NCBI GenBank assembly: GCA_022844565.1
Contig: JALHLK010000045.1
Coordinates: 1 to 40,268, forward strand
From: Saprospiraceae bacterium
GTDB lineage: Bacteria > Bacteroidota > Bacteroidia > Chitinophagales > Saprospiraceae
DNA length: 40,268 bases
Direction: 5' to 3'
Shown: positions 1 through 40,268 of the stretch, one piece after another
Numbering within the stretch: the first letter of the stretch is position 1
How the letters are laid out: every line of letters starts with the position of its first letter
Program-made: the position numbers and the translations under genes
Notes under the pieces: model-generated
What the model saw: only the letters and a program-made list of their open reading frames with translations
Told to the model about the DNA's origin: nothing
Databases searched by the model: none

Positions 1-131
1 AAATATGCTTAAACAAAAGACATTCTTTTAAAGTTGGCTCACTACATTTCGATCCTTAGGTGCAAAACTTTCTAGTATTTATAGGGCTTTCAGCTCGCAT
101 ATCTATGATTAGCTGTCAATCTCAAGTGGGT

Positions 132-1109
132 TTAATTACCCCAATATCGTTCAAGATGCTTCACCAATTCCTCGGAGGTTTTAATGTTTTTTGCTAGGAT
201 TTTTCCAGACTTTTCTACAAGCATTCCTGACGGTCCTTTTATACCAAGTTTGTGAAAATATGGACCTTTATTAAGTATTTCATCATAATTGTATTGTTTC
301 CAAGGGTAGTTATCTTTTTTCAATGCTTCAAGCCATTCTTTTTCTTCATTGATAGAAATGGATATGGTCGCCAGTTTCTTATTGTTTTTTAATAAGTTGG
401 GGAGAATTAAATACTTTAAACTTCTTTTTATCTCGGTGTTAGGCTTCCAATCAGCCCAAAACTCAACAAAGGTCAATTCGTCAACAAACTTTTCAATAGT
501 TGTTGTTTTGCCCAAAGAGTCTTTCACTATAAACTTAGGAAGAATGTCTATTTTTAGGAGATATGGTAGAATTTTTTTTCCGTAATAGGTATTATTTAGT
601 ACGTTTTTGTCAATTAAGTTTGCTAATTGAATATAACTATCCAATCCATAATTGTATAAAGTAAAAGCACTTATCACATTGTCTTTATTTTCTAAGATTA
701 CCCTTCTTATCAACGAATCATTGATGTTTTTTGAAAAGTCTGTTGTCAAAGAGTTGAACTTCTTACTCAAACCTCGATCTGCTTCATAAGGTATTTGGTA
801 TCGTCTTGCTTTAAATTTTGTTTCTCCTTTGTCTGCTATTGCAACAAGCGTAAACTCAGGTTCTCCTTCATCATATTTATAATCAGAAATAAAAAACATC
901 TCCCCAACCTCATTGGTTTCCCATCGATATACCCCATCGTTGGATGGATAAATAGAGTCAATGGGTTCAGAAAATTTAGGCTGTTCCATAAATAAGTATA
1001 ACTTCTTTTTCAAATCACTGTCAGTTGTGATGAAAAACTCAGCCTTTTCTTCATTTTTACATGAATGAATTATTAGAAATAATAGAAAAATGAAATATTT
1101 ATGCTTCAT
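132..1109 (-). CDS. Thioredoxin-fold (TlpA/DUF4369-like) lipoprotein lacking the CxxC
   Basis: A 325-residue exported protein. The N-terminus is a short hydrophobic signal ending in an IHSC lipobox, with Cys17 as the likely lipidated residue. Residues about 25-150 look like the N-terminal domain found in front of AhpC/TSA-TlpA domains in Bacteroidota (DUF4369-like). Residues about 190-325 look like a thioredoxin-like domain. The active-site position reads FWADWKPNT (residues 217-225), where TlpA-type proteins have FWA.WCGPC, so both redox cysteines are gone. The later GPSG turn could hold the cis-Pro. I chose the ATG at 1109 because it begins the signal peptide. A TTG at 1130 would extend the frame, but it lies inside the -7 box at 1128-1135. 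Inference: a periplasm-facing lipoprotein that kept the fold for binding and lost thiol-disulfide chemistry. It is fairly secure as a gene; the family assignment is moderate. Confidence 0.75.
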   Translation of the reverse strand: MKHKYFIFLLFLIIHSCKNEEKAEFFITTDSDLKKKLYLFMEQPKFSEPIDSIYPSNDGVYRWETNEVGEMFFISDYKYDEGEPEFTLVAIADKGETKFKARRYQIPYEADRGLSKKFNSLTTDFSKNINDSLIRRVILENKDNVISAFTLYNYGLDSYIQLANLIDKNVLNNTYYGKKILPYLLKIDILPKFIVKDSLGKTTTIEKFVDELTFVEFWADWKPNTEIKRSLKYLILPNLLKNNKKLATISISINEEKEWLEALKKDNYPWKQYNYDEILNKGPYFHKLGIKGPSGMLVEKSGKILAKNIKTSEELVKHLERYWGN

Positions 1110-1127
1110 TGTGTTTGGTTTCTTAAG

Positions 1128-1135
1128 CAAATGTA
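1128..1135 (-). promoter_or_regulatory. Bacteroidota -7 box for the Trx-fold lipoprotein gene
   Basis: On the minus strand this reads TACATTTG, a full match to TAnnTTTG, 18 bases before the ATG at 1109. No clear -33 TTTG is seen about 20 bases upstream. It rules out the in-frame TTG at 1130. Confidence 0.45.
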
Positions 1136-1292
1136 CTTGCTCACGAGGTATAAAGGATGTCCACGATTGTTAAAAATATATTTAAATCAGAAACACTAGG
1201 AAAATCATAGTTTTTTTAACCCTGCTAAAACCGCTTTATCTTTTCTCATAAAGATTATTACAATGAGTCTGGTCTTTACTTGGAGACTTCCA

Positions 1293-2348
1293 TTACTTCA
1301 TATGTACATACTCTTTTAATTCTTTCACCCTACTTTCTGCAAATTTGATATAGGTTTGATCTTGGTTATTGGCTTTTTTGAGAAAGGATTCATAATGCTT
1401 GATGACTTGCTTTTTGTCGATCGTAGTTTTGTCATAACACTGGGCTAGGGAAAAATAGGAAGCTGGAAGGTCTTCATATTGTAGCGATTGTTTTAGCTGG
1501 GTTATGGCGTCTTTCCATTTTTCTTGTTTCATAAGGTTAGCTGCCACACGACGGTAATACAGGCCGAGTTGGATAGATAGACCCGATTTTATTGCTTCTT
1601 GATAATAATGAATTGCCGATTGAGGTTCCTGCTTTTGCTCATAGGCTAATGCTAAATAATAATATGCATACTCTATCCCATTATCAGTTTTAAGGGATCG
1701 ATTGAGATAGATGATGGCTTGATCAGCAGAATCCAACTGTATATAAGAAAACCCAATAACACGAAGGAAGAAGTTATCTAAGTCGCGCTCATTTTGGACT
1801 TTTTTTAGGCTATTAACCACCATGGGATAGTCTTTTGATTTGTAAGCGATTCTAGCATTTAAGAGCTGTAAAGAAATATTGCTTTCATCTAATGCAAGCC
1901 CTTTGTTGATGTAATCCTGTGCAAAATTGAGCACTTCTAATGCAAAATAACATTCTGCCAATCCTTTAATGGCTAAAATATCTTTCTCATTTTTATGATG
2001 TGCATAATTATAGAAAGGGATTGCACTACTGATATTACCCGCATCAACATAAAGTTTACCGATTTTTCTTGCAGTGATCGAGCTCGAGTCAACTCTAAAT
2101 TTTAAGCTATTGTATTTAATCGCTTTAGGCAAGTGCTGTTCCGTCTCATAAATTTTGCTTAATAGGTCCATTAACTCATATTGAGTGCTATCCGAAGCAA
2201 AAAGAACTTCCCCTAAGCTTTTGGCTGAAGCATATTCCCCTTTTTCAAAATGATCTTTTATTGTAGTAAGATTGTCCTGACAAAGGATGCTACCTGTAAA
2301 AACGATTGATATGAGTATTGTAGCTAGGTGTTTTAAAATTCCTTCCAT
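1293..2348 (-). CDS. Secreted/periplasmic TPR-repeat protein
   Basis: A 351-residue protein with an N-terminal signal peptide (hydrophobic ILISIVFTGSILC, likely cleaved near residues 23-24). The remainder is made of helical pairs with TPR spacing and the usual small and aromatic positions, for example AIPFYNYAHHKNEKDILAIK, AIIYLNRSLK and AIHYYQEAIKSG, giving about seven or eight repeats to the end. There is no catalytic domain, and there is no lipobox or C-terminal sorting domain. TPR proteins act as protein-binding scaffolds; the partner cannot be told from the sequence. It lies downstream-facing towards the lipoprotein gene on the same strand, with 180 bases between, so it is probably a separate unit. 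It has its own -7 box just upstream. It is secure as a gene; no specific function is assigned. Confidence 0.8.
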   Translation of the reverse strand: MEGILKHLATILISIVFTGSILCQDNLTTIKDHFEKGEYASAKSLGEVLFASDSTQYELMDLLSKIYETEQHLPKAIKYNSLKFRVDSSSITARKIGKLYVDAGNISSAIPFYNYAHHKNEKDILAIKGLAECYFALEVLNFAQDYINKGLALDESNISLQLLNARIAYKSKDYPMVVNSLKKVQNERDLDNFFLRVIGFSYIQLDSADQAIIYLNRSLKTDNGIEYAYYYLALAYEQKQEPQSAIHYYQEAIKSGLSIQLGLYYRRVAANLMKQEKWKDAITQLKQSLQYEDLPASYFSLAQCYDKTTIDKKQVIKHYESFLKKANNQDQTYIKFAESRVKELKEYVHMK

Positions 2349-2375
2349 TGTTTGTCATGATTTTAACATAAAACA

Positions 2376-2383
2376 CAAATATA
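2376..2383 (-). promoter_or_regulatory. -7 box for the TPR gene
   Basis: On the minus strand this reads TATATTTG (TAnnTTTG), 27 bases before the ATG at 2348. A plus-strand TAACTTTG at 2403-2410 lies back-to-back with it, so the 2348-2534 gap may be a divergent promoter region. Confidence 0.4.
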
Positions 2384-2511
2384 ACGCATTTTTTAGTTAT
2401 AATAACTTTGGCAGACCTTTTTACTTAAAATCGAATGCATTTAAAGCTCATATCGGTAACTTATTTCAAAAAGCGCAAAATAATTACCTTTCATCTTTCG
2501 CTATTTATATT

Positions 2512-2519
2512 TATTTTTG
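2512..2519 (+). promoter_or_regulatory. -7 box for the FabG-like gene
   Basis: TATTTTTG, a full TAnnTTTG match, ends 14 bases before the ATG at 2534. It supports that start and excludes an ATG at 2435 that would add 33 poorly conserved residues. A second candidate, TAACTTTG, sits at 2403-2410. Confidence 0.4.
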
Positions 2520-2533
2520 CTAAAAACTATCAT

Positions 2534-3301
2534 ATGTCATCATTCATAAATTCTCATTATCAACTTTTGGAAGGCAAAGTGGCCATTATCACAGGAGGAA
2601 GCAACGGTATAGGAAAAGCTACCATCGAGCGTTTTGCAAAAGAAGGAGCTACTGTAGTAAATTTTGATATCAATGTTGCAAAGGGCGAAGAATTGGGCAT
2701 TCTTCTCAAAGAGAAAGGATTTAAATATCATTTTTATCCGGTTAATACCGCTGATAGCGAAAGTGTACAAAAAGCAGTCAATGATGTAATAGACCAATTT
2801 GGAAAAGTAGACATTTTAGTCAATAATGCCGGCATTCTCCGGGATTCCTCGCTTCTTAAGATGACGGATACACAGTGGTCAGATGTGATTGATGTAAATT
2901 TGACTGGTGTTTTCAACTGTACACGGTGGGTTGCCCCACATATGGTCCAAAATGGCAGTGGGAAGATAGTAAGTGTATCTTCTGTAGTAGCTTTGTATGG
3001 TAATTTTGGCCAAACAAATTATACGGCAGCCAAAGCAGGAGTTATTGCTATGACAAAAACTTGGGCAAGAGAATTGGGTCGTAAAAATATCAATGTAAAT
3101 GCCATTGCCCCTGGCTTTATACAAACAGACATCTTGAATGATATGCCCACAGAGGTTTTACAAAATATGGTAGAGAAAGTACCCCTTAAAAGGATGGGTA
3201 CTGTTGATGATGTAGCTAATGTTATCTTCTTTCTATCCTCCCCCGAATCTGACTATATCAATGGTGCCGTCATTAGTATTGATGGGGGCGCTACTGTTTA
3301 G
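2534..3301 (+). CDS. fabG: Short-chain dehydrogenase/reductase, 3-oxoacyl-ACP reductase type
   Basis: A 255-residue cytosolic classical SDR. Visible motifs are the NAD(P)-binding TGGSNGIG (from residue 20), NNAG (97-100), the structural Asn122, and the catalytic Ser150, Tyr163 and Lys167 in the context YTAAKAG. The ending SPESDYINGAVISIDGGATV is typical of FabG. FabG reduces 3-oxoacyl-ACP with NADPH in fatty acid elongation; close relatives reduce acetoacetyl-CoA, so the carrier is not certain. The length fits the family (about 245-255). It stands alone: no fabD, fabF or acpP neighbours are present, so it may be a paralog rather than the housekeeping enzyme. The start at 2534 was chosen because the upstream extension is unlike SDRs and a -7 promoter box falls in it. 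Confidence 0.8.
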   Translation: MSSFINSHYQLLEGKVAIITGGSNGIGKATIERFAKEGATVVNFDINVAKGEELGILLKEKGFKYHFYPVNTADSESVQKAVNDVIDQFGKVDILVNNAGILRDSSLLKMTDTQWSDVIDVNLTGVFNCTRWVAPHMVQNGSGKIVSVSSVVALYGNFGQTNYTAAKAGVIAMTKTWARELGRKNINVNAIAPGFIQTDILNDMPTEVLQNMVEKVPLKRMGTVDDVANVIFFLSSPESDYINGAVISIDGGATV

Positions 3302-3440
3302 ACTGTCGAGTGATTTGCTCTTTTTGTCGATTTTTAAAGTAGTCTGGATACAACTTTTTGATAAAAAATGTTATCCTTTCATGGAACTACAAAGGTTTTG
3401 TTTTTGTTCCTTATTTTGTTTTACACAATAAAAAATAATT

Positions 3441-4595
3441 ATGAAACTTAATCACTTGATTTTTATTATTGGTATGGTAGGTGTAGGTTACTACTTTGGA
3501 AGTAAGTACTTTATGGACGATAACTCATCAGACGGTTATACACAAATACGTAGTAATGCCGATATAGCACAACCTAAACAAAAAAATGCCAATGTAACTA
3601 TTGCCCCCGTCACCCAAAGGTTTGACTCCGAAGAGGCAACGATAGAGTTGTTTGAAAAAGCAGCACCATCTGTGTGTTTTATTACCACTAAAGTAGTGCA
3701 AAGTAATTACTACGGTAGAAATGTAGAAGAAATACCAAGAGGATCAGGATCAGGATTTGTATGGGATACATTTGGCCATATCGTGACCAATGCCCATGTA
3801 ATCGAAAACTCCAATAAAGCTTATGTCACGCTCGGTGATGGGAGTACTTGGGAGGCCGAGCCTATTGGTTCTGAACTGAGTAAGGATTTAGCTGTGTTAA
3901 GAATAAAAGCTCCAAAAAATAAATTATTTCCGCTACCTGTTGGCTCGTCATCAGATCTAAGGGTAGGTCAATTTGCAATGGCTATTGGCAATCCTTTTGG
4001 ACTGGATCAAACATTGACTACTGGGGTCGTAAGTGCATTAGGCCGTGAAATTAAATCTTTGACTGGGGTCGCAATCCGAGGAGTCGTGCAGACAGATGCC
4101 GCTATCAATCCAGGTAACTCAGGTGGTCCGCTTTTGGACTCTAGTGGGCGATTGATCGGTGTAAATACACAGATATACAGTCCTTCGGGTGCTTCTGCGG
4201 GAATCGGCTTTTCTATTCCTGTTGACGAAGTAGCATGGGTTGTACCCGAATTGATCAAATATGGAAAAATCAAAAGACCAGCTATTGGTATTCAATTGTT
4301 TCCTCAGCAACAGGCTAAACAATATGGTTTGAAAGAAGGGGCAGTAGTGTATCAAGTAGTAGAAGGAGGTCCAGCTGAGGCTGCGGGATTACGAGGATTC
4401 ATGCGCAATTCTAGCGGAGAAGTAGTACCTGGTGACATCATCATCGGTATTGGCGACCTACAGATAGCTAGCTTTGATGATTTATACCTTGCCTTAGAAA
4501 AATATAAGATTGGCGATACCGTTAAGGTCAAATACCTTCGTGATGATAAAGCAAAAGAAACTATTGTTACACTCACCGAACTCAGAAATGATTAA
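3441..4595 (+). CDS. Membrane-anchored HtrA/DegS-like serine protease with one PDZ domain
   Basis: A 384-residue S1C protease. An uncleaved-looking hydrophobic segment (residues 5-20) anchors or exports it. The trypsin-like domain (about 65-270) shows the triad His119 (TNAHV), Asp149 (KDLAVLRI) and Ser227 (GNSGGPL). A single PDZ domain follows (about 280-380), with the GxxxGDIIIGIGD motif near its end. One PDZ plus an N-terminal anchor is the DegS plan, whereas DegP has two PDZ domains and a cleaved signal. The family degrades or cleaves misfolded envelope proteins. It heads a tight run of plus-strand genes (27, 9, 12 and 2 bases between them) that ends with a site-2 protease. Start choice: the first ATG before the hydrophobic segment. 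Confidence 0.88.
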   Translation: MKLNHLIFIIGMVGVGYYFGSKYFMDDNSSDGYTQIRSNADIAQPKQKNANVTIAPVTQRFDSEEATIELFEKAAPSVCFITTKVVQSNYYGRNVEEIPRGSGSGFVWDTFGHIVTNAHVIENSNKAYVTLGDGSTWEAEPIGSELSKDLAVLRIKAPKNKLFPLPVGSSSDLRVGQFAMAIGNPFGLDQTLTTGVVSALGREIKSLTGVAIRGVVQTDAAINPGNSGGPLLDSSGRLIGVNTQIYSPSGASAGIGFSIPVDEVAWVVPELIKYGKIKRPAIGIQLFPQQQAKQYGLKEGAVVYQVVEGGPAEAAGLRGFMRNSSGEVVPGDIIIGIGDLQIASFDDLYLALEKYKIGDTVKVKYLRDDKAKETIVTLTELRND

Positions 4596-4600
4596 CTTTG
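4593..4600 (+). promoter_or_regulatory. Internal -7 box before trxA, overlapping the htrA stop codon
   Basis: TAACTTTG matches TAnnTTTG. Its first three bases are the TAA stop of the protease gene, and the thioredoxin ATG is 23 bases further on. No good -33 box is seen at the usual spacing, so an internal promoter is only possible. Confidence 0.35.
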
Positions 4601-4622
4601 TATTTCTAAAATTAATAGAAAA

Positions 4623-4925
4623 ATGAAATTTGAAGATTTAATTCAATCAGAAGTACCTTTACTGATCGACTTTTATGCAGATTGGTGCGGACCGTGTAAG
4701 ACACTCAGTCCCATCGTGCAAAGCGTAAAAAATGATATGGGAGAGGCTATCAGAGTAGTAAAAATTGATGTAGATGCTAATTCCGCTATCGCTGGGAAAT
4801 TACAAGTACAAAGCATCCCAACTTTGATGATTTTTAAGGATGGTAAACAAATGTGGAGAGCAGCTGGAGTGCAGTCTAAACACGAGATTATGACGCAGTT
4901 GAAAGTTGCTGGTGCTGTGGTTTAA
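4623..4925 (+). CDS. trxA: Thioredoxin
   Basis: A 100-residue cytosolic thioredoxin of standard length. It has the redox motif YADWCGPC with Cys22 and Cys25, the buried Asp16 (LLIDFYADW), and the cis-Pro66 in QSIPTLMIF. It reduces protein disulfides and is recycled by thioredoxin reductase, which is not in this window. It lies 27 bases after the HtrA-like gene and 9 bases before pdxH, with a possible promoter box of its own over the upstream stop codon. It is slightly short at the C-terminus relative to E. coli TrxA (108-109), which is common in the phylum. Identification is secure. Confidence 0.93.
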   Translation: MKFEDLIQSEVPLLIDFYADWCGPCKTLSPIVQSVKNDMGEAIRVVKIDVDANSAIAGKLQVQSIPTLMIFKDGKQMWRAAGVQSKHEIMTQLKVAGAVV

Positions 4926-4934
4926 AATAAAAAT

Positions 4935-5579
4935 ATGAACAATAATATTGCTGACATGCGAGTCAACTATGCTATGCAAAGTCTTGACATAGTAGATGTA
5001 GATCCCAATCCAATGATCCAGTTTGAAAAATGGTTTGCAGATGCCGTGACTGCCGAGATCAAAGAGCCCAACGCCATGTTGCTATCAACTATTGATCATG
5101 ACCAGTTCCCAGACAGTCGAATTGTATTACTAAAAGGTGTAGAAAACGATGGCTTTGTGTTTTATACCAATTATTTAAGCTCCAAAGGAAGACAGTTAGA
5201 GAATAATAATCAATGTTCACTTACTTTTATGTGGCTAGACTTAGAGCGGCAAGTTAGGGTCAAAGGCATTTGCGAAAAAGTAGATCAGAGTATCTCAGAT
5301 GCCTACTTTCAATCACGACCTAGAGACAGCCAAATTGGTGCTTGGACCTCACCCCAAAGTGAAATTATTTCGTCAAGAAAAGAATTAGAAGACCTTTTTG
5401 CTACAAATTTGGAAAAATTCAAAAATCTTGCAATCATACCCACACCAAACTTTTGGGGTGGATATTGCGTTATAGCTAGAGAAATTGAGTTTTGGCAAGG
5501 TAGACCAAATCGACTGCACGACCGAATTCGGTATACTGTATCGGAAAACGGATGGGATTTGAATCGACTTGCTCCATAA
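4935..5579 (+). CDS. pdxH: Pyridoxamine/pyridoxine 5'-phosphate oxidase
   Basis: A 214-residue FMN enzyme making pyridoxal 5'-phosphate from PNP or PMP with O2, the last step of the DXP-dependent vitamin B6 route and of salvage. Diagnostic segments are PDSRIVLLKG and FVFYTNYLSSKG (FMN phosphate and substrate contacts), the SRPRDSQIGAWTSPQS stretch, FWGGY, EFWQGRPNRLHDRIRY, and the family ending in RLAP. The full-length size matches PdxH. It is packed between trxA (9 bases) and the acyl-CoA dehydrogenase (12 bases), so it is probably cotranscribed. No other B6 genes are nearby. Identification is secure. Confidence 0.95.
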   Translation: MNNNIADMRVNYAMQSLDIVDVDPNPMIQFEKWFADAVTAEIKEPNAMLLSTIDHDQFPDSRIVLLKGVENDGFVFYTNYLSSKGRQLENNNQCSLTFMWLDLERQVRVKGICEKVDQSISDAYFQSRPRDSQIGAWTSPQSEIISSRKELEDLFATNLEKFKNLAIIPTPNFWGGYCVIAREIEFWQGRPNRLHDRIRYTVSENGWDLNRLAP

Positions 5580-5591
5580 AATGTAGAATAT

Positions 5592-6773
5592 ATGATCGTA
5601 CAACTAACAGAAGAACAACAAGCCATAAAACAAGCCGCTAGGGATTTTGCTCAAACTGTTTTGCTACCAGGAGTCATCGAGCGAGACAGAGATATGATTT
5701 ATCCTGAGAAAGAAATCAAACAAATGGGAGAGATGGGCTTTCTGGGCATGATGGTCGAACCTCATTACGGAGGCGGTGGAATGGATACCTTATCATATGT
5801 ATTGGCTATGGAGGAGATCGCTAAAGTAGATGCCTCAGCCGCAGTCATCATGTCGGTCAATAATTCTTTAGTTTGCTACGGTATACAAGCTTATGCCTCG
5901 GAAGAAATCAAACAAAAGTACCTTCCAAAATTATCTACAGGAGAGTGGCTTGGCTGTTTTTGTCTTTCAGAACCAGAAGCGGGGAGTGATGCCACAAGTC
6001 AAAAAACTCAGGCCGAAGACAAAAGTGATTACTATCTGGTCAACGGTACTAAAAACTGGATAACCAACGGAGGTAAAGCAAAACTGCATCTTGTCATCGC
6101 ACAAACACATCCTGAATTAGCACACAAAGGTATCAATGTCTTATGTGTAGAATCCGATCAAGCTGGTGTGGTCATAGGTGGTAAGGAAGATAAGTTGGGT
6201 ATTCGGTCTTCAGACACTCACTCGATCATGTATTCTGATGTAAAAGTTGATAAAAGTCAAAGAATTGGAGATGATGGATTTGGATTTAGGTTTGCTATGA
6301 AAACACTCGATGGTGGCAGGATCGGCATCGCTGCACAAGCACTTGGTATCGCTGCCGGTGCTTATGAACTGTCATTAGCTTATGCAAAACAAAGAGAAGC
6401 ATTCGGTAAACCCATAGCTCAGCACCAAGCTATAGCCTTCAAACTTGCGGATATGGCAACAGAAATAGAAGCAGCCAGACAACTCGTCTATCATGCTGCC
6501 TATTTAAAAGATCAAGGCAAAGATTACGCTCGAGCCGCAGCCATGGCCAAAGTATTTGCTTCAGAAGTAGCCATGAAACACACAGTAGAAGCGGTACAAG
6601 TACATGGCGGATACGGATATGTGAGGGAGTACCATGTAGAGCGTATGATGCGTGATGCAAAGATCACCCAAATATACGAAGGCACTTCAGAAATTCAGCG
6701 ATTGGTCATAAGTAGAGCCGTTTTGAACGGGCAGCTATATGATCCAATCTTCATAACCCAAGATAAATCTTAA
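5592..6773 (+). CDS. Acyl-CoA dehydrogenase, short-chain/butyryl type
   Basis: A 393-residue FAD flavoprotein that oxidises acyl-CoA to trans-2-enoyl-CoA in beta-oxidation or branched-chain amino acid breakdown, passing electrons to ETF. Features seen are CLSEPEAGSD (127-133, FAD/acyl contacts), WITNGG, YAKQREAFGKPI, QVHGGYGY, and the catalytic base Glu363 in QIYEGTSEIQRL. The Glu at this place is typical of short- and medium-chain enzymes; isovaleryl- and long-chain enzymes place it on an earlier helix. The length is standard for the four-subunit soluble class. It is preceded by pdxH and followed after 2 bases by the site-2 protease gene. The exact acyl substrate cannot be decided from the sequence. 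Confidence 0.9.
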   Translation: MIVQLTEEQQAIKQAARDFAQTVLLPGVIERDRDMIYPEKEIKQMGEMGFLGMMVEPHYGGGGMDTLSYVLAMEEIAKVDASAAVIMSVNNSLVCYGIQAYASEEIKQKYLPKLSTGEWLGCFCLSEPEAGSDATSQKTQAEDKSDYYLVNGTKNWITNGGKAKLHLVIAQTHPELAHKGINVLCVESDQAGVVIGGKEDKLGIRSSDTHSIMYSDVKVDKSQRIGDDGFGFRFAMKTLDGGRIGIAAQALGIAAGAYELSLAYAKQREAFGKPIAQHQAIAFKLADMATEIEAARQLVYHAAYLKDQGKDYARAAAMAKVFASEVAMKHTVEAVQVHGGYGYVREYHVERMMRDAKITQIYEGTSEIQRLVISRAVLNGQLYDPIFITQDKS

Positions 6774-6775
6774 CC

Positions 6776-7858
6776 ATGCAAGGAACAATTACTATTGGCT
6801 CCCCTTTCAATATTCCTGTCAAAATACATTGGTCCTTCTTACTATTAGTCCTCTTTCTTGGATATACTCTTTGGTCCGATCAAGTTAGCTTTGTGCGCGG
6901 CTTATGGTTTGTGGGCTATATAGCTTGCTTGTTCGTTTGTGTAATTTTTCATGAGTTCGGACACGCATTAATGGCAAAAAAATATGGTATTAAGACCAAA
7001 GACATCATCATTTCTCCTATTGGAGGTGTTGCAAGGCTAGAAAAGCTACCAGAAAACCCCAAACAAGAAATGATAGTAGCAATAGCAGGACCCTTAGTTA
7101 ATGTGGTGATTGCCGTTATTTCCATAATCTTGGTCTTAATATTTGGATATACTGGTATAGGCATACCCGAAGACCCTTTCACAGAGGCTATGAATTGGCA
7201 ACATTTCATATTTAATTTGGCCATTATCAATATGGTCTTATTTTGGTTTAACCTCATACCCGCTTTTCCTATGGATGGTGGCAGAATCCTTCGTTCAGCA
7301 TTATCTATGAAATGGGGTCGCGTAAAGGCAACCAAATATGCTAGTGTTGTCGGAAGGATCATGTCTATTGGCTTTGTAGCTTTGGCTTTTTTCGGTAATT
7401 ATTATACCCTTGGGTTTATAGGCCTTTTCATTTTCTTTGCTGCTACTGCGGAAAACAGATCTGTCCAAACCATTGCTAAATTGGAGGAGTTTAGCCTTCG
7501 TGACGTAATGCGAACTCAATTTACCCGTTTACATATTGCTGATCTATATGAGGTGCCAATGGACTTGTATAGACGAAATATTGAAGCAAACTTCCTCGTT
7601 TTCGATTCACTCGGCTACATAGCGGGATGTATCCCTGAAATTTTTGTGCAAGATGCTATAAAAAATAATGGTGGTGAACTACAAGCAATGAACCAAATAT
7701 CTAAATCATTTCTAAGAGAAGACATCGGAATAAGTCTCCGCTCACTTTATGAAAAAATGATGAAATCTGGTAGTGCAATTGCTGCTATTACTGAAAACGA
7801 TGAAATTGTTGGGGTTATAGATCAAAAGACATTTACAAATTTATTTGCTACGGTGTAA
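6776..7858 (+). CDS. Site-2 protease family (M50B) membrane metalloprotease with C-terminal CBS-like region
   Basis: A 360-residue membrane protein with about six hydrophobic segments in the first 230 residues. Zinc ligands and catalytic residues are His59, Glu60 and His63 (HEFGH) and Asp167 in NLIPAFPMDGG. It has no PDZ domain. From about residue 240 there is a soluble part resembling a CBS pair (RDVMR..., then VGVID near the end), as in the SpoIVFB/Mj-S2P-with-CBS group. Such enzymes cut transmembrane helices within the bilayer in regulated intramembrane proteolysis. It follows the acyl-CoA dehydrogenase by 2 bases and shares the run with a DegS-like site-1-type protease, which is suggestive. 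The substrate is unknown and no anti-sigma factor is seen here. Confidence 0.88.
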   Translation: MQGTITIGSPFNIPVKIHWSFLLLVLFLGYTLWSDQVSFVRGLWFVGYIACLFVCVIFHEFGHALMAKKYGIKTKDIIISPIGGVARLEKLPENPKQEMIVAIAGPLVNVVIAVISIILVLIFGYTGIGIPEDPFTEAMNWQHFIFNLAIINMVLFWFNLIPAFPMDGGRILRSALSMKWGRVKATKYASVVGRIMSIGFVALAFFGNYYTLGFIGLFIFFAATAENRSVQTIAKLEEFSLRDVMRTQFTRLHIADLYEVPMDLYRRNIEANFLVFDSLGYIAGCIPEIFVQDAIKNNGGELQAMNQISKSFLREDIGISLRSLYEKMMKSGSAIAAITENDEIVGVIDQKTFTNLFATV

Positions 7859-7894
7859 AGGGCTATTATTTTTTTCCGTTTATTAATCACCTTT

Positions 7895-8070
7895 AACCCA
7901 TATTACGCATTAGAAATTAACTGCAAGAAAATTATGCTTCATATTAGTTTCAGTACTCAATTTTCCGTCCTCTATGCAGCTAAGGCTGCATCTGCGGATT
8001 AAAATTTCCGTGCTTCACTACTATTTTGCCTAATTTCCTTTCGAATAAAGTCCAATGCGTAATCTGGGTT
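7895..8070. repeat. Inverted-repeat-bounded element of about 176 bp (MITE or REP-like candidate)
   Basis: The left arm at 7895-7911 and the right arm at 8054-8070 are inverted copies matching at 16 of 17 bases (the right arm reads AATGCGTAATCTGGGTT). Partial similarity continues a few bases outwards. Inside are a perfect 6-bp hairpin TGCAGC-TAAG-GCTGCA at 7975-7990 and no open frame. The size and terminal repeats suit a non-autonomous mobile or REP-type element. I see no second copy in this window and no clear target duplication. Confidence 0.5.
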
Positions 8071-8245
8071 TAAGTAATTTAGGGTACTGTTTTTAATCAA
8101 AAATTAATTTAAATGCTAAAGTACATTACTCTGTTTAGCTCTTTCTTATATTTGGTAATATCGAAATACCAATTATAACAACTTTACAAAGCTTACAAAA
8201 TCATAAAGTGCAGTATTCTTTCATTAGGTTTATCTTTCTTTCTAG

Positions 8246-8479
8246 CGATATTGTTCTTCCTATACCCCTTCTGGTTTTACTTCTAATAATGAAGTTAATG
8301 CCATCAATGACTTTATTGTTATAGACTTTTCTGCTAATTACAAGCTAAGGAAAGGGTTTACAATTTTTACCACTATAAATAATCTTTCCAACACAAAAGC
8401 TATAGTTGCAAACCAGCCTAATGGTTATAGGCCCAACATTCCCTTGAGTTATAATGCTGGATTAAAAAAAGACTTTTAA
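8246..8479 (+). pseudogene. C-terminal remnant of a TonB-dependent outer membrane receptor
   Basis: The frame is open from just after a TAG at 8243-8245 to the TAA at 8477-8479, about 77 codons, with no plausible start. The translation ends in a classic receptor C-terminus: a beta-strand segment (DFIVIDFSANYKL), then TIFTTINNLSNTKAIVANQP, then NGYRPNIPLSYNAGL and a terminal Phe. This resembles the last beta strands of FecA-like siderophore or metal receptors, which run to 700-800 residues, so nine tenths of the gene is missing. The signal-like peptide from 8113 could be a trace of the same gene's beginning, but that is speculative. It is convergent with the MTHFR-like gene, 34 bases away. Confidence 0.75.
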
Positions 8480-8513
8480 AGGACTGTTTTATTCTTCACT
8501 TTCCAATTAAAGA

Positions 8514-9443
8514 TCACCTCAGTTGATACCTCTTCAAAATTCCTTCTATTGTCTTTGTCATAGTTATGGTGGCTTCTATCTCATCTTTTTTAATAGCTAC
8601 ACTTTCAATATTGAATCCAAAGGGTACATTTCTTTCAAGACAGTACTCCGTTAGTGCTTGAGCGTGGTTAAGGCAAATATTTACAGAGTCTGATAAAATA
8701 TCTTTTGATTGCAAAAGTCTAGCTTTCATTTCTGCTGGAATATAAATACCCAACCACTCTATAAAATGTAGTGTTCGTTCAGAACCACACGAAGTTAATG
8801 TAAAGATGATTGTTGGTATTTGTTGTTGATGGTTAGCACTATATGCTACAATTGAATCAATAAGATCTTTACTAAACCCAATATCAAAAACACATTGTGT
8901 AATAAAATAAGAGACTCCTTTATTTACTTTTGCAAAAATACGATCATCTTCATCTCTAAGTGCAAAGTGTCTTTCTGGAATGGTAACTCCACCGAGTTTA
9001 GATGTTTCACTATATTTTTTATACAGCTCATAAGCTTCAACTAAGCTTGTTTTTGGAACATGGTCTGGAGATGGCACTCCTACAAAAACTGGATGAAAGC
9101 CTAATATGGCGATCCTCTGTAACCAATTATCCAATTCATTAGAAAAAAACTTGCCTGCAGGCTTATAAATAATTTTTGAGGTAGCAATATCGTGAAGGTA
9201 TCTTTCTGTAAAATATAATGGGTCTAATGCATTCAAAAAAGGAAAAGGCCGCTCCTCTGCTATTCTCTCACTTTCATCTTGGACGTCGTATACAATTAAG
9301 GCATCAATATCCAATGAATTAACCCTTTCTACTGTTTTTTTTGCGTAGTTGTCGATTTTGTTTTCATCTGTTCCTATTTTTGGAGGCGTAATACCATATA
9401 ACAAAAGTCCAGATTTTCGTTGCTTTATTTTTTCTAAAAACAT
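8514..9443 (-). CDS. Methylenetetrahydrofolate reductase-like (FAD-linked oxidoreductase fold) protein
   Basis: A 309-residue cytosolic protein with the MTHFR TIM-barrel pattern: an N-terminal YGITPPK strand, a DALIVYDVQDE.ER segment with ERPFPF, HPVFVGVPSP, LGGVTIPERH (the flavin loop region of MetF), and YFITQCVFD near the substrate side. Canonical MetF has Glu in the first strand (FEFFPP), which protonates the flavin or substrate. Here the aligned place is Gly17, so ordinary CH2-H4folate reduction is doubtful. It fits a divergent MTHFR-like subfamily sharing the YD.QDE/RPFPF/ERH motifs. It is a single gene with its own perfect -7 box. The reaction is not assigned; a C1-folate or related flavin reaction is the natural guess. 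Confidence 0.7.
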   Translation of the reverse strand: MFLEKIKQRKSGLLLYGITPPKIGTDENKIDNYAKKTVERVNSLDIDALIVYDVQDESERIAEERPFPFLNALDPLYFTERYLHDIATSKIIYKPAGKFFSNELDNWLQRIAILGFHPVFVGVPSPDHVPKTSLVEAYELYKKYSETSKLGGVTIPERHFALRDEDDRIFAKVNKGVSYFITQCVFDIGFSKDLIDSIVAYSANHQQQIPTIIFTLTSCGSERTLHFIEWLGIYIPAEMKARLLQSKDILSDSVNICLNHAQALTEYCLERNVPFGFNIESVAIKKDEIEATITMTKTIEGILKRYQLR

Positions 9444-9469
9444 AAATACTTTTTTTCAATATCGGAGGA

Positions 9470-9477
9470 CAAAGATA
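9470..9477 (-). promoter_or_regulatory. -7 box for the MTHFR-like gene
   Basis: On the minus strand this reads TATCTTTG, the ideal Bacteroidota -7 sequence, 26 bases before the ATG at 9443. No TTTG is seen at the usual -33 spacing. Confidence 0.5.
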
Positions 9478-9637
9478 TTCCTTTTTTTAATAATCTAAAC
9501 TCCCTATTTCATAAGATCCAATTAAAGAAATGGGCACAAAGTATTTTGCAGGAAACGGCACTTGATTTTCTGGAATAATTATGGACTCTTGTTTAGGTTA
9601 AAATTTATGTAAGAGTACTTTTGCAAATTGTCTAGAT

Positions 9638-9684
9638 AAAAAAAAACAAAGGGCCAAACACTTATTAATCGTATTTGACCCTTT
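9638..9684 (-). terminator. Intrinsic terminator after the TPR gene downstream of gyrA
   Basis: Read on the minus strand, arms at 9684-9674 and 9658-9648 pair at 10 of 11 positions (AAAGGGTCAAA against TTTGGCCCTTT, one mismatch) around a 15-base loop. A short spacer and a run of nine T (9646-9638) follow. It ends transcription of the gene whose stop codon is at 9709. Confidence 0.75.
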
Positions 9685-9708
9685 TAAGCCTATAGAGTAG
9701 GCATTTTA

Positions 9709-11001
9709 TTAATTCTTATTTGATAATGCTTCTAACTTTTCAGTATAGATTTTAACCTTATCTAATTTGCTTGTTCTTGCAAAAATTTCTTTTAATGCTA
9801 TGATTGTGTTTTGGTCTTTACCGTTGATACTTTCTGCCAACTCGAAGTAAGGAAGTGCTTCTTCAAACGCTTTAACCATTCTGGTTTTAGCTTCGTTGTA
9901 TTTTTTAGTACCAGCAGGAGTAAAGTCATTTGCATACTCGTTTACTTCTTTTGCCACTTTAGCTGCATTGTTGTAGTATAGGGCTCCTATAGCATAGTTG
10001 GCTTCGAAGTTTTTTGGATCTTTCGCCAATGCTTTCTCATACCATTCTTTTGCTTTTGCCATGTACCCACTTGCTTCCTCTGCGTTCTTGGCTTCAGTAC
10101 TTTTTGCACTGAGTTGCTCATATACATTACCCAATGTAGTATAAACAGTTAAGTTCTCTGGTTCTTTTGCAATAGCCATTTCTAACTTACTAATAAGCTC
10201 ATTCAACCTACCTGCTTTTAAAGCTGCATTAATTTCAGTAAACAATAACCCTGTGTCTTCAGGAAACTTTGCTCTACCTTCTGTTAAATATTTTTCTGCT
10301 TCTGCAGGGTTGCTTTCTAAAGTTAGCTCATGTAAGACTTGATATACAAAAGATTTGTCTGTTTTGTTGTTGTACATCTCTTTTAACAAAGGAAGTATTT
10401 CTTCTTTCAGACCTGCTTGGTACCCACATATTGAAGAATAATAATAAGCTTCTTCTCTTACAACAGCATCATCCAATCTTGATTTTTGACCATTTTCTTT
10501 TAATACTTTGAAAACTTCGATCGTTTTATTAAATGCCATATATGCTTCTTTAAGCTTTTGATCTTGGTACAAAACCACTCCTGCATTAAAAATTGCTTGC
10601 TCTAATCCTGTAAGACTTTTGATAGCTGCCTTACCTTCTCCTTTTTTTACTACTTTAGTTAATGCTTTCATATATGCGTCGGCAGCCAAAGATGCCGCTT
10701 CTGGCATTGGGCTTTTATAGTCAGGTTTTAATATTTGCGCGGTCATCGCTGCATCTACGATATCATTGTAGATATCACCCTTTAAAGTATGTGCAGCTAC
10801 CAATTCTTCTGTTCCTGGCATAGCAAATGCTTCATCAATCATTTTCAACGCTTTTTCAAGGCTAGCCGCATTTTGTACGGCGTTTGATGAATATTTACCC
10901 ATTTCGCTTTTTGCGCTCTTGAGTAATTTCATACCATCTTGGCTAAATGAACTGTTACTAGTAAGGATTAAGGTGAATACGAATAAAAATAATTTTTTCA
11001 T
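9709..11001 (-). CDS. Exported TPR-repeat protein encoded downstream of gyrA
   Basis: A 430-residue protein with a clear signal peptide (MKKLFLFVFTLILTSNSSFSQ, cleavage near residue 20). Alanine-rich helical repeats follow. Canonical TPRs are clearest between about 150 and 360, for example PENLTVYTTLGNVYEQL and AKEWYEKALAKDPKNFEANYAIGALYYNNA. It is Lys/Glu-rich and has no enzyme motif, lipobox or sorting domain. It lies 136 bases after gyrA on the same strand, an arrangement I recall from other Bacteroidota, so it may be cotranscribed with gyrA, and it is followed by a strong terminator. A periplasmic scaffold role is inferred from the repeats; no specific function is known to me. Confidence 0.82.
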   Translation of the reverse strand: MKKLFLFVFTLILTSNSSFSQDGMKLLKSAKSEMGKYSSNAVQNAASLEKALKMIDEAFAMPGTEELVAAHTLKGDIYNDIVDAAMTAQILKPDYKSPMPEAASLAADAYMKALTKVVKKGEGKAAIKSLTGLEQAIFNAGVVLYQDQKLKEAYMAFNKTIEVFKVLKENGQKSRLDDAVVREEAYYYSSICGYQAGLKEEILPLLKEMYNNKTDKSFVYQVLHELTLESNPAEAEKYLTEGRAKFPEDTGLLFTEINAALKAGRLNELISKLEMAIAKEPENLTVYTTLGNVYEQLSAKSTEAKNAEEASGYMAKAKEWYEKALAKDPKNFEANYAIGALYYNNAAKVAKEVNEYANDFTPAGTKKYNEAKTRMVKAFEEALPYFELAESINGKDQNTIIALKEIFARTSKLDKVKIYTEKLEALSNKN

Positions 11002-11137
11002 GTTCGTTGTTTGTTTAGATTTTGTGTATACAAATATTTTAATTAGATTTAAAAAATCATAGTTATGACGGCAAAAATCATATAAATATGTTTAATTATT
11101 GTTAAATTCGGTACAGTTTTTTTAATTTTTTCTAAAA

Positions 11138-13711
11138 TTATTCCTCTTCGCCACCTTCAAGGGTACTTTCAGGCATGGTTTTATCTGTAACAATTATTTC
11201 TCCCCCTTCTATTATTGGATCTACTCCTTCTTCATCAACAATCTCCTCTACATCATTTGGATCATATCTGATTACCGCCACATCAGCTATTTTATCCTTA
11301 TCATCCAGTCTGATTACTTTTACCCCTTGAGTTGCTCTGCCACTTATTCTTACATCATTTACTTTCATCCTTATAATGATGCCTTGTTCCGTTGTGATCA
11401 TTAGGTCGTCTTCCTCTGCGACTGTTTTAATAGATACTGTTTTTCCTGTTTTCTCGGTGACGTTGAGTGTTTTAACTCCTTTTCCAGATCTGTTAGTTAT
11501 CCTATAGTCATCAAGGTTTGATCTTTTTCCATTTCCTTTTTCTGACACAATGAAGATGGTTGTTGCTTCGTTAGTCGGATCTGCAACTACCATACCTATG
11601 ATCTCGTCATCTTTGTCCTTGTCAAGCTTCATGCCTGTTACACCTGCAGCAGATCGCCCCATAGCCCTTACTTTACTTTCTGGAAATCTGATCGCTCGTC
11701 CATTCTTATTTGCAAGTAGGATGTCATTTGTACCGTTAGTAAGTTTTACCTCCATCAATTGATCACCTTCATGTATAGTAATTGCAAAAATACCATTAGC
11801 ACGAGGCCTTGAGAATGCTTCCACTATGGTTTTTTTGATCACCCCTTTCTTGGTACAGAAGATTAAGTAATTTGAATTGATAAAATCTTCATTTGTTAAG
11901 TCTTCTATCTTTATATATGCGCGTACTTTGTCATCCGCTGGAATTTGTACTAAGTTTTGGATCGTTTTACCCATGTTTGTTTTAGAGCCTTCTGGTATTT
12001 CAAACGCTCTTAACCAAAATACCCGTCCAAGTTCTGTAAAGAGAAGAATGTAATTATGATTATTAGCTATAAAAAGGTGCTCAATAAAGTCTTCGTTTCT
12101 GGTTTTGCTACCTTTTGATCCTCGGCCGCCTCTAGATTGTTGCCTATATTCGTTTAGTTTGGTTCGTTTTATGTAGCCAGCATGCGAAATTGTAATAGCA
12201 ACTTTATCATTAGGTATTAAATCTTCTATAGATATTTCATCATCTGCATAGTGTATGTCTGTTTTTCTTGCGTCTCCATACCGCTCTCTAATTTCTAGAA
12301 GCTCATCTTTTGCTATTTTTTTCTGAAGTTCTGCGCTTTCTATTATTGACTTCAAATATTCAATGGTCTTCATCAACTCATCGTATTCTGCCTTTAACTT
12401 ATCTACTTCGAGACTTACTAATCGGCTCAATCTCATTTCTAAAATCGCCTTCGCTTGAATTTCAGAAAGTTCGAAAGTTGAAATTAATTTGTCTTTCGCT
12501 TCATCAACGGTAGCACTTGTTCGGATGATCTTAATTACCTCCTCGATGTTTGCCAAAGCGATGAGTAATCCTTCTAATATATGAGCACGTTCTTCCGCCT
12601 TTTTGAGTTCAAACTTTGTACGTCTTACGATTACTTCAATTCTAAACTTAACAAACTCCGAAATAAGCTGCTTTAGATTGAGCTGTCTAGGTCGACCGTT
12701 GACCAAACAAATATTATTAACCCCATATGATGTCTGTAGTGCTGTATATTTATATAGTTTGGACAAAATCACACTTGCCATCGAATCACGCTTGATTTCT
12801 AGCACTATTCGCATTCCATTTCGATCGGATTCATCACGAGGCGATCCACTAATCCCTGTGATTTTTTCCTCTTGCATCAATTCTGCAATCTTTTCTACAA
12901 GATTGGCTTTATTTACTTGATACGGTATTTCTGTGATGATGATGGTTTCGCGTCCTTCGTGACTTGTTTCTATCGTGGCTTTACCTCTTACCACTACCTT
13001 ACCTCGACCTGTATGAAACGCTTCTTTTACTCCGCTGTATCCAAATATAGTACCTCCTGTTGGAAAATCTGGAGCTTTGATATACTCCATCAATTCGTCT
13101 ATGGTAATATCTTCGTTATCGATGTATGCAATGGTACCGTCAACAACCTCGGTCAAATTATGAGGTAACATGTTAGTGGCCATACCTACGGCTATACCCG
13201 AGGCTCCATTGATCAATAAATTGGGAACTCTTGCTGGTAGTACTGTTGGTTCTTCTAGCGTGTCGTCAAAGTTAAGTCTAAAATCTACCGTATCTTTGTC
13301 AATATCACCTAACAACTCCTCTGATAACCGCGTAAGTCTAGCTTCTGTATACCTCATAGCAGCTGGACTATCACCATCCACACTACCAAAGTTACCTTGG
13401 CCATCCACTAGTCTGTATCTTAATGACCAATCTTGGGCCATCCTTACCATTGCGTCATAAACGGAGGTGTCACCATGTGGGTGAAACTTACCCAAAACCT
13501 CTCCTACAATCCTTGCAGATTTCTTGTGTGCCTTGTTATAACCAACACCTAATTCGTTCATACCATAGAGCACCCTTCTGTGTACCGGCTTTAATCCGTC
13601 TCTAACATCTGGAAGCGCTCGCGAAACAATGACCGACATAGAATAATCTATGTAGGAAGCTTTCATTTCATCTTCGATATTTACATTTATAATTCTCTGA
13701 TTATCCGACAT
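11138..13711 (-). CDS. gyrA: DNA gyrase subunit A
   Basis: The 857-residue A subunit of DNA gyrase, which with GyrB introduces negative supercoils using ATP. Catalytic Tyr121 lies in [10 protein letters not shown]. The quinolone-resistance region reads [17 protein letters not shown], where Thr82 and Asp86 correspond to E. coli Ser83 and Asp87. The tower and coiled-coil region follows, then the C-terminal beta-pinwheel with a GyrA-box-like [10 protein letters not shown] (about residue 530) and repeated blade motifs ([36 protein letters not shown]). The GyrA-box separates it from ParC. It ends in an acidic tail. The length is normal for the phylum. gyrB is not in the window. A full promoter lies upstream, and a TPR gene follows. 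Confidence 0.98.
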
Positions 13712-13746
13712 TTAAGCTATTTTAACTCGTTTTTTTTTAAGATGTG

Positions 13747-13777
13747 CAAAAATACAAATTCTTAACAACTTAAACAA
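13747..13777 (-). promoter_or_regulatory. gyrA promoter (-33 TTG, 20-base spacer, -7 TATTTTTG)
   Basis: On the minus strand, TTG at 13777-13775, a 20-base spacer, then TATTTTTG at 13754-13747. This is a complete Bacteroidota promoter pattern ending 35 bases before the gyrA ATG at 13711. Confidence 0.6.
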
Positions 13778-13915
13778 GTTTTTAATATCAAAATAGAGAT
13801 CATCCATTTTGGTGTGCAAAACTGTAATTATTTCAGGTTCTAGAGAATATACAACCAATTATAGTAACCTATCTGTGCAGGGTTTTAGATATTTAAGTTT
13901 TATTTCTAATAAATA

Positions 13916-14563
13916 CTATTGTCCCCACTCTAAATAAAACTGATCAAGATAAGACTCCATAAATGCATGTCTTTGCTGTGCTTTTCTTTTCCCTGAGGAG
14001 GTATTCATTTTATCTTTCAGTAAGAGTAGTTTTTCATAAAAATGATTAAGGGTTGGGGAGATACTAGATCTATAGCCTTCTTTTGATTTGTATTCTTGAG
14101 GTGGAATAGTAGGATTATAAATCTCTCGACCTTTAAATCCTCCATAATTAAAAGCACGTGCAATCCCAATTGCCCCAATTGCATCAAGTCTATCAGCATC
14201 TTGGGTCACTTGGAGTTCTAATGAATTGAATTGTTGCTCTTGGTAACCGCTGCTGTAAGAAATGTGTCTAATAATATTGATTACATGGTCTATTGTTTCT
14301 TGAGGTATCTTTAAAGAATGCAAGAATTTTTGTGCGATCTCCGGTCCAAGATCATCATTTCCATTATGAAACTTTGGGTCTGCAATATCGTGAAGCAAAG
14401 CTCCTAATTCTACAACGAGAAGATCAGCATTTTCTTCCTCTGCTATTTGCTTTGCAGTATTGTGTACTCGCTGTATGTGCCACCAATCATGGCCACCTTC
14501 TGCACCTTCCAATTGTTGCTTTACAAACGTTATGGTTTTTTGGATGATTTCATTGTGGTCCAT
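13916..14563 (-). CDS. HD-domain phosphohydrolase of the YedJ/YpgQ type
   Basis: A 215-residue cytosolic HD-superfamily metal-dependent phosphohydrolase. Metal-binding residues are a His in GHDWWHIQRVH (25-34), the His58-Asp59 doublet in ALLHDIAD, and Asp122 in QDADRLDAIGAIGIARAF. The tail with SPTLNHFYEKLLLLKDKMNT and HAFMESYLDQFYLEW is typical of the YedJ/YpgQ family, some members of which hydrolyse nucleoside triphosphates. It starts 2 bases after the stop of the Omp28-like gene, so the two are surely cotranscribed and probably translationally coupled. The substrate in this organism is not known. Confidence 0.82.
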   Translation of the reverse strand: MDHNEIIQKTITFVKQQLEGAEGGHDWWHIQRVHNTAKQIAEEENADLLVVELGALLHDIADPKFHNGNDDLGPEIAQKFLHSLKIPQETIDHVINIIRHISYSSGYQEQQFNSLELQVTQDADRLDAIGAIGIARAFNYGGFKGREIYNPTIPPQEYKSKEGYRSSISPTLNHFYEKLLLLKDKMNTSSGKRKAQQRHAFMESYLDQFYLEWGQ

Positions 14564-14565
14564 CG

Positions 14566-15594
14566 TTATTTGCTTATGAATATCTTTTGGACATTTTTAT
14601 AAGCACCCGCGCTTATTTGCACAAGATGGATTCCTGTCTTTAAACCACTTACATCAAATGCTTTTTCTATTTCTCCTTTTTCGAAGACAAAACTTTGCAC
14701 TTGAGATCCTTTTGTATCAAATATCTTTATACTCGCGTCAACAGAGTGGTTTTCTGATCTAATGACTAGATTTTGGTCTCTTTGGAATGCAGAAAAGCTT
14801 ATATTTTTGGTAAGATTCTCCACAGAAGTTGAGAGTGCATTGAGGGGTAAGACGTTACCATTTATAAAATCATACCTTCCTGTTTTGTTTTTACTCCATA
14901 AAATGGCAGCGATTTTGACGTCTGCCGCTTTTCCATTATGGAGCGTAGGTTGGTCAAAATCTTGAACAAGGTTTAATTTGGTTTTGGCAGCTATATTACC
15001 TTTGTACGCTTGAATACCATAAGTGGTTGGCGTCAACTTAGCTGATAAAATATTAATGTGAGATGCCATGTTTCCAACAGAAGCTTGATTTGCAATAAAC
15101 TTATCTCTTAACACAAATAAGGACACACTATACTCTACAGAATCTAACTTTGCCTGATTTTCTAATTCTATTTGGGCAGATAATCTTGTACCTTTTTGCA
15201 CAAGCTTAAACTTAAATGAAACCTTTGGATCAGCTGCAGCTCTACTTGAACTTGCATTTAAAAAATCTTTTACTTTAGCGTCCACGTTTGAAGAACTTAC
15301 CAAAATATCGGTACCATTATCAAAAAAAACAGGTTGACCTGGTCCAGAAAAATTTCTATTTAAATCTATTGCTGTCTCATTGCTCAACCCTCCGGAGAAA
15401 TGCATAGCTATCATTATGGTGTTTGCTTCCGCTCCTTGATCTTGTATTTTTTTGAAAAAATCCCAGCCATAAGTCCCACAAAAGGGACACCAATCTGCTG
15501 TCTTCTTGATTATCAATGAAGTTTGTTTTGCCTGAGCAAATGAAACGTTTGTAACAAATAGAAAGCAAAATACGATTGTAAATAGTCTTGTCAT
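14566..15594 (-). CDS. Omp28-like secreted protein with thioredoxin-like motif and T9SS sorting domain
   Basis: A 342-residue exported protein. A signal peptide (residues 1-20, ending SFAQ) precedes a thioredoxin-like N-terminal domain with ADWCPFC (Cys36, Cys39), as in the Omp28-related family. A beta-rich middle follows. The last 75 or so residues have the pattern of a type IX secretion C-terminal sorting domain: DASIKIFDTKGSQVQSF, then GLKTGIHLVQI and a basic end, KNVQKIFISK. It is therefore predicted to be exported through the T9SS to the cell surface or medium. The ATG at 15594 is preferred over earlier in-frame starts (15615 ATG, 15618 GTG) because a full promoter lies at 15620-15650 and would start the transcript near 15613. 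The HD hydrolase gene follows after 2 bases. Confidence 0.78.
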   Translation of the reverse strand: MTRLFTIVFCFLFVTNVSFAQAKQTSLIIKKTADWCPFCGTYGWDFFKKIQDQGAEANTIMIAMHFSGGLSNETAIDLNRNFSGPGQPVFFDNGTDILVSSSNVDAKVKDFLNASSSRAAADPKVSFKFKLVQKGTRLSAQIELENQAKLDSVEYSVSLFVLRDKFIANQASVGNMASHINILSAKLTPTTYGIQAYKGNIAAKTKLNLVQDFDQPTLHNGKAADVKIAAILWSKNKTGRYDFINGNVLPLNALSTSVENLTKNISFSAFQRDQNLVIRSENHSVDASIKIFDTKGSQVQSFVFEKGEIEKAFDVSGLKTGIHLVQISAGAYKNVQKIFISK

Positions 15595-15903
15595 AATCTT
15601 TAGTTTTTTTATCATCACACAAAAGTATAAAAAACAAAATAATTACACAATGGTTCACAATATATATTACAAAATTATCTAATATTATACGCCCCAAATC
15701 AAGTCCGTTTCCTCAAACTTAATTTTATATAACCTTTATAATAGGCCTTAATACGTGAGTTTCAATTGGTACTTTTCTGCGAAATGACCAAAACGAATAT
15801 ATTGAACTAATTAAAATATTTTGCGTATGAAGTATATTACATCTCTGGAATATCTTAACTAAAAGCTTCTCTTGCCCAATATTTACTGCATACCTTTATT
15901 GGA
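15595..15903. other. 309-base gap, promoter only
   Basis: Apart from the promoter at 15620-15650, I see no gene, repeat or strong hairpin. The sequence is AT-rich. It separates the start of the Omp28-like gene from the end of the long acyl-CoA dehydrogenase gene, both on the minus strand. Confidence 0.5.
15620..15650 (-). promoter_or_regulatory. Promoter of the Omp28-like/HD hydrolase unit
   Basis: On the minus strand, TTG at 15650-15648, a 20-base spacer, and TACTTTTG at 15627-15620. The -7 box ends 25 bases before the ATG at 15594, which decides the start codon. Confidence 0.6.
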
Positions 15904-17706
15904 CTATAAACTGTATCCACCTGACTTTATCAAATCTCCAGCAATTCTTCGTCTATTTTCTTTGACGTTTTGCAATGGATATTTTGTATATTTTCTCAGT
16001 CCGCTGATAAAAGCACCTTGCATTTCTGGGGCAATAAATGACGCTATTGCATCGGTTGCTTGCCTTGTAACTCTACCTGTAGCATCATGCAAATGGGTGC
16101 GCAAAATGGTATTATACAATTCTATATCTTTGTCAGGATAGCTCTCTGCTATTTTCATTACACGCATTAATGTGCCTTCTGCATTGAATATCTCTGTGAT
16201 GATATCCGCAAGATTCATCAAGATTTCTTGTTCTGTTTTTAAATTCAATTGTCCGCTCATTGCCTGTTGAGCAGCAGAGCCTAATAACATGATCAATATC
16301 TTTTTAAAATTGGCAACGGCAGTTTGTTCCAATGCATACTCACCACTAAATACTTCTCCTTTTGAAACCCCATTCATTAATTCGTCCTGTACAGCCATAC
16401 CCGGCGTCATAAGGTCTAATTCTCCTTTCATAGCACTTTTTAAGATTGTGCTTAACATGACCATTCTATTGATTTCATTTGTTCCCTCAAAAATGCGGTT
16501 GATACGCGAATCCCTATATGCTCTGGCAATATGACCTTCTTCAGAATAACCCATACCTCCAAAAATCTGTACCGTTTCATCAACTACAAAATCCAACGTT
16601 TCAGAGCCGATAATTTTGATAATAGAACACTCTAAGGCATACTCTTCGGCCGCTTGAAGCTTAGATTTAATAAGTTCCAAACCAGATTCTTTGTATTGTA
16701 TTTCGCCCATTTGAATCAGTTGGGCCGTTCTATACACCGCTGTTTCGGTTACAAAACAACGAATGGCTTGTTCTGCAATTTTGTATTGTATAGCTCCAAA
16801 AGTCGCGATCGGAACCTTAAATTGTTCTCTTTCATTAGCATATTTAACACCTAGTTCTACAATTTTTTTTGCACCACCAAGACAAGAAGCCCCTAATTTA
16901 AATCGTCCTGAATTTAAGACATTGAAGGCAATCAGGTGACCCTTACCTACTTCCCCAAGTAAATTTTCTTTAGGTACTTTTACGTTTTCCATAAAAACCT
17001 GACGAGTAGAGGAGCCCTTGATGCCTAATTTTTTCTCTTCAGCCCCTAATGTAAAACCTTCCATTCCCTTCTCTAAGATAAATCCAGTAAATTTATTACC
17101 ATCAACTTGGGCAAAAACGGTAAAAATGTCAGCAAATCCAGCATTGGTAATCCACATCTTTTGACCATTAAGTATATAATGTGTTCCTTCTGCATTAAGT
17201 ATTGCTGTCGATTTAGCTGATAAAGCATCGGATCCGCTTGAAGGCTCCGTCAGACAATAGCTAGACTTTAATTGTCCAGTTACGAGTTGTGGTAGATATT
17301 TTTGTTTCTGAGCTTCTGTGCCATAATAGAATATTGGTAGCATGCCAATTCCTGTATGAGCATTGTAACTTACACTAAAAGAGCCCGAAGGACCCACTTC
17401 TTCGCCAATAAGTGTATTTGTAATATAATCAAGATCACTACCACCCAAAGATTCTGGCATATGCGTCCCTAACAAACCAAGGTCTCCAAATTTATCTAAA
17501 ATTGATGGTACTAATCCGTCCTCCAACTTTTCTATTCTCTCAATAAAAGGTAAGATTTCTTGATCCACAAAAGTGCGCACGGTCTGTTGTACCATTAGCT
17601 GTTCTTCAGTAAAGTCCTCAGGAATAAACATATCCTGATAATTACTTTCTTTTATTAAAAACTCGCCTCCCTTAAGTATGCTGTTTTCTACAATATTATT
17701 CGACAT
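15904..17706 (-). CDS. Long (about 600-residue) acyl-CoA dehydrogenase family protein
   Basis: A 600-residue flavoprotein. Residues about 30-420 form the ordinary acyl-CoA dehydrogenase domain, with CLTEPSSGSD (151-160), MWITNAG (184-190), the QIFGGMGY segment, and the catalytic Glu407 in RIFEGTNEINRM. The remaining 180 residues are an extra helical domain like that of very-long-chain dehydrogenases (VLCAD/ACAD9-like), which binds membranes in the mitochondrial enzymes. The predicted reaction is alpha,beta-dehydrogenation of long-chain acyl-CoA with electrons to ETF. No other beta-oxidation gene is adjacent; the second dehydrogenase of the window (5592-6773) is the shorter class. It has a textbook promoter. 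Confidence 0.9.
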   Translation of the reverse strand: MSNNIVENSILKGGEFLIKESNYQDMFIPEDFTEEQLMVQQTVRTFVDQEILPFIERIEKLEDGLVPSILDKFGDLGLLGTHMPESLGGSDLDYITNTLIGEEVGPSGSFSVSYNAHTGIGMLPIFYYGTEAQKQKYLPQLVTGQLKSSYCLTEPSSGSDALSAKSTAILNAEGTHYILNGQKMWITNAGFADIFTVFAQVDGNKFTGFILEKGMEGFTLGAEEKKLGIKGSSTRQVFMENVKVPKENLLGEVGKGHLIAFNVLNSGRFKLGASCLGGAKKIVELGVKYANEREQFKVPIATFGAIQYKIAEQAIRCFVTETAVYRTAQLIQMGEIQYKESGLELIKSKLQAAEEYALECSIIKIIGSETLDFVVDETVQIFGGMGYSEEGHIARAYRDSRINRIFEGTNEINRMVMLSTILKSAMKGELDLMTPGMAVQDELMNGVSKGEVFSGEYALEQTAVANFKKILIMLLGSAAQQAMSGQLNLKTEQEILMNLADIITEIFNAEGTLMRVMKIAESYPDKDIELYNTILRTHLHDATGRVTRQATDAIASFIAPEMQGAFISGLRKYTKYPLQNVKENRRRIAGDLIKSGGYSL

Positions 17707-17731
17707 ATTTACCTGTTTTAAAAATTTAACT

Positions 17732-17763
17732 CAAAGTTAAGATTTTATTCTGTAATGTGCAAA
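17732..17763 (-). promoter_or_regulatory. Promoter of the long acyl-CoA dehydrogenase gene
   Basis: On the minus strand, TTTG at 17763-17760, exactly 20 bases, then TAACTTTG at 17739-17732, 25 bases before the ATG. It is one of the two best promoter matches in the window. Confidence 0.7.
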
Positions 17764-17896
17764 TAAATTTTTTGACTTATGAATTCAGATCTTTAAAATA
17801 AAGCACAACATAAACTATTGTTTTTTTACTTTAAGTAAACTTTATGAATCCTATGGAAGGGTTATTGACTGAAAATTCTAAACTATTTTTGTTTGT

Positions 17897-19846
17897 TTAA
17901 TTCGAATTTGGCATTGGAATCGTTAATAAATGGTACAGTTTTGAAATATTGATTGCAAATTCATGATTGGTTACCGTTTTTAGTAAAATACCGTGCTTTG
18001 GGTCACTGACGTAGAGATCTGATGAGATAATAGTCACTTCTGGTGGTAAACTCATAACTTCTACTGTTGACAGCAATCCATTATTATCAATGTTTAGACT
18101 CCATTTTTTTCCATTATCAGAAGTAAAGATAAGTTTTGCATTAGGAGAACTCATCTTTATACTTGATTCTCGGATCTGAATGCTGTAAGGATTCAAAACA
18201 GCATTTGTATCCTTACGAATAACCCCACTATTATCAATTCTAATTCTTAGTTTTTGATTTAAAGCGTTGGTTAAAACTAGACCACTATTGTGTTGATCTA
18301 TTAAGACACTATTATGATAAACAACATTTGGTAAATAACTTTGGGGAAGCACCAAATCGATAGCCGCTTCGGCATCTATAATACCATATCCAAAAGTATT
18401 GTTTGGAATAGAGGTACCTGGTACATTATTGCAAGTTTGAGTACTTGTCATATGTTTTGCAGTATAATTTATGATCTCTTGTATTTTATCCACTTCTCCA
18501 GACAAAGCTTGGTTTGCAGAAATCATAAGTGCAACTAATCCAGCAACGTGTGGCCCTGCCATACTGGTGCCGTTATAATTAGCAAAGCTTCCGTCTTTTA
18601 GGCACGAACGAACATTGACACCTGGAGCAGAAATATCTGGTTTGATACGATTCGATCCATCTACCGTCACATGGCCTCGACTACTAAAACTTGCTATTTG
18701 ATTACTACTATTAGATGCTCCCACAGAATAACTTTCTCCAAAAATTGCAGGAGGGCTATTCACGGTACTGCAATTACTCCCACTATTTCCTGCAGAAACT
18801 ACTACTACACAGCCGGCAGCCTTTAGGTTTTGGATTGCTATACGCATCACTTCCCAATTGGCCGCGTTACAACCTTCTATAGGAGGACAAGCCCAAGAAT
18901 TATTAATTACGTGCGGCATAGAGTCCGACTGACCTTGACTACTATTTCCTCCTATAGCATATGGGGCTAAAAACCATTGAAAGCATTCAGTATATGTCGT
19001 AAGTGTTCCGTAGCCTTGCTCCATGTTCCGACATCCTATCCATTTTGATGATGGTGCTACACCTATTTCGTTACCTTGATTATCTACTCCTCCAACCATA
19101 GTCCCCATCGTGTGAGTACCATGATTATCATCATCACAAGGAGCAACAATATTATAGCCACAAGGATTACCAGCTGGTGTCATTGTGTTTTCATTGTATA
19201 TTGCGTCATGCCAATGATAGTTATGATCTGCACTCACACCATTCCATCCTTTATATTTTGATTTAATAGTAGCAATGTCCCATGCATAACCTGTATCTTG
19301 TCCACCAATGACAACACCTTGCCCTTTCACCCCTTTTGCCCATACCGCGGGCGCTCCTATTGCTTCTAGATTCCAAATAGGCACCCGTGGAGAACCAACA
19401 ATTAATTCAGGATTTCTTATGACATCTTCCTGATATAAATTACCATTTTCCATAATAAAACTAACATCTTCTCTCAATATTAAAGCGTGGATTTGAGCCT
19501 GATTCATCTTTGCTTCAATCATATTCACTAAGTAAAATGATTGGTAGTTCACATTATTATTCTTTAAAGATTGAATAATTCCTTTTTGTGACCTTTGGGC
19601 TGTGTTTATCAATTTATTGTAAACAAATCTAGCTTTTGCATTTTTACCTTTTAGGGATTTTGCCTCAGAAAGGTCTGCTTGTTCATTCATCATGATGATC
19701 ACATCCATAGGGTTATTATGAGCAATGATACTGAGTTTTGGATCTATTTTACTAGATGTTTGAGTAATACCACTATGAGCAAAAACCAATAAGTAGAAGA
19801 AGATGAATCTACCTATTAAAAAATCAAAACCCAAAACACCGTTCAT
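17897..19846 (-). CDS. Secreted subtilisin-like serine protease (S8)
   Basis: A 649-residue exported protease. A signal peptide (hydrophobic GRFIFFYLLVFAHSG) precedes an I9-like prodomain (about 40-145). The S8 catalytic domain has Asp184 (GGQDTGYAWD), His242 (NHGTHTMGTM) and Ser428 (NGTSMAGPHVAG), with an oxyanion Asn near 315 (INNSW). Many cysteines (GCRNM, CPPIEGCN, SNCST, QTCNN) suggest extracellular disulfides. About 150 residues after the domain are beta-like but do not show the usual T9SS sorting motif. The overall plan is like bacillopeptidase F/S8 proteases that digest external protein. The ATG at 19846 is preferred over an upstream TTG at 19879, which lies within a -7 box. It is a single-gene unit. 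Confidence 0.87.
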   Translation of the reverse strand: MNGVLGFDFLIGRFIFFYLLVFAHSGITQTSSKIDPKLSIIAHNNPMDVIIMMNEQADLSEAKSLKGKNAKARFVYNKLINTAQRSQKGIIQSLKNNNVNYQSFYLVNMIEAKMNQAQIHALILREDVSFIMENGNLYQEDVIRNPELIVGSPRVPIWNLEAIGAPAVWAKGVKGQGVVIGGQDTGYAWDIATIKSKYKGWNGVSADHNYHWHDAIYNENTMTPAGNPCGYNIVAPCDDDNHGTHTMGTMVGGVDNQGNEIGVAPSSKWIGCRNMEQGYGTLTTYTECFQWFLAPYAIGGNSSQGQSDSMPHVINNSWACPPIEGCNAANWEVMRIAIQNLKAAGCVVVVSAGNSGSNCSTVNSPPAIFGESYSVGASNSSNQIASFSSRGHVTVDGSNRIKPDISAPGVNVRSCLKDGSFANYNGTSMAGPHVAGLVALMISANQALSGEVDKIQEIINYTAKHMTSTQTCNNVPGTSIPNNTFGYGIIDAEAAIDLVLPQSYLPNVVYHNSVLIDQHNSGLVLTNALNQKLRIRIDNSGVIRKDTNAVLNPYSIQIRESSIKMSSPNAKLIFTSDNGKKWSLNIDNNGLLSTVEVMSLPPEVTIISSDLYVSDPKHGILLKTVTNHEFAINISKLYHLLTIPMPNSN

Positions 19847-19876
19847 AATAACTTCTTTTTTAGTGTACTTAAAATA

Positions 19877-19884
19877 CAAAATTA
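19877..19884 (-). promoter_or_regulatory. -7 box for the subtilisin-like protease gene
   Basis: On the minus strand this reads TAATTTTG, 30 bases before the ATG at 19846. No -33 match is seen at 20 bases. It argues against a TTG start at 19879. Confidence 0.4.
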
Positions 19885-20119
19885 AATAATTTTGCTGATG
19901 TTTATTTATTTAACAATTTAACATACTTTCCTTGGTACCTATAATTTTCACGGTTTTACAGAAAAAACTAAAACCCTTTTCTTTCTTATCTTATTTTTGT
20001 TTTCGAATAAACATTGTATTAAAAAAGGAAAGGAATAAAAAAATATGAATGGCTTATAAAATTAATTATGTTTTTACATTTTCTAAAAAATCAAATACAT
20101 TGTCGTTTTAAATTTACTT

Positions 20120-21067
20120 ATGATGCTAATAGAATCCGTACCAAATTTTAGTGAAGGAAGAAATGAAAAAATAATTGGCCATATTGCTGATGCCATGCGA
20201 TCTGTTTCTGGAGTCCGTCTTATCCATGTCGATAGTGGCTATGATGCCAATCGCACGGTTTATACACTTGTAGGAGCACCTTATGAAGTTGTTGAAGCAT
20301 TGTTTAGGGGTATAAAAGTGGCAACTGAACAAATCAACATGCAAACACAATCCGGTACTCACCCTCGCATAGGTGCCTGCGATGTCTGCCCACTCATTCC
20401 TTTGTCAGATTTATCGATCGATGAGTTAAAACCGTATGCTCTTGCCTTATCCTATCGGTTAGGCATGGATCTACAAATACCCGTTTTTCTGTACGAATCT
20501 TCTGCACTAAAGCCCGACAGAAAAAACCTAGCAGCCATCAGAAAAGGTGAATACGAAAACCTAGCCACTAAAATGAGTTCTCCTGATTGGTATAGTGATA
20601 ATGGCCTACCGTTTAATACTAAATCAGGTGCTACGGTACTCGGAGTGAGGCCGTTGCTTATTGCGTACAATGTAAATTTAGAATCAAAAGATGTACATAT
20701 TGCCAAATCTATTGCTTCTAAAATGCGATTTGTTAGTGGCGGCCCCTACATTGGACTTAAAGCTATCGGGTGGATGATGGAAAAATATGACTGTGCTCAG
20801 GTGTCTTTTAATATTGCTGACACTTCTGTGGTGAGTATCGCTCAGGTTTTTGATAGAGTAAAAATATTAGCCAAAGAATATGACATTGAAGTAAATTCTT
20901 CTGAACTTATAGGCCTAATCTCCGAGAAAAGTCTCACATTTGCAATGGATTATTATAAGCTCTCACATGATGAAAACGGAGAGAGCCAACTTATAAAAAA
21001 ACTTGGATTAGATTTTAAGAACACCTTTGAATGGTCTGAAAGAGTGATAGAAAGATTGATTAAATAA
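20120..21067 (+). CDS. ftcD: Glutamate formimidoyltransferase
   Basis: A 315-residue monofunctional formimidoyltransferase, which moves the formimino group from N-formimino-glutamate to tetrahydrofolate at the end of one histidine degradation route. The diagnostic N-terminus is ESVPNFSEGRN. SGTHPRIGACDVCPLIPL contains His81, equivalent to the catalytic His82 of the animal enzyme, and there is a Gly/Pro-rich SGGPYIGLKAIGWM segment. There is no cyclodeaminase domain, so its length of 300-320 fits bacterial stand-alone forms. No hut genes are present. It is followed after 13 bases by an M14 peptidase. Two ATGs are adjacent (20120, 20123); either could be the start. Confidence 0.92.
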   Translation: MMLIESVPNFSEGRNEKIIGHIADAMRSVSGVRLIHVDSGYDANRTVYTLVGAPYEVVEALFRGIKVATEQINMQTQSGTHPRIGACDVCPLIPLSDLSIDELKPYALALSYRLGMDLQIPVFLYESSALKPDRKNLAAIRKGEYENLATKMSSPDWYSDNGLPFNTKSGATVLGVRPLLIAYNVNLESKDVHIAKSIASKMRFVSGGPYIGLKAIGWMMEKYDCAQVSFNIADTSVVSIAQVFDRVKILAKEYDIEVNSSELIGLISEKSLTFAMDYYKLSHDENGESQLIKKLGLDFKNTFEWSERVIERLIK

Positions 21068-21080
21068 TAACTGAAATATA

Positions 21081-22799
21081 ATGAAAAAAATACATTTCCT
21101 GATCTGTTTGATGGCACTTTGTTTCACTTCTTTAGCCCAAAATAAGTGGATTACGCCTTTTGAAAAAAATCCAAATACTACGCCCACTTACGATGAGGTT
21201 ATAAAATATTTTACTACCCTTACCTCCGCCTTTAAAACGCTTAAAATCGAAAAAATAGGAGATACCGATGCTGGCTACCCGCTCCACCTGATAACCTATG
21301 ATGTCACAGCAAAGTTTAATCTAAAGGACAAAAGCAAACTCCACGTACTGATTAATAATAATATTCATGCTGGTGAGCCCGATGGAGTTGATGCTTCTAT
21401 GATGTACCTGCGAGATTTGGCTATGGGCAAAATCAAGGGAACAGAAAACTTAATCATCTCTTGCATTGCTATTTATAGCCCTGGAGGCACATTAAATAGA
21501 GGCGCCTTTTCTAGGGCTAATCAAAATGGACCGGACTTTTACGGTTTTCGTGCTAACGCCCGAAACTATGACCTCAATCGCGATTTTATTAAAAAAGATA
21601 CTAAAAACGCCAAGTCATTTGCCACCATTTTTCAAAAGATAAATCCCGAAGTATTTATTGATAATCACGTAAGTAATGGTTCAGATTACCAATACACCCT
21701 CACCATCATTGAGACACATCCAGATAGATTAGGTAATAAATTAGGTCAATATCTTCAAAAAGAATTTACACCTACTGTTAGAAAAAATCTATTGGAAAAA
21801 GGTATTATCAGTATTCCATATGTCAATTCTTATGGACCTACGCCAGAGAAAGGCATTACCCAGTTCATAGATTATGGAAGGTACTCTACAGGATACGCCT
21901 CTCTTTTTAATACTATCGGATATATGCCGGAGACACACATGCTCAAAAGTTATGAAGACCGTGTAAAAGTCACCTATGAGTTTATGGTAGAAACCGTAAA
22001 GGAAGCCAATAAAAACCACAAAAAAATCAAAGAATTAAGATCAGAAAGTTGGAAAAAATATGCTCCTGGTGCAACTTACCCAGTCACTTGGGCAGTCGAT
22101 ATGGACAAATTTGAAGAGATAGAATTCAAAGGTTATGAGGCAGCATACAAGCCGAGCGAAGTCAGTGGTAAAGACCGATTGTATTATGACAGAAGCAAAC
22201 CTTTTACCAAAAACATTCCGTATTATGATAAATTGAAAAATAGTAAATTTATCACGATTCCTAATTACTATATAATCCCACAAGCGCAACATTATGTGAT
22301 AGAAAGACTCCAACTTAATCAAATTCTGATGACACGATTTAAAAAGGATACCACCATCGAAGTAGAACAATACAAGATCAAAACCTTCGAAACTGCAAAA
22401 ACTGCCTATGAAGGTCACTACAATCACAGCAATACGGAAGTAGATAAAAGCACCTTAAAAATGGATTTTAGAAAAGGGGATTACCTTGTCTCTACACGTC
22501 AACCGGGCGTTAAGTACCTGCTCGAAACTTTAGAACCAGAAGCTTACGACTCCTTCTTTAATTGGAACTTTTTCGACACCTACCTTCAAACAAAAGAACA
22601 CTTCTCTGCTTATGTATTTGAAGATATTGCCGCTGAATTATTAAAAAAGGATGATAAACTAAGAAAGGAGCTAGAAGAAAAAAGGTCCTTGGATGAAAAA
22701 TTTGCTTCAAGTGCGTCTGATCAACTTAGATTCATTTATATCAACTCACCTTATTACGAAAAAGAGCATATGAGGTATCCCATATTTAGAATTAGGTAA
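21081..22799 (+). CDS. M14-family zinc carboxypeptidase, exported
   Basis: A 572-residue protein with a signal peptide (residues 1-20, ending TSLAQ). Zinc ligands are visible as His96 and Glu99 (NNIHAGEPDG) and His196 (FIDNHVSNGSDY). Substrate-site text includes RNYDLNRDF (the Arg/Asn of carboxypeptidases), and Glu284 in YMPETHML is a candidate general base. The catalytic domain covers about 35-320. The remaining 250 residues form a C-terminal extension seen in Bacteroidota M14 proteins, without a sorting domain. The role is periplasmic or surface removal of C-terminal residues or peptidoglycan-peptide trimming; the substrate is unknown. It is very likely cotranscribed with ftcD. Confidence 0.85.
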   Translation: MKKIHFLICLMALCFTSLAQNKWITPFEKNPNTTPTYDEVIKYFTTLTSAFKTLKIEKIGDTDAGYPLHLITYDVTAKFNLKDKSKLHVLINNNIHAGEPDGVDASMMYLRDLAMGKIKGTENLIISCIAIYSPGGTLNRGAFSRANQNGPDFYGFRANARNYDLNRDFIKKDTKNAKSFATIFQKINPEVFIDNHVSNGSDYQYTLTIIETHPDRLGNKLGQYLQKEFTPTVRKNLLEKGIISIPYVNSYGPTPEKGITQFIDYGRYSTGYASLFNTIGYMPETHMLKSYEDRVKVTYEFMVETVKEANKNHKKIKELRSESWKKYAPGATYPVTWAVDMDKFEEIEFKGYEAAYKPSEVSGKDRLYYDRSKPFTKNIPYYDKLKNSKFITIPNYYIIPQAQHYVIERLQLNQILMTRFKKDTTIEVEQYKIKTFETAKTAYEGHYNHSNTEVDKSTLKMDFRKGDYLVSTRQPGVKYLLETLEPEAYDSFFNWNFFDTYLQTKEHFSAYVFEDIAAELLKKDDKLRKELEEKRSLDEKFASSASDQLRFIYINSPYYEKEHMRYPIFRIR

Positions 22800-22841
22800 A
22801 TAATGATTGAATGCATGAATGAGAGAAAGAGAGAATAATTT

Positions 22842-23459
22842 TTACTGATGCCTTTCTTTTAATATTTTTATGACGTCTGTAGTGGTAAATCCTTTAGCTT
22901 GAAGTAAGACGAGATAATGAAATAGTAGATCTGCGGCTTCTCCTAAAAAGAGATTATCATTATTATCTTTTGCTTCTATTACGATCTCAACGGCTTCTTC
23001 CCCCACTTTTTGAGCGATCTTATTGATACCTTTTGCAAATAGGGAAGAAGTATAAGAGGTGTCTGATGGATTGTTTTTTCTTTGTGTAATTATTTCTTCT
23101 AGATGTGTAATGAAGGTTATGTCTTGTTCGTTGTTAGCCTCCCCCCAACAAGTATCGGTACCTGTGTGACACGTTGGTCCGTCGGGTTGTACTTTTATGA
23201 GGAGCGTGTCTTTGTCACAATCTAATGCGATACTCTTTAGATGTAAAAAATTATTGCTTGTTTCGCCTTTGGTCCATAGTCTACTTTTTGTTCGGCTGTA
23301 AAATGTCACTTTTTGAGTTGATAAAGTTATATTCAATGCCTCCTCGTTCATAAAACCAAGCATTAAAACCTTGTTCGTTTCAATATCTTGAATTATAGCA
23401 GGGATTAATCCATCTGCTGATTTATTAAAATCTACTTCGTCTTTTATTAATTCGCGCAT
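22842..23459 (-). CDS. hisI: Bifunctional phosphoribosyl-AMP cyclohydrolase / phosphoribosyl-ATP pyrophosphatase
   Basis: A 205-residue HisIE fusion for the second and third steps of histidine synthesis. The HisI half (1-110) shows MLGFMNEEAL, YSRTKSRLWTKGETS, the metal-binding DCDKD (80-84), and the zinc cysteines Cys97 and Cys104 in PTCHTGTDTCW. The HisE half (115-205) has the MazG-like KVGEEAVEIVIEAK and EAADLLFHYLVLL helices carrying the metal-binding Glu and Asp residues. The length is as expected. Here it stands alone: no other his genes are in the window, although in many Bacteroidota it ends the his operon. It converges with the M14 gene, whose stop is 42 bases away. Confidence 0.95.
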   Translation of the reverse strand: MRELIKDEVDFNKSADGLIPAIIQDIETNKVLMLGFMNEEALNITLSTQKVTFYSRTKSRLWTKGETSNNFLHLKSIALDCDKDTLLIKVQPDGPTCHTGTDTCWGEANNEQDITFITHLEEIITQRKNNPSDTSYTSSLFAKGINKIAQKVGEEAVEIVIEAKDNNDNLFLGEAADLLFHYLVLLQAKGFTTTDVIKILKERHQ

Positions 23460-23558
23460 TCTTTTTATTATAAGCCGTAAAGGTATTGAATATTTAGGTT
23501 TAGAGCGGTAGCTTTTTTATAAAATGTGTCTTTAGCTTTTTGTCATTGGCTTTTAGTC

Positions 23559-23574
23559 TCCCGCACGGGCGGGA
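23559..23574. repeat. GC-rich perfect hairpin
   Basis: TCCCGC, loop ACGG, GCGGGA: a 6-bp perfect stem, unusual in such AT-rich DNA, followed by TTTCGCTTCGCTT. It has the look of a dispersed intergenic repeat unit. It is not a convincing terminator, because hisI points away from it and no gene on the plus strand ends here. Confidence 0.4.
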
Positions 23575-23687
23575 TTTCGCTTCGCTTATTTAGTTTTTAG
23601 CAAGAGTTACCTATATATATAAAGCAACTTTAGGGAATTGCCTATTGTTCTTTGGCTGTATCTTACAGCTATTTTGCTCTTTGAACT

Positions 23688-23762
23688 AATTGCCCATTGT
23701 CCTCATTGCCTATTGAATTATTGCAGCTTTAGCCAATTGCATATTGTCCTCATTGCCCATTG
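23688..23762. repeat. Direct repeat, two 28-base copies
   Basis: Copies at 23688-23715 and 23735-23762 match at 25 of 28 bases (shared core ATTGTCCTCATTGCC). Related ATTGCCTATTG words occur at 23637-23647 and at 26779-26787 on the far side of the next gene, together with TTGGTCTTTGG words on both sides. Function unknown. Confidence 0.55.
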
Positions 23763-23830
23763 ACCTCTTGGTCTTTGGATTTTTGGTTAATGGCATTCCT
23801 ATCACCACTGTGTTATAAATAAATTTTATT

Positions 23831-23838
23831 TACATTTG
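23831..23838 (+). promoter_or_regulatory. -7 box for the FAD/Fe-S oxidoreductase gene
   Basis: TACATTTG (TAnnTTTG) ends 26 bases before the ATG at 23865. The -33 region at the 20-base spacing is poor. Confidence 0.45.
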
Positions 23839-23864
23839 CGGAGCAACAAAGTATTTCAAGCAGA

Positions 23865-26714
23865 ATGACATATCCTCTCCTTAATATCAAAGGCGAAGTA
23901 CATTACGACAAAACAAGTCTAGCTCTTTACGCTACAGACGCTTCTATGTATCAGATGTTGCCAAACATGGTTGTTATACCTAAAGATGAAGATGATCTAT
24001 TAAAAATTGTTGATTACGCAAGAACAAATAATTTAACCATACTCCCGAGAGGTTCTGCCACTAGTCTAGCTGGTCAAACCGTAAATTCTGGCATTGTCCT
24101 CGACTTTACTAAAAATTTTAACAAGATTGTCAATATCGATCTTGATAAAAAACAAGCAACTGTTATGCCCGGTGTAACCCGCGATCAACTCAATGTCGAA
24201 ATTGCTAAACACAATCTACACTTTGCACCCGACCCTGCTACTTCTAATCGATGTACCTTTGGAGGAATGATAGCCAATAATTCTTCTGGTACAAAATCTA
24301 TCCTTTATGGTAAAACGATAGATCATGTCATACAATTAAAGATTATGCTTTCTGATGGTACTATCTTATTTTTGAAAGACGAGGACGCAGAAAGTTACAA
24401 CGCAATTTGTCAACAAAATGATCGTGAAGGAGAAATTTACCGTAATTTCAGAGATATAATTTATAAAAACTCTTCAGAGATAGAGCATACTTACCCAAAA
24501 GTAATGAGGAGAGTCTGCGGTTATGCTTTGGATGAGTTTATATTTACAGATAGTTGGAATTTAGCAAAAGTCATCACTGGTAGTGAAGGGACTTTAGCAC
24601 TAATTTTAGAAGCGACAGTCAATTTAGAACCATTACCTAAGTTTCAAAATATGATGGTGATTCATTATGATAACAGGCACAAAGGTATAGACACTGTTGC
24701 TGAAATTGTAAAATTTGGTCCTGCTGCCGTTGAAGTATTAGACTACAATGTTCTAACCCAAAGTAAGCTCAATGCGATTACTAAAAAATACCACGAAAGT
24801 TTAATTATTGGTGAGCCCGATATCGTATTGACCGTAGAGTTTTATGGACAAACGCATGAAGAAATAAATCAAAAAGCAAGTTCTTTAAAAGAATACTTGA
24901 AAACGGTTGCCAGTGCCTATGCTTATCCATTGTACTACGAAAAAAATAAAATTAATGATGGTCTCAATCTTAGAAAAGATGGATTAGGTCTTTTAATGGG
25001 CAAAGCTGATGCACGAAAACCACAGGCATTTATTGAAGATCCCGCCATACCCTTAGAGCACTTATCAGAGTATGTCAGAAAAGTTACGCAATTTTGTGAG
25101 TATCGTGGAGTGAAAATGGTAATATACGCACACGCTAGTGTAGGTGTACTCCACATCAGGCCTTTTTTAGATTTGACAGATCCGAAAGATATTAAGCTTA
25201 TGAAAGAGATTTCGGACGAATGTTTTACATTGGTTAAAAAGTACAAAGGTTCCTGGAGTGGAGAGCATGGAGATGGTAGAAATAGAGGTCATCGTATCAA
25301 AGACTATTATGGCGAAACTATTTATGGACTATTTAAACAAATAAAAACACTTTTCGATCCCTTCCTCATGCTCAATCCAAATATCATTATCGATACTCCT
25401 CCGATGGATCAAAATCTTCGTTATGGTCCAACTTATAAAGATCAAGAATTTGAATTTGCTTACCATTATCGCAAAGATCACTCTTTTAAAGATCTTGTTC
25501 ATATGTGTTCAGGCGTAGGTGCTTGTAGGAAAACAATAGGAGGCACGATGTGTCCTAGCTACCGGGCTACGTTGGACGAAAAGGACAGCACACGAGGAAG
25601 AGCAAACATCTTAAGATTAGCTATGTCGCGACAATATGGATTTAATGACTTGGCTTCTAAAGAAGTGTTAGAGGTCATGGATTTATGCTTATCTTGCAAA
25701 GCTTGTAAAACTGAGTGCCCGTCTAATGTAGATATGGCTAAGTTAAAAAGCGAAGTGTTACAAATAAAATATGAAACCCGAGGAATGAATATGTCTGAAC
25801 GGCTACCCAAATATGCCCCAATTTTATCGAGAACATTTTCTGGCGTCTTAGCCCATTTTGTTAATTTTATACAGCATACATCGTTATTTAGATTATTATC
25901 ACATCATCTTTTTAATGTGCACAAACAGCGTATTTTACCTGACTATTCTCACCAAACTTTCGTTAATTGGGCAAAAGCAAATAATAATTTTACCAGTAAA
26001 AACAAGGTCGTTATTTTTATAGATACTTATTTAAACAATCATCAACCCGAGGTTGGTATAAAAGCAGTGAAGCTTTTAAATGATTGTGGGTACGAAGTTA
26101 TTCTCAAAGATTTAGGCTGTTGTCAAAGACCTTTAATTTCTAATGGACATTTACACAAGGCTAAAAAAGAAGGCTCTACCACCTCTGAAAACTTGCGCTT
26201 TTATTTAGATCAAAATATTCCTATTCTCACCTTCGAGCCTTCTTGCCATACTGCTTTGACAGATGACTTACCGGACTTAATTGATGATGCAGTACTCGGT
26301 CAAAAAATGTATAGTCAAATCAAAACCATCGAAGTGTTTTTAGCCGAGGAATATAAAAGTGGTCGTCTCAAAGGTAGTTTCACTTGTAAAGTAAGTTCAA
26401 TAGCTATTCACGGACATTGTCATCAAAAAGCATCGTACGGTACCGACGCAACTAAATATCTTTTAGGGCTTACTAATACAAACTTTACTGAATTAAATAC
26501 TGGGTGCTGTGGTATGGCTGGTTCTTTTGGCTATGAAAAAAAGCATTTTGATTTATCTAAAAAAATTGCTCAATCCGCATTGATACCTGGAATTGATGCT
26601 AACCCAGATGCCATCATTGTCGCTCATGGATTTAGTTGCAAACATCAGATAGCAGATTTTAGAGGTAAAGATACTATACATATTGTTGAAGTATTAGAAT
26701 TTTTGAAATTATAG
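23865..26714 (+). CDS. FAD-linked 2-hydroxyacid oxidoreductase fused to Fe-S and CCG domains
   Basis: A 949-residue fusion. Residues about 30-250 are a PCMH-type FAD-binding domain (VIPKDEDDLLKIV, TILPRGSATSLAGQ, GTFGGMIANNSSGTKS-like region). Residues 250-520 are the FAD-linked oxidase C-terminal domain. Residues about 545-625 carry two 4Fe-4S clusters (a CSGVGAC...CP set and CLSCKACKTECP). Residues about 700-949 are a GlpC/HdrD-like region with cysteine-rich CCG motifs (GCCQRPL near 750, TGCCGMAG near 880). Enzymes of this plan oxidise D-lactate, glycolate or D-2-hydroxyglutarate and feed electrons to the respiratory chain; the substrate is not fixed by the sequence. It stands alone on the plus strand between degenerate repeats. 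Confidence 0.88.
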   Translation: MTYPLLNIKGEVHYDKTSLALYATDASMYQMLPNMVVIPKDEDDLLKIVDYARTNNLTILPRGSATSLAGQTVNSGIVLDFTKNFNKIVNIDLDKKQATVMPGVTRDQLNVEIAKHNLHFAPDPATSNRCTFGGMIANNSSGTKSILYGKTIDHVIQLKIMLSDGTILFLKDEDAESYNAICQQNDREGEIYRNFRDIIYKNSSEIEHTYPKVMRRVCGYALDEFIFTDSWNLAKVITGSEGTLALILEATVNLEPLPKFQNMMVIHYDNRHKGIDTVAEIVKFGPAAVEVLDYNVLTQSKLNAITKKYHESLIIGEPDIVLTVEFYGQTHEEINQKASSLKEYLKTVASAYAYPLYYEKNKINDGLNLRKDGLGLLMGKADARKPQAFIEDPAIPLEHLSEYVRKVTQFCEYRGVKMVIYAHASVGVLHIRPFLDLTDPKDIKLMKEISDECFTLVKKYKGSWSGEHGDGRNRGHRIKDYYGETIYGLFKQIKTLFDPFLMLNPNIIIDTPPMDQNLRYGPTYKDQEFEFAYHYRKDHSFKDLVHMCSGVGACRKTIGGTMCPSYRATLDEKDSTRGRANILRLAMSRQYGFNDLASKEVLEVMDLCLSCKACKTECPSNVDMAKLKSEVLQIKYETRGMNMSERLPKYAPILSRTFSGVLAHFVNFIQHTSLFRLLSHHLFNVHKQRILPDYSHQTFVNWAKANNNFTSKNKVVIFIDTYLNNHQPEVGIKAVKLLNDCGYEVILKDLGCCQRPLISNGHLHKAKKEGSTTSENLRFYLDQNIPILTFEPSCHTALTDDLPDLIDDAVLGQKMYSQIKTIEVFLAEEYKSGRLKGSFTCKVSSIAIHGHCHQKASYGTDATKYLLGLTNTNFTELNTGCCGMAGSFGYEKKHFDLSKKIAQSALIPGIDANPDAIIVAHGFSCKHQIADFRGKDTIHIVEVLEFLKL

Positions 26715-26790
26715 GTTGAGTGTTGGTCTTTGGCTATTAGTCTTTGGTCTTTAGCAATAAATTGATCATTGAAATCATTGCCTATTGAAA
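26715..26790. repeat. Degenerate repeat block matching the one before the FAD gene
   Basis: This 76-base gap contains two TTGGTCTTTGG/AGTCTTTGGTCTTT words and CATTGCCTATTGAAATTATTG running into the MazG-like stop codon. The same words occur at 23704-23725 and 23768-23778, upstream of the FAD gene, so the gene is bracketed by related direct-orientation repeats. Confidence 0.5.
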
Positions 26791-27138
26791 TTATTGACTT
26801 TGATTTATCTTATCATTATTCATATGTCTATCAAAATCTCTTTTAGTTTTTTTGTCAATATTTTTCTGGAGAGCATCTTCGAGGTTTATGCCTAATTGAT
26901 TGGCTAAACACACACTTACCCATATTATGTCGGAAAGCTCATCTGCCAATGCTTCTTGTTGTTGAGATACTGTCATTGGTGTCTTGAAGGATTGTTCTCC
27001 GTAAATTCGCGCTACTAAACGGGAGAATTCGCCTACTTCTTCATTTAGTATGAGCGTATTCGTTTTTTCATCAAAATATCGAACACCAATTGTTTTTATC
27101 CAATGGTCAACTGTGGATTGTAGTTCTTTTATCTCCAT
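26791..27138 (-). CDS. MazG-like nucleotide pyrophosphohydrolase
   Basis: A 115-residue all-alpha NTP-PPase of the MazG/dUTPase-like fold. The metal-binding signature is LNEEVGEFSRLV (Glu33, Glu34, Glu37) and ADELSDIIWV (Glu67, Asp70), an EExxE...ExxD pattern. It is a single MazG-type domain, shorter than E. coli MazG (263). Relatives hydrolyse (d)NTPs to monophosphates, often as house-cleaning enzymes. It starts 8 bases after the dtd stop codon on the same strand, so the two form an operon of two quality-control enzymes. The substrate is not determined. Confidence 0.85.
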   Translation of the reverse strand: MEIKELQSTVDHWIKTIGVRYFDEKTNTLILNEEVGEFSRLVARIYGEQSFKTPMTVSQQQEALADELSDIIWVSVCLANQLGINLEDALQKNIDKKTKRDFDRHMNNDKINQSQ

Positions 27139-27146
27139 AATCGTAT

Positions 27147-27605
27147 TTATTCTTTTGTTTTTGTATCTATTATGATCGTAACTGGGCCATCATTAGTAAA
27201 GGTAATCTGCATATCAGAACCAAACTCTCCCGTAACTAAGTTTTGTTCTGAGGACAAACTTTTTTTCATTTCCACAATACAGGCCTGATAGAGTGGGATA
27301 GCTATATCCGGTTTTGCACTTCTAATAAAAGATGGGCGATTACCTTTTTTAGTTGAAGCAAATAGGGTGAATTGAGATACCAAAAGGATATCCCCTTTTA
27401 TTTCATTTAATCCTAAATTCATCTTTCCCTCTTGATCTGAAAAAATGCGCATGTTTACTATCTTTTGTGTTAACCACTCGACATCTTCTTGTGTATCATC
27501 TGTTTCAATGCCTAAGAGAACTAGAAAACCTTGTCTTATTGATCTTGTGATCGTCGAATCAATCACAATTGTTGCGCTACTTACTCTCTGAATTACTGCC
27601 CTCAT
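27147..27605 (-). CDS. dtd: D-aminoacyl-tRNA deacylase
   Basis: A 152-residue DTD, which removes D-amino acids (and glycine mischarged on tRNA-Ala) from tRNA. The family opening is MRAVIQRVSSATI. The active-site SQF (LLVSQFTLFAS), the KGNRPSF loop and the NDGPVT motif with the cross-subunit Gly-cisPro are all present, with GEFGSDMQ before it. The length is normal. The -7 box at 27613-27620 places the transcript start almost at the ATG, so the mRNA may be nearly leaderless. mazG-like follows. It is the last leftward gene before the AT-rich gap proposed as an origin. Confidence 0.95.
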   Translation of the reverse strand: MRAVIQRVSSATIVIDSTITRSIRQGFLVLLGIETDDTQEDVEWLTQKIVNMRIFSDQEGKMNLGLNEIKGDILLVSQFTLFASTKKGNRPSFIRSAKPDIAIPLYQACIVEMKKSLSSEQNLVTGEFGSDMQITFTNDGPVTIIIDTKTKE

Positions 27606-27612
27606 ATGGTTA

Positions 27613-27620
27613 CAAACATA
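27613..27620 (-). promoter_or_regulatory. -7 box for dtd
   Basis: On the minus strand this reads TATGTTTG (TAnnTTTG), ending only 7 bases before the dtd ATG at 27605. If used, the dtd-mazG message would have almost no 5' leader. Confidence 0.4.
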
Positions 27621-28063
27621 TTTATATTATTTAATATTTAATAATCAGAGTGATAAAGATATTATAAAATATGTTTTACACATAGAATTGGGTAAAAATT
27701 TGGTATAACTATTTTAGTCGGTAAATTGTGGTAAAATATATATAATAATAATAAATAATATTATGAATAACTTTATATTTCTAAACCATACTATTTTAGT
27801 AAACACATTGTAAATTTAACTGTTGATAAAAGTATTCACATGTTGAACAAAGTTGTTAGTTCCTTGATTTTTAATATGTAAATTATCTCAAATTCTTGTT
27901 TATAAAAATATTTCATTTACAATTGATAAAAACAGTTCCATATTGATAAAATCTCACTTTCAACATTTCCACAGAACTAATGATGAGTCTGTTTAATTTG
28001 AATAAAAAAAAATATCATTATTAGTTAAAATGGGAAGTTGGGAAAAAAGTTAATTTTAAAAAT

Positions 28064-28071
28064 TACTTTTG
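28064..28071 (+). promoter_or_regulatory. -7 box for the heme A synthase gene
   Basis: TACTTTTG ends 30 bases before the ATG at 28102. A TTG at 28038-28040 is a loose -33 candidate (23-base spacer). The in-frame TTG at 28069 falls in this box and is rejected as a start. Confidence 0.45.
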
Positions 28072-28101
28072 CAACATGAAAAATTTAAGATTTATAGTCA
28101 T

Positions 28102-29004
28102 ATGACATCATATAAAAAGTATACTTGGTTTATTGTAATCTTTGTTTTTTTGGTTGTTTTGGCCGGTGGCATAGTCAGGACAACACAAAGTGGCATGGGA
28201 TGTCCCGATTGGCCCAAATGTTTTGGTATGTGGATACCTCCGACTAAAGCAGAGCAATTACCTCCAGACTTTGTCAATTATCTGTCTAAACAAGATATAG
28301 ATCATACATTTAACGTATATCATACCTGGATAGAGTATATTAATCGGTTACTAGGTGCAATCTTGGGTTTATTAATTTTAATTCATTTGGCTTGGACTAT
28401 TAGACTAAGAAATGTGCTAGACAGAAGTATAATAGTTACCAGTATATTCATGTTGATCGGTGTTTTGTTTACAGCTTGGCTAGGAAAGGTGGTAGTTGAT
28501 AACAATCTTGCGGTCATGAAAGTTACGCTGCATATGCTATCTGCTTTGGTCTTAGCTATTTTGCCGCTGTTTATAATCGTAAAGTTAAATAGGAGACAGT
28601 GGTTGTCAAATAAATACTCCCTTGTTATGCCTATTGGTCTTTTAATACTCTGTTTAGTACAGCTCTATCTTGGTACAAATGTTAGAGAATCTGTTGATGA
28701 AATTTCTAAAAGTTTGAACTACGGAAGTAGGGAGCAATGGATTGATAGATTAGGCTCTGTATTTGATATACATAGAACATTTAGTTGGACCATACTATTT
28801 CTGTCTATTTATCTGTTTTATAAGAGTGGCTACGGTATTGTAGAAGGGATAATTTTAGGTTTAGTTTTATTTTTATTTGTTCTTGGTCTTTTATTTGTTT
28901 ATGCTTCTTTTCCTGCTTTTGTTCAGCCCCTACATTTACTGTCATCGATGATGTTAATAACACTAATTGCCACAGCTGTATTATCTAATTATCAAAAGGA
29001 GTAG
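28102..29004 (+). CDS. ctaA: Heme A synthase (COX15/CtaA family)
   Basis: A 300-residue integral membrane enzyme that oxidises the C8 methyl of heme O to the formyl group of heme A for cytochrome aa3-type oxidases. Eight hydrophobic segments are seen. Four heme-ligand histidine regions are present: the HTFNVYHTWIEYINR helix with its conserved Glu, TLHMLSAL, DIHRTFSW and QPLHLLSS. The first loop has GIVRTTQSGMGCPDWPKCFG, the typical COX15 signature with two cysteines. Start: the ATG at 28102, right before the first membrane segment. ctaB and the oxidase genes are not here. It runs away from the proposed origin. Confidence 0.92.
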   Translation: MTSYKKYTWFIVIFVFLVVLAGGIVRTTQSGMGCPDWPKCFGMWIPPTKAEQLPPDFVNYLSKQDIDHTFNVYHTWIEYINRLLGAILGLLILIHLAWTIRLRNVLDRSIIVTSIFMLIGVLFTAWLGKVVVDNNLAVMKVTLHMLSALVLAILPLFIIVKLNRRQWLSNKYSLVMPIGLLILCLVQLYLGTNVRESVDEISKSLNYGSREQWIDRLGSVFDIHRTFSWTILFLSIYLFYKSGYGIVEGIILGLVLFLFVLGLLFVYASFPAFVQPLHLLSSMMLITLIATAVLSNYQKE

Positions 29005-29082
29005 AGTTGTTTGTAAGTTACTATGTTAATTTGTTTATAACATTAATAAATGAATTATTTGCGCTATTATCACTCACAATAT

Positions 29083-29112
29083 TTTGATACTAAATTTGTT
29101 TATTTATATTTG
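29083..29112 (+). promoter_or_regulatory. Promoter of the alpha/beta hydrolase gene
   Basis: TTTG at 29083-29086, an 18-base spacer, and TATATTTG at 29105-29112, 22 bases before the GTG start at 29135. It indicates that the hydrolase is not solely dependent on the ctaA transcript. Confidence 0.5.
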
Positions 29113-29134
29113 CCTAATCATTAATATAATCTAA

Positions 29135-29902
29135 GTGAAACATACAATTTATAAAGAGTCTAATTTTAGTTACATTGAATCTCAACCAGGACATTCAGAG
29201 ACACCATTAATGTTGCTACATGGTTTGATGGGGGCACTAAGTAATTTTGAAACGATAGTTGATCATTTTGCGGATAAGAGAAATGTAGTTATCCCTTTGC
29301 TACCCATATTTGAGATGCCACTTTTTAAAGTAGGATTGGAAGGGTTGGTTGAATATGTTCATTCTTTTATTTTATATAAGGGTTATAAAAAGGTTCATTT
29401 ACTAGGAAATTCATTGGGAGGTCATATTTGTCAATTGGTAGCGCTACAGTATCCTGAATTGGTTCAAACCATGACGTTAACTGGTAGTAGTGGTTTGTTT
29501 GAAGCTGCAATGGGCAATAGCTTCCCAAAGCGTGGTGATATGGATTACATCAGACAGAAAACAGAGATGGTATTTTATGATCCTAAGTCCGCATCAGAAG
29601 AATTGGTTCAAGAGGTTTATGACACTGTCAATGATCTTTCTAAAGCAATTAGAATAGTCAAAACTGCAAAAAGTGCAGTGAGGCACAATTTAGAGGATAA
29701 ACTAGGTAATCTTAAGCTTCCTGTTTTGTTGGTATGGGGTAAAAATGATGAGGTTACGCCAAGTTGGGTCGGAGAGAAGTTTCATGAGCTTATTCCTAAT
29801 AGTGAGCTCCATCTTTTTGACAAATGTGGACATGTGCCTATGATGGAGCATCCTGAAATGTTTAATCAAATATTATCATCTTTTTTAATAAAGAATTCAT
29901 AA
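29135..29902 (+). CDS. Alpha/beta-fold hydrolase
   Basis: A 255-residue cytosolic hydrolase with the triad Ser93 in the nucleophile elbow GNSLGG, Asp205 in WGKNDEVTP and His233 in KCGHVPMMEHP. The oxyanion HGLMG (29-33) is typical of the esterase/MhpC-like class. The length fits. It uses a GTG start; no in-frame ATG lies between the promoter and this codon. The substrate is unknown: carboxylesters, thioesters and C-C cleavage are all possible in this family. It is the last gene before the parS pair. Confidence 0.85.
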   Translation: MKHTIYKESNFSYIESQPGHSETPLMLLHGLMGALSNFETIVDHFADKRNVVIPLLPIFEMPLFKVGLEGLVEYVHSFILYKGYKKVHLLGNSLGGHICQLVALQYPELVQTMTLTGSSGLFEAAMGNSFPKRGDMDYIRQKTEMVFYDPKSASEELVQEVYDTVNDLSKAIRIVKTAKSAVRHNLEDKLGNLKLPVLLVWGKNDEVTPSWVGEKFHELIPNSELHLFDKCGHVPMMEHPEMFNQILSSFLIKNS

Positions 29903-29948
29903 TATCTTCACCTTATTAGATAATTAGTTTTTGTTTCTTAATTAATTA

Positions 29949-29964
29949 TGTTTCACGTGAAACA
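29949..29964. promoter_or_regulatory. parS: parS centromere site 1 (ParB binding)
   Basis: TGTTTCACGTGAAACA is a perfect 16-bp palindrome (18 bp with the flanking A and T) and an exact match to the parS consensus TGTTNCACGTGAAACA known from B. subtilis and conserved across phyla. ParB loads here as a CTP-dependent clamp and works with ParA and SMC in origin segregation. Chance occurrence of a 16-mer in one window is negligible. Confidence 0.93.
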
Positions 29965-30005
29965 TGATTTTAATGATATTTAGTAGGCTTTAGTTTTTAA
30001 TAGGG

Positions 30006-30021
30006 TGTTCCACGTGGAACA
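30006..30021. promoter_or_regulatory. parS: parS centromere site 2 (ParB binding)
   Basis: TGTTCCACGTGGAACA is a perfect 16-bp palindrome. It matches the parS consensus TGTTNCACGTGAAACA except for G where the downstream half has A, giving the fully symmetric C/G variant. Its centre is 57 bp from that of site 1, and paired sites of this kind raise confidence in both. Confidence 0.88.
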
Positions 30022-30388
30022 ATAAGATTTACTTTTTGGTTAAATCTATGTAACAACAGCACGTCCTTCTTGCAGAAATTATTATATATTCCTATTATTA
30101 TATAAATTTAATACATCAGAATATCTGTAAAAAAGTAGCTCATATTACACATCGAACTTCATTCGAAGTTAACTTAGGCAAAATACTGTTGAGCCATATG
30201 AGTGAGCATTGTAAAAAAACTGATATCGGAAATCCAATTAGATCCAAAGGGAAACGATTTGGATTGTAGGTATTTCTATTCTTATTGTTCATAATCCTTT
30301 AACTTCTTAATATTTAGTCTTGAAACTACTATGAGTTAAAATATTCTTGCAATTAATCTCTATCAGGAAAGGGAGATAATAGAATGCA

Positions 30389-32023
30389 TTACATCTTTAC
30401 TTCTAGTAAGCCAAAGCGATGTTTATAATTATCATTGATAAGGTGCTTAATATGTTTTATTGCTTGTGGTGCCTTTATTTGTGATAAATGCAGTAGTAAT
30501 TGGTCCACAAAGATATTGCTCGCCTCTCCTAAATGACTTTTTAAGTAATCATCTACCATATTGGTGTATAAGAGTGCTAGTGGCACAGGTCTAATATTAT
30601 TTATTTCTTTATCAAAATTTTTGAGAAGCTCAAAGCTTTTTACGTAAGTTAAATGTTCCAATAATCGATCGTAATCATATATTTTAGCTAGATAATAAGG
30701 GAAAGCTATTGATTTTTGAAACTCTAAATAGTTTTGTGATTGCTCAATTTCTTTTGTTACACTATTTATAAAATCTTTATGATATTGTGTGATATAATCG
30801 ATAATCCTTAAGTCTTTAGTTGAAATAAATAATTCTGCCAATTCGCTCAATTTTGCAGCATCGTTGTGATCGATTAAGATCTTTGCCAATTTGAGAGTAA
30901 GAGGATTCCTGCCTTTATTATTATGAAAAAAATAAAGAAGTTTTAAAGCAAGATCCAACTCCTTATTCAAAATGAGATCATCTACAATCTTTTCTAAGTA
31001 TACTATATGAGCCGAAGGAATTGTACTAAAATCTATTTCATTTTTTTGAATTCTAATATTTAAGCTATGTAGCAGGAATATTTCATGTTCGTTTTGATTT
31101 CCTTTCAATCGAGTCTTGATGATTTCTTTAAGTTCATCATCAGATATGAATTTATGTTTCCATAAAAGCTCAGCAGCATTGTATTCAGGGATAGAGCACG
31201 AGTAGTAAGAGGTATCAATGAGCTTAAGTAGTACTTCTTTAATTTTATCCAAAAGGTCTAATGAAGTTTTATCTGTTATAAGTGAACTAAGTACAATGTG
31301 GTATGATTTTAAAATTGCTAGTAATTCAAGCGTGTTTTTACCAAATGCATTTTGAATATAAGCAAGTTTACCAATCACTGCGTTTAAAATATCTACTGCC
31401 TCTTCTGCACCTTTGATCACAATTAGATCTTCAGTTTGGTCCAATAGGTCACTGCATATAGCTTTAAAGGTTGACCAATCTGATTGTGATAACTTCTGAT
31501 TTTTGACAGTTACGGGCTTGATAACCGAATCTAAAATAGCCTTGTACTTTTCAGCATTGTTTTCTAAATCTGCATATTTTGCAAAATGTACCTTTAATGC
31601 AATATTTAACTTTCTATCTTTGCCTGCAAAATATTTAATAAACTTTACCAATTCATCATGAGGCACTTCATCTAAAAGATCCGCCAATTTTAATTTTACG
31701 GGTTTAGTGTTACTCGGTTTAGTGCTTTTAGTTTCTTGCTTTAAGTGAATCAGAGCGGCGACAGTATGCTTACAATACCCATTTGCTTTATGAAAATCAC
31801 AGACGCATGTTGTCATCATCTTTTTGGTAAAAGGTTTGCTTACTTCTACCTCATAAATATCGTCGTCATTGACAAATATTTGATATACACCTTTATCTAT
31901 ACTATTAACTTCCAATATCCCATTGCCTGTGGCTAAGATACTTTCCGCAGCTTCATAAACTTCAGGAGGATAAATAATGTCTAAAGAATCCACAAATTTA
32001 TTTTTATTTTCAACAAGATCCAA
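30389..32023 (-). CDS. SWIM zinc-finger domain protein
   Basis: A 544-residue protein. The N-terminal SWIM finger reads TCVCDFHKANGYCKHTVAAL, with ligands Cys73, Cys75, Cys84 and His86 (CxCx8CxH). SWIM fingers bind DNA or proteins. The remaining 450 residues are helical and hydrophobic-patterned with no motif I recognise, perhaps HEAT/TPR-like. The start is uncertain: the frame opens with TTG at 32023 and has no ATG before the SWIM finger until Met69, which would cut into it, so TTG is taken. In other bacteria SWIM proteins often sit with MoxR/VWA or helicase genes; here neither is adjacent. It converges with the parS gap. Confidence 0.75.
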   Translation of the reverse strand: MDLVENKNKFVDSLDIIYPPEVYEAAESILATGNGILEVNSIDKGVYQIFVNDDDIYEVEVSKPFTKKMMTTCVCDFHKANGYCKHTVAALIHLKQETKSTKPSNTKPVKLKLADLLDEVPHDELVKFIKYFAGKDRKLNIALKVHFAKYADLENNAEKYKAILDSVIKPVTVKNQKLSQSDWSTFKAICSDLLDQTEDLIVIKGAEEAVDILNAVIGKLAYIQNAFGKNTLELLAILKSYHIVLSSLITDKTSLDLLDKIKEVLLKLIDTSYYSCSIPEYNAAELLWKHKFISDDELKEIIKTRLKGNQNEHEIFLLHSLNIRIQKNEIDFSTIPSAHIVYLEKIVDDLILNKELDLALKLLYFFHNNKGRNPLTLKLAKILIDHNDAAKLSELAELFISTKDLRIIDYITQYHKDFINSVTKEIEQSQNYLEFQKSIAFPYYLAKIYDYDRLLEHLTYVKSFELLKNFDKEINNIRPVPLALLYTNMVDDYLKSHLGEASNIFVDQLLLHLSQIKAPQAIKHIKHLINDNYKHRFGLLEVKM

Positions 32024-32126
32024 TTTTATAGGTACTACAAAAAGTATATACTACAAAAACCTGTCCAAACTTATAAATATTTAGACTTTAAGATTTTATT
32101 TATCCGAAACCGTAATTTTTTTGCGT

Positions 32127-33209
32127 TTACATTTTAATACCAACTCTAAATGGATTCTTTTCAATTGCATGTTCAAAAGCTTCGTTTACTTCTGTTAAGG
32201 TGTAATGGTCATGTATCAAAGAATTAAAAGGAAAACTCTTGTGATGCTTTTCTATAAAATTTACTGCATTCAAGAAATCTTCATTGTTATAATTGTGGAG
32301 TCCTTTTATCGTATGGATTTTTCTAATTAATTTTTCAGCATTGACTTGTGTGGATCTTGCAGGATAGGTGGCACCCACCCAGATAGATACTCCTCCTATA
32401 TCGAGGAAATCTAATGTTCGTTCCATGGAGGAGGGTTGGCCACTTAACTCGATGATTATGTCAAAAGGAGCTGATGAACCATAATAATCGGCAATCTCTT
32501 CACCTATCCATTCACTTATCAGACCTCCGTTGTTAGCACCAAAAGATTTTGCGATATCTATGCGGCCTTGATCAATGTCTAACGCAAATACTTCAGTTGC
32601 CCCGTTCATTTTGCACATTGCACAAGCCATTATACCGAGCATGCCAGTCCCGGAAATGAGCACTTTCTTATTATAAAGATCACCTGCTAATCTTACAGCA
32701 CCGGCTACCGTCGCAACGCTACAATTTATCAAAGCAGCAACAGGTAAAGGAACCTCCTCATTTATTTTTATAATAGGTGTATTCGGTCTAAGCACAATAT
32801 ATTCCGCAAGGCCTCCATGCAAATGACTCTCTGTTGTGATCTCTTCATGACCGTATTTAAAAAGGTCTGATGCTTTTTGAGGAATTCCTTTTCTGGACAT
32901 CTCGCTTTCCGGATCAGAAGCAAATATAGCCCAAGTGATTCGATCACCTACGGTTAAAAGTCCACCACGCAAATCAGCAAGAATAGTATCAGGGCCAATA
33001 GCGCTAATTCTACCAACGATCTCATGGCCTAGGATGGTTGGTGTTTTTTCAATCCTTTTTCCACAAAATGTATTCACATCACTTTTACAAAGGGTGACAT
33101 ATTCGATTTTTACTAAGATTTGTTTAGCCTCAAGAGTAGGAATCTCGATATTTTTAATTGACAGTGGCTTCTTTGAACTTTCAAAAATAGCTACTTTAGC
33201 ATTATTCAT
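32127..33209 (-). CDS. Zinc-type alcohol dehydrogenase, similar to phosphonate-associated HpnZ-like enzymes
   Basis: A 360-residue MDR-family dehydrogenase. Catalytic zinc ligands Cys41 (TLCKSDV) and His62-Glu63 (GHEIVG) are present, and the Rossmann fold is marked by ISGTGMLGIMA. The lobe that normally holds four structural-zinc cysteines reads AIFASDPESEMSRKGIPQKA, with no cysteine, yet it is followed by LFKYGHEE, the text usual just after that lobe in enzymes linked to phosphonate breakdown (TIGR03366-like, from memory). Its start overlaps the end of the transporter gene by 8 bases, so the two are translated together. Predicted to oxidise an alcohol with NAD(P); the phosphonate link is an inference. 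Confidence 0.78.
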   Translation of the reverse strand: MNNAKVAIFESSKKPLSIKNIEIPTLEAKQILVKIEYVTLCKSDVNTFCGKRIEKTPTILGHEIVGRISAIGPDTILADLRGGLLTVGDRITWAIFASDPESEMSRKGIPQKASDLFKYGHEEITTESHLHGGLAEYIVLRPNTPIIKINEEVPLPVAALINCSVATVAGAVRLAGDLYNKKVLISGTGMLGIMACAMCKMNGATEVFALDIDQGRIDIAKSFGANNGGLISEWIGEEIADYYGSSAPFDIIIELSGQPSSMERTLDFLDIGGVSIWVGATYPARSTQVNAEKLIRKIHTIKGLHNYNNEDFLNAVNFIEKHHKSFPFNSLIHDHYTLTEVNEAFEHAIEKNPFRVGIKM

Positions 33210-34506
33210 TGTCTACTTTTTGAAGTAAAAGAGCATTATATTTCCTTTGTATCATTAAATAAGTCACTACACAAAGAATAACTGCCAATATTGAAAGGAT
33301 AATACTTAGGTTGCCCAAAAAAGAAAGCCAGCTAATGTTAGGTGAGAAAAAATTCTTCATCATAAAAGAGGATACGCTGCCCAAGTAACCTATAGAGTCG
33401 GAAATATAAAAAAGAAAACCGATGTTACCTACTTGTTTGAAAGTAGCAATGAATCGCTCAAAAAGTAAAGCGTGATATACGATATAACCGAGGTATAACC
33501 CAAACCCAATAGCAATCATCCAAAAAGCACCTGAAATCAAATCGGCTCTAAAAGCCAAAGTAGCGATTATGTTAATCACAAAGCCAAGTGCTACCAATAA
33601 TAGGGAGCCATTTAAGGCCCGAACATTATTTTTCACTACAACCATTAATGCCACAATGATCAAAACACCAAGACCAACAGGTATTTCTGCAACACCAAAA
33701 ATAGAAGGTGTATCTCCAAATCCAAGCTCATTCCATATTTCTGCAGCAAAACTATCACGGATATCTCGCATAACTGTCAAAAAGATATACACAATGATTA
33801 AAGGAATTAGGATCAAAATAAACTTGGATAAAAAAGCTTTTCTTTCTGCCTTATTCATGGGTAATCGAATGGTTCGGTGTTTCACATCATCCTCACTCGG
33901 AGGAGGAATCATGTTCATCAACCACACAAAAAGCATCAGTGGTAATGTGAAGATAAGACCCGTCACAAAAGGCATCCAATACTCCGATATATCATAATTT
34001 ACCATTAAATATTTGCCCACCGATTTTACAAATCCCGATGAAAAGATGAAAGACACACTAACGCCCGCCCCTAATAGTTCAGTTGTTTTTCGCCCTTCGA
34101 GGTATGAAAAGACCAAGCCCCACACCAAACCTAAAGGCAAGCCATTAAAAAACATCCATATAATATTCCAAGGCCGCGGAGTTACAGCAAAAAGGAAAAG
34201 AGCAATCTGTGCTATAGCCACTACCAATAAAATATACCTCGCCCGATACTCCGGTTTCATCTCTGATATAAACTTTATCCCAATGAATTTTGATAAAGTA
34301 TACCCAATTAATTGAGATGTAATTAACCAAATCTTATAATGTACTCCTAAAAAGTATTGCTCATCAAAAGTAGCGACCGTAAATGTTTTTCGAAAAGCAT
34401 ACATACACGAATAAGTTAGAAATGCTGCCATTGTAGCATACACCACAAAAACCCACTGTGGTTGCCTAGCTAAACCGTTTTGGATGTTTTGTTTTATTGT
34501 TAGCAT
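33202..34506 (-). CDS. DUF5690-type MFS-like membrane transporter
   Basis: A 434-residue integral membrane protein with about 12 hydrophobic segments and the opening QPQWVFVVYATMAAFLTYSCMYAFRKTFTVATF. This pattern, including GLPLGLVWGLVFSYLEGRKTTE, matches what I know as the DUF5690 family of Bacteroidota, which resembles sugar-phosphate/organophosphate MFS antiporters (the CMYAFRK motif echoes the YxxRK of GlpT/UhpT). A central cytosolic loop (about 200-225) is polar. The alcohol dehydrogenase gene overlaps its end by 8 bases. Together they may import and oxidise a small organophosphorus compound. The family assignment is from memory; the substrate is unproven. Confidence 0.75.
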   Translation of the reverse strand: MLTIKQNIQNGLARQPQWVFVVYATMAAFLTYSCMYAFRKTFTVATFDEQYFLGVHYKIWLITSQLIGYTLSKFIGIKFISEMKPEYRARYILLVVAIAQIALFLFAVTPRPWNIIWMFFNGLPLGLVWGLVFSYLEGRKTTELLGAGVSVSFIFSSGFVKSVGKYLMVNYDISEYWMPFVTGLIFTLPLMLFVWLMNMIPPPSEDDVKHRTIRLPMNKAERKAFLSKFILILIPLIIVYIFLTVMRDIRDSFAAEIWNELGFGDTPSIFGVAEIPVGLGVLIIVALMVVVKNNVRALNGSLLLVALGFVINIIATLAFRADLISGAFWMIAIGFGLYLGYIVYHALLFERFIATFKQVGNIGFLFYISDSIGYLGSVSSFMMKNFFSPNISWLSFLGNLSIILSILAVILCVVTYLMIQRKYNALLLQKVDNE

Positions 34507-34889
34507 ATCTTATGATTATTTTAGATCTAAATATTTATGATATAATATGAAGGCAGTAAAGATAGAAGGTCAAAGTTAAATAAGTATTATGAACTGGTTA
34601 TTTTTTGTAAGGAATAGAAGTTTTTAATTTAAAAAGCAAAATTTCTTATTTTTCTTTTATTGACCCCTTAAATATAAACTTAAATATTTACAAAATTACA
34701 TATTTAATTTTAATAAAATCAATTTTTACAACATATTATATCAAAGCCTAAACACACATAAAAAACAATAGCAAAATAGGAATAAATTTTTTAGCAGCAA
34801 AATTTGACTTTAATTCGTTTATAAATTAATTTTGTTTTCTAGTAACGTTAATTTTTGACGTTATTTAATTTTTTATATTTAATTAACTA
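34507..34889. other. 383-base gap with the cyclophilin-SusCD promoter
   Basis: A very AT-rich divergent intergenic region. It holds the promoter at 34803-34834, and between it and the first gene two ACGTTA words (34844-34849 and 34858-34863). A weak TATCTTTA on the minus strand (34558-34565) could serve the transporter gene. No gene is seen. Confidence 0.5.
34803..34834 (+). promoter_or_regulatory. Promoter of the cyclophilin-SusC-SusD operon
   Basis: TTTG at 34803-34806, exactly 20 bases, then TAATTTTG at 34827-34834: a full Bacteroidota promoter. The leader would be about 50 bases to the ATG at 34890, and it includes one repeated ACGTTA word. Confidence 0.7.
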
Positions 34890-35492
34890 ATGATCATGCA
34901 AAAAATTTACAGTTTTTCAATTTTTTTATTGATTCTATCCAGCACTTTTGATGTAAGTTGCCAAAAAGTGCAAATTAATACATCTGCAGGTAAAATCATT
35001 TTGGAATTATACAGTGACAAAGCACCGATTACCGTCGCAAATTTTTTACAATATGTCAATGAAGGCGCTTATGATGGTGGTAGTTTCTATAGAGTTGTAA
35101 CAAAAAACAACCAAAGACCCGATCAACCACATATAGAAGTAATACAAGGAGGTATAGATACAGATTCTACCAAAAGAAGGGGCCCAATCGAATTGGAAAG
35201 GACAACGAAAACAGGTTTAAAACATGTAGACGGGACAATTTCTATGGCCAGGTTTACTCCAAATAGTGGTAATTCTGAGTTTTTTATTTGTATTAACGAA
35301 CAACCGGCCTTGGACTTTGGGGGTACAAGAAATCCAGATGGTCAAGGATTTGCGGCATTTGGAACCGTCATAAAAGGTATGAAAATAGTCAAAAAAATAC
35401 AAGGAGGAGAGACAACCTTTATGCCTTCTCTTGGTCTCAACCAAAGACTCAAAAAACCCATAAGGATAAAAAGTATAAAAGTGATTAATTAA
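34890..35492 (+). CDS. Exported cyclophilin-type peptidyl-prolyl isomerase
   Basis: A 200-residue protein with an N-terminal hydrophobic signal (residues 5-20) ending in FDVSC. The Cys may be lipidated but the lipobox is weak, so cleavage by ordinary signal peptidase is also possible. The cyclophilin domain (about 26-195) has PITVANFLQYV, FYRVV (the catalytic Arg position), VIQGGID, DGTISMAR, NSGNSEFFICI and the GFAAFGTVIKGMKIV segment. It catalyses cis-trans isomerisation of Xaa-Pro bonds in envelope proteins. It is the first gene of the unit, 18 bases before susC, which suggests help in folding the receptor or its client proteins. Two ATGs (34890, 34896) are possible starts. Confidence 0.88.
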   Translation: MIMQKIYSFSIFLLILSSTFDVSCQKVQINTSAGKIILELYSDKAPITVANFLQYVNEGAYDGGSFYRVVTKNNQRPDQPHIEVIQGGIDTDSTKRRGPIELERTTKTGLKHVDGTISMARFTPNSGNSEFFICINEQPALDFGGTRNPDGQGFAAFGTVIKGMKIVKKIQGGETTFMPSLGLNQRLKKPIRIKSIKVIN

Positions 35493-35510
35493 CAAAATTA
35501 AATGTAATGT

Positions 35511-38500
35511 ATGAAAAAATTCTACTTTGTTTTTATGTGGATTCTAATACCAGCACTTCTATCTGCTCAGTCTAGAGAAGTGAAGGGATTGGTCCTTTCG
35601 ACAACCCAAGATCCATTGATCGGGGTTTCAGTTTTTGTAAAAGGTACCACGACAGGTACGGTTACAGATGTTGATGGTAATTATTCTTTAAGTGTACCTA
35701 GTAATGCTTCTACATTGGTTTTTAGCTTTATTGGACACAAAAGCCTAGAAGTTGCTTTAGGCAATCAAAGTATCGTTAATGCAACATTAGAAGAAGACCA
35801 AGTCAACTTGAATGAAATTGTTGTAACAGCCAATGCAATCGCTAGGGAAAGAAAAGAACTTGGTTACTCTGTAGCAACCATCAAAGGTGACGAGTTTTTG
35901 AAGGCGCGAGAAACCAATATTGTCAACTCCATGGCTGGCAAGATAGCAGGGGTAAGGATAGCACAACAATCTGGTACAGTAGGTGGTTCTTCTAGAATTA
36001 TGATCAGGGGTGCAAACTCCATATCTTCATCAAGCGAACCTCTTTTTGTAGTCGATGGAGTACCTATTTCAAACTCTTCATTCAATAATTCAGAAACGGA
36101 TATCGTGACGGGTGGTGTAGATGTGGGAAACAGGGCTAGTGACATCAATCCAGATGATATCGAAAGTATGACTGTACTAAAAGGAGCAGCTGCATCTGCA
36201 TTATATGGCTCTAGAGCACGAAATGGAGTAATCGTTTTGACAACCAAAAAAGGTAAACCGAGTACAAATGGCAAAAAAACCAACGTTACGCTCAATTCTT
36301 CATTTAGGACAGACAACATATTTAGATTACCACAAATACAAAGTGAATATGCACAAGGCAATCTAGGTGTGTACAACCCACAGTTGGCAAATGGATGGGG
36401 ACCGAAGATTAGTTCTTTTACGGGTCCCGTAACAGATTATAAAGGGGTATCATCCACTTTAGAAGGTCATCCAGATAATTGGAAAAACTTTTATGTCACA
36501 GGGAGTACGTACATCAATTCTATTTCATTTGATGGAGCGAGTGAAAATACGGATTACCGTGTGAGTTACACCAACTTATCTCAGACGGGTATTGTACCTA
36601 ACTCAGAACTTGGTAGAAACACACTTTCTTTCAACGGTGGCTCAAAAATCACGGATAAATTAAAGTCTAGACTATGGATGAACTATGTTCGTACTACCAG
36701 TGATGGTCGCCCGGCCCAAGGTTCTAACACTACAAATATTATCCCGACAATCTTGACATCATTGCCCGCTACGATAGATATCAATGAACTAAAAGAAAAC
36801 TTATTTGCACCAACAACACAGTCTTTCCCGTCAGGATTCATCGGCGATGTAGCAATGGCTATAGATTTAAATGGTGTGCAGAATAATCCTTACTTCGTTA
36901 CAGAGTTTAATCGTTTTTCTAATATTGTAGACCGTCTTTATGGAGGAACAAGTCTTGAATATGAAGTAGCACCTTGGTTTAATCTATTAGGCCGAGTAGG
37001 TACAGATTATTTTGCAGAGAATAGAAGGTCTGTAACTAGAAAGGGCACAAGAGGAAGATTAAATGGTCAGTTTGACACTAATGATATATTCGAACGAGAG
37101 TTTCAAACGGATTTGATCGGTAGTTTTAGTTTCAAGTTGAACGATGATTTAAGCCTTAAAGCGATAGTAGGCCATCAGTTTAATCAAAGAACGATAAGAA
37201 GATCGCGGGTTTTCTCCGAAGGGCTCAATATTGATCAATTGTATACTTTTGCAAATGCTCAGTCAAACGTACCTTCCAACTTTACAAGTAAAAGAGAAAT
37301 ATTCGGTGCTTATGGAGACTTGAGTTTAAACTACAAAAATTTTGCCTTCTTAAATGTAACAGGACGTAACGATTGGAGTTCCACATTACCGGTGGCAAAC
37401 AATTCTTATTTTTATCCATCTACAAGTTTATCCCTATTATTAACAGAGGCGTTTCCTAAATTAAAGGGAAACATCATGAATTATGCAAAAGTTAGAGCGA
37501 ATGTGGCCAATGTAGGTAGTGACGAAGATCCATATCAGCTATCATTTACATACAACCCATTGAGTCAAGCAAGTGATATATATACATTTAATTTATTATT
37601 TCCTTTCAACGGAGCATCTGCTTTTGCGGCTACGAACGTGTTGCCTCCAACAAATCTACTTCCACAAAGGCAAACATCTTACGAAGGAGGAGGTGAATTT
37701 AGCTTTTTTGATAGTAGAATAAACTTAGACATTACGGCATATAAAAATATCAACTACGATCAGATCATATCCATTGCGATACCGCAAAGTACAGGATACT
37801 CTGCACGTAGATTGAATGTTGGTCAAATTTCTAACAGAGGTATAGAAGCCCTACTTTCTTTTAACCCTATACGTACGAAGTCAGGATTTAATTGGGATAT
37901 TGCTTTCAACTTTAATAGAAACATCAATAGAGTAGATAAGTTAGCGGAAGGACTTCAAGAGTTTATCATTACTTCGGGTGATGGCTTTGGGATATTCATT
38001 GCAGCTAGACCAGGAGAAACATTTAATATTCAAGGAGTAGGTTGGCTGAGAGACGATAAAGGAAACTTTGTAATAAATCCATCAACAGGTCTTAGAATAC
38101 CAGGTCCAAGAAAACTATTAGGGAATATATATCCTGATTGGATTATGGGAATCAACAATTCATTCGGCTACAAGAACTTTAATTTCAGCTTTTTGGTAGA
38201 TATAAGAGAAGGTGGAGTGATAAATTCTCAAACGGTGAGTATTTTAAGAGGTTCAGGTAATGCCATAGAAACGACAGAAAACAACCGAACACCATTTATA
38301 GATGAAGGGGTCGTGAGAAATGCAGATGGCACTTTTAGCCCGAACACAAGACCGGTTGCATCTATTCAACAGTTTTATGGTAACTCAGATAATTCTACTA
38401 GTCCAGAAAACAATACCTTCGATGCTTCGTTTATAAAGTTGAGAGAAATTCGATTTTCCTACTCTATTCCAAGCAAAACGTTAAAAAACCTACCAATAGG

Positions 38501-38672
38501 TAATGCAAGTATCGCTTTGGAAGGTAGGAATTTAGCACTTTTAAGCTCACATGTGCCTCACATTGATCCTGAGAGCAACGTTTTAGGACCAGGATTGATC
38601 GGTGAAGGTCTAGAAAGAGGAAGTGTACCATCTACGAGATCCCTTGGTTTAAATTTAAGAATCACATTTTAA
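35511..38672 (+). CDS. SusC/RagA-type TonB-dependent outer membrane receptor
   Basis: A 1053-residue outer membrane transporter. A signal peptide (1-20) precedes a carboxypeptidase-regulatory-like beta domain (about 22-97: VKGLVLSTTQDPLIGVSVFV, GTVTDVDGNYSL), then the NEIVVTANA stretch and the plug (about 108-250), which carries the SusC-specific MIRGANSISSSSEPLFVVDGVPI and DIESMTVLKGAAASALYGSRARNGVI. The 22-strand barrel ends in LRITF with terminal Phe. It pairs with the SusD gene 12 bases downstream to import a glycan or peptide through TonB. No glycosidase, SusE/F, ECF sigma/anti-sigma or hybrid sensor gene lies in this window, so the substrate cannot be inferred. Confidence 0.95.
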   Translation: MKKFYFVFMWILIPALLSAQSREVKGLVLSTTQDPLIGVSVFVKGTTTGTVTDVDGNYSLSVPSNASTLVFSFIGHKSLEVALGNQSIVNATLEEDQVNLNEIVVTANAIARERKELGYSVATIKGDEFLKARETNIVNSMAGKIAGVRIAQQSGTVGGSSRIMIRGANSISSSSEPLFVVDGVPISNSSFNNSETDIVTGGVDVGNRASDINPDDIESMTVLKGAAASALYGSRARNGVIVLTTKKGKPSTNGKKTNVTLNSSFRTDNIFRLPQIQSEYAQGNLGVYNPQLANGWGPKISSFTGPVTDYKGVSSTLEGHPDNWKNFYVTGSTYINSISFDGASENTDYRVSYTNLSQTGIVPNSELGRNTLSFNGGSKITDKLKSRLWMNYVRTTSDGRPAQGSNTTNIIPTILTSLPATIDINELKENLFAPTTQSFPSGFIGDVAMAIDLNGVQNNPYFVTEFNRFSNIVDRLYGGTSLEYEVAPWFNLLGRVGTDYFAENRRSVTRKGTRGRLNGQFDTNDIFEREFQTDLIGSFSFKLNDDLSLKAIVGHQFNQRTIRRSRVFSEGLNIDQLYTFANAQSNVPSNFTSKREIFGAYGDLSLNYKNFAFLNVTGRNDWSSTLPVANNSYFYPSTSLSLLLTEAFPKLKGNIMNYAKVRANVANVGSDEDPYQLSFTYNPLSQASDIYTFNLLFPFNGASAFAATNVLPPTNLLPQRQTSYEGGGEFSFFDSRINLDITAYKNINYDQIISIAIPQSTGYSARRLNVGQISNRGIEALLSFNPIRTKSGFNWDIAFNFNRNINRVDKLAEGLQEFIITSGDGFGIFIAARPGETFNIQGVGWLRDDKGNFVINPSTGLRIPGPRKLLGNIYPDWIMGINNSFGYKNFNFSFLVDIREGGVINSQTVSILRGSGNAIETTENNRTPFIDEGVVRNADGTFSPNTRPVASIQQFYGNSDNSTSPENNTFDASFIKLREIRFSYSIPSKTLKNLPIGNASIALEGRNLALLSSHVPHIDPESNVLGPGLIGEGLERGSVPSTRSLGLNLRITF

Positions 38673-38684
38673 ATATATTAAGAC

Positions 38685-40097
38685 ATGAAAAAATTATTAT
38701 TCGCTTTAGTCCTTATGTTAAGCCTTAATGCCTGTTTTCAAGACAGTGACATCAACATAGACCCAAATAGATCCACTACGGTAGATCCATCACTTTTGTT
38801 TGCGGGTGCAGCAACAAATCTTTCTTTACTGCGCGTGGCAGAATTGACTTGGCCCGTAGCTCTAGGAAGCCAAATGTGGGCTTCAGGCGGTAGATGGGGC
38901 TTATCTCAAGCCAACTACGATCAGACTAGGATTCGTAGTGCGTGGGGTAAAACATATACAGATATACTAAAAAACCTCAATGTGGCCCAAGAATTATTGG
39001 AGACATCAGCCGCTCCAAATAATAATTCAATAGCACAGATTAAAATTCTGAAGGCATTTACATTCTCACAAACGACTTTTCTTTGGGGTGATATACCGTT
39101 TTCAGAAGCTGCTACAGGTAAAGTTGATTTTCCAAAATTTGACCCACAAGTTGATGTTTTAAACGGATGTGTAAAACTACTCAATGAGGCAATTGCGAGC
39201 ATCGATGAAAAAGGTAAAGGAATAATAGCTCCTAATGATTTGTACTATGCAGGTGACATGGCAAAATGGAAAAAATTTGCAAACTCACTTAAGTTAAGAA
39301 TCCTTTTTGCAATGGTAGATAGCGATCCATCTAAAGGTAGCGAGATCGGAGCAATCGTAGCAGCTAATAGTGCTATCAGCTCTTTAGCGGATAACATGCA
39401 ATTTAAGTATTTTAACCAGCCAGGAAGGCAGAATCCAAGATTCTCATTCACGGCTATATTTAGAGGAGGTGTACAGTCAGATTGGTACTGCTCAAAACCG
39501 GTGTATGACATGTTGGTAGAGCTAAAAGACCCAAGAGTGCCTTATTTTTTCCAAGTTGGTCCTGCTGCAGCACCAAATGAATTCATCGCACTTACTTCCA
39601 CAGAGAATTTTACCACTAAATCATCATTGGTTCATTTAAACTTACTAAAGCCTGATCTTCCTGAAGTATCATTTTCTTATAGTGAGCAATTATTATTTGA
39701 GGCAGAAGCTATAGCAAGAGGTTTTGCTCCGGGTGGATTTGATGCAGCTACTACAAGGCTTAAAAAAGGAGTAGAAGAGTCTCTAAAGTCTTTTGGCGTA
39801 CCTGCAGCTGAAGCAACAACGTATGCAAACTCCCTTCCTGCACTAACAAGTGCAAACTTCAAAAAAGTGATCGCTCAACAGCAGTACCTTGACCTATTTA
39901 TGAGACCTGTCGAAGGATGGACACAAAATAGAAGATCAGGAGATGCAGCCAACGAGATACCAAAATTGGCTACTCCACCTGCTGCACCGGTACAAGGCTT
40001 GTTTAGAAGAGTTTTATACAGAAATGAAGAAGTAAACTCTAATCCTAACACACCAAAAGGGGTAAATATCGATACTCCGATGTGGTTTGATAAGTAG
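38685..40097 (+). CDS. SusD/RagB-family outer membrane lipoprotein (SusD-like_2 type)
   Basis: A 470-residue surface lipoprotein. The lipobox LNAC sets Cys17 as the acylated residue, followed by FQDSDINIDPN. The region TTVDPSLLFAGAATNL and the DILKNLNVAQELLE, AFTFSQTTFLWGDIPFSEA and DMAKWKKFANSLKLRILF segments are typical of SusD homologs of the SusD-like_2 group. The C-terminal GWTQNRRSGDAANEIPKL stretch is the usual W-rich substrate-face region. It forms the lid of the SusC channel and binds the nutrient outside the cell. It is the last gene of the operon, with a terminator 33 bases on. Confidence 0.94.
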   Translation: MKKLLFALVLMLSLNACFQDSDINIDPNRSTTVDPSLLFAGAATNLSLLRVAELTWPVALGSQMWASGGRWGLSQANYDQTRIRSAWGKTYTDILKNLNVAQELLETSAAPNNNSIAQIKILKAFTFSQTTFLWGDIPFSEAATGKVDFPKFDPQVDVLNGCVKLLNEAIASIDEKGKGIIAPNDLYYAGDMAKWKKFANSLKLRILFAMVDSDPSKGSEIGAIVAANSAISSLADNMQFKYFNQPGRQNPRFSFTAIFRGGVQSDWYCSKPVYDMLVELKDPRVPYFFQVGPAAAPNEFIALTSTENFTTKSSLVHLNLLKPDLPEVSFSYSEQLLFEAEAIARGFAPGGFDAATTRLKKGVEESLKSFGVPAAEATTYANSLPALTSANFKKVIAQQQYLDLFMRPVEGWTQNRRSGDAANEIPKLATPPAAPVQGLFRRVLYRNEEVNSNPNTPKGVNIDTPMWFDK

Positions 40098-40120
40098 GAT
40101 AAATTACGTTTTAAATAATA

Positions 40121-40157
40121 AAAAGAAAAAGCCCTTCGGAAATGGAGGGCTTTTTTA
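40121..40157 (+). terminator. Intrinsic terminator of the SusCD operon
   Basis: A 7-bp stem (40131-40137 with 40144-40150, one G-T pair) and a 6-base loop GGAAAT are followed by six T and preceded by an A-rich tract. It lies 33 bases after the susD stop codon. A group II intron begins 3 bases after the T tract. Confidence 0.88.
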
Positions 40158-40159
40158 TT

Positions 40160-40268
40160 GTGTGCCATGCATGTCTAAAACCTAAGAGGTGAAAGTCCTC
40201 AATGAGCCAGCCAACGGGAATCATTAGCTTAATGCAAGGGTGTCTCGAGTAATTGAGAATCTGAAAGA
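40160..40268 (+). mobile_element. 5' end of a bacterial group II intron (class C-like), truncated by the window edge
   Basis: Starting at GTGTGCC, the sequence follows domain I of group II introns, most closely the class C type as I remember it: GAGGTGAAAGTCCTC (a hairpin with a GAAA-type loop), then TTAGCTTAATGCAAGGGTGTC, a small TCTCGAG/TTGAGA stem and GAATCTGAAAGA at the window end. Class C introns characteristically insert just after the stem and T-run of intrinsic terminators, which is exactly its position here. The catalytic domain V and any reverse transcriptase/maturase gene would lie beyond the window. Confidence 0.82.

Follow-up and report, generated by a model that had tools for sequence, protein, structure and literature searches.

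Does the AT-rich gap between dtd and ctaA on a Saprospiraceae contig contain the replication origin of the chromosome, and do the two parS sites beside it mark the centromere? The question goes back to a preliminary description of the contig, which had placed oriC at or near 27.6-28.1 kb. The stretch analyzed here (referred to as the window, with positions counted from its first base) is one complete contig, C45, of 40,268 bases, derived from the draft genome of an uncultured bacterium (5.59 Mb, 102 unplaced contigs); the top named match of its ctaA protein, among the matches listed, was that of a Saprospiraceae MAG (L021). Judging by homology and position, we consider it very probable that the chromosome starts its replication in the gap at 27606-28080 and has its centromere at the parS pair. 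The proposed location is supported by synteny, by a conserved core element, and by the occurrence of this core at or near the GC skew minimum in near-complete genomes of relatives.

The parS pair and its gene neighborhood

Clusters of parS were reportedly located near oriC by Livny in 2007. Both palindromic sites that had been described in the window as lying 57 bp apart were recovered, parS 1 (TGTTTCACGTGAAACA) at 29949-29964 and parS 2 (TGTTCCACGTGGAACA) at 30006-30021. As is typical of chromosomal parS, they match the 16-bp consensus and are clustered, with 57 bp from start to start, and they are found 2 kb from the dtd-ctaA gap. The exact sequence TGTTYCACGTGRAACA is present in the 5.59-Mb genome at these two sites only (reversed-pattern control, 0). 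Exactly two parS sites, 37-59 bp apart from start to start, were detected in each of the six genomes of the genus, that of the window included, while in a family sample of 150 genomes at least one exact site was present in 116 and none in 34, the reversed control being matched in a single genome. According to the excerpted text of PMC10197239, 16-mers of the consensus type cluster beside the origin in ParABS systems. The window resembles these systems in that consensus 16-mers are clustered at the proposed origin, and differs from them in that parA and parB do not adjoin parS and the exact sites are only two. One draft contig (G101:C333:3) begins at a parS site, i.e. it ends in or by the proposed origin region.

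The list of open reading frames of the window, inspected by eye, revealed no recognisable dnaA, parA, parB or plasmid rep gene. Profile searches assigned the DnaA match of the genome to contig C10 and its single ParB match to contig C5, in agreement with the earlier remark that dnaA and parAB are missing from the window; the protein encoded on C5 is the candidate ParB that would bind the parS pair. The gap itself is flanked by dtd, coding for D-Tyr-tRNA deacylase (27147-27605, minus strand, PF02580), and by the cytochrome oxidase assembly gene ctaA/COX15 (28081-29004, plus strand, PF02628). A MazG-type nucleotide pyrophosphohydrolase gene (26791-27138, minus strand, PF03819) is the next conserved neighbor on the dtd side, and an alpha/beta hydrolase gene (29135-29902, plus strand, PF00561) is situated between ctaA and parS. 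The window also includes gyrA (11138-13711, PF00521), some 14 kb away from the candidate oriC, and, at 35511-40097, two adjoining large genes that resemble a SusC/SusD-type outer-membrane pair.

In a sample of 80 ctaA-bearing loci, dtd was present within the examined stretch of seven, all of them labelled Saprospiraceae and all with mazG, dtd, the gap and ctaA in this order, dtd and ctaA being separated by an additional 1 kb or so in one of them (L034). The hydrolase gene accompanied them in six of these seven loci, and exact parS was found in the examined stretch of four. At a locus labelled Saprospirales (L037), where the sequence starts near ctaA and does not cover the dtd side, a parS pair is present. 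No dtd was detected at loci labelled Chitinophagaceae, Cytophagales or Flavobacteriales, though some of these end near ctaA. Comparison with related genomes, which the preliminary description had put forward as a check, therefore showed that both gene order and gap are kept in relatives. At L103, L107, L113, L117 and L125, the window's ctaA gave no tblastn match to the gene opposite dtd across the gap; the frame of this gene looks COX15-like by eye, and the kind of neighbor may persist with the gene differing.

An integrated plasmid or the partition locus of a second replicon, rather than a chromosomal origin, would be compatible with parS sites that have no adjoining parAB and with the presence of 102 unplaced contigs. 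However, this reading is opposed by the above-mentioned absence of recognisable dnaA, parA, parB and plasmid rep genes from the window's reading frames, by gyrA on the same contig, by the single ParB match in the genome, and by a neighborhood conserved across a family, and we regard it as extremely improbable.

DnaA-like boxes in the gap

The AT-rich gap of about 0.5 kb between divergent genes, previously noted about 2 kb to the left of parS, is indeed present: it measures 475 bp and has a GC content of 0.20 as compared with 0.356 for the window. Its composition and the syntenic gap in relatives make it the candidate oriC. DnaA-like boxes are scattered over its length, namely TTTTACACA (27674-27682, plus strand), TTATTCATA (27762-27770, minus strand, one mismatch), TTATCAACA (27821-27829, minus strand), GTATTCACA (27832-27840, plus strand), TTATAAACA (27897-27905, minus strand, one mismatch), and TTATTCAAA (27997-28005, minus strand, one mismatch). 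The preliminary description had counted one exact box and four with one mismatch. The exact one was not confirmed, as the gap contains no TTATNCACA, and a single site is exact under the looser motif TTWTNCACA only, which was also present in 73 of 500 shuffled sequences. The one-mismatch boxes number six, against a shuffle mean of 1.47, a count reached in none of 500 dinucleotide shuffles. Over the whole window, there was no enrichment of one-mismatch boxes (56 found versus 61 expected). The gap thus contains a DnaA-box cluster in AT-rich intergenic DNA, as expected of an oriC, albeit one without an exact TTATNCACA. A block around TTATCAACA could be aligned across five gaps of the genus, as could the core block described below.

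A conserved core element

Two features of the gap had been overlooked in the preliminary description: tandem DnaA-like boxes and a DnaA-trio-like repeat, which together occupy 27957-27985. The upstream box, CTTTCAACA (27957-27965, plus strand), recognized from its sequence and from alignment with relatives, has three mismatches to TTATCCACA; the downstream box, ATTTCCACA (27965-27973, plus strand), has two and shares one base with the former. The repeat CTA ATG ATG follows at 27977-27985 on the plus strand, the other strand reading 3'-GAT TAC TAC-5', and was identified by the rule given in PMC8287927 (excerpted text).

The arrangement is reminiscent of the basal unwinding system (BUS), as presented in the excerpts of PMC8287927, PMC6669920 and PMC10721633, in that both comprise tandem boxes, a short spacer and at least three trios with a middle A. 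The rule in the excerpt of PMC8287927 requires three or more 3'-NAN-5' trios at a distance of 0-16 bp from a DnaA box with up to two mismatches; according to the same text, 3'-GAT-5' is the trio most often found beside the box, and the boxes are tandem in 57%. The box, spacing and trios of this rule are found at 27965-27985. Since the rule applies at 63 sites in the window, six of them in the gap with 27965-27985 among these, it means little when used so loosely, and it was dropped as an origin marker for want of specificity. A stricter form, with tandem boxes and 3'-GAT-5' as the first trio, which is the common form of BUS and is not demanded by the published rule, has a single site in the 40-kb window, at 27957-27985. 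The first trio of the window is like that of BUS, and so is the distance of 11 bp between the upstream box and the trios, the peak in the published excerpt being 10-13 bp for the better-matching box. The window differs in that its better-matching box is the downstream one, only 3 bp from the trios, both boxes being weak. Moreover, the second box starts here 8 bp after the first, with one base in common.

When the gaps of relatives were compared, a common block emerged, in which a DnaA box resembling TTATCCACG is followed by a second one and, after a spacer of about three bases, by CTA ATR ATR. Thirty-five copies of this core, the window's included, were aligned without internal gaps; the copy from L108, which was used in the model R1 (see below), requires one extra base and is not among the 35. 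Spacing of the boxes by 8 bp from start to start was the best in 27 copies and tied for best in seven, three or more trios with a middle A are present in every one of the 35, and the first trio is CTA (3'-GAT-5') in 23, CTG in ten and another one in two. At L157 (G084) and at G153:C1:378292-378326, the boxes of the core likewise share one base (TTATCCACTTATCCAC), their starts being 8 bp apart. In one further genome of the genus (G004; L205, G004:C91:1-98) the contig starts just before ctaA, and the gap is therefore absent from the assembly contig.

A profile built from 16 copies, one of them from the same genus and none from the window, matched the window at 27952-27999 on the plus strand with an E value of 4.8e-5, the first rank in the window, the next match having an E value of 0.57. 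R1, a model of 15 core copies with the genus of the window left out, gave the window's copy a score of 11.1 bits (E value of 2.8) and only the 19th rank among 26 matches in its genome, and it is therefore the position that carries the claim in the window: about 2e-4 matches as good as this one would be expected inside the gap (475 of 5.59 million bases), which does not amount to a genome-wide discovery. The Rfam database yielded no match for the window.

The low score under the genus-free R1 is what one might expect if an ancestral origin in the gap had decayed in the source species and the active one had moved elsewhere. The core of G003, a genome of the same genus, is degenerate, and the element and dtd have parted in other lineages, both of which are in line with such decay. 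Against it, the parS pair still adjoins the gap and is present nowhere else in the genome, and the second block with a DnaA box can be aligned among genomes of the genus; we consider a decayed origin to be very unlikely.

Distribution of the core in the family

We searched 150 genomes of the family with R1 at E values up to 0.01, with strict filters that lose weak matches. The model matched 76 genomes, 73 of them once and three twice, and gave no match in the other 74; profile scans near parS revealed the element in two genomes outside the R1 matches, G153 and G151. The best match was situated not more than 5 kb from dtd in 43 of the 76 genomes, at least ten of which had supplied a training copy, and with one exception (G089) the element was upstream of dtd on the opposite strand (42 of 43). 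Since the training copies of R1 were all taken from upstream of dtd, the remaining 33 genomes constitute a fresh test of its link with parS. Exact parS was present in 27 of them and absent from six; in 17 of the 27 it resided on the contig of the element, 1.6-27 kb away, and in ten on another contig, while random placement of the element would bring only 0.28 of the 27 so close to a parS cluster (the limit of 27 kb being taken from the data). In G084, dtd is 214 kb from the element, and the moved dtd is not at the origin.

A class-wide model, R2, was applied to 295 genomes at E values up to 0.001 and matched 17, one of these matches being circular, as the window is part of the model. Four came from a further family within the order (f20), all with short reading frames of 33-92 codons over their centers. 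Of the other twelve, ten are centered on frames of 353-987 codons and appear chance-like, and two on shorter frames of 51 and 123 codons; extension of the element to the class was dropped.

GC skew in the window and in relatives

A reversal of skew across the gap had been inferred from hand counts on plus-strand samples (46 G/68 C at 24001-24300 and 63 G/39 C at 29161-29460). The counts proved exact on recount, but as evidence the reversal is weak, since the cumulative G-C minimum of the window falls at 23 kb and not at 28 kb. At fourfold sites, the skew of plus-strand genes changed from -0.38 on the left to +0.03 on the right (p = 2e-7), and that of minus-strand genes showed no shift (+0.07 to 0.00, p = 0.50). 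No local skew minimum was seen at the element in the window or in the genus contigs of G002 and G003, and local skew was dropped as an origin locator in all three because it was too noisy.

In G089, a single contig of 7.5 Mb, the sampled skew was negative at 0-2.343 and 6.2-7.0 Mb and positive at 2.343-5.8 Mb. The element, at 2,348,915-2,348,949, falls within the very 1-kb bin that contains the local cumulative minimum (bin end, 2.349 Mb). The same holds for G084, where the bin with the local minimum ends at 2.053 Mb and the element occupies 2,052,320-2,052,362; the samples were mostly negative before the minimum and mostly positive after it, with exceptions at 0.25, 1.83 and 3.0 Mb. The element was 14 kb from the local minimum in G153 (minimum 364,000; element 378,292-378,326; parS 346,304; dtd 576 kb) and 20 kb from it in G151 (minimum 3,824,000; element 3,804,445; parS 3,794,660-3,798,915), for which the skew was computed over 3.76-3.84 Mb plus three further samples. 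In G069, where the element adjoins dtd as it does in the window and the contig ends 36 kb beyond, the minimum within the 76 kb examined was at 1,210,000 and the element at 1,222,133 (12 kb off). Two genomes from another family of the order were analyzed as well: in G055 the minimum (1,346,000) was 16 kb from the element (1,330,409) and 1 kb from parS (1,347,048), and in G284 the minimum (3,652,000) was 59 kb from the element (3,710,867), the sampled skew flipping sign repeatedly at 3.63-3.71 Mb and one sample, taken at the contig start, running against the trend.

These data bear on the possibility that the region is a centromere only, the origin lying tens of kb away and the AT-rich gap serving as a divergent promoter. 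The noisy local skew of the window would be compatible with it, as would the position of the skew minimum of G055, close to parS and not to the element, and the distances between parS and the element of 15 kb in G089 and 32 kb in G153, which indicate that the origin cannot be placed from parS alone. Unlike a dtd/ctaA promoter, however, the element keeps its form away from dtd (in G084, G153 and the 33 R1 genomes mentioned above) and falls in one 1-kb bin together with the local skew minimum in G089 and G084. We therefore deem a mere centromere unlikely, and retain the gap as the probable origin.

Position of dnaA

The initiator gene dnaA frequently serves as a stand-in for the origin. The main contigs of three near-complete genomes, G084, G089 and G151, look as if they had been rotated to dnaA, with 1.2-1.5 kb separating their starts from the DnaA match. 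At these contig starts (G084:C1, G089:C1 and G151:C1; loci L182, L131), dnaA is megabases from both the local skew minimum and the element. The distance between element and dnaA is about 2.05 Mb in G084, 2.35 Mb in G089, 3.80 Mb in G151, and 1.2 Mb in G153 if its 7.31-Mb contig, with the DnaA match at 6.49 Mb, is circular. The preliminary description found an origin without dnaA unfamiliar. The absence of dnaA stands. According to the excerpt of PMC4755523, oriC is commonly remote from dnaA in Bacteroidetes, which makes the arrangement of the window less strange, and the excerpted PMC10197239 warns against taking dnaA as the mark of the origin. Because it is in print in these sources, the general point that oriC may be located away from dnaA is already known.

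Discussion

The proposed origin resembles the oriC of Prevotella intermedia, as excerpted from PMC4755523, in having DnaA boxes and dnaA elsewhere. The origin of P. intermedia is skew-defined, and here the homologous element is at or near the local skew minimum in several relatives. The excerpt concerns one species, an Ori-Finder prediction and a general remark on the phylum drawn from DoriC, whereas here a conserved core and its neighborhood were traced through a family. No paper on a Saprospiraceae origin was found among the matches listed in the open-licence literature. The gap is a probable oriC of a known kind; its place and its conserved core in Saprospiraceae are defined here, and the core is worth reporting for this family.

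By analogy with published BUS, from which the loading of DnaA on the trio strand is taken, one may envisage how such an origin would operate in the source organism. DnaA, produced from a gene elsewhere, would bind both the tandem boxes (27957-27973) and those scattered over the gap, and would then load as a filament onto the strand bearing the trio repeat at 27977-27985, the filament melting the adjoining AT-rich DNA and thus permitting entry of the helicase. ParB, also encoded elsewhere, would load at both parS sites, and the freshly copied origins would be moved apart.

A broader hypothesis, to which we give an even chance, is that Saprospiraceae have a lineage-specific core of fixed geometry (two boxes sharing a base, followed by CTA-ATR-ATR) that stays with parS while the flanks and dnaA change, so that the core and parS, and not dnaA, define the origin. 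As the sequences of G084, G089 and G151 begin at dnaA, megabases from the element, growth-rate, gene-dosage and strand analyses based on dnaA would be wrong in these genomes. The core element itself offers a marker that points directly to the origin and can be tested, in a family known here mostly from drafts. If the hypothesis is true, the core and parS together could place origins even in draft genomes.
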